A DNA stretch of 64,000 bases from Terriglobia bacterium (GTDB lineage: Bacteria; Acidobacteriota; Terriglobia; Bryobacterales; Bryobacteraceae), in NCBI GenBank assembly GCA_020073445.1, contig JAIQFE010000016.1, positions 1 through 64,000 on the forward strand, given 5' to 3'. Positions within the stretch are counted from its first letter, which is position 1, and each line of letters begins with the position of its first letter. The notes beneath the pieces were generated by a model that saw only the letters and a program-made list of their open reading frames with translations, ran no database searches and had not been told where the DNA came from. A program made the translations under genes and the position numbers. Of this stretch, positions 1 to 64,000 are shown in pieces.

Positions 1-170
1 CGGCCTTCAACTTGTGGCGCATTCCAAAGCTCCGGGCCGCGGTGTGTTGAGCGGCGCTTCCGGGGCCCACTGAGAGGCCCGGTTGCCGACTGCGGGGGCG
101 CCTCGCGACGCCTCCTTCTGCCGGTAACAGTGCTCCCTACGAAGTGCCAGTGGTGTTCCCGGACGCTATT

Positions 171-443
171 TCAGCAAGCTCCTAGACCGCCGATTGGCGT
201 TTTTGCGTCATCACGTATTGGGGTAGAGGCTTTCCCGGCGAGACAATACAGGGCATCAATCCCACCGTCATTTGGATGGTCGGTTATGCCATATCTCACC
301 TGCTCATCCGTCAGGTTATATGCCTTAGTTATGTTCTCGACAACATAGTAAAGGAAAGGCTCCACATCCGTGAGGCCGGATGCCCTATCGCGCTTCCAAT
401 TGTCGAAATTGGTATTTAGCGCAAGGACTTCATGCTGACTCAT
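171..443 (-). pseudogene. AIPR-family (abortive infection) protein, N-terminal fragment
   Basis: The frame starts MSQHEVLALN behind a good ribosome site (AGGGAGG, about 7 nt upstream), so I place the start at 443 rather than at the upstream ATG at 473. It holds about 90 residues and then hits a stop. The segment VEPFLYYVVENITKAYNL followed by NDGGIDALYCL matches the N-terminal pattern I know from AIPR-type abortive-infection proteins: an F..Y helix, a tyrosine-rich helix, then a DGGID nuclease-like motif. Those proteins normally run to several hundred residues, so this is a remnant, with the last residues (about 80-90) out of register with the family. The remaining 170 bases to the window edge show no continuation in this frame. 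A frameshift further left cannot be excluded. The family call is by motif memory only. Confidence 0.5.
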
Positions 444-553
444 TGGACGCCCTCCCTGGGGAAGGACTAGCATACGCTACCACCGGCTGATGAGTCAACG
501 TAATTAGTACCCTTCTCAGGGAGAACCGGCCAATTTTGCAACCGTTCAAACCA

Positions 554-3500
554 CTAGAAGGTCAACCGAAGGACCGCTTGTCCGGACCGCGGTTGGGACC
601 CGGCGCCGCCGACGGTATTGATGTAGCCATAGCCGGCAGTGTACACGCCGCTAGAGGTCGTCGGAGACGCGTTAATGGTTGCGCCACCAGTCCCCTGGTT
701 GCCGGTCGCGGGCGCCGAGAGGAACAGCCGGTTGAAGATGTTCTGGAACTCGGCCCGGAACTGCGCGTTGAACCGCCTTTCCTTGCCAAAGGGGAAGTTG
801 CGCGCGAAACTCATTGATTCGGCGGGCTGCCTTTGCCAGCGGTAACCGTTGGTGAACGGAGCGGCCGTCCCCCACTGACCCGACGCCGGCTCGCTCCAGG
901 CTTTAGGATTGAGAACCAGCGTGGTCTGCGGATTGAAACATCCGCAGTTCGGATCGACCGCCAGCGGATTCACGCCGGCAACGCGGTTGTCCGGGTTCAT
1001 CGGAGTGCCGTTGAATCCTCCCTGCCGCAACAACTGGTTTATGAGCTGATTGGAGGATGACGGAGCCGAAATCAGAGCGCCATTCTGATAGCGCAGCAGC
1101 ACGCCAAGCTGCCAATCCCGCGCTATCTGGGAAACGACGCGAGCTCCCATGCTGGCCCCGGGCGTTCTGGGCGTGGTGTAGGAGCCGGAAACGACCAGGG
1201 AAACGGGTGGGACCAACTGGTTGAGCTGCTTGGCGAGCCCCGGGTTGAAGACGTCGCTGATGACCGGGTTGTACGAAAGGAAGATCGGCGCCTCCGATCC
1301 CGCACCAAGGTCCGTGGCGTGGGCCCAAACGAATGAGGCTTGTCCGGAGAGGCCATGCGAGAAGCGCTTGGTCACCTTGGTCTGGAGCGAGTCATACCAG
1401 GTCTTCCCGGATGGAGGTCCTAGAAATGAGCTCGGACCACCAGACGCCCACTGCGGTACCGGACGGATTTGCTGGTTGACCGTTTGATTCGGCGGCATCC
1501 CGGGGTAAGCCGGGGTAAATCCACGTGCGATGGCTTGCGGAGAGCTGATCAGGCTGGTGAGTAAATCGAGATCCGCCTGATTGTTGCGGCTGAGCCCGTA
1601 ACGCGCCAGAATCTGGTCATTCAGACAATTACATTGGTACGTGTCGAGGCCTTGCGCGGACCACCACACTCCCCGATTGGCCACATACGAAACATCGAGG
1701 ACGAGATCCTTTAGCAGTTCACGCTGAACACCCGCACTCCACTGCAAGGTCCGCGGCGGCCGGGCGCTCGGATTGAAGATCGTGTTCGGGGAAGACGGCG
1801 GCAACAGCCCGGCCGTCAATATTGGCTGTTTGCCCGGATCAAAATTCGGCCACGTCACATTCGGGTACGGGTTGTTTTCGAAAGCGCCCGTAGCCGGAGG
1901 GAGCCCATAACCGAGGGAGTTGAAGGTATAGTAATCAGCCAGGCTGTATTGCAAGCCGTTGGGGGTCTGAACCACGCCATACGTGACGCCCGCGCCGGCT
2001 CTTAGCACTGTCTTCGTGTCGATCTGGTAGGCCGCTCCGAGACGCGGACCGAGGGCCCAGGGGTAATTGTGGGAGAAGTCGCACTTGCAGCTGGCTCCGT
2101 AGAGGGTGGCGCCCAAACGGCCTCCTACAGTCGGATTCGGCGTGGAGAAAGAGGCAATCGGCATGCGGCCGTACTGCTCCGTCAAATAAGTCTGGAAATC
2201 GTACCGCAGGCCATAGTCCAGTGTCAGCTTCCGGGTGACCTTCCACGTGTCTTGGAAGAACAGCCCGAAGCTGTGCTGCCCCGTCTTCGTCTGGGTGTTC
2301 GGACTGATCTGAATATCGTCCGGCAAGCCCAGCATAAAGCTGGCGTAACTGAAGCCGGTGGGAACAGCAAAGTTGAGAGGCTGGAGATTCTGCCAGGGAT
2401 CGCTGGTTTCGGCATTGTTAATGCCAAAGGCCCCATTGGCCCGCCATCCGCTTCTCTCGGGATATCCGTCAATCGTAAGATCACCGCCGTACTTGAACGA
2501 GTGGTTCCCCTTGACCCAGGTCAAACTGATGTTAGCCGTCGACTTCTCCTCCCAGAGGAAGGCAACGAAGGCGGGACCGATTCCACCGAAACCCGGCCCA
2601 CCATACCCGCCGCTGATGAAGTTCTGCAGGCCTGCGGCGATGTTCGTCCCAGCCGGGTTGCTGCCGTCGAAGAATCCGCCGATGGAGGGGAAGCGGTTGG
2701 GCTGGAAATAGCCCTTCATGCCAAGAGAACCTTGGTCGAAATTCGGATAGTCCGTCGGCTGATACTGCTGGATGTAACCGACGCCTATGTGCAGCAGCAG
2801 GGTTGGCCTGAGGGTCTGATCATAATTGACCCGCGTGGTCACGTTCCGGTTGGAGGTGGGGGCGGGGGAATTGTACGCTTGCGTGACGCTGTTGGCATTA
2901 GGCGAATTCGACAACAGCCGCGAGAAATACCAGCCGAGCTTGATGGTCGGGCTGATGGAGTGATCGAGCTTATAGGACCAGTTGGTATCGTGCTTCCAGT
3001 TTTGGTACGCGGGCGCAAGGTAGTTGTTGATGATGCCGGGTTGGTTCGGAAGCGGGAAGAAATTCTGAATCTTAGTTGCTACCGGGTCGAACCTCGTGAG
3101 TGGAATCTGCTGGCCGGGGAAAGGGCTGCGGACCTGCGCTCCGTTCACGATCCTGTTTGTGTTGGGATCGAAGATCTCCCCAAAGCTCAGCGTCTGGCCG
3201 GCCGGATCAACCGCCGGCGCGCCAGTGACGGTATTTATAATCGCGGGGCTGAAAACGCAGCCGGGACCCGGGACATAAGCAAAACAACCGGATGTGGAAA
3301 AATCGCCAGCCCTGTAGGCAGCCGTAGGCACCGTCTGAATACTGTTGGCAGTTGTCCTGGTCTCCCGGAACTGCTCGAAATTGAAGAAGAAGAAGGTCTT
3401 GTCGTGGCCGTCGTAGACTTTCGGAATCGCGATCGGCCCGCCCACGGTGAATCCCCAATCGTTCCGGCGCACGGCGTTGCGGATGTGCTGGCCCGCTTTA

Positions 3501-4369
3501 TTCGGGCTTTGCGTGCCGGCATCGGTGAACGGCAAGCCGGCGTTCAGGGCTTCGTTCACGAAATAGTCGTATGCGCTGCCGTGCAACTGATTGGTGCCCG
3601 ACTTCATGGTGTAGTTGATTGCGCCGCCGCCAACTTGGCCGTACTCCGCGGCAAAATTACTGGTCTGGACATTTACCTCCTGGATGGCATCCACGCCGCC
3701 ACCCAGACTAAACGACTGGATCGCTTTCCAGATATTTCCGGTAGCCTCCTGGCCTTCGATGCGGATGGCTTCGCTGTTGCTCGGCAACCCGTTCACCACA
3801 ATCGCATTGTCAGTGGAAAAATTCACGCCGGGCAGTAGTTGCATGGACTGCAGGGGGTTCCGGATAGCGCCCATCTGGCCGGCACCGAACATGCTGCTGT
3901 AGTTTGTGTTGAGCACGGGAAGATCAGTCAGATCCTTTATTTCGACCAGATGGCTCACCTCCCCGCTCTCCGTCTTGAGTAAGGGCGCTGTATCCTGGAC
4001 GGTAACCACTTCCGTGTTGGCTCCGACCTCCAGCTTCACGTCTCTGCGCGTATCCACGGCGGCGACTACCTGCACATTCTGCTGCACGAACTTCTTGAAT
4101 CCCGTCACCGTGACTGAGAGTTCGTAGTTTCCTGAGGGTGCGGAAATCACGTAGTTTCCCGTTTCAGACGTGCCACCGCGATAAACAACCCCCGTATCGG
4201 TATTTTTGATTTCGATTTGGGCGCTCGGAACGACGGCGCCCGCGGGATCGGAAATAGTTCCGGTTATTCTGCCCTGGTTGGATTGCGCAAACAGAGCCGT
4301 TGCCATTAAAAATGCAAGCGCTATAAACTTCCCCGACATCCTGCGTCCCACTATAAAGGCGAAATGCAT
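554..4369 (-). CDS. TonB-dependent receptor, carboxypeptidase-regulatory-like N-terminus (Oar type), copy 1
   Basis: An outer-membrane receptor of 1271 residues, expected to import or bind large ligands using TonB energy. A signal peptide covers about residues 1-28 (hydrophobic core ending ALFAQ). A carboxypeptidase-regulatory-like beta-sandwich (GRITGTISDPAGAVV onward) covers about 32-115. A plug region with LLKTESGEVSH, an LLPGV element and a VVNGLPSNS/RIEGQ stretch covers about 130-240. The rest is beta-barrel with aromatic strands, ending in a C-terminal Phe (VLRLTF), the usual barrel-assembly signal. The start at 4369 has GGAGA about 8 nt upstream. It is very similar along its length to the receptor at 10298-14137 (shared blocks such as LTLDYGLRYD and QRQPAESMSFARN). 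No SusD-like partner lies next to it. The ligand is unknown; plant oligomers are an inference. Confidence 0.93.
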   Translation of the reverse strand: MHFAFIVGRRMSGKFIALAFLMATALFAQSNQGRITGTISDPAGAVVPSAQIEIKNTDTGVVYRGGTSETGNYVISAPSGNYELSVTVTGFKKFVQQNVQVVAAVDTRRDVKLEVGANTEVVTVQDTAPLLKTESGEVSHLVEIKDLTDLPVLNTNYSSMFGAGQMGAIRNPLQSMQLLPGVNFSTDNAIVVNGLPSNSEAIRIEGQEATGNIWKAIQSFSLGGGVDAIQEVNVQTSNFAAEYGQVGGGAINYTMKSGTNQLHGSAYDYFVNEALNAGLPFTDAGTQSPNKAGQHIRNAVRRNDWGFTVGGPIAIPKVYDGHDKTFFFFNFEQFRETRTTANSIQTVPTAAYRAGDFSTSGCFAYVPGPGCVFSPAIINTVTGAPAVDPAGQTLSFGEIFDPNTNRIVNGAQVRSPFPGQQIPLTRFDPVATKIQNFFPLPNQPGIINNYLAPAYQNWKHDTNWSYKLDHSISPTIKLGWYFSRLLSNSPNANSVTQAYNSPAPTSNRNVTTRVNYDQTLRPTLLLHIGVGYIQQYQPTDYPNFDQGSLGMKGYFQPNRFPSIGGFFDGSNPAGTNIAAGLQNFISGGYGGPGFGGIGPAFVAFLWEEKSTANISLTWVKGNHSFKYGGDLTIDGYPERSGWRANGAFGINNAETSDPWQNLQPLNFAVPTGFSYASFMLGLPDDIQISPNTQTKTGQHSFGLFFQDTWKVTRKLTLDYGLRYDFQTYLTEQYGRMPIASFSTPNPTVGGRLGATLYGASCKCDFSHNYPWALGPRLGAAYQIDTKTVLRAGAGVTYGVVQTPNGLQYSLADYYTFNSLGYGLPPATGAFENNPYPNVTWPNFDPGKQPILTAGLLPPSSPNTIFNPSARPPRTLQWSAGVQRELLKDLVLDVSYVANRGVWWSAQGLDTYQCNCLNDQILARYGLSRNNQADLDLLTSLISSPQAIARGFTPAYPGMPPNQTVNQQIRPVPQWASGGPSSFLGPPSGKTWYDSLQTKVTKRFSHGLSGQASFVWAHATDLGAGSEAPIFLSYNPVISDVFNPGLAKQLNQLVPPVSLVVSGSYTTPRTPGASMGARVVSQIARDWQLGVLLRYQNGALISAPSSSNQLINQLLRQGGFNGTPMNPDNRVAGVNPLAVDPNCGCFNPQTTLVLNPKAWSEPASGQWGTAAPFTNGYRWQRQPAESMSFARNFPFGKERRFNAQFRAEFQNIFNRLFLSAPATGNQGTGGATINASPTTSSGVYTAGYGYINTVGGAGSQPRSGQAVLRLTF

Positions 4370-4441
4370 TGCACATCTCCTCGCTGTCTTGTGGCAGGTT
4401 CCGTCGTTTACCTGTAGTCCCGCCCAACAAAAGTTCTGAGG

Positions 4442-4470
4442 AGCATACTCCCTTAGAAAGCGGGCGTCAA
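4442..4470 (-). promoter_or_regulatory. Sigma-70-like promoter for TonB receptor 1
   Basis: On the minus strand TTGACG (4470-4465) is separated by exactly 17 nt from TATGCT (4447-4442), about 73 nt upstream of the receptor start. The -10 hexamer sits in GGAGTATGCTCC, a near palindrome. The same GGAGTATRCT core occurs at the promoter of TonB receptor 3. Confidence 0.55.
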
Positions 4471-4580
4471 TGGTCTTCGGGATGATAGTTGGTATCAGTA
4501 TTGTTGATGCACAAATCGCAAGGGGCCAGTCCTGAGGAATATCGGAGAAGTCGGGTGATCACGAGACCACCGACCACGCG

Positions 4581-5741
4581 TCAAACTTCGCCCGCGTGAG
4601 CCTCGGCGACAAAACCTTCGATCTCGAGATCGCCCAGCACGTCCTTCTTCGTGAACATGCGGACTTGGGATAAGCGGCCATTGCGCACCTTATTCACCCA
4701 TTCCGGATCGCCGATGAGGCTGCGCCCGACCGAAATCAAATCGAACTCGCGGTTGTTGAAGCGCCGCAGCAATTCGCTGAGTCCCGCTTCGCCGGTTGAC
4801 TTGGCTTCTTTGCCGAAGAAGTTGTCCATCACATCCGTATCCAGGCCAACGCTTCCGACGGCAATCACCGGGGCATCGGTCATAGACTTGGTCCACCCAG
4901 CGATGCCAAGATCCGACTCCGGCCATTCGGCGACCCAGAAGTAGCGTGCGGAAGCGTGAAACATGTCGACGCCAGCGGCGCGCAGAATCGTCAGCATGGT
5001 CTGAAGATCCTGCGGCGTTGGTGTAATGCGCGCGTTGTAATTTACTTCCTTCCATTGTGAGAAGCGAAACGCTATCGGAAATTGCTCACCCACGGCCTGA
5101 CGTATCGCCTGCACAATCTCTGCGGGAAACCGTACCCGAGCCCGGATATCTTCGCCGCCATAGCCATCGGTGCGCCGGTTCGTCTCCGCCCAAAGGAATT
5201 GGTCGAGAAGATACCCGTGACAAGCGTGAACTTCCACACCCGCCGCGCCAATCTCTTTGGCGGCCAGGGCTCCGCGGACGAAAGCTTCGCGAATCGCATC
5301 CAGGTCCTCCGTCGTGGCGGCGCGTCCGTTGGGCTTCCCTTCGTGAACCAGCCCGGAAGGGCTCAACGTGGGGAACTGAGAGTAGGGGCCATCGCCGCCC
5401 TCTTTCCGAACCGCTCCCTCATGCCACAGCTGCAGGAACATGCGGCCTCCGGCGCGGTTTACCGCCTCGAAGCAGCGCTCCCACGCGCTCATCGTCGCAT
5501 CGTTAATTCGACAGAAAATCGGCACCTGCGTGGAGGAAGGGTGATCGACAGCGCACGACTCGGTAATAATCAGTCCCACGCCGCCCTCTACCCGCTGCCG
5601 GTAGTATTCAGCCATCCGCGGCTGCGGCACGCCGTCGTCACACCACTGTCGCTGCATTCCCGGCATGACGAAGCGGTTCGGCAAGGTGATGCCCTTGATC
5701 GCAAACGGAGTGAATAGAGGTTCCAGATTTAAGTGAGCCAT
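4581..5741 (-). CDS. NADH:flavin oxidoreductase, old yellow enzyme family
   Basis: An FMN-dependent TIM-barrel oxidoreductase of 386 residues, likely cytoplasmic and reducing activated C=C bonds (enoates, xenobiotics). The N-terminus MAHLNLEPLFTPFAIKG aligns with the normal start of the family, so I use the ATG at 5741. An in-frame GTG at 5765 is possible, and neither has a clear ribosome site. Family hallmarks seen are LPNRFVMPGM near residue 25-35, VHACHGYLLDQFLWAETNRR (about 175-195; the usual first His/Asn pair is present as HACH), the DGYGG turn after it, and an ISVGRSLIGDPEW phosphate-binding segment near the C-terminus. The first His of the HGAHGYLL consensus is retained. It stands alone, transcribed toward TonB receptor 1 with about 210 bp between. 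The substrate is unknown. Confidence 0.92.
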   Translation of the reverse strand: MAHLNLEPLFTPFAIKGITLPNRFVMPGMQRQWCDDGVPQPRMAEYYRQRVEGGVGLIITESCAVDHPSSTQVPIFCRINDATMSAWERCFEAVNRAGGRMFLQLWHEGAVRKEGGDGPYSQFPTLSPSGLVHEGKPNGRAATTEDLDAIREAFVRGALAAKEIGAAGVEVHACHGYLLDQFLWAETNRRTDGYGGEDIRARVRFPAEIVQAIRQAVGEQFPIAFRFSQWKEVNYNARITPTPQDLQTMLTILRAAGVDMFHASARYFWVAEWPESDLGIAGWTKSMTDAPVIAVGSVGLDTDVMDNFFGKEAKSTGEAGLSELLRRFNNREFDLISVGRSLIGDPEWVNKVRNGRLSQVRMFTKKDVLGDLEIEGFVAEAHAGEV

Positions 5742-6456
5742 GGCCTGTTTCGAAGGTTCGGGCACGCCCTGCGCAACAGATATATTATCAACGCGGGCTC
5801 CGACGGATTTATCAGTGAGTCGTAGAGCGTAGACGAAATAGGCCCTACTTCGTGTGGCGAGATATCACTCAGCGGAACCTGTGGCGGTGCTTTGCGCTGT
5901 TTATTGCGACCGGATCGTTTTTTACGATCCCCGAGTGCGCCGCCAAGGCCTTTCCTGAGCCATTCACGACACCTACGATGCGCGCCCTTACCGTCGCGTT
6001 GGTGTTGGGGCGACGTTCCATTGGTTGTGGCGGGTCCCTGCCCGGCGCATGTTAGGCGCATGTTATTTGCTGGCGCTATAGACGGGGCGCCGGTCTTAAA
6101 GGCGTTCGCGGCGGAGTAACCTGCTACCTCGCGCTACTCGCCGTTCTGCATCACCACGGCCAACCAGCAATAACTGCCCTGCGTCTCCCAAGGACCCTTA
6201 CACGCCGCGGATCTCAGGAACGACAAACGTCGCGAATGCCGCCTTTGCCGAGATGCGCGAGATCTCATACGGATGGAGGATAGCCGACAACCCAGACTAA
6301 TCCGGCCATCCACCTGCATTTACTTCTGAGCGACGCTGGCGACTTCGATTGTGCAAGAAGTGTTCGCTTGGCCCCTTGTCCCCGCCTCAGCACACAGTGC
6401 CTCGGAGCGTGTGCCGCACTCCGGACCCAAAGTAACTTCCTAATGCGTGCGGAACT
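5742..6456. other. 715-bp gap without a supported gene
   Basis: Several short open frames exist on both strands, but none shows a recognisable domain, a plausible ribosome site or a composition like the neighbouring proteins. I see no tRNA, terminator hairpin of note or transposase remnant. The stretch lies upstream of the old-yellow-enzyme gene and downstream of the antiporter gene, so it must hold the former's promoter, but I could not pick one with confidence. Confidence 0.4.
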
Positions 6457-7677
6457 CTAAGATGCCGCGGTGCGCCGATACTCCTGCGGCAGCACGGCCT
6501 TCAACACGGGAGTCGTAATCGCAGTTGTCACCAACGCCATGATGACCATCATCGAGAATAGAGCCGGCGGTAGGAGCCCGAGGTCGAGGCCCACATTCAA
6601 GACGATCAGTTCTACCAGGCCACGCGTGTTTAAGAGAACTCCGAGCGCCAGGGCATTGCGAACGTCGAACCCTGTGATCCTGGCTCCCATGAATGCGCCG
6701 CCGACTTTTCCCGCAATCGCGAGCGCGATCACGAGCGCGGTCAGCCCAAGATTAACCCCCAGCGCCCCGACGTCCGTTCGCAGGCCGGTGTAGCTAAAAA
6801 ATAGAGGGATCAGCATCGTGGTGGCGAGTGGTTCGATCTTGGCTGCAACGGCGTCCCTTTTTGAGTCGCTGCGAGGCCAGATGACTCCCGCAAGGAAGGC
6901 TCCGAACAAAGCATGGAATCCGGCCAGCTCGGTGACGGAACTCGATAGAAAAACGAAGATGAGCATGACCGAAAGTTCGCTGGTAGCCGTGATCCGGCCT
7001 GTAAACCATCGAAGGGCAGGGCGAATTATGGCGAACATGCCTACAATGTAGGCCACCAGGATCACAAACGGACCAAGCGCCGAGGCTTCGCCAAGCATTG
7101 ATTGGTGAGCTCGGGAGATCGCTACAACCCATGCAAGAATGGACCACGCCAGCACGTCATTCAAGGCCGCACATGCGATCGCGATGTGCCCCAGTTTGGT
7201 CGCGGTCAGTTTCTGATCGGCAAGAATTCGCGCGAGCACGGGAAACGCGGTGATGCTCATGGCGATCGCGATGAGCAGCGAGAACGGCAGCATCGGTGAT
7301 GACGGGGCCAGGACGTGCAGCGGACGCGCCAGTGCCAGCCCCAGGGCAAATGGAACGACGATGCTGAGCAGACCCGCTAACCCAGCCACTCGACGCAGCG
7401 CGTGAACCTCTGTCAGATCCAGATGAAGTCCCACCAGGAACATGAACAGGACCAGGCCGATCTGGCTCAGCTCATTCAAGGCCGGCAAGCTCGCCGCGGG
7501 GAATAGCCGCGCGTATAAGCTCGGTGCGATCCATCCAAAGAAAGAAGGCCCCAACAGCAGGCCTGCGACGATTTCCCCGATCACCGGCGGCTGTCCGAAG
7601 CGGCCGGCGATTCCATGGAGCAAACGGCAGGCGGCGAGAATTGCCGCGGTTTGCAGCAGCAGGAGAACCAGAGTCAC
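6457..7677 (-). CDS. Cation:proton antiporter, CPA2 (Kef/NapA) family
   Basis: An integral inner-membrane antiporter of 406 residues with about 12 hydrophobic segments and no cytoplasmic TrkA-N domain, so a short NapA/Kef-core form. The N-terminus carries the family pattern GQPPVIGEIVAGLLLGPSF (about residues 28-46). The ion-binding acidic pair reads Asn-Asp in ALNDVLAW, where electrogenic NapA-type members have Asp-Asp; an ND pair is associated with electroneutral exchange in related families (known), so stoichiometry may differ (inference). It ends with a basic tail. The start is GTG at 7677 with no strong ribosome site. The multihaem cytochrome gene ends 38 nt upstream on the same strand, so the two may be co-transcribed. 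Confidence 0.9.
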   Translation of the reverse strand: MTLVLLLLQTAAILAACRLLHGIAGRFGQPPVIGEIVAGLLLGPSFFGWIAPSLYARLFPAASLPALNELSQIGLVLFMFLVGLHLDLTEVHALRRVAGLAGLLSIVVPFALGLALARPLHVLAPSSPMLPFSLLIAIAMSITAFPVLARILADQKLTATKLGHIAIACAALNDVLAWSILAWVVAISRAHQSMLGEASALGPFVILVAYIVGMFAIIRPALRWFTGRITATSELSVMLIFVFLSSSVTELAGFHALFGAFLAGVIWPRSDSKRDAVAAKIEPLATTMLIPLFFSYTGLRTDVGALGVNLGLTALVIALAIAGKVGGAFMGARITGFDVRNALALGVLLNTRGLVELIVLNVGLDLGLLPPALFSMMVIMALVTTAITTPVLKAVLPQEYRRTAAS

Positions 7678-7715
7678 TTAGTGAATGTAACCTGAGTTGC
7701 GCTGAAATTTCGCCG

Positions 7716-10025
7716 CTATTTCTCTGTGAGAGTGCGCAACGCCTGTTGCGCTGCTGCGCGTGCGTCCGGATCGGGTCCCTGCGCGGCGGCCGTCAAATGC
7801 TGAAAAGCGCCGGCACGGTCGCCCTGGCGCGCCAACACGATCCCCAGTTCCACGTGCGCGCGCCAATTCCCGGGCTGGAGCCGAACGGCTTCCAGTAATT
7901 CTCGCCTTGCGCCGGGAAGATCTCCCTTCTCGCCCAGAAGCGCCCCCCAGATTTCATGACCAGGCGCGGAGCCCGGATCGGTCTCCACCGCCAGCTTGGC
8001 TTGCTTCTCGGCATCGGAGGGCCGGTTCGAATCGGTAAGCACACGCGCATAGTCCACCCGGGCTGGTACATTGTCGGGCTGCAGGCGCAGACTCTCTTCC
8101 ATTTGAAAACGCGCTTCCGCGGTTTGGCCCTGCGCCGCCAGCGCGCGACCGAGATTTAATCGCCACTCGGATACTCCGGGTTGGATTCGGAGTGCGGCGC
8201 GGAATTCCTTCTCGGCAGCGGCCCGCTCACCCGTGCCCCATAAGATGAGGCCCAGATTGTTCCGCAGCTCGGGAACCTCGGGATCCAGATTAATCGCTTT
8301 ATCGAGTGCCGACTTTGCCTCCGCCGCTTTGTCTTGTTGCCACAACGCCCATCCCAGCCGGCCCCAGGCTCGCGGATCTCCGGGCGACAGCTCAGCGGCG
8401 CGCCGCAGTTTCGATTCCGCAAGCGCCCACTGTCCCGCTTGCATCAATGCATCTCCCCACTGGATCAGCCGTGGCGCGGAGTCAGGATCGAGCCGGGAAG
8501 CCTCCTCGAAAGATCGGATCGCCGAGGCGGCGTCGCCGACGGCCAGGTAACCTTCCGCCAGCTCCGCATAATATCCCGGCTGCTTTGGATGATGCTTGGC
8601 GATTTGCGATGCCAACAGCGGCAAACCGGCCTTCAGGTTACTCTGTTCGCGAACCTGCGCGACTGCGAGCGTCAGCTCGTCGTCTGTGGTCGAAGCGAGT
8701 TTGGCAGGGTAGTAAGGGACTACCTCTCCTTGATAAGAAGATGCAGCGGTTTCGGCGCGTTCGGGCTTTTCAGCCAGCAGATCCCCCGCGGGCGGGCGGC
8801 GCGCAATTAGATGATCCGTCATCACGACGTGAACAGCGTCGTCCGTTCGCCTGCGCGGCATGTGGCAGCTCACACAGTCGGCGCCTCCCTTATGCACTGA
8901 CACCTTGGTGAGCGAGGTGCCCAACTGATGGCACCCGGCACAAACCTGGTTGTAGTGGGAGACGGCTTCGTTTCCACGGGGAATGTCGTGAGGATTGTGA
9001 CAGCTGGTGCATCGAAGCTTTCCCGCGCTCTTCAGATAGCACTGCGATTCCCGAAATCGGTAGCCCGCTTGCGCGATTTCAAAGCCGGTGTTCTTGCCCG
9101 GTGCACGATCGAAGTTCACCTTGAAGTCCGCCAGCGGCTGTCCTGGGATATATGAGAACGGAGCGCGATCTAAACGGACCACCGCGTGAGGCAGTTTCTG
9201 ATTCGATGTTTCCAGATGGCATTGCAGGCAAACCTCGATCTCGCGATCCGCATTCAGGCGCGCCGGATTCACAATTGCGGCTCGCACAACTTGCTCCGAA
9301 TCCCCTCGTGAGGCTTTGTCGACATGGCTCTGTCCGGGCCCGTGGCACCGCTGGCAGTCGACTCCTTCCGGCAGCGGCAGCAGATACGTTGCTTGGGCCG
9401 CGTCCCGATGCGCACCCTCCGGAACCTTTGGATATCCGTTGTGGCAAAACATGCATTCGTAATAGATCGGGCGCACTGAGCCCGCGTAGTCCGGACGATC
9501 GTAACCGGGATTCATCCCCCAGAAGCCGCCCTTCTCCGAGTACCATCCGAGGGGCAGTTCCTGGAGCGTGTTCCGCTCCGTCAGGTGCAACAGCGTTCGC
9601 GAGTGGTTGCCGGAACCCAGCACGTAATCCACGCGCTTCTCGTCGACATTGGTTTCCTTGCCGTCGAAGCCCGTCTGCCAGCGGCGCTGAAACCAGGCGC
9701 CGTTCTGGAAGACCATACTGAAGAAGCTCTTCGAAGCCGCATGATAGAAGGGCTTCGCCGGGGCGGCCGCGCCCAGGTCTTTCTCTGACTGGACCTTGCG
9801 GAAGGATCGTCCCATCCCGGTCTTTTGAAATGTAACGGCGATGTCGGAGTGGCAGTCCGCGCACACCGCCGGATCCGCGTAACCGCCGGTGGCCTGCAGG
9901 GAACCCGGGCCAGTTCCGCTGGTTCGGCTGGCCGGCTGCCGCAGGAGCCACCACGCGCCACCGCCTGCCAGCGCGACCGCAAACGCCGCTACCGTTAGGA
10001 TGATTCGCGGATATTTTGAATGCAT
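7716..10025 (-). CDS. Seven-haem cytochrome c with C-terminal TPR repeats
   Basis: A membrane-anchored periplasmic protein of 769 residues. One N-terminal hydrophobic segment (about residues 9-28, IILTVAAFAVALAGG) is followed by seven CxxCH haem-binding motifs: CADCH, CMFCH, CQRCH, CLQCH, CTSCH, CAGCH and CVSCH, all within the first roughly 400 residues. The remainder (about 450-769) is a run of TPR units such as LRRAAELSPGDPRAWGRLGW. This domain order is typical of the cytochrome c554-like/TPR proteins of Acidobacteria and Planctomycetes (established knowledge). The likely role is periplasmic electron transfer with the TPRs docking a partner; no catalytic activity can be assigned. It is encoded just upstream of the antiporter and divergent from TonB receptor 2, with about 270 bp between. 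Confidence 0.88.
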   Translation of the reverse strand: MHSKYPRIILTVAAFAVALAGGGAWWLLRQPASRTSGTGPGSLQATGGYADPAVCADCHSDIAVTFQKTGMGRSFRKVQSEKDLGAAAPAKPFYHAASKSFFSMVFQNGAWFQRRWQTGFDGKETNVDEKRVDYVLGSGNHSRTLLHLTERNTLQELPLGWYSEKGGFWGMNPGYDRPDYAGSVRPIYYECMFCHNGYPKVPEGAHRDAAQATYLLPLPEGVDCQRCHGPGQSHVDKASRGDSEQVVRAAIVNPARLNADREIEVCLQCHLETSNQKLPHAVVRLDRAPFSYIPGQPLADFKVNFDRAPGKNTGFEIAQAGYRFRESQCYLKSAGKLRCTSCHNPHDIPRGNEAVSHYNQVCAGCHQLGTSLTKVSVHKGGADCVSCHMPRRRTDDAVHVVMTDHLIARRPPAGDLLAEKPERAETAASSYQGEVVPYYPAKLASTTDDELTLAVAQVREQSNLKAGLPLLASQIAKHHPKQPGYYAELAEGYLAVGDAASAIRSFEEASRLDPDSAPRLIQWGDALMQAGQWALAESKLRRAAELSPGDPRAWGRLGWALWQQDKAAEAKSALDKAINLDPEVPELRNNLGLILWGTGERAAAEKEFRAALRIQPGVSEWRLNLGRALAAQGQTAEARFQMEESLRLQPDNVPARVDYARVLTDSNRPSDAEKQAKLAVETDPGSAPGHEIWGALLGEKGDLPGARRELLEAVRLQPGNWRAHVELGIVLARQGDRAGAFQHLTAAAQGPDPDARAAAQQALRTLTEK

Positions 10026-10270
10026 CGGCTACTCGCGAACTGGTGGGTTATACCGCGGGTCCTGAAAATTGCCCTGAGAGTGATTGTACAGGACCGTGCA
10101 AGCCGGGCTTCCATCAACGTCTTTTATAGTAAGTATCAACCTAAACCCATTGCCTCCGAGGTCTAGGTGCGGTCAACTAGATCGGTTAGCTCACAGTTCT
10201 GCTTTGCCATCGAGGGGTCTGTCACCGTTGGGGTGTAGCCGGGGTTTTCTCGATCGTATCGAAAATTGGG

Positions 10271-10288
10271 TTTGAGAAAAGGCTCAAA
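10271..10288 (+). promoter_or_regulatory. Leader hairpin abutting the ribosome site of TonB receptor 2
   Basis: TTTGAG (10271-10276) pairs perfectly with CTCAAA (10283-10288) around a 6-nt loop. The GGGG of the ribosome site follows at once (10289-10292), and the ATG is at 10298. A second imperfect inverted repeat (TTTTC..GAT with ATCGAAAA) lies just upstream at about 10244-10264. This may modulate initiation, but the stem is short. Confidence 0.3.
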
Positions 10289-10297
10289 GGGGTGTTT

Positions 10298-13200
10298 ATG
10301 ATCAAACGCGAAGTTGCAGTAAATGAGGTGTCGCGCCCAAAACTCGCGATGCGCTGCCTGGCAGTGCTTGCGTGCCTTCTTTTGGTCGGGCTCGCCGCAT
10401 ACGGCCAGAGCGCCAACGGCTCCATCACCGGAACCGTTACAGACGCCTCGGGCGCAGTGGCTCCCAATGTATCCATCGAAGTCAAGAACGCCGATACGGG
10501 CGCCGTTTTTCAGAGCGGCACTTCCAGCACTGGAAACTATGTCGTCCCCGTTCCCGCCGGTAACTATGCAGTTACGGTAACCGCCACGGGCTTCAAGAAA
10601 TATGTTCGTTCGAACCTGGTGGTTCAGGCCGCCACAGCCTTGCGTCTCGACGTGAGCCTGGAGGTCGGCGCGGTCACCGACACGATTACGGTAAGCGAAC
10701 AGACGCCGCTGCTCAAGACCGAAAGCGGCGAAATGGCCCACCAGCTGGTTACCAAGGACGTTACCAATCTGCCGGTTTATACCGTGGGCGGCAATATCCG
10801 TAATCCGCTGCAGCAGATTGTCCTTCTCCCCGGCACGACGTTCCAGAACGAAAACGCGATCGTCGTGAACGGCATGCCCGCCAATAGCCAGAGCATTCGG
10901 ATCGAAGGACAGGACGCGACCGGCAACATCTGGAAGATCGCCCAACAGAACAGCCAGGCCGGCGTCGAAGCCATCCAGGAAGTGGCGGTTCAGACCAGTA
11001 ACTTCGCCGCGGAGTACGGACAGGCTGCCGGAGGGTACTTCAACTACACAATGAGGTCGGGCACCAACGCATTCCACGGCAGCGCCTACGACTACATCGT
11101 CAACGAAGCGTTGAATGCCGGCCTGCCCTTTACCGACCGTTGCGTGCCGGACGGGCAATACTGCACCAGCACCGACACCAGGCAGCATATTCGCAACCGC
11201 GTGCGCCGCAGCGACTATGGGTTCACGTTCGGCGGGCCGGTTCGGATCCCCAAAGTGTATAACGGAACGGACAAGACGTTCTTCTTCGCGAACTTTGAGC
11301 AATACCGCGACTCCAGATTTACTTCCACCGGACTGTTCACGGTTCCAACCACGGCATACCGCAGTGGCGACTTCAGCACGGCGCTCTGCAGCTCGTACAT
11401 TGGAGGCAACCTGGATGGTACAGGCGGAACGTGTAATCCCTTCAATCCGATCACCATCGCCGGCGCACCGGCTACGGACCCCGCGGGCAATAGACTGGTG
11501 CAGGGGCAGATCTACGATCCCTACAGCACCCGCCTGGAAGGTGGCCAGCAGGTTCGCACACCCTATGTGAACAACCGGATTCCGCTGACTTCCATGGATC
11601 CGGTCGCCGTCGCGGTTCAAAAGTTGATTCCCGCGGCGAATTCGCCTGGCATTATCAACAACTACACCGTTCCGAGCTACACCAGCTTCACGCACACCAC
11701 GAACTTTTCGCTCAAGTTCGATCAGAACCTTAGCTCGACGATCAAGCTCTCCGGCTACTATGGCCACAACGAGAACTACTCTCCGTTCGCCAACGGCCTT
11801 CCGAGAATTCTCGGGAATGCGGACACCGACAACACGAATCACACCACCCGCGTGAACTATGACCAGACGCTGCGGCCCACGCTGCTTTTGCACGTCGGAA
11901 TCGGCTATTTCCAGACCAGGCAGCCGCACCTCGCGCCGGAGTTCGATCAGAACACGATCGGCCTCAAGGGCTACTATGCCAACCAGATTTTCCCCGATAT
12001 CGGCGGCATTTTCAGTGGTCAGCAGGGCGGCTATAACGGCGGGCTGGGCGCCACCTTCAGCGCGGTGGCTTACGAAGAGAAGCCCACTGCTAACACTAGC
12101 TTGACTTGGGTTCACGGCAATCATACTCTCAAAGCGGGCGGCGAATTTACAGCCGAAGGTTACCCGGTCCCGAGCAGCTGGCGCGCGAACGGAAACTTCA
12201 CCTTCGCCGCCGACCAGACCGCAGACCCCTGGCAGGCGACAGTAGCCACCAACGTAAATAACCCGACCGGTTTTGCCTACGCTAGCTTCCTCACCGGCCT
12301 GCCCAACGTATTGGCGCTCAACCAACCCACCAATGCCAAGCTCGGCTATCACTCCTTAGGCTTTTATCTGCAGGACAGCTGGAGGGTATCCCGGAAACTG
12401 ACCCTGGATTACGGCCTGCGATACGACTACCAGACGTACATGACGGAACAGTACGGGCGCATGCAGGACGCGTCGTTCACTACGCAGAACAAAGCCCTCG
12501 GCCGGCTCGGAGCGGTGCTCTATGGAGCCACCTGCAACTGCCAGTTCTCGCACAACTACCCGTACGCCTTCGGCCCGCGCCTCGGTGGAGCATACCAGCT
12601 GGACACCAAGACCGTAATTCGCGGTGGCGGCGGCATTCAGTACGACGTCGCCGAAGCGCCGAACGGCGTTTTGTATAGCGCGGCTGACTACTATCAGATC
12701 AACCCGAACGGCTATGGGATCAGCCCGCTTCAGAACACAGCGAATCCGGCACAGAACGGCCTGCAGGGCGGAAACGCCTATGCGGTGGGTAACCCGTTCG
12801 GCAATACGCCTGTGGTTTGGCCGAATCTGAACCAGGACAAGTATCCCATCTATAACAATGGTATTGGCACTCCGGTGAACCCCGCCATTTTCATCGACCC
12901 GCACAATCGTCCCGGGCGAGTCTTGACCTGGAGCATTGGCATTCAGCGCGAAGTGATGAGGAACCTTGTAGTCGAAGTGAGCTACGTGGGCAACCGCGGA
13001 GCGTATTTCCCGGCCCCGAACTTGAATCAGATCGCGTCGAATGCGTTGACGCCGGACCTCCTGAAGTCGGCGTTCGGCATCGACATGAACAACGCCACCG
13101 ACCGGGGGCTACTCACCCAACAGATCAGCAGCACGGCGGTTCAGGCCCGCTTCCCGCAATTCCAAACTGTTGCGGTGAACGGCACACTCACCGTCCCGGC

Positions 13201-14137
13201 CGTTTACAAGGGCTTCCCCGCGAGCCAGCCCTTGATTCAGGCTCTCCGCGCGGTGCCGCAGTGGCTCGGGGTGAGCCCCTGGATTGGGCCGCCGATGGGC
13301 AAGACCTGGTACGACTCGATGCAAGTGAAGGTCGTCAAGCGGTATTCGCACGGCTTCCAGGCCGACGGCAACTTCACTTGGGCCAAAGGCGACGTCATCG
13401 GATCCGCATCCGACAGCACGTTCTTCCTCGGCCAGCAAGCCGTGACCACGGACATCTACAATTTCAACAACAACAAGCAGATAAACCAGTACGTTCGACC
13501 TCTGGCAATGGTGATCACGTTCTCGTACACCACGCCGAAGTTCGAATCGTCCAACCGCGCAATGAAAGCGGTGTCCCACGTGACCCGCGACTGGCAGCTG
13601 GGCGCGGTCCTCCGCTACCAGAGCGGCTTGCCGATCGGAGAACCTACCTCGCTGAACCTTCTCACGAATCAGCTGGCAAGAGGCCCGACGGCGTTCGGCA
13701 ACAGTGGTCAAAACTTCTGGAATCGCACCGGACAGCCGCTGTTCCTGCAGGACCCCAACTGCAAGTGCTTCAACCCGCAGACCGACCGGATTCTAAACCC
13801 GGCGGCCTGGAGCGATGCACCCGCGGGCACCTGGACCACCAGCGCGCCGTTCTACAACAACTATCGCTGGCAGCGGCAGCCGGCCGAATCGATGAGCTTC
13901 GCTCGCAATTTCCGGCTCCATGAAGGGTACAACTTGCAGGTTAGGATGGAATTCCAGAACATCTTCAACCGTACCTTCCTGTCGGTGCCGTCCGTGGCTA
14001 ACCCCAATCTCGCGATCGGGACCACCCCCTATGCCGGCGCCAACATCAATAGTTCCGGCTTTGGAACTATTTCCACTCTGAACGGAGCAGGCGCTCAGCC
14101 GCGCAGCGGTCAGGCCGTTGTCCGCTTTAGCTTCTAA
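10298..14137 (+). CDS. TonB-dependent receptor, Oar type, copy 2
   Basis: An outer-membrane receptor of 1279 residues. I start it at ATG 10298 because AAGGGG ends about 6 nt upstream; a GTG at 10292 is an alternative. The signal peptide has an extended n-region and core CLAVLACLLLVGLAAYGQ, with cleavage near residue 37. It is followed by a carboxypeptidase-regulatory-like domain (SITGTVTDASGAVAPN, about 40-125), a plug (LLKTESGEMAHQLV and VVNGMPANSQSIRIEGQ, about 140-245) and a long barrel ending in VVRFSF. It is a close paralogue of the receptor at 554-4369, with the same order of conserved blocks, and clearly less similar to the one at 37309-41040. A strong hairpin terminator lies 22 nt after the stop. 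The ligand is unknown. Confidence 0.93.
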   Translation: MIKREVAVNEVSRPKLAMRCLAVLACLLLVGLAAYGQSANGSITGTVTDASGAVAPNVSIEVKNADTGAVFQSGTSSTGNYVVPVPAGNYAVTVTATGFKKYVRSNLVVQAATALRLDVSLEVGAVTDTITVSEQTPLLKTESGEMAHQLVTKDVTNLPVYTVGGNIRNPLQQIVLLPGTTFQNENAIVVNGMPANSQSIRIEGQDATGNIWKIAQQNSQAGVEAIQEVAVQTSNFAAEYGQAAGGYFNYTMRSGTNAFHGSAYDYIVNEALNAGLPFTDRCVPDGQYCTSTDTRQHIRNRVRRSDYGFTFGGPVRIPKVYNGTDKTFFFANFEQYRDSRFTSTGLFTVPTTAYRSGDFSTALCSSYIGGNLDGTGGTCNPFNPITIAGAPATDPAGNRLVQGQIYDPYSTRLEGGQQVRTPYVNNRIPLTSMDPVAVAVQKLIPAANSPGIINNYTVPSYTSFTHTTNFSLKFDQNLSSTIKLSGYYGHNENYSPFANGLPRILGNADTDNTNHTTRVNYDQTLRPTLLLHVGIGYFQTRQPHLAPEFDQNTIGLKGYYANQIFPDIGGIFSGQQGGYNGGLGATFSAVAYEEKPTANTSLTWVHGNHTLKAGGEFTAEGYPVPSSWRANGNFTFAADQTADPWQATVATNVNNPTGFAYASFLTGLPNVLALNQPTNAKLGYHSLGFYLQDSWRVSRKLTLDYGLRYDYQTYMTEQYGRMQDASFTTQNKALGRLGAVLYGATCNCQFSHNYPYAFGPRLGGAYQLDTKTVIRGGGGIQYDVAEAPNGVLYSAADYYQINPNGYGISPLQNTANPAQNGLQGGNAYAVGNPFGNTPVVWPNLNQDKYPIYNNGIGTPVNPAIFIDPHNRPGRVLTWSIGIQREVMRNLVVEVSYVGNRGAYFPAPNLNQIASNALTPDLLKSAFGIDMNNATDRGLLTQQISSTAVQARFPQFQTVAVNGTLTVPAVYKGFPASQPLIQALRAVPQWLGVSPWIGPPMGKTWYDSMQVKVVKRYSHGFQADGNFTWAKGDVIGSASDSTFFLGQQAVTTDIYNFNNNKQINQYVRPLAMVITFSYTTPKFESSNRAMKAVSHVTRDWQLGAVLRYQSGLPIGEPTSLNLLTNQLARGPTAFGNSGQNFWNRTGQPLFLQDPNCKCFNPQTDRILNPAAWSDAPAGTWTTSAPFYNNYRWQRQPAESMSFARNFRLHEGYNLQVRMEFQNIFNRTFLSVPSVANPNLAIGTTPYAGANINSSGFGTISTLNGAGAQPRSGQAVVRFSF

Positions 14138-14159
14138 CCGAACCTGCGGTAGGACCAAA

Positions 14160-14187
14160 AACGCCGGCGACCAAGGTCGCCGGCGTT
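14160..14187 (+). terminator. Intrinsic terminator after TonB receptor 2
   Basis: Twelve perfectly paired bases, AACGCCGGCGAC against GTCGCCGGCGTT, enclose a four-base loop, followed by CTTGCGTTT. The very stable GC stem and position 22 nt past the stop make it a terminator. The trailing U-run is weak. Confidence 0.75.
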
Positions 14188-14354
14188 CTTGCGTTTGGGC
14201 GAGTTCGTAGGTATTCTGCGCAAGCGTCAGCGGGGGCTGGGCGCGACCATCTCCTGGGGGCACACATTGCCTCCCGCATGGATCTGATCAGGTCGCCCAG
14301 CATCGCGCAAAGGGCACTTACAGTCCCAAGGACGATACCCGACTTCGCGATTTC

Positions 14355-14381
14355 CAGCCCCCGCCCTCACGGGCGGGGCTG
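14355..14381. repeat. GC-rich extragenic palindrome
   Basis: CAGCCCCCGCCC, a TCAC loop, then GGGCGGGGCTG form a near-perfect hairpin between two convergent genes, followed by tandem GGGCT units (14376-14390). It may serve as a terminator for the gene at 14431 on the minus strand, or be a REP-like element. There is no U-tract. Confidence 0.45.
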
Positions 14382-14430
14382 GGCTGGGCTGACTATTCGA
14401 CCCCCGTCATAACAGCCTTGTTGAGAAAGT

Positions 14431-16323
14431 TTATCTGGCTGAGGTTGGTTCCGGCCCTAGCGCCTGGCATGCGTTCTGATCGCCCCGGTCGCATCCCTGG
14501 CGGAAACGCGCCTGGGCAAGGGGTTCATTCTTCGGCGTTTCGATTCCCTGCCGGTGCATGATGCCAACGTTGAAGCACCCCGGCCCATAGCCCGCATCGC
14601 AGGCCTTTTCGAGAATCTGCCTGGCCTTGACGATGTCCTTGGGAACGCCTTCCCCGAAAAGATAACTTTCCCCGAGCTGGCCGCAGCCGCGCGTAAATCC
14701 GGCTGTACAGCTTTGCTGGAAGAGGGTTACCGAATACTCGAGGTTCCGGCTGACTCCCTGGCCCCCATAATAGAGCGACCCGAGCATGAAACAGCTTTTT
14801 CCGTCTCCACTGCGGCAGGGTTCGAGCAAGACGCGGTCCCCGTCGGTTGCCACCATATTCAGGAGATTGCTGCACGCGCTCTCGAGGCCGAGATCGCAGG
14901 CTTGCTTGAAACTCCGCCCCGCACCGACCGGATCGCGGGGAAGTCCCTTGCCGCTGCTCAGCAGCATTCCCAGCGTGAAGCAGCCGTTAGCGGCGTTGTG
15001 CTGGCACTGTACGTCGAGAGTTTGGGCCAGGACCCGGCAGCCTTTCTCGCTCCCCTCCGAGCAAGCTTTTTCCCAGACGGCGGGATCGCTGCCCGGGTGC
15101 TTCCCGCCGATAAATCCTGTGGCAAACATGAAGCCGAAAAACGCCGCCCAGATCGCCATGAATCCAAAATTCGCCTGTCGCGGAGTCCAGGCCGAAAGGG
15201 CCCACAACGGCCGGAATATCCCCCCGGTAACCCACTTCTGCCGCGCTAGCCAGGCGCTGAGAGCAGTGCTGGCGCGGTCCAAGGCCCGGACCGTCAAATT
15301 GAGCGCCGGTACGCACAGCAGCTTGTCGTAAAATGCCAGGCTGCCCAGCCATCCAACCAAAACGAAGACGCAGGCGCCATATGCCGCTCCGAAGATCGTC
15401 TTTCCGAAATTCTTGCGGGGAGAGGTGGCCGGATCGGTCACGAGGAGATGCAGCCCCAGGAAAACCGCCGGATGGATGTTGAAGTCGATGAATTGGTACA
15501 TGCCGGTGGAGCTGGTGTAGGCGACGTTGAGCACATAAAGCGAGGCCGCCGCGGACAACGTGACCAGAGTCACCGAAAACAGGCCCTGCACGATGAGCCC
15601 GAGCAGGAAAATTTCCATGTAGATATGCGGCGGATAGTTGAGAGTTGTCGAAATCTCGGAGCCCCAGGTGATCGGCGTAGTGTGAGTCGCGATCAAGACA
15701 ATAGACGTCAGGAAAAGCGCAAAAGCGGAGGGATTAAAGATGTGAGTGTTCTGGCCGTCGCGTTTCCATCGCAGGAATTCCTTGCCGAATACGATAATCG
15801 CGACCATGACGAACTGCAGGTAGAACCAGTCGTCGCGAAACCACAGGAACAGGTTCATGCTGAAGATAATAGGGATCTGACCAAAGCCGAGAATCCATTT
15901 GTCCCGCCGGGACCAGCAGACCAGCATGTCCAGGACGTATAGAAAGACCACCTGGGCGATGATCAGCGGGATTTCGTGGTAGACCTCACGCCAGTACCAG
16001 CCCCAGTAGGCGTAGACGGAGGAGTGCATGATCATCTGAACCCAGTGCACTCTCCGGGGAACGAATTCGTAGGTCAGGGTTCGCCCGGTCCGGACCAGGC
16101 TCCACCAGAGAACGCAGAGCCCGGCCAACAGCAAGCCCGCGGCTCCCAAGAACGAATCCGTCAGATGGGGATTTGTGTTTACGCGTGGAAGCAGCGTAAA
16201 ACCAGCGAAAACAAGCGTAAGGAGAGCAGGAAACCAAAGCGGCGAGAGCCCCCGCTCTCCTCCGCGCGCGGCCGCATCTTTTGGACTAATCCCAGATCCC
16301 CTGCCCCGTGCAGGTGATTTCAT
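14431..16323 (-). CDS. RnfD/NqrB-like membrane protein fused to Cys-rich Sel1 repeats
   Basis: 630 residues in two parts. Residues about 25-395 carry roughly nine to ten hydrophobic segments and two patterns I associate with RnfD/NqrB (the quinone/flavin membrane subunits of Rnf and Na+-NQR): HIFNPSAFALFLTS near 195-208 and TDPATSPRKNFGKTIFGA near 305-322. I do not see the SGAT-type threonine motif for covalent FMN, so flavin attachment is doubtful. Residues about 410-625 are Sel1-like repeats with paired cysteines (KACSEGSEKGC, QACDLGLESAC, QSCTAGFTRGC, KACDAGYGPGC), the pattern of the disulphide-bonded Helicobacter Hcp proteins, which argues for a periplasmic C-terminus. No other Rnf/Nqr subunit is nearby. 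It is divergent from a cytochrome/PQQ dehydrogenase. The redox role is inferred. Confidence 0.72.
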   Translation of the reverse strand: MKSPARGRGSGISPKDAAARGGERGLSPLWFPALLTLVFAGFTLLPRVNTNPHLTDSFLGAAGLLLAGLCVLWWSLVRTGRTLTYEFVPRRVHWVQMIMHSSVYAYWGWYWREVYHEIPLIIAQVVFLYVLDMLVCWSRRDKWILGFGQIPIIFSMNLFLWFRDDWFYLQFVMVAIIVFGKEFLRWKRDGQNTHIFNPSAFALFLTSIVLIATHTTPITWGSEISTTLNYPPHIYMEIFLLGLIVQGLFSVTLVTLSAAASLYVLNVAYTSSTGMYQFIDFNIHPAVFLGLHLLVTDPATSPRKNFGKTIFGAAYGACVFVLVGWLGSLAFYDKLLCVPALNLTVRALDRASTALSAWLARQKWVTGGIFRPLWALSAWTPRQANFGFMAIWAAFFGFMFATGFIGGKHPGSDPAVWEKACSEGSEKGCRVLAQTLDVQCQHNAANGCFTLGMLLSSGKGLPRDPVGAGRSFKQACDLGLESACSNLLNMVATDGDRVLLEPCRSGDGKSCFMLGSLYYGGQGVSRNLEYSVTLFQQSCTAGFTRGCGQLGESYLFGEGVPKDIVKARQILEKACDAGYGPGCFNVGIMHRQGIETPKNEPLAQARFRQGCDRGDQNACQALGPEPTSAR

Positions 16324-16443
16324 CCGTTAGAGGATAGCCTAAAAACGAGTCCGCGAAAAGGGTCCCCGGCCTACGATAGACTGGAGAACGCTCTGGAAAC
16401 TCGCTCCCTCGACGGTCCTCTCGTAAGAGATCTGAAGACAACT

Positions 16444-18321
16444 ATGCGGTATGTACTGAAGTCCTCGCGCAAAACCTTTGCGCTATCGATTCTGACGATT
16501 ACCGGGCTCTTGCAAGCACAGGACGGAGCGGCGCTGTACAAGGAACGCTGCGCGTCATGTCACGATTCGCCCGAGGGACGCATTCCATCCATTGGCGCGA
16601 TCAAACAGATGACGGGTGAAGCCGTCTACGCGGCTCTGACGAATGGTGCGATGAAATCACAAACGCGCGGTTTGTCCACGCAGGAATTGATATCCCTTCT
16701 CACCTTTATTGCCCCTGCAGGTAACGCGGGCGCCAAGCCTGCCTTTGAAAAGAACTGCACCCGGAACGCTGCCTCCTCTTCCGGCCTGGATCCATCCGTG
16801 AAGCCCGGCGCGAGTGCGTGGGGCGGCCTCTGGGGGGGATGGTCCCCGAGCGTCACCAACTCGCGCTATCAGGACACGAAAGCAGCGGGGATTACCGCAG
16901 CCGACGTGCCCAGGCTCAAGCTCAAGTGGGCGTTCAATCTGGGGGCGGTGACCATGGGGCGCGGCCAGCCAGCGGTGGCCGGCAACCGCGTATTTACCGG
17001 CACGCTCGCGGGCGATATGTACGCCATCGACACCGCCAGCGGGTGTATTCAGTGGGCCTTCCGGGCGACGGCGGGTATCCGGTCGGGTGTGGCCATCGGG
17101 GACGCCAATGGTGTTCCCGCGATCTTTTTCGGAGATCGCAGCGCGGTGATGTATGCCTTGAATGCGGCTACGGGCGAGTTGCTATGGAAGACGCGGCCCG
17201 TGGAACATTTGCTCGCGGAATCCACGGCTACGCCGCAGTTCTATAAAGGAGTGATCTACCAGGGATTCTCTTCCATCGAAGAATCGCTCGTGGTGGATCC
17301 CAACGCCGTGTGTTGTTCCTTCCGCGGCAGTGTTGTGGCGCTCGACGCCGCCACAGGCAGCACGATCTGGCAGAGTTTCACGATCAGGGAACCAGCGAAG
17401 CCGACTGGGAGGGGGAAGCAGCAGGGTCCCTCCGGCGCCGCGATCTGGTCCACACCCACCATCGATGAACAGAAGGGTGCGCTCTATGTCGCTACGGGGG
17501 ACAATTATTCGAACCCGGTCACCGAGACCAGCGATGCCGTGCTCGCCTTCGATCTGAAGACGGGGAAGCTGCTGTGGTCGCGGCAGCTCACTCAGGATGA
17601 CGCCTATAACAGTGCCTGCTCCAGCCGGGAGCCCGCAAACTGTCCCGACAAGAACGGTCCCGACTTCGATTTCGGACAGCCTCCCATTCTGGCGAACCTT
17701 GGCGAAGGGAAACGCGCGCTGGTCATCGCGCAGAAGTCCGGCATGGTGCATGCGCTCGATCCCGATGCGGAGGGCAAGATTCTGTGGCAAACCCGCGTTG
17801 GGGCCGGCGGCCTGCTGGGCGGCAGCCAATGGGGTTCGGCCGCGGACAACCGGCGCATCTATGTCGCGATATCGGATGTCGTCCTGCATAGCGTCATGGA
17901 CGCCAAGGCTCCGGGCGGAAGACGCATCGTGCCCGATCCGAAGAAAGGCGGCGGGCTGCATGCGATCGACCTCAAGTCGGGAACAATCGTCTGGAGCGCC
18001 AGGCCGGCGCTGTGCCCCGCCACTCAGGCCATCTGCTCGCCCGCGCAATCCGCGGCCGTTACGGCCATCGCGGGTGCGGTGTTTTCAGGCAGCCTCGACG
18101 GCCACATGCGCGCCTATTCCACCACGGACGGCAGAGTGATCTGGGACTTCAATACGGCCCGCGAATCTCCGACGGTCAACGGCAAACCGGGGCGCGGCGG
18201 ATCCATCGATGCGACGGGAGCAGCCGTGGCAGGCGGCCTCGTGTTCGTCCATTCAGGCTACAACCAGTTCGGCGGAATGCCTGGCAATGTGCTGCTGGCA
18301 TTCTCGGTGGACGGGAAGTAG
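16444..18321 (+). CDS. Cytochrome-c/PQQ quinoprotein dehydrogenase (polyvinyl-alcohol-dehydrogenase-like)
   Basis: A periplasmic quinoprotein of 625 residues. The signal peptide ends near residue 25 (LLQAQ). A class I cytochrome c domain with CASCH at 36-40 covers about 28-95. An eight-bladed propeller with repeated W-motif units follows from about 130 to the end, for example GDMYAIDTASGCIQWAF, ALNAATGELLWKT and AFDLKTGKLLWSRQL. Adjacent cysteines occur in AVCCSFRG (about 289), reminiscent of the vicinal disulphide of quinoprotein dehydrogenases but in a different position. Cytochrome first, then propeller, is the arrangement of polyvinyl-alcohol dehydrogenase and related alcohol oxidases (known). 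It would oxidise an alcohol and pass electrons to its own haem. Its promoter must lie in the 120-bp gap shared with the divergent RnfD-like gene. Confidence 0.87.
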   Translation: MRYVLKSSRKTFALSILTITGLLQAQDGAALYKERCASCHDSPEGRIPSIGAIKQMTGEAVYAALTNGAMKSQTRGLSTQELISLLTFIAPAGNAGAKPAFEKNCTRNAASSSGLDPSVKPGASAWGGLWGGWSPSVTNSRYQDTKAAGITAADVPRLKLKWAFNLGAVTMGRGQPAVAGNRVFTGTLAGDMYAIDTASGCIQWAFRATAGIRSGVAIGDANGVPAIFFGDRSAVMYALNAATGELLWKTRPVEHLLAESTATPQFYKGVIYQGFSSIEESLVVDPNAVCCSFRGSVVALDAATGSTIWQSFTIREPAKPTGRGKQQGPSGAAIWSTPTIDEQKGALYVATGDNYSNPVTETSDAVLAFDLKTGKLLWSRQLTQDDAYNSACSSREPANCPDKNGPDFDFGQPPILANLGEGKRALVIAQKSGMVHALDPDAEGKILWQTRVGAGGLLGGSQWGSAADNRRIYVAISDVVLHSVMDAKAPGGRRIVPDPKKGGGLHAIDLKSGTIVWSARPALCPATQAICSPAQSAAVTAIAGAVFSGSLDGHMRAYSTTDGRVIWDFNTARESPTVNGKPGRGGSIDATGAAVAGGLVFVHSGYNQFGGMPGNVLLAFSVDGK

Positions 18322-18375
18322 CCCGGCGGCTTCTATAGGGTCCCTGTCGCCATCGAGCAGTCGATAGAAGTAAGA

Positions 18376-18768
18376 GTGCGGCTCTTGTTCCAGTTCCCGG
18401 CCGCGCTGCCGGAATTCTTCATAAAGTTGCTTACTGAAGAAGGCGACACCGTGATCGATCCCTTCGCCGGGTCAAACACCACGGGAATCGTTGCTGAGGG
18501 CCTTAAACGGCGCTGGATCGCGATGGAGAAAGTTCCGGAGTACCTGGAGGCCAGCGAGGTTCGCGTGGCGTTGTTGATGCTCGGCTTCACTTACGACTCG
18601 CGGTTTCAGGTGGAAGCCTGGGCGAAGAGGTTTCGTCAGGACTTCGGAACCAAACCAGGCGTTACATTTTTCGAGATTCCCATGATCGGCGGCATGGCGA
18701 GGATGGGAAAGTGGTTCATCGATAGCGGCATGAGACGGGTACGCCTAAGGCCGATCACGAGAATGTGA
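18376..18768 (+). pseudogene. DNA methyltransferase, C-terminal fragment
   Basis: A 130-residue frame containing [18 protein letters not shown], then [18 protein letters not shown] and a [17 protein letters not shown] helix. DPFAGSxTT is the AdoMet-binding motif I of beta-class N4/N6 DNA methyltransferases, in which motif I lies in the C-terminal half. The catalytic (D/S)PPY motif that should precede it by 100-200 residues is absent, because the PQQ dehydrogenase gene ends only 54 bp upstream. The C-terminal 45 residues do not look like the family and may be read-through after a frameshift. Probably an inactive remnant of a restriction-modification gene. Whether it is still translated is unknown. 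Confidence 0.6.
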
Positions 18769-18880
18769 TCACCGTATACGGCGGCACGGATTGCGTGGAA
18801 GCAGCGCGTGGGTTCCATGATCCCAGGGCTGCGTACCGAAGGGACCGTGCGCCCGACTCGGGCCATCCTCGTTTTCTTGC

Positions 18881-19294
18881 TTAGGAAGCTTTCCGCATCA
18901 ACGCGGTCTCAGCGACATTCGATGCCGTTTGTTCCCAGATGTCCCGCACGCGCGATGTGCGCACGACGCCTCTTTCAGGATGAAAAAATTCCATCCTCAT
19001 GTCGCGCCCGATGAAGCGCACCTTGAGCATGGGCGTCCCCCACGTCGATCCGTGAAAACTCACCAGAACGGGCGTGGGGCAAATTTCAGGGTGGCCTGAA
19101 ATCAGCACTTCGCCGTCTCCGCGGTTCTCGATCCGATAAAGCGTGTTGGAGGTCTGGACGTCCAGTACCGCGCCCACGGGAAGTTCGTCGAGAGACACGC
19201 CGCCCTCGATCTCCGACTGGCAGATGGCGCTGTTGATCGCATCATCAAAGTTCGGATGCGGCCGGAAAGGCTCGGTCAAGGGCAGCATATTCAT
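18881..19294 (-). CDS. Conserved protein of unknown function, 137 aa
   Basis: A soluble protein without signal peptide or membrane segment. It has an acidic N-terminal half with SLDELPVGAVLDVQT and a central block ISGHPEICPTPVLVSFHGSTWG with few gaps expected among homologues, then a basic C-terminus. I recall similar small proteins in Acidobacteria with the LPVGAVL and SGHPE..P.PV..SFHGSTWG blocks, but no function is known. The first ATG at 19294 has only a weak GAG upstream, and the methionine two codons later is an equal choice. Codon usage and GC match the neighbours. It lies between a broken methylase and an MFS gene and shares no obvious operon. Confidence 0.65.
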   Translation of the reverse strand: MNMLPLTEPFRPHPNFDDAINSAICQSEIEGGVSLDELPVGAVLDVQTSNTLYRIENRGDGEVLISGHPEICPTPVLVSFHGSTWGTPMLKVRFIGRDMRMEFFHPERGVVRTSRVRDIWEQTASNVAETALMRKAS

Positions 19295-19447
19295 AACCGT
19301 ATCTCACTCTCTACCGTTCTAAGATGCACTCCGCTTGCCAAAGGGCGCAACATTGATTCGACAGGGCTTAATGCAACTCGACGGGCATCGGACAGTATCC
19401 AACCCAGACATTTCCGGCCAAACCGCGCATCTTTACCGTAGGGTTTT

Positions 19448-20584
19448 TCAGCTCGGTTGGACGCCCTTGCCCAGGCGCCAACCCCCGATTAACGCGATCC
19501 CCGAAATCACCAGCGAGAAGCCGCACACACCCCACCAGCCTGAGCGATGCCACCAGTATGTGCTCATGTACGAACCCAGCGACCCGCACGAAAACGTCGC
19601 CGTCATGTAGATCATATTCAGGCGGCTGCGCGCCTCCGGCACCAGTGCGTAGATGCGCGTCTGGTTGGTCACATGGCAAATCTGCATCGCCAGGTCGAGC
19701 AGAATCACGCCTACGATCAAACCCCAGAGTCTCGCGCCCAGCAGCCCCAGCACGACGAAAGACACCAACATGGCCACCATACCGACCAGAACACTGGAAC
19801 GGCCTCCGCGCCGATCGGCGACCCGGCCGGCAAAAGGAGCGATCAGGGCCCCGGTGGCTCCGATCAGGCTGAACAGTCCCGCACCGCGGCTGGTGAAGTT
19901 ATACGGCGGACCTTCGACGAAGAAGACCATGGCAGTCCAGAATCCACTGAACACGGCGAACATCAGTGCGCTGGTGAACACCGCTTCGCGCAATACCGGC
20001 AATTCCCGCCATAGCGGCACGGCCGACGCGATCAATTTCGGCCAGCTCAGCTTCACTGTCGGCACGCTCTTGGGCAGCGAGGATCGCAACAAGACGGCCA
20101 GAACCAGCATGAACACGCTAGCCGTCGCGAAGACGATGCGCCACCCGAACAGTGCGCCCAGGTATCCGCTGAACGTCCGCGCGACCAGCACGCCGATAAG
20201 TAATCCGCTGATGACGATCCCGACCGCGCGGCCGCGCTGAGCGGGCGGAGCCAGTTGCGCGGCGAACGGAATGATGACGTGATTGATGGATGCCGTCATG
20301 CCCACCAGCAGAGCCGAAGCCATCAGCCATCCGGTGTTGCGGGCGGTGGCTGTGAGCGCCAGAGCTACGGCCGCGCCCAGGATCATGACGGTGATCATCC
20401 CGCGGCGCTCGCGGATGTCGCCTAGCGGAACAAACAGGAGTTGGCCCAGCCCCGCGCCGGCCGGATTCAGCATGGCGAAGACGCCGATCCCGGTCGCGCT
20501 CAGGCCGAACGTGCGGGCAATATCGGGGAGCAGGGGCTGGGAGTAGTAGATGTTGGCAACGATCGCGCCGACACTCGCGGCCAT
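19448..20584 (-). CDS. MFS transporter
   Basis: A major facilitator of at least 378 residues with about 12 membrane segments. ANIYYSQPLLPDIARTFGLS near residue 10-28 and the loop LGDIRERRGM (about 53-62, the A-motif position) are typical of the DHA1-like YfcJ/YdeR-type drug and sugar efflux proteins. The annotated ATG lies late in the first helix, since the frame stays open upstream to 20638 through RLIGL. A CTG at about 20626 with AGAGGG in front, just after the stop of the YtxH gene, may be the true start. It follows the YtxH gene by 46 nt on the same strand and may be coupled to it. The substrate is unknown. Confidence 0.85.
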   Translation of the reverse strand: MAASVGAIVANIYYSQPLLPDIARTFGLSATGIGVFAMLNPAGAGLGQLLFVPLGDIRERRGMITVMILGAAVALALTATARNTGWLMASALLVGMTASINHVIIPFAAQLAPPAQRGRAVGIVISGLLIGVLVARTFSGYLGALFGWRIVFATASVFMLVLAVLLRSSLPKSVPTVKLSWPKLIASAVPLWRELPVLREAVFTSALMFAVFSGFWTAMVFFVEGPPYNFTSRGAGLFSLIGATGALIAPFAGRVADRRGGRSSVLVGMVAMLVSFVVLGLLGARLWGLIVGVILLDLAMQICHVTNQTRIYALVPEARSRLNMIYMTATFSCGSLGSYMSTYWWHRSGWWGVCGFSLVISGIALIGGWRLGKGVQPS

Positions 20585-20630
20585 GAGCCCGATTAGACGG
20601 GTTGGAAGGCCGGGCGGATCAGTCTCCAGG

Positions 20631-20888
20631 CTAGCCCTCTACCAGGCGTCGGCCGCGTTCGAACAGGTCCGCGGCGTCGTCCGCCATTTTGCGGCCCTTT
20701 TCAAACAGGTCGCGGCCTTTGTCGAGTGCGTCGCGGCTCACGTCGCCGACCACTTCGCGTCCTTGCCGTGCTTTCTTGCCGATATAACGCCGCGTATCCC
20801 GGCCGGATTGCGGAGCGTAGAGCAGGGCGACCGCAGCGCCGAGCGCTGCCCCCGTAAGGAACCATACGAGCCTGTCTGTCTTTTCCAT
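20631..20888 (-). CDS. YtxH domain protein
   Basis: An 85-residue protein: one N-terminal membrane segment (LVWFLTGAALGAAVALLYAP, residues 7-26), then the YtxH signature PQSGRDTRRYIGKKA and an amphipathic helix with repeated RD/KGR units. YtxH proteins are small membrane-anchored helical proteins linked to general stress in Bacillus (known); the function here is unproven. The start overlaps by two bases the frame on the other strand, whose real start I put at 20941, leaving about 50 bp for divergent promoters. Confidence 0.82.
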   Translation of the reverse strand: MEKTDRLVWFLTGAALGAAVALLYAPQSGRDTRRYIGKKARQGREVVGDVSRDALDKGRDLFEKGRKMADDAADLFERGRRLVEG

Positions 20889-20940
20889 GTCTTCATTCTA
20901 CAGATCCCCGGGGGGCGATGCTCCGCGCTATGCTCAGGAA

Positions 20941-21225
20941 ATGAAAGAAGAGCAGAAAATCTCCCATGCGCTGGATTCGGTGATCGTGTTCGAAGGGTCT
21001 GGTACGACCGCCGAGATCGAGGCGCTCGGAATTCAAGCGGTTCTCGAAGCAGAGGGAATTCGTGTAGTAGTGGGTGGCGAAACCAGCTTCCCGAACCTCC
21101 CTTGGTCCATCGCGGTGTCGAAAGCGGATGCCCCGCGCGCCTTGGAGGTGATCGAGGAAGCGAAGAAGGCCGGTCCCCGAGCCGCTGCGGAAGCGGAAGC
21201 CGAGCAAGAACGGTCTAAAAAGTAG
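20941..21225 (+). CDS. DUF2007-like putative signal-transducing protein
   Basis: 94 residues starting MKEEQKISHALDSV; longer frames from 20887 lack a ribosome site and overlap the divergent gene. The core VIVFEGSGTTAEIEALGIQAVLEAEGIRVVVGG resembles the DUF2007 fold (short beta-alpha-beta, the helix selecting AExxxxLLEAxGI), and a Glu/Ala/Lys-rich tail follows. Such proteins are small, cytoplasmic and of unknown role. The stop is 4 nt before the start of the DUF1932-type oxidoreductase, so it heads a three-gene operon (20941-23346). Confidence 0.68.
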   Translation: MKEEQKISHALDSVIVFEGSGTTAEIEALGIQAVLEAEGIRVVVGGETSFPNLPWSIAVSKADAPRALEVIEEAKKAGPRAAAEAEAEQERSKK

Positions 21226-21229
21226 ACCC

Positions 21230-22051
21230 GTGCGCATTGGCATCCTGCATCCGGGCGAGATGGGCAGTGCCGTGGCCGCTACTGTCCGGAACAGCGGCCA
21301 TGAAGTCTTCTGGGTCTCCGAAGGCCGCAGCCATCGCTCCCGGGCGCGCGCCGAAAGCGCCGGATTCACCGACGCAGGCACGTTGGCTCACCTCTGCGAA
21401 ACCTGCTCGGTGATCCTCAGCGTCTGCCCTCCGGAGTTCGCGTCCAGCCTGGCCGATCAGGTGCTCGCGAACGGATTCGGCGGGACGTATCTCGACGCCA
21501 ACGCGATTTCGCCTCCGCACAAACAAGAGATTGCAGCGCGCATGCAGGCCAGCGGCGTTCGCTTCGTCGACGGCGGAATCATTGGGCTGCCGCCCAAAGC
21601 TCGCGGACAGACATGGCTGTATTTGAGCGGCGAGCATGCGGATTCCATTGCCTGTGTCTTTGAAGCCGGGCCTCTGGAGGTCGAGATCATCGGCGCCGAG
21701 GCCGGCAAGGCTTCCGCACTCAAGATGTGTTACGCCGCGCAGAACAAGGGATCGATTGCCTTGCTGACAGCGGTGATGGGTGCGGCCGACCGAATGGGCG
21801 TGCTCGAAGAGCTGCGGCGCGAATGGGCCCGGCCGGGTCGAGCTGGCGGGCAAACCGAGGCTCACGTTCTGCGCGCGGCCCCTAAAGCCTGGCGTTGGAG
21901 TGCGGAGATGCACGAGATCGCCGCGACCCTCGAAGCCGCCGGGATGCCGCCCGAGTTCCATCAGGCCGCAGCGGAAATCTACGAAAGGCTCCGCGAGTTC
22001 AAGGATGCCTCTCCTTCCATCGAGGAAGTTCTCAAGAAACTGCACTCATGA
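21230..22051 (+). CDS. NAD(P)-dependent oxidoreductase, DUF1932 / 6-phosphogluconate-dehydrogenase-like
   Basis: 273 residues from a GTG start. An N-terminal Rossmann fold opens with RIGILHPGEMGSAVA (2-16), where the usual GxGxxG is GILHPGEMG. The substrate region VDGGIIGLPPK follows near 117-127, and a helical DUF1932-type C-terminal domain with AGKASALKMCYAAQNKGSIALL covers about 165-186. This is the beta-hydroxyacid dehydrogenase superfamily. The catalytic Lys in 6PGDH-type enzymes sits in G.xxKxxxN, here KMCYAAQNK. The substrate is unknown. It is four bases from the gene before and shares ATGA with the MFS gene after it, so the transporter may carry the substrate. Confidence 0.85.
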   Translation: MRIGILHPGEMGSAVAATVRNSGHEVFWVSEGRSHRSRARAESAGFTDAGTLAHLCETCSVILSVCPPEFASSLADQVLANGFGGTYLDANAISPPHKQEIAARMQASGVRFVDGGIIGLPPKARGQTWLYLSGEHADSIACVFEAGPLEVEIIGAEAGKASALKMCYAAQNKGSIALLTAVMGAADRMGVLEELRREWARPGRAGGQTEAHVLRAAPKAWRWSAEMHEIAATLEAAGMPPEFHQAAAEIYERLREFKDASPSIEEVLKKLHS

Positions 22052-23346
22052 TCGCGACGCGTACCCGCTACCGTGTGGTAGCGGCCGCCGTGACCCTGGC
22101 GGGCGTGACCTATGTCGACCGGGTGTGCGTGGGCGTGCTGGCTCCTTCCATCATGGCGGACCTGCATATCACGCCCATCCAGATGAGCCTGGTGTTCAGC
22201 GCCTTCACCGCCGCCTACGCGCTGTTCGAAATGCCGACGGCCTGGTGGTGCGACAAAGTCGGGGGCCGGAGGGTGTTAACACGGATCGTGCTGTGGTGGT
22301 CGGCGTTTACCATGCTCACGGCTGCCGCGACCAGCTACAGCGTGATGCTGGCCGTCCGTTTCCTGTTCGGAATGGGCGAAGCCGGAGCCTGGCCCAGCGC
22401 GGCACGCGTGTTCTCGCACTGGATCCCCCTGCGCGAGCGCGGACGCGTGCAAGGAATCTTCTTCGCCGGCGCGCACCTCGCCGGTGGCTTGACACCTGGG
22501 TTAGTCGCGCTGATCGCGTTGTACTTACCTTGGCGAATGGTATTCGTCGCTCTGGGATTCGTCGGCTTGGCCTGGGCGGCTTTCTGGTATCGGTGGTTCC
22601 GCGACGAGCCGCGCGAGCATCCTTCAGTGAACGCCGCGGAGGCCGATCTCATCGAGACAACGCGCGGGCTGCCCGTTGCGCATGAGCGCGGCACGTGGTC
22701 GGAAGTTTTTCGCATCCCCAGCTTGCTGCCTCTCTGCCTGCAATACGTGGCAAACAGCTACGGATACTACTTCTTCATCACTTGGCTGCCGACGTATCTG
22801 GCCAAGGCTCGCGGCATGTCGTCGGCCGAACTGGCGATTTTCTCCGGCCTCCCGCTCACGCTCAGCGCGATCGCCGACGTGACCGGCGGCTTCACTACTG
22901 ATGCCTTGTGCAGGCGTCTGGGCGTTCGTACTGGAACGCGCGTGATCGGCGCTGTGGCCTATGTGTCTGCGGCCGTGGCGATGCTGGCGGGCACGCTCGC
23001 GACCAATCCACGCATCGGCGGAACCTTGATCGCGATAGGCGGAGCGTTTTCCATGTTCACGCTGGCGCCGAGCTGGTCGACGGCCATCGGCTTGGGAGGG
23101 CGCAACACCGCCCTGCTCAGTTCGGTAATGAATACGGCGGGCCAGGTGGGCGCGTTCTTCAGTCCGCTGGTGCTGGCGTTAATTGTCGATCGCACCGGCA
23201 GCTGGAGCCTGCCCCTGCACGTGCTATCGGGTCTGTACTTAATGGCCGCTGTGTGCTGGCTGCTGATACGTCCTGAACAGCCTACGGCAACGATTCCAGC
23301 ACCGCTTCCGCATGCCCCGCGACCTTCACCTTCGGGAACACCGTAG
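22048..23346 (+). CDS. MFS transporter, anion:cation symporter (ACS) type
   Basis: 432 residues. The ATG at 22048 overlaps the previous stop (ATGA). About 12 membrane segments; the first helix has AGVTYVDRVCVGVLAPSIM and the loop after helix 2 has WWCDKVGGRRVLTR, both typical of the glucarate/galactonate/hexuronate (ACS) branch. FLFGMGEAGAWPSAARVFSHWIP in helix 4 is the ACS signature. It would import an organic anion such as a sugar acid (inference). It ends with a Pro/Ala-rich tail whose last 22 codons overlap, in the opposite direction, the end of the peroxiredoxin gene. Confidence 0.88.
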   Translation: MIATRTRYRVVAAAVTLAGVTYVDRVCVGVLAPSIMADLHITPIQMSLVFSAFTAAYALFEMPTAWWCDKVGGRRVLTRIVLWWSAFTMLTAAATSYSVMLAVRFLFGMGEAGAWPSAARVFSHWIPLRERGRVQGIFFAGAHLAGGLTPGLVALIALYLPWRMVFVALGFVGLAWAAFWYRWFRDEPREHPSVNAAEADLIETTRGLPVAHERGTWSEVFRIPSLLPLCLQYVANSYGYYFFITWLPTYLAKARGMSSAELAIFSGLPLTLSAIADVTGGFTTDALCRRLGVRTGTRVIGAVAYVSAAVAMLAGTLATNPRIGGTLIAIGGAFSMFTLAPSWSTAIGLGGRNTALLSSVMNTAGQVGAFFSPLVLALIVDRTGSWSLPLHVLSGLYLMAAVCWLLIRPEQPTATIPAPLPHAPRPSPSGTP

Positions 23347-23725
23347 CGATCTTGCCTTGGGGATCCACCACGAACGTGGTCCGCTCAATGCCCATGTACT
23401 TGCGCCCGTACATGCTCTTTTCCTTCCAGACCCCGTAGGCTTCGGCGATCTTGTGGTCGGGATCGGGGACGAAGGTATAGGGAAGGCCGTATTTTTCCGC
23501 GAACTTGGCCTGCGCCTCGGGCTTGTCCGGCGAAAGGCCCACGATCTCGGCATTCTTCTTGGCGAACTTCTTGGAGGCATCGCGGAATTCGCACGATTCC
23601 TTGGTGCATCCAGGCGTATCGGCCTTGGGGAAGAAGAGCAGGACCACCGACTTGCCCTTCAGTTTCGAGAGCTGGAACGAACCTACTTTGATTTCCGGGG
23701 CGCGATCGCCTGTTTGGAGACTCAT
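23282..23725 (-). CDS. bcp: Peroxiredoxin, Bcp/PrxQ type
   Basis: Thiol peroxidase of 147 residues starting MSLQTGDRAPEIKVGSF. The frame is open to 23839, but this is the family start. Peroxidatic Cys is in ADTPGCTKESCEFRD (about residues 36-50), with the resolving Cys five residues on, as in PrxQ. FFPKADTPGC, VVDPQGKI and the YGRKYMGIERTTFV segment complete the fold. It reduces hydrogen and organic peroxides with thioredoxin in the cytoplasm. The end overlaps the convergent MFS gene by 65 bp. It is divergent from a cytochrome c gene across 25 bp. Confidence 0.93.
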   Translation of the reverse strand: MSLQTGDRAPEIKVGSFQLSKLKGKSVVLLFFPKADTPGCTKESCEFRDASKKFAKKNAEIVGLSPDKPEAQAKFAEKYGLPYTFVPDPDHKIAEAYGVWKEKSMYGRKYMGIERTTFVVDPQGKIATVFPKVKVAGHAEAVLESLP

Positions 23726-23750
23726 ATGCCGAGATTGTAAACTAGAAAGC

Positions 23751-24068
23751 ATGAAGACGTCACTGATTGCGGTTGGAGCCATGGGACTCCTGATGGCGGC
23801 GCAAGTGTTTGGGGCGGATGCCAAGAAGGGCAAATCCAACTTCGACGATAACTGCTCGGTCTGTCACAACTCGGATAGCGAGGAGCGGAAAATGGGCCCC
23901 GGCCTCAAGGGCTTGTTCAAGCACGATAAGCTCGCCAACGGCAAGGCTGTGAACGAAGCCAACGTACAGGGTATGATTAATGAAGGCGGGAACGGGATGC
24001 CTCCGTTCGCCGACACTCTCACCAAGGCTGAAAAAGACGATATCGTCGCCTTTCTGAAGACTCTATAA
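23751..24068 (+). CDS. Small c-type cytochrome (class I)
   Basis: 105 residues. The signal peptide is MKTSLIAVGAMGLLMAAQVFG (cut near 21-23). Haem motif CSVCH is at 35-39, GPGLKGLF at about 49-56, and the axial Met is in GNGMPPF (Met83). Single-domain soluble cytochrome c of the usual size, carrying electrons in the periplasm. The start at 23751 is fixed by the signal peptide; the longer open frame to 23505 is inside the peroxiredoxin gene. It is followed 28 bp later by tRNA-Glu. Confidence 0.9.
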   Translation: MKTSLIAVGAMGLLMAAQVFGADAKKGKSNFDDNCSVCHNSDSEERKMGPGLKGLFKHDKLANGKAVNEANVQGMINEGGNGMPPFADTLTKAEKDDIVAFLKTL

Positions 24069-24096
24069 GTTTGTCCGCGTTGTTGTCCACTAAGCT

Positions 24097-24173
24097 GTCC
24101 CCATCGTCTAGTCGGCCTAGGACATCGCCCTTTCACGGCGGTAACGGGGGTTCGAATCCCCCTGGGGACGCCA
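24097..24173 (+). tRNA. tRNA-Glu (UUC)
   Basis: Acceptor stem GTCCCCA pairs with TGGGGAC. The D-arm contains GTCTAGTCGGCCTAGGAC. The anticodon stem TCGCC/GGCGG has loop CTTTCAC, giving anticodon TTC (glutamate). The T-arm is GGGGG-TTCGAAT-CCCCC. The discriminator G and CCA end are encoded. 77 nt, with all helices intact. Confidence 0.97.
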
Positions 24174-24242
24174 TTCCTCTTCAGGCAGTCCGTGCTCCTA
24201 AGTTTGCAGGAGTCGCAGCAGTCCACTTAGCGAACAGCCCAA

Positions 24243-24698
24243 CTACTGCCTATCGTAGACCGCCACGTTATCGACGCGGTCGCCCCTAGTGTTGATGCCC
24301 TTATAGCTGATCGTCATGGTCTTCCCATCTGGTGAGACAACGCGACGCGCTACGCCTATCTCCTTGCCAAAGTGCTTCAGAGTTGCCGCCGAGGTGAAGT
24401 CATCGATCCGCGTCAGTACCACTACGTCAACATCGCGAGATCCATCGACTGGATAGTCTTTACCATCGTAGTTTGCAGGGTATTCGACAGTTGTGGACAA
24501 CTTATCCGCCCAAGTTGTCTTTACTGTGGTCATCACCCCCGTTGACTGCGCCTTGTACACTCGCGTCTCAGTTACAGGTGGCGGGCCGGGCCTGAATGTG
24601 GATTTGGCGACGTTGAGCTTCCAGGTCCCTATGCTGGCATCCGCTGCCCAGATGCCTGATGCAGTTAACAGAACCATGAGTAATCGTTTAGACAGCAT
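24243..24698 (-). CDS. Secreted protein of unknown function
   Basis: 151 residues from ATG 24698, chosen because AGGAG lies about 8 nt upstream. The signal peptide is MLSKRLLMVLLTASGIWA, cut near AADA. The mature part is all-beta looking (alternating hydrophobic/Thr strands): GTWKLNVAKSTFRPGPPP, ETRVYKA and a YKGINTRGDRVDNV end. The GTWKLN(V/L)AKS..PGPPP opening recurs in many acidobacterial secreted proteins I know of, all without function. It resembles a lipocalin-like barrel in pattern only. Confidence 0.7.
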   Translation of the reverse strand: MLSKRLLMVLLTASGIWAADASIGTWKLNVAKSTFRPGPPPVTETRVYKAQSTGVMTTVKTTWADKLSTTVEYPANYDGKDYPVDGSRDVDVVVLTRIDDFTSAATLKHFGKEIGVARRVVSPDGKTMTISYKGINTRGDRVDNVAVYDRQ

Positions 24699-24883
24699 GC
24701 GATTCTCCTCAAGGCCGAGCATACATTGTATTGGCCACAGGAGATAGGGAGGGGCCTGCGGAACAGAGGCAAGTGTAACGCCGCTAGCTACTTCAAAGGA
24801 AACCCTGGCGTCGCACGAACTTGATTCGTGCCGGTGACGCTATGGTGACAGAAAACCGATTAAGTAAGTGCGGCGGAACGCTC

Positions 24884-25396
24884 TTAAGGCTTTGCGGTTA
24901 CCGGCTGCCAGAGCTCAATCTTATTCCCATCCTGGTCATAGATCCAGGCAAAGCGACCGTAGGATTCATTCATTCGTTTGGCGTCAATCTTTACTCCCTC
25001 TTGTTTTAAGCGGTCGAGCAAAGCATCCAGATCGTCCACGATGTAGTTGATCATGAACGATTGCGTGGCCGGGATATAGTCACTGGAGGAGGGAAAAACA
25101 GTCCAAACTGTAGCGTGTTCCTTCTGCGGGTCGTCGTGTTCGCGCCACGGAAGCATTACGCCGGCGCCTTTGTCGGCGAGTCCAAGATGCTTCGAATACC
25201 ATTCCCGCATCTGATCACGATTGGCGGATTTGAAGAAGACACCGCCGATTCCAAGAATGCGCCCGCGCTGCTCCATTTTGACGGGCGGCTTCGACTCTTC
25301 AGGTTGCGGAGATTGCACTTCCTGTCCTCCTTTTAAGCTGGCCGAGATGAGCAACAGCGAGCCGAGCGCGATTGTGCTGCAGGGTATTCGTTGCAT
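24884..25396 (-). CDS. VOC-family (glyoxalase/bleomycin-resistance fold) protein, secreted form
   Basis: 170 residues. The N-terminus MQRIPCSTIALGSLLLISASL looks like a signal or lipoprotein-type leader, unusual for this fold, followed by a linker rich in Glu/Pro. The VOC domain runs from about 48 to 166: GIGGVFFKSANRDQMREWYSK, an INYIVDDLDALLDRLKQEG helix and DQDGNKIELWQP, where the Glu is the usual C-terminal metal ligand. Such domains bind a divalent metal or a small ligand; the reaction is unknown. Isolated gene. Confidence 0.8.
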   Translation of the reverse strand: MQRIPCSTIALGSLLLISASLKGGQEVQSPQPEESKPPVKMEQRGRILGIGGVFFKSANRDQMREWYSKHLGLADKGAGVMLPWREHDDPQKEHATVWTVFPSSSDYIPATQSFMINYIVDDLDALLDRLKQEGVKIDAKRMNESYGRFAWIYDQDGNKIELWQPVTAKP

Positions 25397-25575
25397 GTGT
25401 GGATTATATACAAGCTTCGATTCGAATGGAGAAAACGGTCGCTCAAGGTTCGCCGCGATTCACCCTTTCTAGATCGCGCATGCGGTCTCGAACTGGCTTG
25501 GCAATCTACTAGTACTAACGCCAGTCTTGAGAATCGGCATACCGCTCGGGCCAAATTCTATACTGAAAGTTAGTC

Positions 25576-25851
25576 GTGCTTTCTCACGAAACGATAATCC
25601 TTGAAGTTGCAGTCTTCTCTGTTCTGCTCGGCGTGTTGCTGATGGCGTTGATTCTGATACTGCTGCTCCGAACACGCAGCCTCCCCGAATGCGGGAGATG
25701 CGGATACCAGGGAGTCCGCCGGTCGCAGCCTCAAGGTCTGCTCGATAGTTTCGTCCGGGTTCTGCTGCTGCATCCGCATCGGTGTGACAGGTGCCTGCGC
25801 CGGTTCTATTGTTTTCGATCCCGCCAGGTGCCGGAGCCTGCCGCCCCCTAG
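25576..25851 (+). CDS. Small membrane protein with two zinc-ribbon-like Cys pairs
   Basis: 91 residues from a GTG start, with one strongly hydrophobic N-terminal helix (about 8-31). Then CGRCGYQGVRRSQPQG and, 25 residues later, CDRCLRRFYCF: two CxxC knuckles likely binding one zinc. I recall short proteins with this C-x2-C...RRS.P.G...CxxC..RFY layout in Acidobacteria without known role. Likely membrane-tethered zinc ribbon facing the cytoplasm. It precedes the cupin gene by 57 bp. Confidence 0.55.
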   Translation: MLSHETIILEVAVFSVLLGVLLMALILILLLRTRSLPECGRCGYQGVRRSQPQGLLDSFVRVLLLHPHRCDRCLRRFYCFRSRQVPEPAAP

Positions 25852-25908
25852 GCAGTGGTGCGATAGTCAATGGATAGCCTACTCGCGTTAGGTTTGGAGG
25901 AAACAGCC

Positions 25909-26295
25909 ATGAGCACAGCCAGTCCACTTCTTGCCCCCGTGAAAGCCGACGAGCGCCATGAGGTCGGCGGCGTACAGGTCGACATCGCGAAAACCGGAAA
26001 CGTGCGGGTGAAGCGCATGATCTACCCGCCCGGGTTCAATTGGGACGCCAACTTGAAGACCGTCGTCGGAACGGATATGTGCATGCACGCGCACGTGGGC
26101 TTCATGGCCCAAGGTCAAATCAACGTTCGCTTTGCCGATGGGTGCGTTGTCGAGTACAAAGCTCCGCAATTCGTCGCCGTCGAGCCCGGACACCAGGGGT
26201 ATGTGGTTGGCGATGAGCCCGCCGTGCTGATCGAATTCGATTTCGAGGGCGAAACGGTAAACCGGCTCGGTGTGCCGCCGCACAAACACGGCTAG
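25909..26295 (+). CDS. Cupin-like protein
   Basis: 128 residues. ATG 25909 is chosen for the GGAGG 8 nt upstream. A single cupin barrel: MCMHAHVGFMAQGQINVRFADG carries the first motif (H-x-H...G), and FVAVEPGHQGYVVGDEPAVLIEFD the second. No signal peptide is seen, so cytoplasmic. Metal ligands appear reduced to the HAH pair. The function is unknown, perhaps small-molecule binding. Confidence 0.75.
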   Translation: MSTASPLLAPVKADERHEVGGVQVDIAKTGNVRVKRMIYPPGFNWDANLKTVVGTDMCMHAHVGFMAQGQINVRFADGCVVEYKAPQFVAVEPGHQGYVVGDEPAVLIEFDFEGETVNRLGVPPHKHG

Positions 26296-26383
26296 AGACG
26301 TTCCTCGCACTTGCGGAGGCGTCCAGTGCGGAAAGCGTCGTTGCAACGCGTCCGCTGGTGTATGATTGCCGCTGGGAGATCCC

Positions 26384-27976
26384 ATGCCACGCATTCGCCT
26401 CTTCCTCTTCGTTTCCGTTGCCTCCGCCGCCGGCGTCTTCGCGGCCGTTAACGATCCCGTCCGTCTCGACACCGGAATGATCTCCGGCGTTGCGGGTAAT
26501 AGCCCCGAAGTGCGGGTCTACAAGGGCATCCCCTTCGCCGCGCCGCCCGTCGGCGATTTGCGTTTTCGCGCTCCGCAGCCTCCCGCCAAGTGGGAAGGAA
26601 CGCGCAAGGCCGATCAGTTCGGGCCCATGTGCATGCAGGGTGGCGCCGGCATCGGCCGGGGCGGAAAGGGTCCTGCGAAAGGTCCCGCCAAGGGTCCGGC
26701 ACCCGCTGCCGCGATGAGCGAGGATTGCCTCTACCTCAACGTCTGGACCGCCGCCGTTTCGGCGAATGACAAGCGTCCCGTGATGGTTTGGCTCCATCCC
26801 GGCGGCTACACCAGCGGCTCCGGCGCCGCGCCCGGTACCGACGGGGAAGCGCTCGCCAAGAAGGGCGTGGTGCTGGTGACCATCAATTACCGCCTGGGAA
26901 TCTTCGGTTTCTTCTCGCATCCCGACCTCACCCGCGAATCCGACCGCCGTGGCGCCGCCAACCAGGCGTTCCTCGATCAAGCCGCCGCCCTTCAGTGGGT
27001 GCAGAAGAATATCGCGGCGTTCGGGGGCGATCCGAAACGTGTCACCGTCTTCGGCGATTCCGCGGGTGCGTCGAGCATCGGTAATCTGGTCGCCTCGCCG
27101 CTCACTAAGGGCACGTATCAGCGCGTGATCGCCGAAAGCGGCGCATGGTCGGGCCTCTCGATCGGCGCCGAACGGAAGCTCGCGGACGCCGAACAGGCCG
27201 GCGTTCGCACCGCCGAAGCCATGGGTGCGAAGTCGCTCGCCGATCTGCGCGCGAAACCGGCGGCGGAAGTGCTCGCAGGTGGACGCGGCGGCGGACCGGT
27301 GGTCGATGGCTGGTTTCTGCCCGATGAGCCCGCCAATATCTTCGCCCAGGGTAAGCAGAACGACATCCCGATTCTGGTCGGATCGAACAAGGACGAAGGA
27401 ACGTTCTTCTCGCAGCCGACCACGGCCGCGGCGTGGATCCAGCGCGCCAAGCAACGCTACGGTGACATGGCCGATCAGTTCCTGAAGCTGTATCCGGCTG
27501 GATCGGATGCCGAGGCCAACGCTTCCGAGCTCGCGGCGTTTCGCGATGAGCTGGGCTGGGTGCAACGGAATTGGGCGCGGCTCCAGTCGAAGACCGGCAA
27601 GTCCAAAGCGTATCTGTATTACTTCACGCACGAGCCTCCGGCGGCGCCCGGAACGCAGCCTCGTCCGGATGGATTTCCGGCTCAGGGCTCCGGGGCCACT
27701 CACGGCGCCGAAGCAGCCTACGTGTTCGCAAATCTGCTCGGTAACCGGCCTTGGGCCGATCTCGACCGCAAGTTGTCCGACACCATCTCTTCCTATTGGG
27801 TTAATTTTGCGGTAAATGGCGATCCCAATGGAAAGAATCTGCCGAAGTGGTCGCCCTTCGATGACAAGAAGAATACTCGAATGGTGCTGGGCGACGTGGT
27901 CGCGGCCGGTCCAGGACTGAGCCAGGCGGAAGTGGAGTTCTTCCAGGCCTGGTACGACAAGCAGGCCAAGCGTTAG
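26384..27976 (+). CDS. Type-B carboxylesterase, secreted
   Basis: 530 residues. ATG 26384 has GGGAGA 6 nt in front; a TTG at 26366 would add six residues. The signal peptide is about 1-22 (FLFVSVASAAGVFA). The catalytic serine is in GDSAGAS (Ser226), the acid in NKDEGTFF (about 340-347), and His in THGAEAAYVF. The oxyanion loop reads HPGGYTSGSG where the family usually has HGGGF. EDCLYLNVW marks the fold. A repetitive Gly/Lys/Pro insert (GPAKGPAKGPA) occurs near residue 95-110. It hydrolyses short-chain or aromatic esters outside the cytoplasm (family knowledge). Followed by the TPR protein 21 nt later. Confidence 0.93.
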   Translation: MPRIRLFLFVSVASAAGVFAAVNDPVRLDTGMISGVAGNSPEVRVYKGIPFAAPPVGDLRFRAPQPPAKWEGTRKADQFGPMCMQGGAGIGRGGKGPAKGPAKGPAPAAAMSEDCLYLNVWTAAVSANDKRPVMVWLHPGGYTSGSGAAPGTDGEALAKKGVVLVTINYRLGIFGFFSHPDLTRESDRRGAANQAFLDQAAALQWVQKNIAAFGGDPKRVTVFGDSAGASSIGNLVASPLTKGTYQRVIAESGAWSGLSIGAERKLADAEQAGVRTAEAMGAKSLADLRAKPAAEVLAGGRGGGPVVDGWFLPDEPANIFAQGKQNDIPILVGSNKDEGTFFSQPTTAAAWIQRAKQRYGDMADQFLKLYPAGSDAEANASELAAFRDELGWVQRNWARLQSKTGKSKAYLYYFTHEPPAAPGTQPRPDGFPAQGSGATHGAEAAYVFANLLGNRPWADLDRKLSDTISSYWVNFAVNGDPNGKNLPKWSPFDDKKNTRMVLGDVVAAGPGLSQAEVEFFQAWYDKQAKR

Positions 27977-27996
27977 AATGTCCCACAGGAGGACTC

Positions 27997-29037
27997 ATGT
28001 TCGCCAAACACGCGTTCCGTGGCATTTCCCCCGTTGTGAACTTCATATTCGCCGCAAGCTTGGTGTCCTCGGTTCAGCCAGTTGTGGCCGAGGTTTACCC
28101 CCTCATCGTACAAGGCAAAGTGACGATGCCGGACGGATCGCCTCCGCCATTCAGTGTCGGCATTGAGCGGATCTGCAGCGATAGCCAGGGGTCGGCTCCG
28201 GGGCCCATCACCGACAAGAAAGGCGAGTACACATGGCGGATGGATGTGGACCCTTTGCGGTCCCGCGCATGCTTCATCCGCGCGACGCACTCCGGGTATA
28301 CCTCTTCCACCGTGGATATCTCCGCGCTGGACGGCTCTACTAAAACGACTGTCACCGTAAACACGCTCGTGATCACCAATGGCCGCGTTGTCGATCCCTA
28401 CGCCATCATAAGCAGCGATTCGGGTTTGCCATCCCGCGCGAGCGGCCCCTGGAAAGCGGCGATGAAGGCGCTGGACGCCAGCAATGACGCGGAGGCTGTC
28501 ACGCAGATGCAGGCGACCGTCGCCGCCGCTCCCAAATTCGCGATCGGCTGGCACGCGTTGGGCGTGGTGCAGGACCGGCGGCAGCAGAAGGTCGCCGAAG
28601 CGCGCGCCGCTTATGAGCACGCCATCGAAGCCGATCCGAAGTTATTGGCTCCGTACATTGCGCTGGCGCGCCTTTGTCTTAAGGCCAAGGACTGGCAGTG
28701 CGCAGCGAAGAACGCCGATGCCTTGATCAAGATCGACACGAAGAAGACGGTTACGGAGATTTATCTCCATCAAGCAGTTGCGCGTTACGGGCTTAAGGAT
28801 CTCGACGGCGCGGCGGCCAGTGCGCAACAGGCCATCCAGTTCAAGATTCCCCGGGCGGAATACGTTCTTGGCCGGATTCTCGAGGCGAAAGGCGACGCTG
28901 CGGGCGCGCGCGAGCACATGTCGAAGTACTTGGGAATGGACAAGTCCACACCGGACGCCGATTCGATTCAGGTGCACCTTCAGAACATCGGGAAACCGGA
29001 GGCGGCAGCAGTGGACCCGGATCTGGAGGTTCTCTAG
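27997..29037 (+). CDS. Exported TPR protein with carboxypeptidase-regulatory-like N-domain
   Basis: 346 residues. The signal region is about 10-32 (VVNFIFAASLVSSVQPVVA). A beta-sandwich domain (about 38-125; GKVTMPDGSPPPF and DKKGEYTWRMDVDP) resembles the Oar-type N-terminal domain. At least three TPR units follow (about 160-330), for example ARAAYEHAIEADPKLLAPYIALARL. AGGAGG just before the start (27986-27991) is a strong ribosome site. It probably follows the carboxylesterase in one transcript. Its stop overlaps the stop of the convergent ABC permease (CTAG shared). Likely a periplasmic scaffold. Confidence 0.75.
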   Translation: MFAKHAFRGISPVVNFIFAASLVSSVQPVVAEVYPLIVQGKVTMPDGSPPPFSVGIERICSDSQGSAPGPITDKKGEYTWRMDVDPLRSRACFIRATHSGYTSSTVDISALDGSTKTTVTVNTLVITNGRVVDPYAIISSDSGLPSRASGPWKAAMKALDASNDAEAVTQMQATVAAAPKFAIGWHALGVVQDRRQQKVAEARAAYEHAIEADPKLLAPYIALARLCLKAKDWQCAAKNADALIKIDTKKTVTEIYLHQAVARYGLKDLDGAAASAQQAIQFKIPRAEYVLGRILEAKGDAAGAREHMSKYLGMDKSTPDADSIQVHLQNIGKPEAAAVDPDLEVL

Positions 29038-29888
29038 ACCTGCATGCCCCAGCGCCGCACTGTGCGAGTCTCGATGGTCTTGAAGATCAGATTCTCTACC
29101 GCGAGGCCGAACAGAATCACGGTCAGCAATCCGGCGAACACGTCGGCGATCAACAGCTGATTCTTGCGCTCGAAGATGAACCAGCCCAGCCCGCCCGATC
29201 CGGAGCTGACGCCGAAGACCAGCTCGGCAGCGATGAGCGTCCGCCAGGCGAACGCCCAGCCGACCTTGAGTCCCGTCAGAATGCTGGGGAACGCGCCTGG
29301 GATCAGAATCCGCGCGATGTATGCGGTCCGTGACAGTCCGTAATTCTGCCCCACCATTTTCCACGTCGGGCTCACCGATCGAAAACCCGCGAACGTATTC
29401 AGGGCGACGGCCCACAGCACCGCGTGGATCAGCACGAAGATCACGCTTCCCGCGCCTAATCCGAACCAGACCAGAGCCAGCGGCAGCAGTGCAATCGAGG
29501 GCAGGGGATTGAACATGGCTGTGAGTGTTTCCAGAAGATCCGCTCCGATGCGCGTGCCCGTGGCGAAGGCCGTCAGCAGCGCCGCGATCGCCAGGCCCGC
29601 GACGTATCCTTCGAGCAGCATCGAAATCGTGTAGACGGCCGCTTGCGGCAGCGCACCCGACGCGACCGACGCGAAGAGCGCCCTGACGGTGGCCGAGAAA
29701 GTCGGCACCAGCAGCGGATTGCCCAACCATCTGGCGTACAGTTCCCACGTGGCCGCCAGCATCACCAGCAGCGCGGACTTCCGCACCGCTCCGTTGTCAT
29801 ACAGCCTTTCCCAGGCGCTCAGCGGTCTCTCCACTACATCCAGCCGCTCGGTCGAAACTTCGTAGAATACTTCGGGACGTTCACCCAT
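29034..29888 (-). CDS. ABC transporter permease (Tau/Ssu/nitrate type)
   Basis: 284 residues from ATG 29888, overlapping the ATPase stop by eight bases. Six membrane segments, with the EAA-type loop IARILIPGAFPSILTGLKVGWAFAWRTLIAAEL near 190-225, as in SsuC/TauC permeases. The last gene of the PrpD-SBP-ATPase-permease operon. It moves the ligand of the adjacent lipoprotein through the inner membrane. Confidence 0.92.
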   Translation of the reverse strand: MGERPEVFYEVSTERLDVVERPLSAWERLYDNGAVRKSALLVMLAATWELYARWLGNPLLVPTFSATVRALFASVASGALPQAAVYTISMLLEGYVAGLAIAALLTAFATGTRIGADLLETLTAMFNPLPSIALLPLALVWFGLGAGSVIFVLIHAVLWAVALNTFAGFRSVSPTWKMVGQNYGLSRTAYIARILIPGAFPSILTGLKVGWAFAWRTLIAAELVFGVSSGSGGLGWFIFERKNQLLIADVFAGLLTVILFGLAVENLIFKTIETRTVRRWGMQV

Positions 29889-30633
29889 GATCGCCGGTCC
29901 CTTGTCGTTTCTCGCCGAATAGGATCTCGTGAATCCGCGCCGCGTCAGCACCAGCGCTGTTAACCTCGGCGCGTACTTGCCCGGGATGCGCGCTCATCAG
30001 CAAAATTCGGTTGCCGACACGAATCGCCTCGGGAATCGAATGCGTGACGAACAGCACCGTGAACTTCGTCTCATCCCACAGCTGCAGCAGCTCTTCCTGC
30101 ATCTTGGCGCGCGTCAGCGCGTCGAGCGCGGCGAACGGCTCATCCATCAGCAGGATCTGCGGCTCCATCGCCATCGCGCGGGCGATCGCGACGCGCTGCT
30201 TCATTCCGCCTGAAAGAGTGTGAGGATAACTCGAAGCGAACTCCGTCAGGTTCACCTTGGCGATGTAGTGCATGGCGCGCTCCTCCGCCTGAGGTCGCGG
30301 CAGTTTCCCGCTGGCGGTCAACGCGAAGACGATATTCTCCCGCACGGTTTTCCACGGCAGAAGCTGGTCGAATTCCTGGAATACGAATACGCGGTCCGGC
30401 CCGGGGCTCGTAACCTCGGCGGCGCCCAACCGGATCCGTCCCTCCGTGGGCGGGATATATCCGCCGACGGCTTTGAGCAGCGTCGATTTGCCGCATCCGG
30501 ACGGCCCTAGCACAACGAATCGATCCGACCTGAAGAGGTTGAAGCTGACGCGGTACGTCGCGGTGACCAGGTGATCCTTGGTCTTATATCGAAGCGTCAC
30601 GCCTTCTACCGATAGAAGCGGAACCGTGTCCAT
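29881..30633 (-). CDS. ABC transporter ATP-binding protein (Tau/Ssu/nitrate type)
   Basis: 250 residues from ATG 30633, which shares one base with the stop of the binding-protein gene (TGATG). Walker A GPSGCGKST (about 43-51), Q-loop FQEFDQLLPW, signature LSGGMKQR and Walker B ILLMDEPFAALD, with the switch His in FVTHSIPEA. All key residues are intact. It energises the permease encoded downstream. Confidence 0.93.
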   Translation of the reverse strand: MDTVPLLSVEGVTLRYKTKDHLVTATYRVSFNLFRSDRFVVLGPSGCGKSTLLKAVGGYIPPTEGRIRLGAAEVTSPGPDRVFVFQEFDQLLPWKTVRENIVFALTASGKLPRPQAEERAMHYIAKVNLTEFASSYPHTLSGGMKQRVAIARAMAMEPQILLMDEPFAALDALTRAKMQEELLQLWDETKFTVLFVTHSIPEAIRVGNRILLMSAHPGQVRAEVNSAGADAARIHEILFGEKRQGTGDHG

Positions 30634-31610
30634 CAGCTTCCCGGCGCGCCGTGAATCTCGGAAAAGAACAGGTCTTTCCACGACCCGGGGCGGTTCTTGA
30701 TCGAACCCGCACCGGCCATGAACTCGGCATACTTCATGACGTTTTCCGGAGTGGCGGTGAACTTGACGTGCGGATCGTTTAGTACCTCGACAATCTCATC
30801 GCGCGTCAATCCTCCGCCCTCGGAGGTCACCAGAAGATCCGCGGCCATGCTCTTATCCGCGACGATCATCCGGTTGGCTTCCTCCAGCGCCTTCAGCACC
30901 GCCGCGAAAACCTGCGGATTCTCCTGCCGGAACTTGCTGGTGGTGGAGATCATCGTGAACGTCGTCGAGCCGCCCATCACGTCGTCCGAAGTCAGAATCG
31001 TGCGGATGCGCGGATCCTTGCGTTCGCGCTGATGAAACGGCGGCGAGCTGAAGTGCGCGCTGATGCCGGCCGATCCCGAAAGCAATGCAACCACGGCGTC
31101 GGGATGCGCCATCGAGACAGTGAACTTATCGAAGCGCGTCGCCTGCGCCGGCCCGAACTTCTGCTGCGCGTACATCTGCATAATGATCGCCGGGATCGAT
31201 ACCTTGATGGACGTCACCGCGATTTTGTCGTGATCGGTAATGTCGTCCAGCTTCTTGAGGTGGTCGGCATTGGTGTTGAGGTACATCGGCATCGAAGTCA
31301 TCGCGGCGACTCCCTCGACGTTGGCCGAGCCGAGCGTTTTATCCCACAAAGTCAGAAACGCCGGCGGACCCGCCGAGATGAAATCGGCCGACGAGGACAG
31401 CAGGGCGTCGTTCATCGCCGCCGGACCGCCCAGATCCATCCATCGAACCGTGACGTCGGCATACTTCTCAATCAGGTGATACTTCTCCATCACCAGAAGC
31501 GGAAGGAATCCGACGCCACCCGCGCCTTTGGGGATGCGGACTTCGCGCTTGCCGGAGCCGCCGCCGCAGGCTGTCAAGAGTAGACACGTCGCCGCGATCG
31601 TGAGCCGCAT
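30633..31610 (-). CDS. ABC transporter substrate-binding lipoprotein (NMT1/SsuA-like)
   Basis: 325 residues. Lipobox LLLTACGG gives lipidation at Cys15, so anchored to the membrane. Type II binding fold: VRIPKGAGGVGFLPLLVMEKYHLIEKY, NDALLSSSADFISAGPPAFL, and a C-terminal half with MSTTSK-like FTMISTTSKF. NMT1/THI5-like proteins bind sulphonates, taurine, pyrimidine precursors or aromatic acids; the ligand cannot be read from sequence. It begins 2 nt after the PrpD stop, so the ligand may be the substrate of that enzyme. Confidence 0.88.
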   Translation of the reverse strand: MRLTIAATCLLLTACGGGSGKREVRIPKGAGGVGFLPLLVMEKYHLIEKYADVTVRWMDLGGPAAMNDALLSSSADFISAGPPAFLTLWDKTLGSANVEGVAAMTSMPMYLNTNADHLKKLDDITDHDKIAVTSIKVSIPAIIMQMYAQQKFGPAQATRFDKFTVSMAHPDAVVALLSGSAGISAHFSSPPFHQRERKDPRIRTILTSDDVMGGSTTFTMISTTSKFRQENPQVFAAVLKALEEANRMIVADKSMAADLLVTSEGGGLTRDEIVEVLNDPHVKFTATPENVMKYAEFMAGAGSIKNRPGSWKDLFFSEIHGAPGS

Positions 31611-31612
31611 AC

Positions 31613-32956
31613 TTAGCTCTGGGCCGGAACCGCCGCCCGAATCAGCTCTGCCACGTCGTCCAGCTCATCGATCTTCCAGCACAGCGCGATGGCCTTCTCC
31701 ACCTGCGCAGCCGGCAACGCCGCGACGGCCTGATCGCGAAACTTGTCTTCGAGTTGCTTGTCGCTCATCGGGCGATGGATGTTCCCCAGCGATTGCTCGA
31801 CGAATCGGCTAAGCTTCTCGCCGGTTGTCAGATCCACCTCGATGCGAGCCTGATCTTCGGTGACCGACGGATCGCCCACTGCCGAGACCAGATCGCGCAC
31901 GCGTTTGATCTGCGGATCGTTCACCGCTTCATCCGTGTATTCCTGGATACCGGCCTTGCCGCGCACCAGACCTATTGCTGCTCCATGATAGACGGAAAAC
32001 TTACCTTGCAGTCCCTTGGTAATCCCCTGCTGATTGCACAGATCCATCACCAGCGGCGCGACTCGCAAGCGTACAGCGGCGATCTTCGCCGGTTCCGGCC
32101 GGTGTTCGTCGTGAATCTGGATGCAGCCGTCAATCGTCGGATGGTTCACAATGCCGCACGGAAACGGCTTGTAGGTGTTCGCGCGAAGATCGAAATCCTC
32201 GCCCAGACGCGCGGTGATCTTCGAAAGGTCGTATTTGGCAGCCTGGACCGCCGCGAACCCACGGGGACCTTCCAGGCCATGTTCGCCCGCGGTGAACCCG
32301 GCCTGTGCCAGCAGCGCCGCCGCGTATCCGTTTTGCGCCGCGCGGCCCGGATGGAGCGCCTTCGCCATGGATCCGAACATCTCGCGCAGTCCCGCGGCCT
32401 GCGTCGCCGCCAACCCGAGCGTCCAGATCATCTCATGTCCTTCGAGGTTCAGCAGCTTGCCGATGGCCGCAGCCGCGCCGAACACGCCGGCGGTTCCAGT
32501 GATGTGCCATCCCACGTCGTAATGCGCCGGATACACCGCGTTGCCGATGCGCGATTCCGCTTCGAAGCCCAGGATGAACGCCTCCATGAAGTCGCGCCCC
32601 GACACTGTATTCACGCTGGCATAGGCAAACAGTGCCGACGCCACCGGAGACGTCGGATGGATGTAGTTCTTCGGAGTCGTATCGTCGAAATCATAGACGT
32701 GCGAGCTGATCCCGTTCATCAGCGAAGCGTGAAGCGGGTCCATGCGCTCGCTGCGTCCAAGAATGCTCGCGGTGGGTTTGCCGGAATATGGACCCAGCGC
32801 GCTGATAGCGCGATCCACAGCGGTATCGACGCTACCGCCCAGCGCGCATCCGACGTAATTGACGATCGCCCGGCGCGCTTCGTGGCGCACGTCTTGGGGG
32901 ACGCTTTCAATCCGGCTGGTGACTATGTATGAGGCAAGCGCTCGGGTTTCTAACAT
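31613..32956 (-). CDS. MmgE/PrpD-family enzyme, copy A
   Basis: 447 residues, full length for the family (2-methylcitrate dehydratase, cis-aconitate decarboxylase, iminodisuccinate epimerase). Helical domain: ALASYIVTSRIESVPQDVRHEARRAIVNYVGCALGG at 6-42, then NGISSHVYDFDDTTPKNYIHPTSPVASAL near 80-105, the active-site DD.H segment. GRAAQNGYAAALLAQAGFTAGEHGLEG follows about 205-230, and the lid with KPFPCGIVNHPTIDG about 270. First gene of a four-gene operon with an ABC importer. The substrate is a small di- or tricarboxylate by family analogy. Its 5' end is 21 bp from the divergent copy B. Confidence 0.9.
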   Translation of the reverse strand: MLETRALASYIVTSRIESVPQDVRHEARRAIVNYVGCALGGSVDTAVDRAISALGPYSGKPTASILGRSERMDPLHASLMNGISSHVYDFDDTTPKNYIHPTSPVASALFAYASVNTVSGRDFMEAFILGFEAESRIGNAVYPAHYDVGWHITGTAGVFGAAAAIGKLLNLEGHEMIWTLGLAATQAAGLREMFGSMAKALHPGRAAQNGYAAALLAQAGFTAGEHGLEGPRGFAAVQAAKYDLSKITARLGEDFDLRANTYKPFPCGIVNHPTIDGCIQIHDEHRPEPAKIAAVRLRVAPLVMDLCNQQGITKGLQGKFSVYHGAAIGLVRGKAGIQEYTDEAVNDPQIKRVRDLVSAVGDPSVTEDQARIEVDLTTGEKLSRFVEQSLGNIHRPMSDKQLEDKFRDQAVAALPAAQVEKAIALCWKIDELDDVAELIRAAVPAQS

Positions 32957-32977
32957 TGCTTTGGAGGGCGTAAATCA

Positions 32978-34384
32978 TTGTACAGTAGTGCCGTGAACTT
33001 TCCACTCTCAAGCGAACTCGCTCGCTGGGCATCGCGCGTCCGATTCGAAGACTTTCCTGCCGACGTTGTCGAAGTCACCAAGCTACGCGTGATGGACGTG
33101 ATCGGGCTGTCGCTCGCCGGGGCCGAAACCGCGTTCGGAAAATCCACGCGGGATGCTGTGGTGGCGATGTCGCCCGCCGGCCCGTGCCGCATTCTGGGAT
33201 TCGGGGACCGTGTCGGTGTGACGGCCGCCGCATTCGCCAACGGCGCGCTTTCGCAGGCCCTGGAGTTCGACGATACGCACAACGAATCAATCGTCCACAT
33301 GAGCAGTCCGGCGGTGGCCGCGGCATTGGCTCTTTCGGAATTCACGAGTGTTACAGAACGTGTAACGGGGCGCGATCTGATCACCGCCGTTGCCCTGGGT
33401 AATGAGATCTCCTGCCGGGTGGGCAGCGTGTCCTCCGGCGAACTCCACAAGCGCGGGTTCCATCCCACCGGCTTGTTCGCGACCTTCGGAGCGGCGTATT
33501 TGGCCGCGAAACTCCTCGGATTGGATGAGCCAGCCATGGCGCGCGCCGCAGGAATCGCCGGCAGCTTCGCATCGGGCCTGCTCGAATGCTGGGTCGATGG
33601 GACGCAGACCAAATTTCTCCATCCCGGTTGGTCGGCGCAGAGCGGGATCACCGCCGCGATGCTGGCGCGCTCCGGCGTCACAGGTCCCGCGCAGGTATTC
33701 GAAGGCCGCTGGGGCCTGTTCGCGAGCCACGTGCAGGATCAGAATGCCCACCGCGACTTCGCTCGTATTAACGCGAACCTGGGGTCGCACTGGGAGAGCC
33801 GCAATTCTTCCTTCAAGCCGTTTCCGGCCGCGCACGTGATTCATCCTTATATCAGCGCGGCGATCCGCCTGCGCGAGAAGCACGCGATCCAGCCTGACGA
33901 CATCGAGAGCGTCGATTGTCCCGTGACCGGGTTCATCGTAACGATCGTCTGCGAGCCGGTCGCGGAGAAATATGCGCCCGCGTCGGATTCGCACGGCCGC
34001 GTGAGCCTTCAGTACAGCATCGCCGAGGCGCTGTTCTTCGGCGAACTCGGGAAGCGGGCTTACAGCGACCAGAGCCGCCGCAATCCGGAAATTCTTGCTC
34101 TAGCCCGGAAGGTCCGCTATCACGTGGATCCCGATTATCCGGGTCCCGGGCGCTTCAAAGGAGCAGTTACCGTAACGCTAAAGGACGCTAGGCAGTTTAA
34201 AGAAGTGGAAGAATACAATCGCGGCTCCGCCGAGAATCCCATGACCTACCAGGAACTTCGCGCGAAGTTTGACGACAACGCCAGCGCGTTCTTGTCCGCG
34301 GTGGCGCGTACTCGTGTCGCTGACGAGATCCAGCGCCTGGAAACTTTGCCCGACGCCAAGATTCTGGTCGAAACCGCGACATAA
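32978..34384 (+). CDS. MmgE/PrpD-family enzyme, copy B
   Basis: 468 residues from TTG 32978 (GGAGGG about 10 nt upstream); GTG at 32993 is an alternative and gives NFPLSSELARW, the usual family opening. Core motifs: FPADVVEVTKLRVMDVIGLSLAG, ALEFDDTHNESIVHMSSPAVAAAL (the active-site DD..H), LHPGWSAQSGITAAMLA, and FKPFPAAHVIHPYISA. It is only distantly related to copy A (the shared motifs differ around the active site), so it probably acts on a different or later intermediate. The tannase-family gene starts 10 nt after its stop. Confidence 0.9.
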   Translation: MYSSAVNFPLSSELARWASRVRFEDFPADVVEVTKLRVMDVIGLSLAGAETAFGKSTRDAVVAMSPAGPCRILGFGDRVGVTAAAFANGALSQALEFDDTHNESIVHMSSPAVAAALALSEFTSVTERVTGRDLITAVALGNEISCRVGSVSSGELHKRGFHPTGLFATFGAAYLAAKLLGLDEPAMARAAGIAGSFASGLLECWVDGTQTKFLHPGWSAQSGITAAMLARSGVTGPAQVFEGRWGLFASHVQDQNAHRDFARINANLGSHWESRNSSFKPFPAAHVIHPYISAAIRLREKHAIQPDDIESVDCPVTGFIVTIVCEPVAEKYAPASDSHGRVSLQYSIAEALFFGELGKRAYSDQSRRNPEILALARKVRYHVDPDYPGPGRFKGAVTVTLKDARQFKEVEEYNRGSAENPMTYQELRAKFDDNASAFLSAVARTRVADEIQRLETLPDAKILVETAT

Positions 34385-34394
34385 TATATAGGCC

Positions 34395-36113
34395 ATGAGA
34401 CACCGAACCTGGATCCCGATCTTGATCGTTGTGACCGCAGCTCTCCCGTGTATCGGCCAGAGTGTTGCCTCCAAGTGCCCGAGCCTGAGTTCACTCACAG
34501 GGCTCCCGAACCCGACCACCGTGATCAACTCGGCCGTTCTTAACTCTCCGCGTGCTGCGCAGGGTAACACGCCCGCTCTCCCCGAGCATTGCGAAGTCCA
34601 GGGCCGGATGAACGATCGCACGGGTGTGAATTCCCAACACTACGCCATCCGGTTCCATCTGCGTCTGCCCTCCGAGTGGAACGGACGATTCTTTTTCGAA
34701 GGCGGCGGCGGATCGAACGGAAACCTCGGCAACGCGTTGGGGAATCTGCAAGGTCAGCAGCGCTCGAACGCGCTCGTGATGGGATTCGCCGTGGTCTCCA
34801 CCGATTCCGGTCACGATAACGCCGTCAATAACGATCCCACGCGGAACGGCACGGTGACTTTCGGCTTCGATCCACAAGCCCGCCGTGATTTCGGATACAA
34901 CTCCTATGATCAGGTCGCGCAGTCGGCCAAGGCGATCATCAGCGCTTACTACGGCCGGCCGCCCGAGCGGTCGTATTACGTTGGGTGCTCGGAAGGCGGC
35001 CGCGAAGCCATGATGATGTCGCAGCGATTCCCGACGTACTTCGATGGGATCCTGGCGTGCTCTCCGGGTTTCAAACTCGCCAAGGCCGCTTTGTTCGGCC
35101 ACTCTGCCGATGTGCAGGCTTTGGCCGAAGTAGCCAAGACGTCCGGAATCTTCGACCGGTTCGGGCAACCGCTCCTCAACAAAACGTTCACCGACGAGGA
35201 TCTGGATCTGGCGTCACAAGCCATCACCAGCGCGTGCGATGCGCTGGATGGTTTACAAGACGCGATCATCGATAATTTCCCGGCATGCACCGCGGCCGTT
35301 GTCGCGCCCAAGTTGACGGCCATCACGTGTAAAGGCCCCAAGCGGAACACCTGTCTTTCGGCCGCGCAAGTCGCGGCGCTGCAAAAGGTCTTCGCCGGCG
35401 CAAAGAGCGCGCAAGGCGAGCTGCTCTATGCCGACTGGGCTTGGGACCGCGGCATCGGCGGCAAGGTCGGCGAAGCCTACAACCAGGGATGGCGATCGTG
35501 GAAGATCGGTGCATACGACGCCGCCAATAATTCTGCGATCATCGCGACCCTCGGGAGCGCATCGGCATCCGCGCTATTTGTGACTCCGCCCGTGACCGTC
35601 GCTGCTACAGGTGCCGGTCCGCTGGCGTATCTCCTGGGTGTCGATTTCAATCGTGACGCCGCCAAGCTCTACGCCAAGTCCGGCGAATTCACGGAGGCGG
35701 TGTGGGATTTCATGATGGCCAGCTCGACGGATCTTTCGGCGTTCAAGAACCACGGCGGGAAGCTGCTGATCGTGCACGGCGTCAGCGATCCGGTGTTCTC
35801 GATCAACGACACCATCTCCTGGTGGAACGATGTGAATCGTGCTAATAACGGCGCTGCGTCGGACTTCACGCGGCTGTTCGCGGTCCCGGGGATGAACCAC
35901 TGCGGAGGTGGCCCGGCCACCGACCAGTTCGATGCCTTCACGGCTCTGACGAATTGGGTCGAAAAAGGCGCCGCGCCGGATCGCATCGTCGCCACGGCGG
36001 GACAAAACTCGCCTTGGCCCGGCCGGACGCGGCCTCTATGCGCTTATCCCAAGCAGGCTCGCTACAAGGGCTCGGGCAGCATCGAGGACGCCGGCAATTT
36101 CGTCTGCCAGTAG
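34395..36113 (+). CDS. Tannase/feruloyl-esterase family hydrolase
   Basis: A secreted esterase of 572 residues with signal peptide about 1-21 (ILIVVTAALPCIGQ). Nucleophile elbow GCSEGGREA (about 195-203), with Cys directly before Ser as in the family. The acid is in VHGVSDPVFS, and the GMNHCGGGPATDQFDAFTAL segment supplies His and the partner Cys of the CS-D-HC disulphide motif. Several further Cys occur in pairs. It hydrolyses gallate/ferulate-type esters of plant polymers (family knowledge). In context it lies directly after PrpD copy B and faces an alpha/beta hydrolase with 4 bp between stops. Confidence 0.93.
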   Translation: MRHRTWIPILIVVTAALPCIGQSVASKCPSLSSLTGLPNPTTVINSAVLNSPRAAQGNTPALPEHCEVQGRMNDRTGVNSQHYAIRFHLRLPSEWNGRFFFEGGGGSNGNLGNALGNLQGQQRSNALVMGFAVVSTDSGHDNAVNNDPTRNGTVTFGFDPQARRDFGYNSYDQVAQSAKAIISAYYGRPPERSYYVGCSEGGREAMMMSQRFPTYFDGILACSPGFKLAKAALFGHSADVQALAEVAKTSGIFDRFGQPLLNKTFTDEDLDLASQAITSACDALDGLQDAIIDNFPACTAAVVAPKLTAITCKGPKRNTCLSAAQVAALQKVFAGAKSAQGELLYADWAWDRGIGGKVGEAYNQGWRSWKIGAYDAANNSAIIATLGSASASALFVTPPVTVAATGAGPLAYLLGVDFNRDAAKLYAKSGEFTEAVWDFMMASSTDLSAFKNHGGKLLIVHGVSDPVFSINDTISWWNDVNRANNGAASDFTRLFAVPGMNHCGGGPATDQFDAFTALTNWVEKGAAPDRIVATAGQNSPWPGRTRPLCAYPKQARYKGSGSIEDAGNFVCQ

Positions 36114-36117
36114 AGAG

Positions 36118-36900
36118 CTACTTCAAGAACTTTTCCACCATCTCCGCCACGCGTTCCGGATACTCTGCGGGGAACAAGTGTCCGGCCCGATCGATCACTT
36201 CCACGGTCGCGCGGGATATGGGCCGCGCAAAATCGTGGGCATAAGCCACGGGAACCAGCTTGTCCTGCTTGCCCCAGAGGATCATGGTCGGCGCCTGGAT
36301 ACTGTGAAGACGCTGCTTCAGTCCCCGATCCGGGATCGGCCAGGCGAATTTGCCTGTAGACGCCGAGGACCAGACCATGCGAAGCTGCAGTTCCGTGTCG
36401 GGTACGCCGAACAACTGGCTTCCCAGGGACCCCTTCGGATCGTGAACCAGGTACTTGGGGAGGTCACTGCACGGGGTGACAATCATCCAGTTCGGAATTG
36501 GCTTGTCTTCCCGCCACAGTCCGATGGGGCACATCAGAACCAGTTTGCTCACCATCTTAGGATGGTTCGCCGCCAATTCCGCTGCCGTCATAGCGCCGAA
36601 GGAGTGCCCGATCACGGGCACGGATTTCAGGCCGAGGACGTCGAACAACTCGCGATAGTAGAAAATCAGATCCCACAGGTCATCGAGCTGGGCGATCGCG
36701 TCTTCGTCGCCGTCGGTGAGAGCGGGATGCTCGGGTGCATACACCGTATGGTGCTCTGCAAGCGCCTCGAGAAAGGGATCCAATACGCGCCCTCCTGCTC
36801 CGTGCAGGAATACCACTGGTGAACCGCTGCCTCCGACTCTGATGTTCGGGTGGATCCTGTTTTGCCAAACGCTGACACGGCGATCGGCTACCATGCTCAT
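36118..36900 (-). CDS. Alpha/beta hydrolase
   Basis: 260 residues, no signal peptide. GSPVVFLHGAGG (oxyanion HG) near 27-38, nucleophile GHSFG (about 98-102), acid in WGKQDKLVP and His in DRAGHLFPAEYP near the C-terminus. A complete catalytic triad of the epoxide-hydrolase/C-C hydrolase-like group. The substrate is not evident. It may complete ester or ring-fission steps with the neighbouring tannase gene (inference only). Confidence 0.9.
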   Translation of the reverse strand: MSMVADRRVSVWQNRIHPNIRVGGSGSPVVFLHGAGGRVLDPFLEALAEHHTVYAPEHPALTDGDEDAIAQLDDLWDLIFYYRELFDVLGLKSVPVIGHSFGAMTAAELAANHPKMVSKLVLMCPIGLWREDKPIPNWMIVTPCSDLPKYLVHDPKGSLGSQLFGVPDTELQLRMVWSSASTGKFAWPIPDRGLKQRLHSIQAPTMILWGKQDKLVPVAYAHDFARPISRATVEVIDRAGHLFPAEYPERVAEMVEKFLK

Positions 36901-37308
36901 GCGGCTCTCCTCAAAATGTCTGACTGGCAGCGTGGGGGACGCACTGTGGACGGCTGCCAGAAGGATAGCCTACAACAACGGGAGGTCTCTTGTGCGGACG
37001 CGTCCCGGGTCAAACATTTCTACTTCACGGCGTGATTCGTCACCCGCGGTTCCGAGCACGCTTCTCGGGTTGGTCTCGCGGGCAGCGGCGTGGTCGGCGA
37101 GCACTGTGGAGGCCGAGTTCGAAGCCCCGGCCCCCACGATTGAACTGATGCGCAAGCTGACTGCTGAACGGCACTAGCGGGTGCTGAAGCACGGGTCGCA
37201 CGCTGATTCGAAGAAGGGGACAAGCAGCTCTGTCCACTCCCGGGCCCGTGCGCGAAAGCACCAGATTACGCGAGGGGACAGAGTAGCCTGTCACTTTGCA
37301 TAACGCGT
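36901..37308. other. 408-bp gap with short repeats
   Basis: No supported gene. A minus-strand frame ending GRVRTRDLPLL lacks any plausible start and matches no family. The distal part holds two REP-like palindromes (separate entry). The promoter of the alpha/beta hydrolase must lie at the left edge. Confidence 0.45.
37216..37293. repeat. Two REP-like palindromes, GGGGACA...TGTC type
   Basis: GGGGACA-N6-CTGTCC at 37216-37235 and GGGGACA-N7-CTGTCA at 37274-37293, 58 bp apart in the same orientation. Each has a short GGACA/TGTCC-type inverted repeat around a few bases. This motif is seen in many genomes as multi-copy extragenic palindromes linked to RAYT transposases (known). No transposase is nearby. 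Confidence 0.5.
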
Positions 37309-40300
37309 CTAGAACGTGATGCGTCCCACCAGCGTGCCGGTGCGATATCCCTGCGTGCCGGTGGTCGGGACGACCGATCCAAAGCCCGCCGAATACAGGC
37401 CGGTGAGGGGTCCACTAGTCTGCTTGGTCGGGGCTGTTGCGAAACCGGGGCCGACGTTCCCGGCGGCGGGCTGGGGCAAGCGGGTGCGATTGAAGGCGTT
37501 GCTGAACTCTACGCGGACGTTGAACGTGATTTTCTCTTTAACGCGGAACGTCCGGCCGAAGTTCGCATTCTCTGTGGGATAGCGGAATCCGCGGTAGTCG
37601 CGGAAGGTGCTCTGATTGCTGCTCCACTGTCCGTCCGGCACATTGGCCCAAGCTGCCGGATTCAGCACGATGTTCTTCGTCGGGTCGAAACAGTGGCAGT
37701 TGAGATCGATCGGATCGGTGTGAGTCACTCCGTTGTAATCCACCCAGTTTGTGGAGAACAGGGGCTGACCTGCGACTCTTTCCGCCGGTCCCGGGCCGCG
37801 GCCGAGCCACTGGCTGATTGGATGTGCACCAGCGGACGCGGGCCGGGCGATAATCGGCGCGCTCTGATACTGCGCGTACCAGCCGACCGTCCAGTCACCG
37901 AGAACATATGAAGTCAATTTGTTCCCAAACAGAGTCTTCCTGGGAGTGACGTACTGCGCTGAGAAGCGGAACTGTAACGGAAGATCGTTCGCGGAAATGT
38001 TTTTGCCCAGACCCGTGTTGAAGATATCCGGAGAACTCAACAGATCCAGGTTTTTCGACCAGGTGAAATTTCCGTTCACGGTCAAGCCATGGCTCAGCCG
38101 CTGCGTCACCGTGGCTTGCAGCGAATCGTACCAGGTCTTGCCCAGTGGTGCAGCGGTCGGGTTGATATTGCCGGTGAATTGCGGGAAGGGCAGCAACGAC
38201 TGCAGAACACTCTGATTGGTGGGGAAGCTGGAATAGGGTCGGCCGACACCGCGCCCGGCGAGAGCGCCTAGCTGCGGGCCGAGCTGAGTACTGAGGGCCG
38301 TGGCGTCCGCCAGGTTGCCGACCGTAAATCCATCCTTAGCCAGCTGCGGCTGAGACACCGAATTGATCGGGGCGAGAGCTCCGGCGGGCCACCATATGCC
38401 ACGATTGGCCACGTAGGATGCCTCCACCACCAGGTCTCGATTTATTTCGCGTTGGAAGCCGACGCTCCACTGATACTGGCGGGCGGGCCGTGCCGCGTTT
38501 TGATCGACAAAGAGGGGCCCCGCTGTCAGCGTGCCGGGCAACGATGGCAAGCCGCCGGGGTTCAAGACAATGGCCGGATGAATCGTGGACGGAGGACCGT
38601 CCTGCATGTTGAACAGGGATTGACCGAAAGCGGGTATGCCCGCGAGCTGATAGTTGAGGGGCGGGCTGAACGCGCCTGTCGAGCTGGCGTTGTAGACGAC
38701 GCCAAAGCCGCCGCGGAACACAGTCTTGGAATTGATCTGGTACGCGATCCCGATCCTGGGCCCGATGGCGTAGGGATAGTTGTTGGCGAACGTGCAATGG
38801 CATGTGGCCTCAAACTGCAAGGCGCCGGGATGCCCATCGGCGGTGGGATTCGCCAGAAGCAGCGCAAAGCTCGGTTGCCGGCCATAGGTCTCGCGTGAAT
38901 ATGTTCCGTAGTCCCAGCGGAGGCCGTAATCCAGCGTCAGCTTGCGAGTGACTTTCCAGGTGTCTTGCACGAACAGCCCCCACTGCTGCCTTCCGACGTG
39001 ATACACGGAGGGCACGCCGACGCCGTAGCTGGTTACCTGACCGAGCAGGAAACTGGCGTAACCAAAGCCCGGCGATCCACCGGTGGTGGTGAGTCCTTCG
39101 AGCGAAGTCTGCGTGGTCGCGGTGGCGAGCGCCAGCGTCTGGTCGAAGGCGCCGGCGGTGGTCCACGGCGGCTGGGCGTTGCTGACTTGCGGATTCCCTT
39201 CGGCGCGCCACTCGGCGCCGATCTTGTAGGAATGATTTCCGCGGACCGAGGTCACGCTGAGATTGACAGCGGGTTTCTCAACGAACTGGTGAGTCTGAAA
39301 TTGCGGACCCATGTTGGACATGCCGCCGGTGGCAGGAGAGGCGCCGATGGAGATGGTGGGGAACTGGCGTACGACGGTCTGTCCCTTCAGGCCGAGTTGC
39401 TTCAAGGCGTCGAAGTCCGTGACCGGCGTATCGTCCCACAGGTGATTCTTCTGGTAGCCGAGCCCGAGGTGGGCGATCATGGTCGGCGAGATGGTGTGAT
39501 CGTAGTTGAGGCGGATGGTGTAAGAGCGGTCGAAGTTTCCGATCACGGTGCTGAGAGCTGGCGGAAAGCCCTCAGGCTGGGCAGGAGAGCCCACGATCGG
39601 GTACTGATCCGCGGTGCGTGTACCGGACCAGTAGAACGACAGGTGACCCTTGCTGCCGACGCTCTGATCCAACTTGAGGGACGGGATCTCGGTGGTCCTC
39701 TCACTATTCTGGTTGTTGTTGAAGTTGCTGCCAATGTTGCGTGCATTGGGCCCGATCGGCTGCGGGATCAGGTTCTGAATGTTCTTTGCGACCGTATCGA
39801 AACGGGTGGGATCGATCTTGTTTCCGAGGAAAGGATCCCGAACCAGTACCGATTGGCCGTTCGCGCAATTCGCGCCCGGGAACTGTGCCAGATTGCAGGT
39901 CACTTGCCGAGTACTCTGGGGATCGAAGATGGTGCCCGCCAGAATGTTTCGGCCAAGAGGATCGGTGTAATTGGAAGCGCCCAGCTTGATCAACTGATTG
40001 CCGGACGCGGGAATCACCTGGCTGAAATCGCCGTTTCTGTAAGCGGTGATGGGCACCGTTACGGTTGTGGTGGCCACTGTCTGGCGTTCGCGATACTGCT
40101 CGAAATTCCAGAAGAAGAAGGTTCTGTTGGTGCCGTTGTAGATCTTGGGAATCCGGACGGGGCCGCCCAGGCTGCCTCCGTAGTCGTTGCGGCGGGCTTT
40201 GTTGTGTAGTCCGGTATACGGCTGGCTGGCGTTATACGCTTCGTTGACGTTGTAATCGTAGAGGCTGCCGTGATACTGATTGGTTCCCGAGCGCATGGTG

Positions 40301-41040
40301 GCGTTGAACAATCCGCCGCCTACGGCGCCGTATTCCGCGGCGAAGTTGCTGGTCTGAACCGCGACTTCCTGAATCGCCTCGGCGCTGGGCTGGACTTCCA
40401 TGGTGAAGACGTTCAGCGTCCCGTTGTTACCCGCGTCCATGCCCTCGATGCGGTAGGAGGCGGTGTTCGCGGCGGCGCCGTTGGCGACGATGTTCGGCGT
40501 GCCGCCGAAGAATCCACCCACCGTGTACTGAATTCCTGGAACCAATGTGGCCAAAGCCCAGGGATTCCGGACGCCCGCGGCAGAGGCCTGCTGTTCGCCG
40601 ATACTGAGCAGAGGCAGGTTATTGATCCGGTCGCCGGTGACGGTCGACGACACCTCGCTCGATTCGGTCTTCATCAACGTCGCTTCGGCGGTGACGGTGA
40701 CAGTCTCCGCGGACGACCCGATCTCGAGAGCTATGTCAATCCGCATGACTTGCGTCGGCGCCAAGGACAATCCTTGCCGGGTGTATTTCTTGAATCCTTG
40801 AACATCGACCAACACCTCGTACGAACCGGCCGGCAACTGCGGAAGCGTGTAATTGCCGGTTTGCGTCGAGGTGGCCGAGTAAGTCTGGCCGGTCGCGACG
40901 TTCTTCGCCTCAATGGCAGCATTGGCTACGACGGCACCGGTAGCGTCCGAAATCGTGCCGGTAATGGAGCCGCGGTCGGTTTGCGCGGCGGCGATGCAAG
41001 CAACCGCGAACAAACAAATAGCTAACTTAGCTAAACGCAT
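37309..41040 (-). CDS. TonB-dependent receptor, Oar type, copy 3
   Basis: 1243 residues. GGGGGAGGAA lies 8 nt before the ATG at 41040. Signal peptide MRLAKLAICLFAVACIAAAQ, cut near 20. Carboxypeptidase-regulatory-like domain 24-105 (SITGTISDATGAVVANAAIE). Plug about 120-235 (LMKTESSEVSSTV, TLVPGIQYTVGG, VANGAAANTASYRIEGMD), then the barrel, ending LVGRITF with terminal Phe. More diverged from copies 1 and 2 than those are from each other; the plug carries a GTPNIVANGAAAN variant. A TTGCTC-N17-TATACT promoter lies upstream. No SusD-like partner is seen. Confidence 0.93.
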   Translation of the reverse strand: MRLAKLAICLFAVACIAAAQTDRGSITGTISDATGAVVANAAIEAKNVATGQTYSATSTQTGNYTLPQLPAGSYEVLVDVQGFKKYTRQGLSLAPTQVMRIDIALEIGSSAETVTVTAEATLMKTESSEVSSTVTGDRINNLPLLSIGEQQASAAGVRNPWALATLVPGIQYTVGGFFGGTPNIVANGAAANTASYRIEGMDAGNNGTLNVFTMEVQPSAEAIQEVAVQTSNFAAEYGAVGGGLFNATMRSGTNQYHGSLYDYNVNEAYNASQPYTGLHNKARRNDYGGSLGGPVRIPKIYNGTNRTFFFWNFEQYRERQTVATTTVTVPITAYRNGDFSQVIPASGNQLIKLGASNYTDPLGRNILAGTIFDPQSTRQVTCNLAQFPGANCANGQSVLVRDPFLGNKIDPTRFDTVAKNIQNLIPQPIGPNARNIGSNFNNNQNSERTTEIPSLKLDQSVGSKGHLSFYWSGTRTADQYPIVGSPAQPEGFPPALSTVIGNFDRSYTIRLNYDHTISPTMIAHLGLGYQKNHLWDDTPVTDFDALKQLGLKGQTVVRQFPTISIGASPATGGMSNMGPQFQTHQFVEKPAVNLSVTSVRGNHSYKIGAEWRAEGNPQVSNAQPPWTTAGAFDQTLALATATTQTSLEGLTTTGGSPGFGYASFLLGQVTSYGVGVPSVYHVGRQQWGLFVQDTWKVTRKLTLDYGLRWDYGTYSRETYGRQPSFALLLANPTADGHPGALQFEATCHCTFANNYPYAIGPRIGIAYQINSKTVFRGGFGVVYNASSTGAFSPPLNYQLAGIPAFGQSLFNMQDGPPSTIHPAIVLNPGGLPSLPGTLTAGPLFVDQNAARPARQYQWSVGFQREINRDLVVEASYVANRGIWWPAGALAPINSVSQPQLAKDGFTVGNLADATALSTQLGPQLGALAGRGVGRPYSSFPTNQSVLQSLLPFPQFTGNINPTAAPLGKTWYDSLQATVTQRLSHGLTVNGNFTWSKNLDLLSSPDIFNTGLGKNISANDLPLQFRFSAQYVTPRKTLFGNKLTSYVLGDWTVGWYAQYQSAPIIARPASAGAHPISQWLGRGPGPAERVAGQPLFSTNWVDYNGVTHTDPIDLNCHCFDPTKNIVLNPAAWANVPDGQWSSNQSTFRDYRGFRYPTENANFGRTFRVKEKITFNVRVEFSNAFNRTRLPQPAAGNVGPGFATAPTKQTSGPLTGLYSAGFGSVVPTTGTQGYRTGTLVGRITF

Positions 41041-41123
41041 TTAAATTCCTCCCCCTTTTGACAGCGAGTTAACCCTAAATCGCAAGAGCCTAAACCCAGA
41101 GGCTCTGCATGCGGATCGGAGGA

Positions 41124-41152
41124 AGTATACTCCTGGGGGTTGTCAAGAGCAA
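41124..41152 (-). promoter_or_regulatory. Promoter of TonB receptor 3
   Basis: On the minus strand TTGCTC (41152-41147) and TATACT (41129-41124) are 17 nt apart, with an 84-nt leader to the start. The -10 element lies in GGAGTATACTTCC, closely matching the GGAGTATGCTCC of receptor 1. A TTGACA also occurs, but only 11 nt from the -10. Confidence 0.5.
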
Positions 41153-41182
41153 GGGCTCGGGATGTTTTCTTGGGGGAACTAC

Positions 41183-41989
41183 TTACTTGCCGACCAAGCG
41201 GTCTACGTCGACGTTGAACTCGTTGCACACGTACTCGTGGATCTCCCAGGTGGTGCTGAGAATGTGAGTTCGTTTGAACGTGTGGGGTTTGGTGAAGGCG
41301 CCGGGATCCTCCATGGTGATCTCGGCTTCGAGATGGCCCAGATCGGGCCGTGAATAGCGTTCGATGACGTGAAGCTTTTCCGTATGCGGCGCGCCCCGGC
41401 CATTGAGCCAGGTCTTGTCGTTGAAGTTGACGGTGTCGACCACCAGAGTGTCGCCTTGCCAGGACGCGATGGAATCGCCCATCCAGGTGGGGTCCAGGTC
41501 TTTGTCGTGGCCGCGATTCAATAAGAATTGCCGGTAACTGTGCACGTTGCCTTCAAAGAGCATCACGATCACTTCGGGCGACTGCACGATCTTGAAGGGG
41601 TAGGGCGTGATGCGAGGCACTCCCGCAGGCAGGCATTTTGCTTCGGGATCTTCGCGGCCTTGCGTGGCCTGGCGATCTTCCATAACCTTCTGGGCCCAGG
41701 GCTGCAAGGGCAGGGGTCCACCCATGTTGGAGAAGCTGTAATTGCCCGAGAGCCAGACGCCGGAAAGGTTGGGTTTCCCGTCGGCGGCGCGAGGCGTGGG
41801 ACCGGTGGGAGGGGCCGGCAGATTTTCGTCCCGCACTCCGTTGACGGCGATTACGCCCCCGGGTCCGCCGAGATCCTTCCCTTTGGCTTTTCCTTTTTCG
41901 GACTGCGCGTTGCTGCGCACTGGCGCGAGCGAAAGGATGGCGGCCATGGTGACGGCGGTGGCCAAAGACGAAAGAAGTGGCCGAGTCAT
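41183..41989 (-). CDS. Secreted protein of unknown function (WMGDS family)
   Basis: 268 residues from ATG 41989 (overlapping the DUF6152 stop by ATGA); the longer frame to 42181 lies inside that gene. Signal peptide about 1-27. A mature part has GKPNLSGVWLSGNYSF, CLPAGVPRITPYPFKIVQSP, DPTWMGDSIASWQGDTLVVD, FNDKTWLNGRG and HVIERYSRPDLGHLEAEI. The last blocks are shared with the protein at 56218-57198, a paralogue. Such proteins are numerous in Acidobacteria and mostly annotated hypothetical. Second gene of a two-gene operon with DUF6152. Confidence 0.75.
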   Translation of the reverse strand: MTRPLLSSLATAVTMAAILSLAPVRSNAQSEKGKAKGKDLGGPGGVIAVNGVRDENLPAPPTGPTPRAADGKPNLSGVWLSGNYSFSNMGGPLPLQPWAQKVMEDRQATQGREDPEAKCLPAGVPRITPYPFKIVQSPEVIVMLFEGNVHSYRQFLLNRGHDKDLDPTWMGDSIASWQGDTLVVDTVNFNDKTWLNGRGAPHTEKLHVIERYSRPDLGHLEAEITMEDPGAFTKPHTFKRTHILSTTWEIHEYVCNEFNVDVDRLVGK

Positions 41990-42429
41990 TTGGCGGCTCC
42001 GGTATTGGCCGCGGGGCCACCATCGTCTGCGGAAGATCCCGCAAAGACGGTTTTGCCACCTGCGAGAGTCACCATGCGGGCGTTGCCGTGAAGCGATCCG
42101 TCGGTCAGCGGGCGGGAGTCCTTGGCGAGATAGCCATCGACGGTGACCTGGTCGCCTTCCTTGAGCGAATCGCGCTTCCATCCGCGCCGCAGCAGCGCAT
42201 TCGGACTGCTGGTTTCAAAAGCGTACCGGGTGATTTTGCCGCTGGAGTCCTTGGCATCCACATAGATATAGGCGTGCGGATTCACCCATGCCAGCTTGGC
42301 CACCACGCCTTGCACGTTGACCGGCTTGTTGGCGTCGTACTCAGCGGAGAAGGAATGATGGGCAGATGCCGGAATCAGACCGATCAGCAACGTCAGGACG
42401 GCGGCGGGGATAGTTGCGGTAGCTCTCAT
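41986..42429 (-). CDS. DUF6152-type exported protein
   Basis: 147 residues from ATG 42429, which has GGAGG about 8 nt upstream. Signal peptide about 1-23 (LTLLIGLIPASAHHSFSAEYD); the mature protein starts with the HHSF motif typical of the family. The core is VNVQGVVAKLAWVNPHAYIYVDAKD and GDQVTVDGYLAKDSRPLTDGS, an OB-like beta barrel by pattern. Role unknown. The stop overlaps the start of the next gene by ATGA. The divergent DUF1800 gene begins 57 bp away. Confidence 0.8.
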   Translation of the reverse strand: MRATATIPAAVLTLLIGLIPASAHHSFSAEYDANKPVNVQGVVAKLAWVNPHAYIYVDAKDSSGKITRYAFETSSPNALLRRGWKRDSLKEGDQVTVDGYLAKDSRPLTDGSLHGNARMVTLAGGKTVFAGSSADDGGPAANTGAAK

Positions 42430-42486
42430 GGAATGGCCTCCATGGAAAATCATATACTAAGGCTGTCGGGAGGCGGAGGCGTCGGC

Positions 42487-44454
<1,968 letters not shown>

Positions 44455-44458
44455 GGAT

Positions 44459-45688
44459 ATGCTGACGCGCCGAGTGTTTATGCGTGGCGGGGCCATGGTG
44501 ATGGCAGGCATGGGCGCGGCGCCGGCGTGGCTGGTTTGCGCCGCTGATGGGGCCGGCGGGAAACGCAAGATCCTGGTGGCGATTTTCCAACGCGGTGCGG
44601 CCGACGGCTTGAACGTCGTCGTGCCGTTCGCGGAGAAGCGCTACTACGAGTTGCGGCCGACGATCGGTATTCCGGCGCCGAGTTCCGCTAGCGGGGCAAA
44701 CGGCGCCATCGACCTGGATGGGAGATTCGCGCTGAATCCCGCTTTGCAGCCGCTCAAGGCGCTATGGGACAAGCAGCAACTCGCGATTGTCGAGGCGACG
44801 GGCTCGCCGGATCCGACGCGCTCGCATTTCGATGCGCAGGATCAGATGGAATCGGGCACGCCGGGCAAGACCAGTAGCGACGGGTGGCTCAACCGCGCGC
44901 TATCGCCGGCCGGGCCGGATACTTCGCCGGTGCGGGCGATCGCCGTGGGGGCGCAGCTGCCTCGCACGATGCGTGGAGCACGCTCGGCTGTGGCGGTGAA
45001 CGATCAGCAACTGCTCCAGAGCGGCGGCCCGGACACCAGCATCCTGGAAAGCATGTACGCGAAATCGGGCGATCAGCCGCTGGCGCGCACCGGCAACGAT
45101 GCGTTCGCGGCGCTGAAGATTATCCGCTCGATCGTGCAGCAGCCGAACGCGCCTCTTCCCGGAGGTCCGTCGAGTCCGCAATACGCTCAGGGCGGGGAAT
45201 TGGGGCGCAGTCTGCAACAGATCGCGCGGCTGATCAAAGCCGACGTGGGCGTGGAAGCGGCTTTCGCGGAGATCGGCGGCTGGGATCATCACGGGAATGA
45301 GAATCCCCAACTTTCGAATCTGCTGCGGCAGTTCGGCACGGCGCTGGCTGCATTCTCCCAGGACATGGGAGATAAGATGGCGGACATTGTGGTCGTCACC
45401 ATGTCGGAATTCGGGCGCACGGCGCAGGAGAACGGAAACGGCGGCACGGATCATGGACATGGCGACGTGATGATGGTGCTCGGCGGCGCGGTGCGCGGCG
45501 GGAAAGTCTACGGTAAGTGGCCGGGGCTCGAAAAGGAGCAGCTTTTTGAAGGCCGCGACCTCGCGGTGACGACGGACTATCGCGATGTGCTGGGCGAGCT
45601 CGTCAGCGGGCACCTGGGGCAAACGAATCTGGGGCAAGTGTTCCCGGGCTATCGTTCTGGGGAATCGCTGGGGCTGCTGCGCACGTAA
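44459..45688 (+). CDS. DUF1501 family protein
   Basis: 409 residues. The N-terminus MLTRRVFMRGGAMVMAGMGAAP has a twin arginine (RR-x-F-M) followed by a hydrophobic stretch, so Tat export is likely. Phosphatase/sulphatase-like core: VAIFQRGAADGLNVVVPF, SHFDAQDQMESGTPG, a GGWDHHGNEN loop, VVVTMSEFGRTAQENG and GTDHGHGDVMMVLGGAVRGGKVYG. DUF1501 shares the alkaline-phosphatase fold with a Zn-type site (known), but no substrate is known. It is translated with DUF1800 as a unit. Confidence 0.92.
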   Translation: MLTRRVFMRGGAMVMAGMGAAPAWLVCAADGAGGKRKILVAIFQRGAADGLNVVVPFAEKRYYELRPTIGIPAPSSASGANGAIDLDGRFALNPALQPLKALWDKQQLAIVEATGSPDPTRSHFDAQDQMESGTPGKTSSDGWLNRALSPAGPDTSPVRAIAVGAQLPRTMRGARSAVAVNDQQLLQSGGPDTSILESMYAKSGDQPLARTGNDAFAALKIIRSIVQQPNAPLPGGPSSPQYAQGGELGRSLQQIARLIKADVGVEAAFAEIGGWDHHGNENPQLSNLLRQFGTALAAFSQDMGDKMADIVVVTMSEFGRTAQENGNGGTDHGHGDVMMVLGGAVRGGKVYGKWPGLEKEQLFEGRDLAVTTDYRDVLGELVSGHLGQTNLGQVFPGYRSGESLGLLRT

Positions 45689-45704
45689 AGCGGCGTATTT
45701 GCGA

Positions 45705-45753
45705 GGCTAAAGCCCCGCGCGGGCTGAAGCCCGCCCTCCACTGGCTGAAGCCA
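45705..45753. repeat. Iterated GCTGAAGC mini-palindromes
   Basis: GGCTAAAGCC (45705-45714), GGGCTGAAGCCC (45721-45732) and TGGCTGAAGCCA (45742-45753) are each near-perfect palindromes, 16-21 bp apart, in the gap between two convergent genes. They may act as a bidirectional terminator or be part of a family of extragenic repeats. Confidence 0.55.
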
Positions 45754-45759
45754 GCCCTT

Positions 45760-45797
45760 CAGTGAAATTTACAAAGAGCAGTGAAATTTACAAAGAG
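45760..45797. repeat. Perfect 19-bp tandem duplication across a stop codon
   Basis: CAGTGAAATTTACAAAGAG occurs at 45760-45778 and again, with no gap, at 45779-45797. The second copy contains the last three codons (Phe-Ser-Leu) and stop of the xylose isomerase-like gene on the minus strand. The duplicate is downstream of the stop, so the protein is unchanged. Confidence 0.85.
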
Positions 45798-47026
45798 AAG
45801 GTCCGGCCCCGGTGCACTCCGAGCAGGATCTGAACCAGGCGGTGCGCGATCAGCTCATGCAGCGTGAGTAGCTCGCGATTCGAGGCGAAGATCGCGTCGG
45901 CATCGCGCGGATCGACCAGCGGGCCGCCGGCCTTGAGCGCGTCGGTGGCTTCTTTGATGATCGGGTCGGTCATGACCTCGCCGGCCATTTCCCAAAGCGT
46001 GATAAAACGGTCGACCGCGGTGGGGAAGCTGACTTCGAAGACGCCGAACTGGCTAGTGGTGCGCGGAGGCTTGTAATCCAAGTTGAATGGCCCGTTGTAG
46101 CCGTGGCTGCGCAGCAGGACCAGCACGTTCAGCCAATCCAGAGGATTCACCAGACCGACACCGATATCGACGTCGTGCTTGAGCCGGTAACCATCGTTGA
46201 TGTCGAAGTGGAAGAGCTTGCCGGCGACCAGTGCGCGGGCCAGGGCTGCGCGCGGCGCGGCACCCCACATGAGCTCGTGCAGGTATTCCGGATTTAGCCC
46301 GACCATCTCGGGATGCGTCAGCAATCCGGAAGCGATGAACCCGAGCATGGCGTCGCTGGTCGGCAGAAGGATCTCGGCTTGCGGCTCGAAGGGCTTGGCT
46401 TCCAGGCAATGTTTGAGCGTCTGGCGGCCGTTCTTTTGGGCGACCTCGATATCGCGATCGCAGGCGGCGTTCAGCGCCTCGGCGTACCAGCGCAGCGTTT
46501 GGGTTTCATCGATCGCGCCTTGCACGTAGTAGCCCAGCGATCCCGGCCAATAGACGGCGAAGCTCGCGCCCAGTTCGTGGCCGATGTCGACTGTATTGCG
46601 CACGCGGAACTTGGCGTATTCGCGAACCTGCGGGGCTTCGGCGGCTGGGCTCGCCGCCCACACCGCGTGATGAAACGTCTCGGCGGTGACCATCGAGCAC
46701 TTGACGCCGTTCTCGCGCAACGCCTTCAGGATCTCGGCGACGATCTCGCTTTGCCGGTCCGTGCCCATGGCGTCGGTCGGGATCACATCGGTATCGTGAG
46801 TGGTCCAGTACCCGATGCCTATCTCGGCGAACTTCCGGATGATTTCCTGGAATCCGATTTCAGGTCGCGTCGGCGCGTGGAACAGCGCATGGCCCTGGTA
46901 GGCCGCGGCCCATTGCGGTCCGGAGATGAAGTATTTTCGGCGAGTCTCGGGACTGTAAGCTCCGCCGCACGCCTTCATAAGGCGCGAAACGAGGGCTTGC
47001 TGTTGGTTTTCGAGAATGGGATTCAT
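45788..47026 (-). CDS. xylA: Xylose isomerase
   Basis: 412 residues from ATG 47026, which overlaps the stop of the uronate isomerase gene (ATGA). TIM barrel with the class I xylose isomerase residues all visible: YWTTHDTDVIPTDA (first His/Asp), LEAKPFEPQAEILLPT (metal Glu and Lys), VGLNPEYLHELMWG (Glu), KLFHFDINDGYRLKHDVDIGVG (Asp cluster) and LDYKPPRT (last Asp). It converts D-xylose to D-xylulose. The opposite-facing gene pair at 48230 encodes xylulokinase and a transporter, so the locus forms a sugar pathway. A divergent Ser/Thr-rich C-terminus ends RGRTFSL. Confidence 0.88.
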   Translation of the reverse strand: MNPILENQQQALVSRLMKACGGAYSPETRRKYFISGPQWAAAYQGHALFHAPTRPEIGFQEIIRKFAEIGIGYWTTHDTDVIPTDAMGTDRQSEIVAEILKALRENGVKCSMVTAETFHHAVWAASPAAEAPQVREYAKFRVRNTVDIGHELGASFAVYWPGSLGYYVQGAIDETQTLRWYAEALNAACDRDIEVAQKNGRQTLKHCLEAKPFEPQAEILLPTSDAMLGFIASGLLTHPEMVGLNPEYLHELMWGAAPRAALARALVAGKLFHFDINDGYRLKHDVDIGVGLVNPLDWLNVLVLLRSHGYNGPFNLDYKPPRTTSQFGVFEVSFPTAVDRFITLWEMAGEVMTDPIIKEATDALKAGGPLVDPRDADAIFASNRELLTLHELIAHRLVQILLGVHRGRTFSL

Positions 47027-48201
47027 CGTGATGTCCAATTTTGAAAATTCGTCCGGAACAAACGCTGTACGTCGCGTTCGATATCGGCGCGCGTGACCGA
47101 GCGGCCGTCTTCCGCGAGCAGCTGGTAGGTTTTCGCCAGGACAGGAGCCAGCGTCCGGCGGGTGTTGCGCCACTTGTAGATCACTTGTTCCAGGATCCTT
47201 GCGTCGGAATGCTGTGGGATGAAGCTTGTTCCGAGCATTTCCAGGCGCTCGCGCGTGATTTCTTCCAGCATGGACGGATTGTTGAGGAACCACCAGCAGC
47301 CGAACGGCATGAGATTGGCGAACTTGCGAGCATACACGCACAGCTCGTGCTGATTCTCGCGGCTGAGGACACTCACCAGGAAGCGATTGTCGGGGAACTC
47401 GCGGCAAAGAGTCTCGATCGAGCGCAAGTCGGCGCGGCCGGATGCATCGCCGGCCAGGCGTAACGCCGGATTCACTTGGCGCCGAACGCCGATCATCAGG
47501 GAGAGCGGGATGTTCAGATCGCGGCAGGCGGGCAATACGGCCCCGGTCAGAAGCTGATTGCGGCGGTCATTCGCCGGGAACTGGAACGAATCGGGCAAGG
47601 ACACCGCCATATAAACAGCGCGCATCCGGGTGGCCCAGCCTTCGAGAAATCGCCGGGCTTCCGCCGGTTTGTGGGCCGTCTCCTGGTTGAGAAGGCGATC
47701 GAGGCGCAGCGAAGCTTGAAAACGTTTGTCGGAGGCGACATCGTTCCATCGCGGAGACTCTTCGGGATCGAGAGGATCATTGGTCATGACCACCGATTCG
47801 ATTCCGGCCAGCTTGAACACGCGCGCGAGGTGATCCGGCAGATTCTGTTCGCGAAAGAATTCGCGATAGGGTGCAAGTGTGCGCGCAGAGGTATCCAGCC
47901 CAAGTGCGTCCAGAACCGCGATCACGCCGCGAGTCGCCTCGGAGATCGGATTGTTCACCAAGAATAACGTTTTCCAGACGAGGTCGGCGCGCTGGGCCAG
48001 ACTGAGTGCCCAGTACGCTTCGGGACGGATGGGGGCGGAACGAAATAGCTCAGCCTCCAGGTAATGATAGGTGAGCAGGTGATCGATGCCCCAGAGTCCC
48101 AGGCTCCCGAAGCCCGGCGCGAACAGGTGTGTATGAATATCGATGACTTGCGTGGACGCGAGTACTTCCGCGACCATCGCCTCCAGGACCGTCTCGACCA
48201 T
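47023..48201 (-). CDS. Uronate (glucuronate) isomerase-like amidohydrolase
   Basis: 392 residues from ATG 48201. VIDIHTHLFAPGFGSL carries the HTH metal site. A distant family member by the LRLAGDASGRADL segment and NPSMLEEITRERLEML near the C-terminus, where UxaC-type enzymes have their conserved arginine/tryptophan regions. Metal-dependent TIM barrel; likely glucuronate to fructuronate or a related uronate. First gene of an operon with xylose isomerase, which fits degradation of glucuronoxylan (xylose plus glucuronate), inferred from context. Sequence divergence from classical UxaC is high, so the substrate is not certain. Confidence 0.75.
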   Translation of the reverse strand: MVETVLEAMVAEVLASTQVIDIHTHLFAPGFGSLGLWGIDHLLTYHYLEAELFRSAPIRPEAYWALSLAQRADLVWKTLFLVNNPISEATRGVIAVLDALGLDTSARTLAPYREFFREQNLPDHLARVFKLAGIESVVMTNDPLDPEESPRWNDVASDKRFQASLRLDRLLNQETAHKPAEARRFLEGWATRMRAVYMAVSLPDSFQFPANDRRNQLLTGAVLPACRDLNIPLSLMIGVRRQVNPALRLAGDASGRADLRSIETLCREFPDNRFLVSVLSRENQHELCVYARKFANLMPFGCWWFLNNPSMLEEITRERLEMLGTSFIPQHSDARILEQVIYKWRNTRRTLAPVLAKTYQLLAEDGRSVTRADIERDVQRLFRTNFQNWTSR

Positions 48202-48229
48202 TAGATTTAATGGTAGTCTGCCAACAGTT

Positions 48230-49720
48230 ATGTATTGGATGGGAGTGGATGTCGGAACGGGTGGGACCCGTGCGTTGCTGGTGGATGCGGGGGGCAGAGA
48301 AGTCGCGGCGGTCACGGCTCCGCATGAAGACATGCGCATGGAGCAGCCGTTGTGGGCGGAGCAGCGTCCGCAAGACTGGTCGCAGGCGGCGGTGCAGGCG
48401 ATCCGGGGTGCGCTCGCGAAAGCCGGGGCGAGCGGGGATGATGTGCGCGGCGTCGGAATGTCCGGCCAAATGCACGGCCTGGTGATTCTGGATCGCGACA
48501 ACGCCGTGATTCGGCCCGCGCTGATCTGGTGCGATCAGCGTAGCCAGCCCCAGGTCGATTTCATCAATGCGAAGCTCGGCAAGGACAAGGTGCTGGAGTA
48601 CACGGCGAATCCGGTCTTGACGGGATTTACTCTGCCCAAGCTGTTGTGGGTCCGCGATCATGAGCCTCGGCAATTCGAGCGCGTCCGACAGATGCTGCTG
48701 CCGAAAGACTACGTTCGCTTTACGCTCACCGGCGAATTTGCGTCGGAAGTTTCGGACGCGTCCGGCACGGCGGTGTTCGATGTGATCCGGCGGCGGTGGT
48801 CGCACGAAATGATGGACGGGTTGGGCTTGGATCGCGGCATTCTTCCGACATGTTACGAATCTTCTGAAATCAGCGGCGCGATCTCGGCGCAGGCGGCTGC
48901 TCTTACGGGACTCAAGGCTGGCACGCCGGTAGTTGGCGGGGGCGGCGATCAGGCGGCGAGCGCGGTGGGCAACGGCATCGTCGAGCCGGGCGTGGTTTCG
49001 TGCACCCTGGGGACGTCGGGCGTGGTGTTCGCACACATGGAAAAGGTCGCGTACGATCCGCAGGGGCGCGTGCACACCTTCTGCCATGCAGTTCGCGATA
49101 AGTGGCACGTCATGGGGGTGACGCAAGGCGCGGGCTTGAGTCTGCAATGGTTGCGGAACCAGTTAGTGCCGGGAGCGGCGTACGATGCGCTTACCGAAGA
49201 GGCGGCGACGGCGCCCGCCGGATCCCAGGGGCTGTACTGGTTGCCATACCTGATGGGCGAACGCACTCCTCATCTGGATGCGCAGGCGCGAGGCGGGTGG
49301 ATCGGCCTCACGGCCAAGCATACGCGCGCGGACTTGATCCGAGCCGTGATCGAAGGGGTCTCTTACAGCCAGAAGGATTGTCTGGATGTAGTCGAGCAGC
49401 TGGGTGTCGCGGTGTCGTCGGTGCGCGCGTCGGGAGGCGGCGCGCGTAGCCTGTTCTGGCGGCAGATTCTGGCGGACGTGTTCGGGAAAAGGGTCGCGCG
49501 CCTGGAAACGCAGGAAGGCTCGGCTTATGGAGCGGCCTTACTGGCGATGGTCGGGACTGGTGAGTACGCTTCGGTTCCCGAAGCCTGCGGGTCGACGATT
49601 CGGGAAGCAGATTCGGTAGAACCTCGCGCCGCGGAATCCGCTGTGTATGCGCGGGCGCACGAGGTGTATCGTGCGCTGTATCCGGCGTTGCAGCCGCTGT
49701 ACGGGCGAATGGCGTGCTGA
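48230..49720 (+). CDS. xylB: Xylulokinase
   Basis: 496 residues from ATG 48230 (MYWMGVDVGTGGTRALLVD), the FGGY-kinase ATPase start. GVGMSGQMHGLV (about 80-90), LIWCDQR, GGGGDQAASAVGNGI and SCTLGTSGVV phosphate loop, with ASGGGARSLFWRQILADVFG near 420. It phosphorylates D-xylulose to D-xylulose 5-phosphate. Divergent from the isomerase operon across only 28 bp, so the two transcripts must share or interlock promoters. The MFS gene starts inside its last codons (7-nt overlap). Confidence 0.93.
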   Translation: MYWMGVDVGTGGTRALLVDAGGREVAAVTAPHEDMRMEQPLWAEQRPQDWSQAAVQAIRGALAKAGASGDDVRGVGMSGQMHGLVILDRDNAVIRPALIWCDQRSQPQVDFINAKLGKDKVLEYTANPVLTGFTLPKLLWVRDHEPRQFERVRQMLLPKDYVRFTLTGEFASEVSDASGTAVFDVIRRRWSHEMMDGLGLDRGILPTCYESSEISGAISAQAAALTGLKAGTPVVGGGGDQAASAVGNGIVEPGVVSCTLGTSGVVFAHMEKVAYDPQGRVHTFCHAVRDKWHVMGVTQGAGLSLQWLRNQLVPGAAYDALTEEAATAPAGSQGLYWLPYLMGERTPHLDAQARGGWIGLTAKHTRADLIRAVIEGVSYSQKDCLDVVEQLGVAVSSVRASGGGARSLFWRQILADVFGKRVARLETQEGSAYGAALLAMVGTGEYASVPEACGSTIREADSVEPRAAESAVYARAHEVYRALYPALQPLYGRMAC

Positions 49721-50940
49721 TACAAGTGAAGTCTGCCTATCGCTGGCGTATCTGCGCTCTGCTGTTTTTTGCCACCACCATCAACTATGTCGACCGGCAG
49801 GTGCTGGGCGTGCTCGCGCCGTACTTGCAGTCCATCATCGGCTGGAACGAGATTCAATACGGCTACATCGTGACGTCGTTCCAAGCCGCCTACGCTGTCG
49901 GGCTGCTGGTTGCCGGCGGCGTGATCGACCGGCTAGGCACGCGGATCGGATACGCCATTTCGATCGCGATCTGGAGCCTGGCGGCGATGAGCCATGCGCT
50001 GGTGCAAACGGTGGTGGGGTTCGCCATCGCGCGTTTCGCCCTGGGCCTAGGGGAGGCGGGCAATTTCCCTGCTGCCATCAAGACCGTGGCCGAGTGGTTC
50101 CCGCGCAAGGATCGCGCGCTGGCAACCGGCATCTTCAATTCGGGATCGAACGTGGGCGCGATTGTCGCGCCGCTGGTGGTGCCGTGGATCACGCTGCGGC
50201 TCGGCTGGCATTGGGCGTTCCTGTTCACTGGATTCCTGAGCGCGACATGGCTGATCGCGTGGCTGAAGATCTACCGTCCGGGATCGACGCCGATCCAAGA
50301 CGACGAAGCGGAGTCGGCGTCGAAAATCCCCTGGGCGCATCTGCTCGGTTACCGGCAGACGTGGGCGTTCCTGCTCGGCAAATTTATCACCGATCCCGTG
50401 CTGTGGTTCATGATATTTTGGCTGCCGAAATTCCTTAACAGCGAATATGGGCTCACGCTTACCGATCTAGGTCCGCCCTTGGTTGCTATCTACGTTATGG
50501 CCGATCTCGGAAGTATCTCGGGTGGATGGATCTCGTCGTTATTTCTGAAGCGTGGCTGGAGTGCGAATCGTGCCCGGAAGTCCGCCATGCTGATTTGCGC
50601 CTGCCTTGTGGTCCCGATCCTATTTGCGGCCCAGGCACGGAACTTATGGGTCGCAGTGGGCCTGATCGGAATGGCCGCCGCAGCGCACCAAGGCTGGTCA
50701 GTGAACCTCTTTACAATGGTCTCGGACACGTTCCCACGCCGCGCCGTCGGCTCCGTGGTGGGAATCGGCGGGTTTGGAGGCGCGGTAGCGGGCATGCTGA
50801 TCGCGACCTTTACCGGATTCCTATTACAGTTCACCGGCAGTTACGTGCCTTTGTTCGCAATGGCCAGCTCCGCGTATTTATTGGCGCTGCTGGCGATTCA
50901 TATCCTGGTGCCGAAGTTGGAGCCGGCCGATATCGGTTAG
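49714..50940 (+). CDS. MFS transporter, hexuronate (ExuT)-like, ACS family
   Basis: 408 residues from GTG 49714, overlapping the xylulokinase end. Helix 1 TTINYVDRQVLGVLAPYLQ, loop after helix 2 GGVIDRLGTRIGYA, and FALGLGEAGNFPAAIKTVAEWFP in helix 4 are the ACS/ExuT signature. About 12 segments. It would import a uronate or sugar acid by proton symport, fitting the uronate isomerase opposite. Its stop overlaps by three bases the stop of the small Cys-rich gene. Confidence 0.92.
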   Translation: MLIQVKSAYRWRICALLFFATTINYVDRQVLGVLAPYLQSIIGWNEIQYGYIVTSFQAAYAVGLLVAGGVIDRLGTRIGYAISIAIWSLAAMSHALVQTVVGFAIARFALGLGEAGNFPAAIKTVAEWFPRKDRALATGIFNSGSNVGAIVAPLVVPWITLRLGWHWAFLFTGFLSATWLIAWLKIYRPGSTPIQDDEAESASKIPWAHLLGYRQTWAFLLGKFITDPVLWFMIFWLPKFLNSEYGLTLTDLGPPLVAIYVMADLGSISGGWISSLFLKRGWSANRARKSAMLICACLVVPILFAAQARNLWVAVGLIGMAAAAHQGWSVNLFTMVSDTFPRRAVGSVVGIGGFGGAVAGMLIATFTGFLLQFTGSYVPLFAMASSAYLLALLAIHILVPKLEPADIG

Positions 50941-51143
50941 GTATCAGCCGGTTTTTGTTGATAACCGGGGCAACTTAATACCGGCAGACGAGGGTACTTC
51001 GCAAAGCGGGGATCCGTCGCCGACAGCCGGCAAAGATAAAAGACGCTTCCCCGGTCGGAGCGAATGATTCGAGCGTGCTCACAATCGGAGCAAAGACCAA
51101 CCGAGTTCAGGCCGCTTTCGTGTTCGCTTTGCGGGCCGCCCAT
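50937..51143 (-). CDS. Small Cys-rich (zinc-ribbon-like) protein
   Basis: The conserved core is CSDCEHARIIRSDRGSVF, then C near 50, DPRFAKYPRLPVLSCPGY. Four cysteines (CxxC plus two) predict a zinc site. I recall tiny acidobacterial proteins with the same RGS.F..C..S..DPRF.KYP.LPV..C.GY pattern. The start is uncertain: ATG 51143 (68 aa, inside the end of the neighbouring gene), or CTG 51110, whose CTGA overlaps that gene's stop and leaves 57 aa. Either way it overlaps the next gene upstream. Function unknown. Confidence 0.6.
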   Translation of the reverse strand: MGGPQSEHESGLNSVGLCSDCEHARIIRSDRGSVFYLCRLSATDPRFAKYPRLPVLSCPGYQQKPADT

Positions 51144-51388
51144 CGCTTGCGTTGTGCTTCGGCCATCTTCTTGCGGGTCGCCGCGCTGAACCGGCGTCCT
51201 TTTTTGGGCTCGAGTGACTCGCTGGGGCCAGAGGAACCGGCTTCCGCTTTTACACTTGCCAACCACTTGGGAGGCCGGCCGCGGCGTTTGGTCATGCTGC
51301 CGACGGCGAGCCGTTCTACGGTCAAAATCGCCTCCTCGAGGCGTTCTTTCTCAGAGCGAAGCTCCGCGAGAATGCTAAGAATATCCAT
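51107..51388 (-). CDS. Small basic protein with AT-hook-like motif
   Basis: 93 residues. An N-terminal coiled-coil-like helix (MDILSILAELRSEKERLEEAI), then KRRGRPPKWL, an AT-hook (RGRP core), then KKGRRFSAATRKKMAEAQRKRWAARKA, a Lys/Arg-rich tail with a KKMAEAQRKRWA motif. Probably DNA-binding, nucleoid-associated; short proteins of this build recur in Acidobacteria (recalled). It overlaps the Cys-rich gene at its end, so the two are likely translationally coupled. Confidence 0.65.
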   Translation of the reverse strand: MDILSILAELRSEKERLEEAILTVERLAVGSMTKRRGRPPKWLASVKAEAGSSGPSESLEPKKGRRFSAATRKKMAEAQRKRWAARKANTKAA

Positions 51389-51435
51389 GAGGATCTAGTA
51401 TTACACGATTTGTGTCAACATTGACTGGAGTTGCT

Positions 51436-53538
51436 ATGAATCGATCACTCTGGTTGTCGACGGTGGCCGCGAGCGCAGTTTTTGCACAGGCAGGCTTTGC
51501 CCAAACAATGCCGCAGGCCGAAGCTGGACGGGCCCTCTTCCAATCTCGATGCGCCAGTTGTCATGCGACCGATTTGGGCGGCGGAGAAGGCCCTCAGCTG
51601 GCCGGAGCCAACTTCATCGTTGGTTGGGGAACGCGCACCGCGCGCGAGTTGGTGAATACCATCCGCACGACGATGCCTCCTGGAAATCCGGGCAGCCTGG
51701 ACGACGCCGCCTCGGTCAATCTGGCGGCGTTCATACTGGCCGCAAATGGGGCTCCCCTTGGTGCCGGGCCGGGCGATCAGGCGCTGACTGCCGCGTCTTC
51801 ATTTGCGATCCGTTCGGTGGCAACCGGGCGGCCGGCGATCGCCCTGCAAGAGGGAGGACAGGCGGCGGCCGCTGTTTCGGGGCCCAAAGGCATCACCGTC
51901 ACAGGTGAAGTGAAGAACTATACTCCGGTGACCGACGCGATGCTGCGCGATCCGGATCCGGGTGACTGGCTGATGATTCGCAGGAATTACCAAGCCTGGA
52001 GCAACAGCCCGCTCACGCAAATCAACACGGGCAACGTGAAGCAACTGCAACTGGTGTGGTCGTGGGCGATGAACGACAGCACTGCCGCGAACGAGCCCAC
52101 GCCCATTGTTCACAACGGCGTCATGTTCCTGGCCAACCCCGGAAACATCGTCCAGGCTCTGGACGCGCGCACCGGCGAACTGATCTGGGAAAACCGGATT
52201 GGTCCGGATCTCTCGAACGGGTTAGGCGCCATTCGCAGTCTCGCGCTCTATCAGGACAAGGTGTACCTCACGACTACCGACGTACGGCTGCTGGCGCTCG
52301 AAGCGCGCAACGGCAGAGTCGTCTGGGAAACGCGGATCGCCGACCCGGCGAAAGGTTACGGGAACACCAGCGGTCCGCTGATCGTCCAGGGCAAGGTTAT
52401 CCAAGGTATGGGCGGCTGCGATCGCTACAAGGAAACAGGCTGCTTCATCAGCGCCTACGACGCGCAAACCGGCAAGCAGCTCTGGAAATTCGAAACGGTC
52501 GCGCGCGAGGGGACTCCAGGCGGCGACACCTGGGGCAAACTGTCCAACATGTTGCGCGCGGGTGGCGATACATGGATTACAGGCAGCTACGATCCGGTGC
52601 TGGATCTCCTCTATTGGGGCGTGGCGCAGCCGAAGCCGTGGATGCGCGCCATCCGCAATACGAATGGCAACGCGCTGTACACCGGGTCGACACTCGCGTT
52701 GAGGCCGAAGGATGGATCGCTGGCGTGGTATTTCCAGCATGTCCCCGGCGAATCGCTCGATCTGGACACGGTCTATGAGCGGGTCCTGGTGGATGCAGGC
52801 GGACAGAATCTGGTGTTCACCATCGGCAAGGACGGCATCCTGTGGAAGCTCGATCGCAAGTCCGGCAAGTTTCTCGACTATAAGGAGACGGTCTACCAGA
52901 ATGTCTTCGACAGTATAGATAAGAAGACCGGCGAGGTCCATTACCGCAACGATATTGTCGAGCAGAGTCCGGAAACATGGGTGGCGTCGTGTCCCTCGAC
53001 TGAAGGCGGACATAACTGGCAGGCGATGAGCTATCACCCCGGCACGGCGCAGCTCATCATTCCGCTTAGCCAGACGTGCATGGAGATGTTCGGGCGTAAG
53101 ACGGATTTTCAGGAAGGCGCGGGCGGCACCTCGGCCAACCGGCGCTTTTTCGAGATGCCCGGGTCGGGGGGCAATGTCGGCAAGCTCGCGGCGTATGACG
53201 TAAACACCATGAAGGAAGTATGGAAGGTGACGCAGCGCGCGCCATTTCTTACCGCGGTGTTATCAACTGGTGGGGGCGTGGCCTTCGTCGGCGATCTGGA
53301 CCGTGTGTTTCATGCAGTCGATGTGAAGACCGGCGCAGAGTTGTGGCGAACCCGCCTGCCGACTTCGGTGCAGGGTTTCCCGGTGTCGTTTACCGTAGGC
53401 GGCAAGCAGTACATCGCCGTGACCACGGGCTTAAACGGCGGCAGTCCGCGGCAGGTGCCGGCCGTTGTCACGCCGGACGTTCATCATCCGGCCAACGGGA
53501 ACGCGCTGTACGTTTTCGCGTTGCCCGACACGAAGTAA
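51436..53538 (+). CDS. PQQ-dependent alcohol dehydrogenase with N-terminal cytochrome c
   Basis: 700 residues from ATG 51436. Signal peptide about 1-23 (ending AGFA-QT). Cytochrome c domain about 25-115 with CASCH, GPQLAG and MPPG. A quinoprotein propeller follows from about 165: [21 protein letters not shown] is the classical methanol/ethanol dehydrogenase opening, then [38 protein letters not shown] and W-motif repeats to the end. Cys pairs in [12 protein letters not shown] replace the adjacent Cys-Cys disulphide of methanol dehydrogenase. It oxidises a primary alcohol with PQQ and passes electrons to its own haem. The cytochrome is at the N-terminus, where type II alcohol dehydrogenases carry it at the C-terminus. 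Confidence 0.9.
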
Positions 53539-53547
53539 GAGGTGTAC

Positions 53548-54240
53548 CTACTTCTGAGGGCGGTGCAGAAAGTCCGGCAGGAACTCTCGCACCAGATTGA
53601 AGCCGGCGGTGGCGCCGAAAGAGATACCGGCATTGCGGCTGATGTTTCCAACGCCCTTCCAACTCTCGGGTCCCCAGAGGCTGGCGATCGCGCTTGCACC
53701 CACAACGCCTGTGACGCTGGAGATGGAAAACGTCGTCTGGCCATCCGGATTCCGGGCTGTGAACGTGCTGAGAACCGCATAACCGGTCCGCGCCCATAGA
53801 CCGTGCTTGTGCGAAGCGAAGTATCGATTGTCCTCGTGAAACAGGATGGAAGTTCCGTAGGTGATGGTCTGGCGGACGCCGTTGTACGCCAGATTGCTTC
53901 CGAAGCGCTCTCCATACGCGCCCCAACCTTGTCCCCACTCCTTGGGACTGTTCTCCCATTGGCCGATGCCCGCGCCGGCAGCCTCGGCCAAGATCGGGAC
54001 GGGTCCGGCCGTGGCGACCAGATATAAGTGAAACCGGCGCTGCTCCGTAAGGGTCGATTCATCGGGACCGACCACCCCCATAACTTTATCGATGACGTCT
54101 GTTTTGGCGGTAGTCGCCAGTTGTTTGACGGCGGAAGCCGCGGGGGTCACGAAGGTTCTCGGATCCTGCGAGAATGCCGCCGGCAAACAAGTGACCATCA
54201 CCAAGAAGACCAGACGTAGCCGATAGGGGCTGTTTACCAT
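53548..54240 (-). CDS. Exported protein of unknown function
   Basis: 230 residues from ATG 54240 (GGAG about 10 nt upstream). Signal peptide about 1-26, ending CLPAAFSQD. Then a helical segment 28-75 and a C-terminal part rich in Gly and aromatic residues: GQGWGAYGERFGSNLAYNGV, LFHEDNRYFASHKHGLWARTGY and SAIASLWGPESWKG. The alternating Gly/aromatic pattern could mean an outer-membrane-associated or hydrophobic beta fold. I do not recognise a named family. Confidence 0.6.
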   Translation of the reverse strand: MVNSPYRLRLVFLVMVTCLPAAFSQDPRTFVTPAASAVKQLATTAKTDVIDKVMGVVGPDESTLTEQRRFHLYLVATAGPVPILAEAAGAGIGQWENSPKEWGQGWGAYGERFGSNLAYNGVRQTITYGTSILFHEDNRYFASHKHGLWARTGYAVLSTFTARNPDGQTTFSISSVTGVVGASAIASLWGPESWKGVGNISRNAGISFGATAGFNLVREFLPDFLHRPQK

Positions 54241-54332
54241 TTTTCTCCACTCCGGGATAGTCACCGTGCTTATATGATGCATCAAGCTGGTCGACTGTTT
54301 CGGTCGGGAAAAAGCACATATACTGGGAAACC

Positions 54333-54707
54333 ATGAAGACCCGAATTACTGTCGCCGTGGTGCTCTGTCTGGCCACCGCTTTCGTCGCGTGGCCGCAGGC
54401 CGCCGACGACCCGCTCGATTCCCTGAAGGTCTGCAAGGATACGCAGCACCTGATTCTCGAAAACCAGTTCGTTCGCGTGATCGACGATCAGATTCCGGTT
54501 GGCGTAACCGAGCCTTTGCACCGTCATCGCCACGGGGTGGTCGTGTACGTAAATACCTACACCAACGAACAGATCTCCCAGGACGGCAAGAGGACCATCG
54601 GGGAGCGGAAGGCGGGCACGGCTTCCTGGTCGGAGGAGACGGTTCACACCGTCAAGAACACCGGCACAACTCCGTCGCATGCGATCCGGATTGAGTTGAA
54701 ATACTGA
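54333..54707 (+). CDS. Small exported cupin-like protein
   Basis: 124 residues. Signal peptide MKTRITVAVVLCLATAFVAWPQA. RVIDDQIPVGVTEPLHRHRHGVVVYV has the HxHxH metal motif of a cupin, and SWSEETVHTVKNTGTTPSHAIRIELK the second motif with His. A TATACT lies only 9 nt before the ATG, so the transcript may be nearly leaderless. It starts 93 bp from the divergent unknown gene and is followed directly by the MBL hydrolase (2-bp gap). Confidence 0.7.
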   Translation: MKTRITVAVVLCLATAFVAWPQAADDPLDSLKVCKDTQHLILENQFVRVIDDQIPVGVTEPLHRHRHGVVVYVNTYTNEQISQDGKRTIGERKAGTASWSEETVHTVKNTGTTPSHAIRIELKY

Positions 54708-54708
54708 G

Positions 54709-55743
54709 ATGCGACACCGAACGATTGTAGCCATTGCATCGATTCTTTTCGCGACGAGTGCTGTCAAGGCCCAGACGTACCCCGTCACGCAAGGCAAGAC
54801 TTACAAGTTCGAAAAGGTCGCAGAGGGCGTTTATTACGCCAGCGGCGGCTTCGGCAGCAATAACGTCGTGATCGTCAACGAACAGGATGTGCTGCTAGTG
54901 GACGATGGCACCACGCCTGCCGCGGCACGCGCGTTTCTCGCCGATATCAAAGCGATCACCAACAAGCCCGTCCGGACCGTGGTCAATACCCACTTTCACT
55001 ACGACCATACCGACGGGAATTCAGTTTTCGGGCCCGAGGTGCAGATCGTCGCACACGAATACGTCCGGAATGCCATCGCGACCTTTGACGTGCTGAATCG
55101 CGAGCCGTTCATCACCTCGCAGAAGACGGCCGTCCCAGCTCGTATCGACGCGCTGACCAAGCAGATCGCCGCGGAGAGGGATCCGCAGAAGAAGGCGGCG
55201 TTCCAGAAGGATCTGGCCGCGGCACAGACGACACTGAATCAACTGAAGGAGATCAAACCGACTCCTCCGAACGTCACGTACTCGTCAAAGATGGTGCTGC
55301 ATAAGGGCTCGCGCGAAATCCAGCTACTGTTTCTGGGGCGTGGACACACCGGGGGCGATACCGTGGTGTTCCTGCCGCGCGAACGGATCGTCTGCACCGG
55401 CGATTTGATGGAGAGCCGGCTCGCTTATATGGGCGATGCGTTCTTCGATGAATGGGTGACCACGCTGGGCGCGCTCAAGAACCTGGACTTCGGGTTGGTG
55501 CTGCCGGGGCATGGCGTTCCCTTTAGCGACAAAGGTCTGATTACGGCGTTCCAGAGCTATCTATCTGACATCACCACGAAGATCGCGGGCCTGCGCGCGC
55601 AGGGAATGACGGCAGACCAGGCCGCGAGCCGTGTCGATCTCACATCGTACGCGAAGGATTTTCCGCAGATTACCGGTCCGGGCGCAGACCCCCGCGGTGT
55701 CCGCCGCATCTACGCCTGGATGGATGAGCGCGGTAAGAAATAA
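54709..55743 (+). CDS. MBL-fold metallo-hydrolase, exported
   Basis: 344 residues. Signal peptide about 1-21 (IASILFATSAVKA). Metal site: VVNTHFHYDHTDGN (HxHxDH), LGRGHTGGDTVVFLP (third His), the bridging Asp in VCTGDLM and the last His in LVLPGHGVPF. A full beta-lactamase-fold di-zinc set. Substrate unknown; such exported members include lactonases and quinoprotein-associated hydrolases. It sits in one transcript with the cupin before it. Confidence 0.9.
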   Translation: MRHRTIVAIASILFATSAVKAQTYPVTQGKTYKFEKVAEGVYYASGGFGSNNVVIVNEQDVLLVDDGTTPAAARAFLADIKAITNKPVRTVVNTHFHYDHTDGNSVFGPEVQIVAHEYVRNAIATFDVLNREPFITSQKTAVPARIDALTKQIAAERDPQKKAAFQKDLAAAQTTLNQLKEIKPTPPNVTYSSKMVLHKGSREIQLLFLGRGHTGGDTVVFLPRERIVCTGDLMESRLAYMGDAFFDEWVTTLGALKNLDFGLVLPGHGVPFSDKGLITAFQSYLSDITTKIAGLRAQGMTADQAASRVDLTSYAKDFPQITGPGADPRGVRRIYAWMDERGKK

Positions 55744-56205
55744 CTACTTGGTCTCGACTTTGACGACTTCGAAGGTCAGCGACTTGGGCACCAGCATCTG
55801 GTGTGGAATTTTGGCGGGAACATGGATGACATCGCCGGCGACGATCTTCTTGTTCACGCCTCCCTTGATCGACTTCCCGCGAATTTCCCCGGCTCCGGTC
55901 GTGCGCGGTTCCACCACGGTCCCACCGAGGACTAAAGTCCCTTCGCCCGCCTTAACGAAGATCACGTCCACCTGAGTTTCGTGCACTTCGGCTTCGCCAT
56001 CGGCGTCGCGGCGGATGGCCAGCAGCGAGTGGTTGCCCCAGCTCCCCACGCGGTTCATCCGGACCTGATGGTCATCGGGCTTGGCTGCGTCCACGCGAGC
56101 TTTCAGATCGGCGGAGCTGTACTGAGCGTACCCCTCGGGGTCGGCAGCGACCAGAAGCACCGCGAACAACAGGGTCATGGCGAAGAGAATGGTCAAAAGT
56201 TTCAT
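55744..56205 (-). CDS. Exported cupin domain protein
   Basis: 153 residues, converging on the MBL gene with no gap between stops. Signal peptide about 1-22 (MKLLTILFAMTLLFAVLLVAA). Cupin: VHETQVDVIFVKAGEGTLVLGG (H-x-x-Q-V-D, first motif), and GDVIHVPAKIPHQMLVPKSLTFEVVKV (second). Function unknown. It is followed upstream by the WMGDS protein, 12 bp away on the same strand. Confidence 0.75.
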   Translation of the reverse strand: MKLLTILFAMTLLFAVLLVAADPEGYAQYSSADLKARVDAAKPDDHQVRMNRVGSWGNHSLLAIRRDADGEAEVHETQVDVIFVKAGEGTLVLGGTVVEPRTTGAGEIRGKSIKGGVNKKIVAGDVIHVPAKIPHQMLVPKSLTFEVVKVETK

Positions 56206-56217
56206 ACGGGGATCTTA

Positions 56218-57198
56218 TCACTTCTTGTCGAAGAGTTTGTCATAGTCCTTGGACGTCTCGCACACGAATTCGTCCACGTGGTCGACCTCCGGCCGGAAGG
56301 GCAGAGTCCTGGTCGGCAATACCCAGGGACGAGTGAAGACATTCGGATCTTCCACCGTGACGTCGTACTGCAAGGAACCGTTTTCGATGCGCCGGAAGCG
56401 TTCGACCACGTGCAGGCTTTCGGTGTGCATGAAGCCGCTGACCTCGGTCTTGTCATTGAAGCCGATGGTGTCCACCACCAACGTGTCTCCTTCCCAGTGA
56501 GCGACGGAATCACCCATCCAGGTGGGATCTGGGTCGACCGGATGAGCGCGGCCGTCCGTGGGAATAAAGCGGATGGCGTTGGGATACTCGAAGACCATCA
56601 GGATGAGCTTGGGGGTTTGGACAATCTGGAACGGGTAGGGGGTCACGAAAGATTGCGGAACGCCCAGCGGCTTGCAATCGGTGCCCAGAGTCGTGTTGCC
56701 GCGAACATCGTTAGGCCCGCGCACGATCCTGAATTTCTCGGCGCCGGGCTTCAGCGGAGGCGGCTCCGCGCCACGGACCCCGGCGAATCCGTACACGCCG
56801 TTGAGATCCACGTGAAGGTCGACCGGAGCGGCTGCCGTTGCCGCCGCGGCTTTCCCGCCAGAAACGGTTACCGTCACGGAGCTGGTCAACATCGCATTGT
56901 TCGGTCCGGTAACCGTCAGCGTGTAGCTGGTGGTCGCGGTGGGAAAGACCTGTCGGCTGCCGCGGGCGGTCACGCGGCCGACGCCTTGATCAATGGTGGT
57001 CGCGTTGGGATTTTCCGCCGCCCAGACCAATGTGACCGGCTGTCCCGCCTGGATCGAGGCTGGCTGCGCCGTGAAGGTCACGATCCGCGCTGGTGGCGCG
57101 ACTCGGGCGGTTCCTCCGCCTCGCCCGGCTTGAGGGGGAGCTTGGCCGTAAACGGACGCGATCGCGAGCAGAAGGGCGTATAGGATTCGACTTCGCAT
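56218..57198 (-). CDS. Secreted WMGDS-family protein with Ig-like N-domain
   Basis: 326 residues from ATG 57198; a start at 57210 would add four residues. Signal peptide about 1-19 (ILYALLLAIASVYG), then a Gly-rich linker and an Ig-like domain (about 35-120, FTAQPASIQAGQPVTLVWAAENPNATTID and TTSYTLTVTG), then the domain shared with the protein at 41183-41989: PDPTWMGDSVAHWEGDTLVVD and GFNDKTEVSG. The fused Ig domain shows a surface role. The function of the shared domain is unknown. Confidence 0.75.
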   Translation of the reverse strand: MRSRILYALLLAIASVYGQAPPQAGRGGGTARVAPPARIVTFTAQPASIQAGQPVTLVWAAENPNATTIDQGVGRVTARGSRQVFPTATTSYTLTVTGPNNAMLTSSVTVTVSGGKAAAATAAAPVDLHVDLNGVYGFAGVRGAEPPPLKPGAEKFRIVRGPNDVRGNTTLGTDCKPLGVPQSFVTPYPFQIVQTPKLILMVFEYPNAIRFIPTDGRAHPVDPDPTWMGDSVAHWEGDTLVVDTIGFNDKTEVSGFMHTESLHVVERFRRIENGSLQYDVTVEDPNVFTRPWVLPTRTLPFRPEVDHVDEFVCETSKDYDKLFDKK

Positions 57199-57255
57199 GT
57201 GCGCAATCATATCGAAGCGCGAGGCCGTTTGGGATCGACGACCGGTTACACGCGC

Positions 57256-58926
57256 CTAACGTCCGGGCGCTGCTTCGTCGAAATCCACATCGGCCAGGCC
57301 CCAGGCTTCGTGATTGAAGATCATGGGCGAGTTCAAGCGGCGCATCTGCGCGCCCCACTGGAGGACATCCTGGTTGTCGAGGACCGGGATGCGCTTGGCG
57401 GCGAGCCGCTCCCAGAGCTTTTGTTGTCCTTCCGGAGTCCAGCCAGAGCCGCTGCCATGTTCGATGTGATAGATCCGCATAGGATCGGCCAGCACTTCTT
57501 CCCGAGCCCCGCCATAGTGCGCCGCAAAGCAGAAAAGGGAATCGATATTCATCGAGAAGATGTCGAACTCCGGATATCCTCGCAGGTCAAACCAGCGTTC
57601 GCGCGCGAGGAGGGTGAAATCCCCACAGGCGTTGGTGTGCAGAAAGTCGGCGCAAGGAACGCTCGGCCCCGCGGAAGCCGGCGAAGCCGACGAGGAAGAT
57701 GAGGCGGCCTTTCGGCGCGATTTGGAGTTGAAGAGCATCTCTGTAAAGCCGCCATGGTCCACGTAGGTCTTCAGCACGCGCTGGAGCCGGGGCGATACGG
57801 GGACGGTCAGCGGGACCAGCGGTCCACCTTCCGCGAGCTTCCGGATCACGTATTGCAATTGTCCCCACAACACTTGAATTCGGCCGGTTCGGGAAGTTCG
57901 TTTCAGAGTCATCGACGATTCCGTGGCACCGCCGTGAGTTTTCAAAAGATCGCGCTCCACGCGGAAGACCCGATAGCAGAGGCTCCGTGGATCCGAAGTG
58001 GTGGACGTATATGTCCCGGATGCGCGGAGAATCAGGCGGCGCGGCGAGGGCGCCGGAAGCGTGATGGTCATACGGCTGCGCGCACCCATCGTGCCGCGTC
58101 CGATCGAGATTCCATCTTCGGTCAAGACTTCCAGCGTCAGAGGACTGCTTCTGTTCCCGGGCCCGGGCTCCAGATCCAGCGTTAGCCGGGTAGGTGCATT
58201 GGGCGACGAATCAAGCAGAATCTCGGCTTCCTCCTGCGCCCAGCGGAAAGTTCCCAGGCGTCCTAAGCGGTCCGGGGAGAACCAGCCCGATCCGAAGAGA
58301 ACGCCCGATCCGGGACGAGCGGCATCAAAAGCGTCCAGAGTAGGCCTGCCATCGGGCGTGACTTCGAAGGTGCCTTCCCGCCGATTCACACGGATGAGAT
58401 GACTCTTGCAGTAAGCCAGTTGTTCTTCGATCGGCGCGCCTGCGGGAACGTCGCTCATGGCATCGTGGCGGTCGATCCGGTACATCCGATCCGGCCTGAG
58501 TTGTTGCGACCCCAGGAACGCGGCCAGTTCGTCTGAAAACAGGATGTCGATGTTAGTAGCCAGAATGAATCGCCCTCGAGCGCGGCGGATGCCGACGTTC
58601 TTGCCGATCATCTGGTACAGCGGCAGATTCGCGCCGTGTTCGAAGCGGCCGTGAATCTCGGGAGAAACGGTGACGATGCGAACCTCACATGGCCCGGAGT
58701 CCGCGGGCCATCGCAACGCGTTCGCCAGCGGAGGACGTTCCGAGGGCGGATTCCATTCCACGATGATCAACTCAGAAGGAATGTTATGCCGCCGCGCCTG
58801 GGCCAGCCAGCCGTCCACAAAGATTTGCATGCGGCCAAGGAGGTTTCCGCCGTGATCATCGTTGCGGGCGGTGACCACCAGGGAAAGGTAAGGTTCGGGC
58901 ACTATTTTGGGGTTGCGGTCAAGCAC
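57256..58926 (-). CDS. Glycosyltransferase, GT-A fold, with internal beta-sandwich domain
   Basis: 556 residues; start GTG 58926, or GTG 58902, whose G is shared with the methyltransferase stop (TAGTG). GT-A domain: LSLVVTARNDDHGGNLLGR (14-32), ELIIVEWNPPSERPPLA, MIGKNVGIRRARGRFILATNIDILFSD (the DxD-type NID at about 125-127). A C-terminal half (430-556, FLHTNACGDFTLL, WFDLRGYPEFDIFSMNIDSL, RIYHIEHGSG) completes the fold. The middle 205-400 is an inserted GWFSPDR...RLTLDLEPG beta-sandwich and a Ser-rich linker. It would transfer a sugar to a polysaccharide or lipid. Last gene of the nadE operon. Confidence 0.82.
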   Translation of the reverse strand: MLDRNPKIVPEPYLSLVVTARNDDHGGNLLGRMQIFVDGWLAQARRHNIPSELIIVEWNPPSERPPLANALRWPADSGPCEVRIVTVSPEIHGRFEHGANLPLYQMIGKNVGIRRARGRFILATNIDILFSDELAAFLGSQQLRPDRMYRIDRHDAMSDVPAGAPIEEQLAYCKSHLIRVNRREGTFEVTPDGRPTLDAFDAARPGSGVLFGSGWFSPDRLGRLGTFRWAQEEAEILLDSSPNAPTRLTLDLEPGPGNRSSPLTLEVLTEDGISIGRGTMGARSRMTITLPAPSPRRLILRASGTYTSTTSDPRSLCYRVFRVERDLLKTHGGATESSMTLKRTSRTGRIQVLWGQLQYVIRKLAEGGPLVPLTVPVSPRLQRVLKTYVDHGGFTEMLFNSKSRRKAASSSSSASPASAGPSVPCADFLHTNACGDFTLLARERWFDLRGYPEFDIFSMNIDSLFCFAAHYGGAREEVLADPMRIYHIEHGSGSGWTPEGQQKLWERLAAKRIPVLDNQDVLQWGAQMRRLNSPMIFNHEAWGLADVDFDEAAPGR

Positions 58927-59735
58927 AGGTGCCAGCCGAACATGCGTTCCAGGGCCCTGAAGAGCGGCTTCGGCATCCAGCGGAAATACCAGACCTGCTT
59001 GTACTGATACTTCACGTATTCCGGGATGCTGTAAGAGAAGATGTGATCCACTTCGGTCTTGGTCACGCGAAAGCCGTGGTCTTCGAGCAGACGCCGCCCC
59101 GAGGCTCGCGAATAACTATACGTGACCGGGCAGCCGTTCTGCGCTTCGGAGCTATCGGCAATCAGGCGATCGAGTTTCCAGAACTGACCCTTGCCGTAGA
59201 CGAACAGGATCCACAGCACCTTCCACGACCACCGGTTGTACACCATGATCTTGACCGTGCTCGAGGGAGTCACGTACTTGCGGATCTGCTCGATGACTCG
59301 TTCCGGATGCGGCGTGTGGTGGATCACGCCAAACGAATAGACGAGATCGTATTTTTCAACCGGGACGTAATCGCTAAGATTCTCGGCGTCGGCCTGGAAG
59401 AATCGGACTTTGTCTTCCAGTCCGGAAGCCGCCACCCGCTGACGCGCGACCTCCAGCGACTTTTCGGTCAAGTCCACGCCTGTGACCTGAGCGCCGCTGC
59501 GGGCGAAAGAAATGGTAGCGGTTCCGATGCCGCATCCGATTTCGAGTACCTTCTTGCCCTTCCATCGCTCGAACTCGGCAAACCCCGGAATGTGAGGCTC
59601 GACGAAATATTTGCGCGCTTCGACCTCGTCGGAGTATTCCTTGGTGCCGATCGGTTTGGTCGAATGCCGGATGTTGCAGGGACGCGAATTCCAATACTCG
59701 CTGACCTTCTGAATCGAGGTGTCCTGAAAAGACAT
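58902..59735 (-). CDS. SAM-dependent methyltransferase
   Basis: 277 residues from ATG 59735. VLEIGCGIGTATISFARSG (about 61-80) is AdoMet motif I, VTGVDLTEKSLEVAR the motif II acid, and YDLVYSFGVIHHTPHPERVI motifs III/IV. A class I Rossmann fold. MSFQDTSIQKVSEYWNSRPCNIRH is a frequent N-terminus of methyltransferases in nucleotide-sugar or polysaccharide loci. The substrate is likely a carboxyl or sugar acceptor of the operon product (inference). Second last gene of the operon. Confidence 0.85.
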   Translation of the reverse strand: MSFQDTSIQKVSEYWNSRPCNIRHSTKPIGTKEYSDEVEARKYFVEPHIPGFAEFERWKGKKVLEIGCGIGTATISFARSGAQVTGVDLTEKSLEVARQRVAASGLEDKVRFFQADAENLSDYVPVEKYDLVYSFGVIHHTPHPERVIEQIRKYVTPSSTVKIMVYNRWSWKVLWILFVYGKGQFWKLDRLIADSSEAQNGCPVTYSYSRASGRRLLEDHGFRVTKTEVDHIFSYSIPEYVKYQYKQVWYFRWMPKPLFRALERMFGWHLCLTATPK

Positions 59736-59764
59736 GATCCCTGGGTTAATCCTTGTGTCGGGCT

Positions 59765-61174
59765 TCAATCTGTACCGACGGATATCCGCGCCGCGCGACT
59801 CAAATCCGGTGCGCCGATCCCGATGCCCGCGTCCTTGGTCTGATCTTCGGTACCTATTGCCAAGCCCCCGTATCCCAGTCTGAGGTAATCCGTCAGATTC
59901 GCGAACAGATCCGCCGGAAGGACGCGCCAGCAATCGATAATAGCGGGCCGCGGTTCGCCGGATTTCAGGTCGGCGGGAGTGAGCTTCTTGAATTCCGGCC
60001 AAGCCGTGGTGATCACCAGAACATCCGCTTGCCGCGCGCATTCGGCTGCGGAGGCGGCATACGTCGCGGCGCCACCGAGCTGCTTCCTGGCGTTTTCCAT
60101 GGCGGCTGGATCGTAAACAACTACCTTGAGTCCGGTCGAAGCGAGATGCTTCGCCAGATCCAGACCCTGAGATTCTTCCACGACCTCTGTGTCCGGTTTG
60201 TAGGAGAGTCCGAGGACCCCCACCGTTCCGCCTTTCGACAGCCGCGACCGGACGATCTCGGTCAGCCGCGGGACTTGTCTCCGATTCAATTGATCCGTGG
60301 CTTCCGCCAGTAGCGCCGGCGCCCCCGTTGCGCGTGCCAGGGCGGAGAACGCGACGTTGTCGCGCGGGAAACATGGACCGCCGTAACCCAGCGCGCCCTT
60401 CAGATACTTCGACCCGATCCGGGTATCGCAGCCGATGGCCGAGGTGACCACGTCCGCGTCCGCGCCCGGCAGGCGTTCGCATACCTGGGCCAGCATGTTC
60501 GCGTACGAGATCTTGGTGGTGACGAAGGTGTTCACGGAAAGCTTGGTGAGTTCGGCGTTCACGTAGTTCATGCGCTGGATCCGCGGATTGCTGTCGCAGA
60601 CGCCTTTGTACAGCTCCTCCAGGAGCTCACCCGAACGCGGGTCCGATTCGCCGATCAGGATCATATCCGGATTCAACATATCCCGGATCACGCTGCCGAG
60701 CGCGATGAACTCGGGGTTGTAACACAGGCCGAAGTCGGCGCCGCATTTCTTTCCGGAGTGCGCCTCGAGCGCCGGTAATAGGGTTCCGCCGGTGGATCCG
60801 GGCATCACGGTGCTTGAAAGCACTACCAGATGCCAACTGGCTTTCGTGCGGAGCGCCGCTCCGATCTGCTCCGCCGCGCTGAGGACGTACTTCATGGAGA
60901 ATCCGCCGTCGGATTCCGATGGCGTCGGCACCATGATGAAGGTCGCGTCGGTCGCCAGCACCGCGGCAGTACAATCGCCCGTTGCCGAGAGACGCTCGCG
61001 GTTCGCCGTGATCATCGCGGCCAAGCCCGGTTCGTTGACCGGCGGGCGTCCTTCTTGAATTGCAGCCACGTAGCCCGGATTCACATCGACGCCCGTTACG
61101 GTGTGTCCCTTGTGAACCATCACGGCCGCCATGGGCGACCCAAGTTTTCCTAAGCCGACAATCGAAATTTTCAT
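59765..61174 (-). CDS. UDP-glucose/GDP-mannose dehydrogenase family protein
   Basis: 469 residues. NAD-binding ISIVGLGKLGSPMA at the N-terminus. MVPTPS near 81-86. Catalytic Cys268 in GYGGPCFPRD, with Lys211 in AELTKLSVN. The central dimerisation helix is AELTKLSVNTFVTTKISYANMLAQ, and the C-terminal UDP-binding domain begins VGVLGLSYKPDTEVVEES. It oxidises a nucleotide sugar twice to the uronic acid. The final residues (DLSRAARISVGTD) are a basic tail of unusual composition. 29 nt downstream lies the methyltransferase. Confidence 0.92.
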   Translation of the reverse strand: MKISIVGLGKLGSPMAAVMVHKGHTVTGVDVNPGYVAAIQEGRPPVNEPGLAAMITANRERLSATGDCTAAVLATDATFIMVPTPSESDGGFSMKYVLSAAEQIGAALRTKASWHLVVLSSTVMPGSTGGTLLPALEAHSGKKCGADFGLCYNPEFIALGSVIRDMLNPDMILIGESDPRSGELLEELYKGVCDSNPRIQRMNYVNAELTKLSVNTFVTTKISYANMLAQVCERLPGADADVVTSAIGCDTRIGSKYLKGALGYGGPCFPRDNVAFSALARATGAPALLAEATDQLNRRQVPRLTEIVRSRLSKGGTVGVLGLSYKPDTEVVEESQGLDLAKHLASTGLKVVVYDPAAMENARKQLGGAATYAASAAECARQADVLVITTAWPEFKKLTPADLKSGEPRPAIIDCWRVLPADLFANLTDYLRLGYGGLAIGTEDQTKDAGIGIGAPDLSRAARISVGTD

Positions 61175-61194
61175 CGGTGTTATTCGTTTCTTAG

Positions 61195-62829
61195 TTATTC
61201 CCCGCGGGCAATCGGCATTCGCCAGCCGGTTCCGAAAGCGCGCGATGTGACCTTCAGCACCGGAGCTGCCTGTTTTCTTTTAAACTCTGCGTTCCGGACC
61301 AGCCGGAGCACCTTGCGGACCGTCGCTTCGTCAAAACCTTGCGCGATGATTTCTTCCGCGGATTGGCATCCTTCGATGTGCAACTCCAAAATCCGGTCGA
61401 GCTCTTCGTAAGGCGGCAAGCTGTCCTGATCGGTTTGATCCGGACGCAGCTCGGCGGAAGGAGCCTTGGTCAAAGTCGATTCCGGGATGTCCGACTTCCG
61501 CTTGTTCCGGTACCGCGAAACTCGATACACCATCATTTTAGGCAGGTCCGCGATCACGGCCAGTCCGCCGTTCATGTCTCCGTACAGCGTACAGTAACCC
61601 ACCGCCAGTTCGGACTTGTTCCCGGTGGTGAGCAGCAACGCGCCGTATTTGTTGGACAACGCCATCAGCAAGTTGCCGCGAATCCGGGATTGGATGTTTT
61701 CTTCCGTCACGTCGGGCTTGTAACCTTGAAAGGCCCCCGCCAGGGTCTTTTCGTAGGTTTCCATGATGGGCGAAATCGGCAGTTGCAAGACCTGGATGCC
61801 CAGATTGCGCGCCAGCTCCACGGAATCGTCCACGCTGCCCCGGCTCGAATAAATGGACGGCATCATGACGCCCAGCACATTCTCCGGACCCAGCGCGTCG
61901 GCGGCAATCGCCGCAGTGAGTGCGGAGTCGATGCCGCCCGAAAGTCCCAGCAGCACCTTCTTAAAGTGAGTCTTGCGCGCATAGTCCCGCACGCCCAGGA
62001 CCAGCGCATTCCAAATTTCGGACTCCGGCGTGAAATCGTCGGTCGCGATGCTGCCGGTTTCGGACGTGAGATCCACCACCAGCAGATCCTCGGCAAAACC
62101 CTTGGCCCGCGCGAACAGGTTGCCCTGCTTGCTGAATGCCCCGCTGCGGCCGTCGAAGATCAGGTCGTCGTTACCGCCGACCTGGTTCACCCATGCCAGA
62201 GGAAGCCCGTGTTTGCGGGCCATCTGGCCCAGCATCTTTTCGCGCAACTGTTCCTTGCCGACAGTGAAGGGCGACGCGGAAAGATTCACAATGGCTTGCG
62301 CGCCAGCCTGTGCCAGCGCTTCGATTGGATCCTGGTGGTAACGCCGCCGCTTCCAGAAATCGCGATCGTTCCAGACGTCTTCGCAGATGCTGATGCCCAA
62401 GCGAAAGCCGTTCAGCTCGAGAATGCCGGGTGCGCGGCCTGGCTCGAAATAGCGATCTTCGTCGAAGACATCGTAAGTGGGCAGCAGGGTCTTATGAAAG
62501 ACGGGTCCCGTTGCTCCATCCTTCAGCAGGATCGCGCTATTGAAGAGCGGCCGCCCGATGTCCGCGGGGTTCGGCGTCGCGGCGCCCACCAGAACCGGAG
62601 GCGCATCCTTTAACTCGGTGGCCAGGCACGAGAGCATCTGACAGCTGCGTTGCACGAAGCCCTTGCTCATTAGAAGATCGCGCGGCAGGTAGCCCATCAG
62701 AGCGAGCTCCGGCGTCACTACAAGATCCACGCCGAGGGCTTGCGCAGCCCTGACGCCTTGCGTGATCTGCGAGGCGTTCCCTTTAAGGTCCCCCGCGATC
62801 GGATTTATCTGGAGAAGAGCTACTTGCAA
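61195..62829 (-). CDS. nadE: Glutamine-dependent NAD+ synthetase
   Basis: 544 residues from TTG 62829 (LQVALLQINPIAGDL), the normal family start; the ATG at 62892 would add 21 residues and leave 13 bp to the divergent gene. Nitrilase-type glutaminase domain 1-260: TPELALMGYLPRDLL (Glu), KTLLPTYDVFDE (Lys) and GISICEDVWNDRDF (Cys). Synthetase domain from about 285: LLGLSGGIDSALTAAIA (PP-loop), MMPSIYSSRGSVDDS, TTGNKSELAVGYCTLYGDM and PPSAELRPDQTDQDSLPPY-like end. It amidates nicotinic acid adenine dinucleotide. First gene of a four-gene operon with polysaccharide enzymes. Confidence 0.94.
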   Translation of the reverse strand: MQVALLQINPIAGDLKGNASQITQGVRAAQALGVDLVVTPELALMGYLPRDLLMSKGFVQRSCQMLSCLATELKDAPPVLVGAATPNPADIGRPLFNSAILLKDGATGPVFHKTLLPTYDVFDEDRYFEPGRAPGILELNGFRLGISICEDVWNDRDFWKRRRYHQDPIEALAQAGAQAIVNLSASPFTVGKEQLREKMLGQMARKHGLPLAWVNQVGGNDDLIFDGRSGAFSKQGNLFARAKGFAEDLLVVDLTSETGSIATDDFTPESEIWNALVLGVRDYARKTHFKKVLLGLSGGIDSALTAAIAADALGPENVLGVMMPSIYSSRGSVDDSVELARNLGIQVLQLPISPIMETYEKTLAGAFQGYKPDVTEENIQSRIRGNLLMALSNKYGALLLTTGNKSELAVGYCTLYGDMNGGLAVIADLPKMMVYRVSRYRNKRKSDIPESTLTKAPSAELRPDQTDQDSLPPYEELDRILELHIEGCQSAEEIIAQGFDEATVRKVLRLVRNAEFKRKQAAPVLKVTSRAFGTGWRMPIARGE

Positions 62830-62911
62830 TCGGATGATTCCGCCCCGCCGGACTACGTAACTCCTTAGTTTAACAGTCACCGCGCGCGCCATGCTACATT
62901 GACCCTTGGCG

Positions 62912-63916
62912 ATGAAAAACGATTTGGTTCTCGTTACTGGTGCGGGCGGATTTATCGGTGGCGCGATGGTGGCCGACCTGCGCCGACAGGGCTACAAGCG
63001 GATTCGTGCTGTCGACATCAAGCCACTCGACGAGTGGTATCAGGTATTCGACGATGCCGATAACCTGGTTCTCGATTTAAATCTGAAAGAGAGCTGCGAG
63101 CGGGCCGCGGAGGGCGCCGCCGAAGTTTATAATTTCGCCGCGAACATGGGTGGGATGGGCTTTATCGAGAATAATAAAGCCCTGTGCATGCTATCGGTGC
63201 TGATCAATACCCACATGCTCCAGGCCGCCCAGAAATACGGCGTCGGGAAGTTCTTCTATTCCTCTTCCGCGTGCGTGTATAACGGCGAAAAGCAGACGGA
63301 TGCCGCCAATCCGGGCTTGAAGGAAGAGGACGCCTACCCGGCCCTGGCCGAAGACGGCTACGGCTGGGAGAAGCTCTTCAGCGAACGCATGTGCCGGCAT
63401 TTTTCGGAAGACTACGGCATGTACGTGCGCGTCGCGCGTTTTCACAACGTCTACGGTCCCCATGGAACCTGGGATGGCGGACGCGAAAAAGCTCCCGCCG
63501 CCATCTGCCGGAAAGTGATCGAGGCCAAGGTTAGCGGCAAACATGAAATTGTGATCTGGGGCGATGGCACCCGCACCCGCAGCTTCATGTATATCGACGA
63601 CTGTATCGATGGCGTGCAGAAAATCATGAACTCGGGCATCCTGGAGCCGATCAATCTCGGATCTTCAGAAATGGTCTCCATCAATCAGTTGGTGGACATC
63701 GTGGAGGACATCGCCAAGATCAAACTGAAGCGCATCTATGACCTCGACGCACCTAAAGGCGTGATGGGCCGGAACAGCGATAACACTCTCATCAAGAAGT
63801 ACCTGGGCTGGGAGCCGGACATTCCGTTGCGGCAGGGCATGGAGAAAACCTACGCCTGGATCTACGATCAATACATGCTTGCCCACAATCAAACTCAATC
63901 CGCGGTCGTTCGGTAG
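62912..63916 (+). CDS. GDP-mannose 3,5-epimerase-like NDP-sugar epimerase
   Basis: 334 residues from ATG 62912. Extended SDR: LVTGAGGFIGGAMV (NAD loop), YNFAANMGGMGFIENNKA, SSACVYNGEK, YGWEKLFSE (Tyr-x3-Lys) and RFHNVYGPHGTWDGGREKAPAA. These blocks follow plant GDP-mannose 3,5-epimerase closely, including the catalytic Cys in SSAC and Lys in REKAPA. It would make GDP-L-galactose or a related sugar for a polysaccharide. An in-frame TTG at 62906 is also possible. The GT2 gene follows 19 bp later. Confidence 0.88.
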   Translation: MKNDLVLVTGAGGFIGGAMVADLRRQGYKRIRAVDIKPLDEWYQVFDDADNLVLDLNLKESCERAAEGAAEVYNFAANMGGMGFIENNKALCMLSVLINTHMLQAAQKYGVGKFFYSSSACVYNGEKQTDAANPGLKEEDAYPALAEDGYGWEKLFSERMCRHFSEDYGMYVRVARFHNVYGPHGTWDGGREKAPAAICRKVIEAKVSGKHEIVIWGDGTRTRSFMYIDDCIDGVQKIMNSGILEPINLGSSEMVSINQLVDIVEDIAKIKLKRIYDLDAPKGVMGRNSDNTLIKKYLGWEPDIPLRQGMEKTYAWIYDQYMLAHNQTQSAVVR

Positions 63917-63935
63917 TATGGGCCGGTAGCGGTTT

Positions 63936-64000
63936 GTGGACTCGTCGGGTCTGCCCCTGGTCAGCATCGTAACGCCATCCTTCAACATGGAGGGGTACCT
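63936..64000 (+). CDS. Glycosyltransferase family 2, N-terminal part (cut by window end)
   Basis: A GTG at 63936 opens a frame reading MDSSGLPLVSIVTPSFNMEGY, which runs off the window. LVSIVTPSFN is the first strand and loop of GT2 glycosyltransferases. It lies 19 bp after the epimerase on the same strand, so probably in one operon. Nothing can be said of the acceptor. Confidence 0.7.
   Translation, partial: MDSSGLPLVSIVTPSFNMEGY

Follow-up and report, generated by a model that had tools for sequence, protein, structure and literature searches.

A candidate electron-transfer protein combining a remote NqrB/RnfD fold with cysteine-paired Sel1 repeats in a Terriglobia bacterium

Studies of the NqrB/RnfD fold treat it as a component of ion-pumping complexes, and a gene that joins it to a tail of Sel1 repeats raises the question of what this fold may do alone. 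Such a gene lies on contig JAIQFE010000016.1 of a Terriglobia bacterium, within the 64,000-nucleotide stretch analysed here (the window). The reading frame starts with the ATG at 16323 on the minus strand, and its parts and neighbours are as follows.

14431..16323, minus: whole gene, 630 residues
16087..16248, minus: two extra N-terminal membrane helices preceding the NqrB/RnfD core, residues 26-79 (from model, fold comparison and hydropathy)
15226..16080, minus: NqrB/RnfD-fold core, residues 82-366
15859..15861, minus: S155, at the position of NqrB T162 (riboflavin), placed by hand
15733..15744, minus: H194-N197, at the positions of NqrB N200 and N203 (riboflavin), from conservation in sequence sets A1 and A2 (see below)
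15433..15435, minus: D297 of TDP, at the position of NqrB D346 and RnfD D249 (riboflavin), from conservation
15640..15666, minus: residues 220-228 (WGSEISTTL), aligned to the covalent-FMN loop DGxSGATxL, ApbE motif absent
15121..15183, minus: extra last membrane helix taking the chain outward, residues 381-401 (from model and topology count)
14461..15087, minus: Sel1-like repeats with seven CX7C pairs, HcpC-like, residues 413-621
16444..18321, plus: neighbour, cytochrome c (CBB3 type) fused to a quinoprotein beta-propeller
10292..14137, plus: neighbour, outer-membrane beta-barrel with a CarboxypepD_reg domain
7716..10025, minus: neighbour with seven CxxCH motifs and TPR (heptaheme-TPR protein)

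Fold, topology and Sel1 tail

The initial annotation had recognised an RnfD/NqrB-like membrane subunit by its FNPSAF and TDPATSP motifs, and both are found in the 630-residue protein. About ten membrane segments had been expected; hydropathy gives ten distinct ones (12 peaks, with two pairs overlapping), and the structure model suggests 13 helices, counting two half-helices, of which the last ends at residue 401. Fold comparison of this model was clear in assigning the membrane part to the NqrB/RnfD fold, the fit being well above the Rh row, with two helices before the core and one after it. In profile searches PF03116 scored 17 bits against the 630-residue protein alone, below the cut-off of 27.7, and was matched at E<0.1 by 71 of the 72 members of set A2. 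Sel1 and PF03116 were the only Pfam domains at E<=0.01, PF00175 being absent from the protein in the same search. We class the protein as a distant relative within the NqrB/RnfD fold and do not regard it as an Rnf/Nqr subunit.

With loops alternated from an inside N-terminus, the inside loops hold 23 Lys and Arg residues and the outside loops 6, and the tail comes to lie outside. This likely topology agrees with the periplasmic Hcp-like arm that had been suggested. The outside location suits the 14 cysteines of the tail, whose regular pairing had also been described correctly: they form seven pairs spaced exactly eight residues apart, from 421/429 to 611/619, and may be joined as disulphides. 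The Sel1 profile scored 74.1 bits against a cut-off of 30.7, confirming the repeats. Fold, topology and the distribution given below are solid for a computational result.

Cofactor sites

Published descriptions of NqrB (in passages of PMC9325719 and PMC10643135) have riboflavin held by T162, N200, N203 and D346; for A. woodii RnfD, a passage of PMC11889175 names N123 and D249 and reports that N123A and D249A variants failed. In the 630-residue protein N203 and D346 are matched by identical residues (N197 and D297), T162 by S155 and N200 by H194. S155 and H194 were matched by counting residues by hand from the KE, NP and TDP motifs of the alignment; their placement, and that of the FMN loop, rests on MAFFT and hand counting because the confident profile match spans only 67 columns (298 when forced, and only 9 in global hhalign).

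Conservation was assessed in two sets: A2, with 72 sequences, 70 of which contain the selecting pattern HIFNPS[ASG][FL]xL, and A1, with 24 sequences of the phylum found pattern-free via the membrane domain of the protein. Each of the four residues is invariant in A2 (72/72), although for H194 and N197 this is partly by selection, as both lie inside the selecting pattern; S155 and D297 lie outside the selecting patterns and are hence independent of it. In A1 the counts are 23/24 for S155, H194 and D297 and 24/24 for N197, the exception being the most distant homologue (L070, 34%), which has T, P and A instead of three of the four residues. The covalent-FMN loop of NqrB (DGxSGATxL) aligns with WGxEIA[ST]TL, and none of the 72 A2 and 24 A1 sequences has [ST]GA[ST] at the corresponding loop residues. 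The motif can be located within the membrane domain of 7/72 A2 sequences, one of which (L079) has it in the outer loop at a displaced position; Ser or Thr stands at residue 226 in 59/72 of A2. With the pocket residues present and the FMN motif absent, the protein seems, at the level of sequence, to retain the inner, non-covalent flavin site and to have lost the outer site for covalent flavin.

Genomic context and distribution

The claim that no other Rnf/Nqr gene is present stands as far as searches with PF02508, PF04205, ApbE and PF03116 reach. PF02508 (RnfA/E, NqrD/E) had no match in the whole genome, which is 95.8% complete, and PF04205 (FMN_bind) and ApbE had one match each, both on contig C6. 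Besides the 630-residue gene, PF03116 matched above the cut-off once, on C6, and weakly once, on C65. The C6 matches form a separate FMN_bind - ApbE - RnfD-like cluster (L013:8105-10582, with the RnfD-like subunit at L013:8105-8950). C65 encodes a paralogue of the 630-residue protein (L012:9195-11881, 43% identity); its 5' end overlaps the 3' end of the gene upstream, which encodes a single CxxCH and gives no Pfam match. By eye, a similar gene is located at L013:4997-6277.

A homologue was found in 28/396 genomes and 15/210 genera of a phylum sample, and in 9/23 genomes of the window's genus, paralogues included. Homologues are not always accompanied by a full Rnf/Nqr operon: 14 of the 28 carrier genomes, including that of the window, have no PF02508 match, and the other 14 have two each. 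Among GTDB genomes the pattern was matched 415 times, and in 387 cases the match encodes a relative; by title, the best 80 of these 387 come from Acidobacteria, Gammaproteobacteria, Gemmatimonadetes, Planctomycetota, Verrucomicrobia and Myxococcota among others (titles of metagenome-assembled genomes, binning unverified), the closest of the 80 being titled Bryobacteraceae and Terriglobia. No relatives were found among plasmids and viral contigs at the limits used. Five relatives of the same phylum carry NqrB genes (L155, L157, L158, L159 and L160); a passage of a 2014 survey (PMC4014512) states that the nqr operon was not found in Acidobacteria.

Tails differ in the number of CX7C pairs: among 71 A2 homologues, 17 have six or seven (long-tail), 8 have five, 39 have three or four (short-tail) and 7 have fewer. 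At least six cysteines are present in the tail region of 26 of the 28 phylum anchors, one of the others being broken by masked bases (L066) and one having none (L072:7674-9617), with a tail that by eye looks like plain TPR. Directly downstream of the gene in 30/39 short-tail loci, and in 0/32 of the other classes, lies a gene with the FGE-sulfatase fold (e.g. L132:11419-12447), 29 of the 30 within 30 bases. All 30 have CxxC in the last 110 residues. True FGE carries GFRC, and since this motif is in none of the 30, the products are probably not sulfatase activators.

The cytochrome-quinoprotein gene is divergent from the 630-residue gene, as had been noted, and starts 120 bp away. When 31 genes from the first 45 kb of the window were compared with the loci of L075-L077, three close relatives (73-77% identical in the 630-residue protein), the outer-membrane barrel at 10292-14137 was matched in all three (60-72%), the heptaheme-TPR protein in L076 and L077 (72-73%) and the cytochrome-quinoprotein in L075 and L076 (79-80%). 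Two other barrels of the window were also matched, and relatives (40-55%) of the TPR gene at 27997-29037 directly adjoin the orthologue of the 630-residue gene in L076 and L077. Gene order and orientation differ between the window and these loci, and genes adjoining the island in the window, e.g. 18376-19294, have no match in them. The L077 genome has its best quinoprotein (63%), and the L075 genome a heptaheme relative (69%), on another contig; in two genomes of the genus without a close orthologue, quinoprotein matches are at most 45-50% and the heptaheme match is 44% or none. This suggests a gene island kept among close relatives, in a comparison of very few genomes. Beside the quinoprotein gene, the ORF at 18376-18768 covers only the last quarter of an N6/N4 DNA methylase profile (165-219 of 221).

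The quinoprotein at 16444-18321 is a possible electron donor, its adjacency being weak by itself because PQQ_2 is matched 115 times in the genome, counted as stretches and not as genes. As a family-wide partner we rejected it: it is kept near the gene in two of three close orthologues but follows no rule across the family. Cluster-4 quinoproteins are located within three genes in 2/17 long-tail, 10/39 short-tail, 0/8 five-pair and 0/7 few-pair loci. Five phylum homologues (L059, L060, L063, L069 and L073) adjoin a divergent quinoprotein; three of these match that of the window at only 22-23% and two have no match at E 1e-5. A CxxCH gene lies within three genes in only 16/71 loci. The window quinoprotein has a vicinal Cys-Cys at residues 290-291, as do both orthologues, and scores 63 of 650 bits, far below the cut-off, against the NCBIfam model 'acido-empty-quinoprotein'. 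PqqE over the cut-off was found neither in this genome nor in any of 14 control genomes.

A proposed function and its alternatives

The account that we favour, with belief and doubt in roughly equal parts, is that of a stand-alone electron-transfer protein of the NqrB/RnfD fold with an inner flavin, no covalent FMN, and a solenoid that docks a periplasmic heme protein. On the cytoplasmic half of the membrane a non-covalent riboflavin pocket would be retained, the covalent-FMN site recognised by ApbE would have been lost, and the added last helix would take the chain out of the membrane to a rigid, disulphide-pinned Sel1 solenoid that replaces NqrC/RnfG. Within the gene island, the likeliest docking partner would be either the heptaheme-TPR protein or the cytochrome-quinoprotein, and electrons would pass between this partner and the quinone pool via the bound flavin. 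By analogy with published NqrB chemistry, the expected direction would be from flavin to quinone, with a low-potential periplasmic heme as donor. Electron transfer is our best inference for the protein. Against this account, His stands in place of NqrB N200, few of the family loci have a CxxCH gene nearby, and without covalent FMN it is a long way from the periplasm to the inner flavin.

The empty outer pocket might instead be visited by the flexible covalent FMN of the C6 FMN_bind protein, in a two-component system spread across loci. Visiting covalent FMN has already been proposed for published Nqr/Rnf-like pairs, whose membrane subunits likewise lack the flavinylation site in the passages of PMC11334425 that describe them, and contig C6 has both the single FMN_bind match and the single ApbE match of this genome. 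ApbE is matched in 27/28 carriers, but the exception (G301) is 97% complete; moreover, the C6 cluster owns an RnfD-like subunit and the solenoid would compete for the same face, and we consider such a system unlikely. The conserved riboflavin positions, a fold match to NqrB/RnfD that clearly exceeds that of the Rh row, and the redox neighbours in the island likewise make it improbable that the protein is not redox-active, its Rh/Amt-like fold serving instead to anchor a periplasmic Sel1 scaffold in the membrane or to carry small molecules for it. Three conserved histidines could point to a different cofactor, a heme or a metal bound in the former flavin pocket or close to it: H93 and H194 are found in 72/72 and H292 in 71/72 of A2, with 23, 23 and 22 of 24 in A1. 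We regard this as very unlikely, since N197 and D297 are retained too and no heme protein is among the NqrB/RnfD-type fold-comparison rows listed. The enediyne protein UnbU is a stand-alone RnfD-like protein; on a link with UnbU, nothing relevant was found in the literature searched.

The same design is found in genomes of several bacterial groups, and the NqrB/RnfD fold is hence probably able to work outside its usual complex. More tentatively, these proteins may form a widespread class of one-protein conduits, each with the fold outside a complex, a non-covalent flavin and a Cys-rich solenoid leading to partners. We call this class undescribed because no report of a fusion of Sel1 with RnfD or NqrB was found in the open-access literature searched. 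If real, it would offer a minimal system for asking what the NqrB/RnfD fold does alone, and a handle on how bacteria rich in periplasmic hemes and quinoproteins connect these to the quinone pool.

The initial annotation had known RnfD/NqrB only from six-subunit complexes, a view that does not hold, as two-subunit Nqr/Rnf-like systems have already been published (described in a passage of PMC11334425). As far as passages of PMC8238504 and PMC11334425 describe them, these systems share with the 630-residue protein an NqrB/RnfD-like domain outside the six-subunit complex and a lost flavinylation site, and combine a cytosolic NAD-binding domain (PF00175) with an FMN_bind partner; by contrast, the 630-residue protein has no adjoining FMN_bind partner and carries a Sel1 domain. 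With NqrB of Na+-NQR and RnfD of Rnf (PF03116) it shares the fold over ~285 residues, the FNP and TDP motifs and the riboflavin pocket positions, and differs from them in lacking the complex and the covalent-FMN motif and in having three extra helices and an outward C-terminal domain. Hcp proteins are soluble and secreted, and their cysteines are paired. Sel1-like repeats and paired cysteines are shared with Helicobacter HcpC and HcpB (1ouv, 1klx), whereas in the 630-residue protein the Sel1 part is tethered to a membrane domain.
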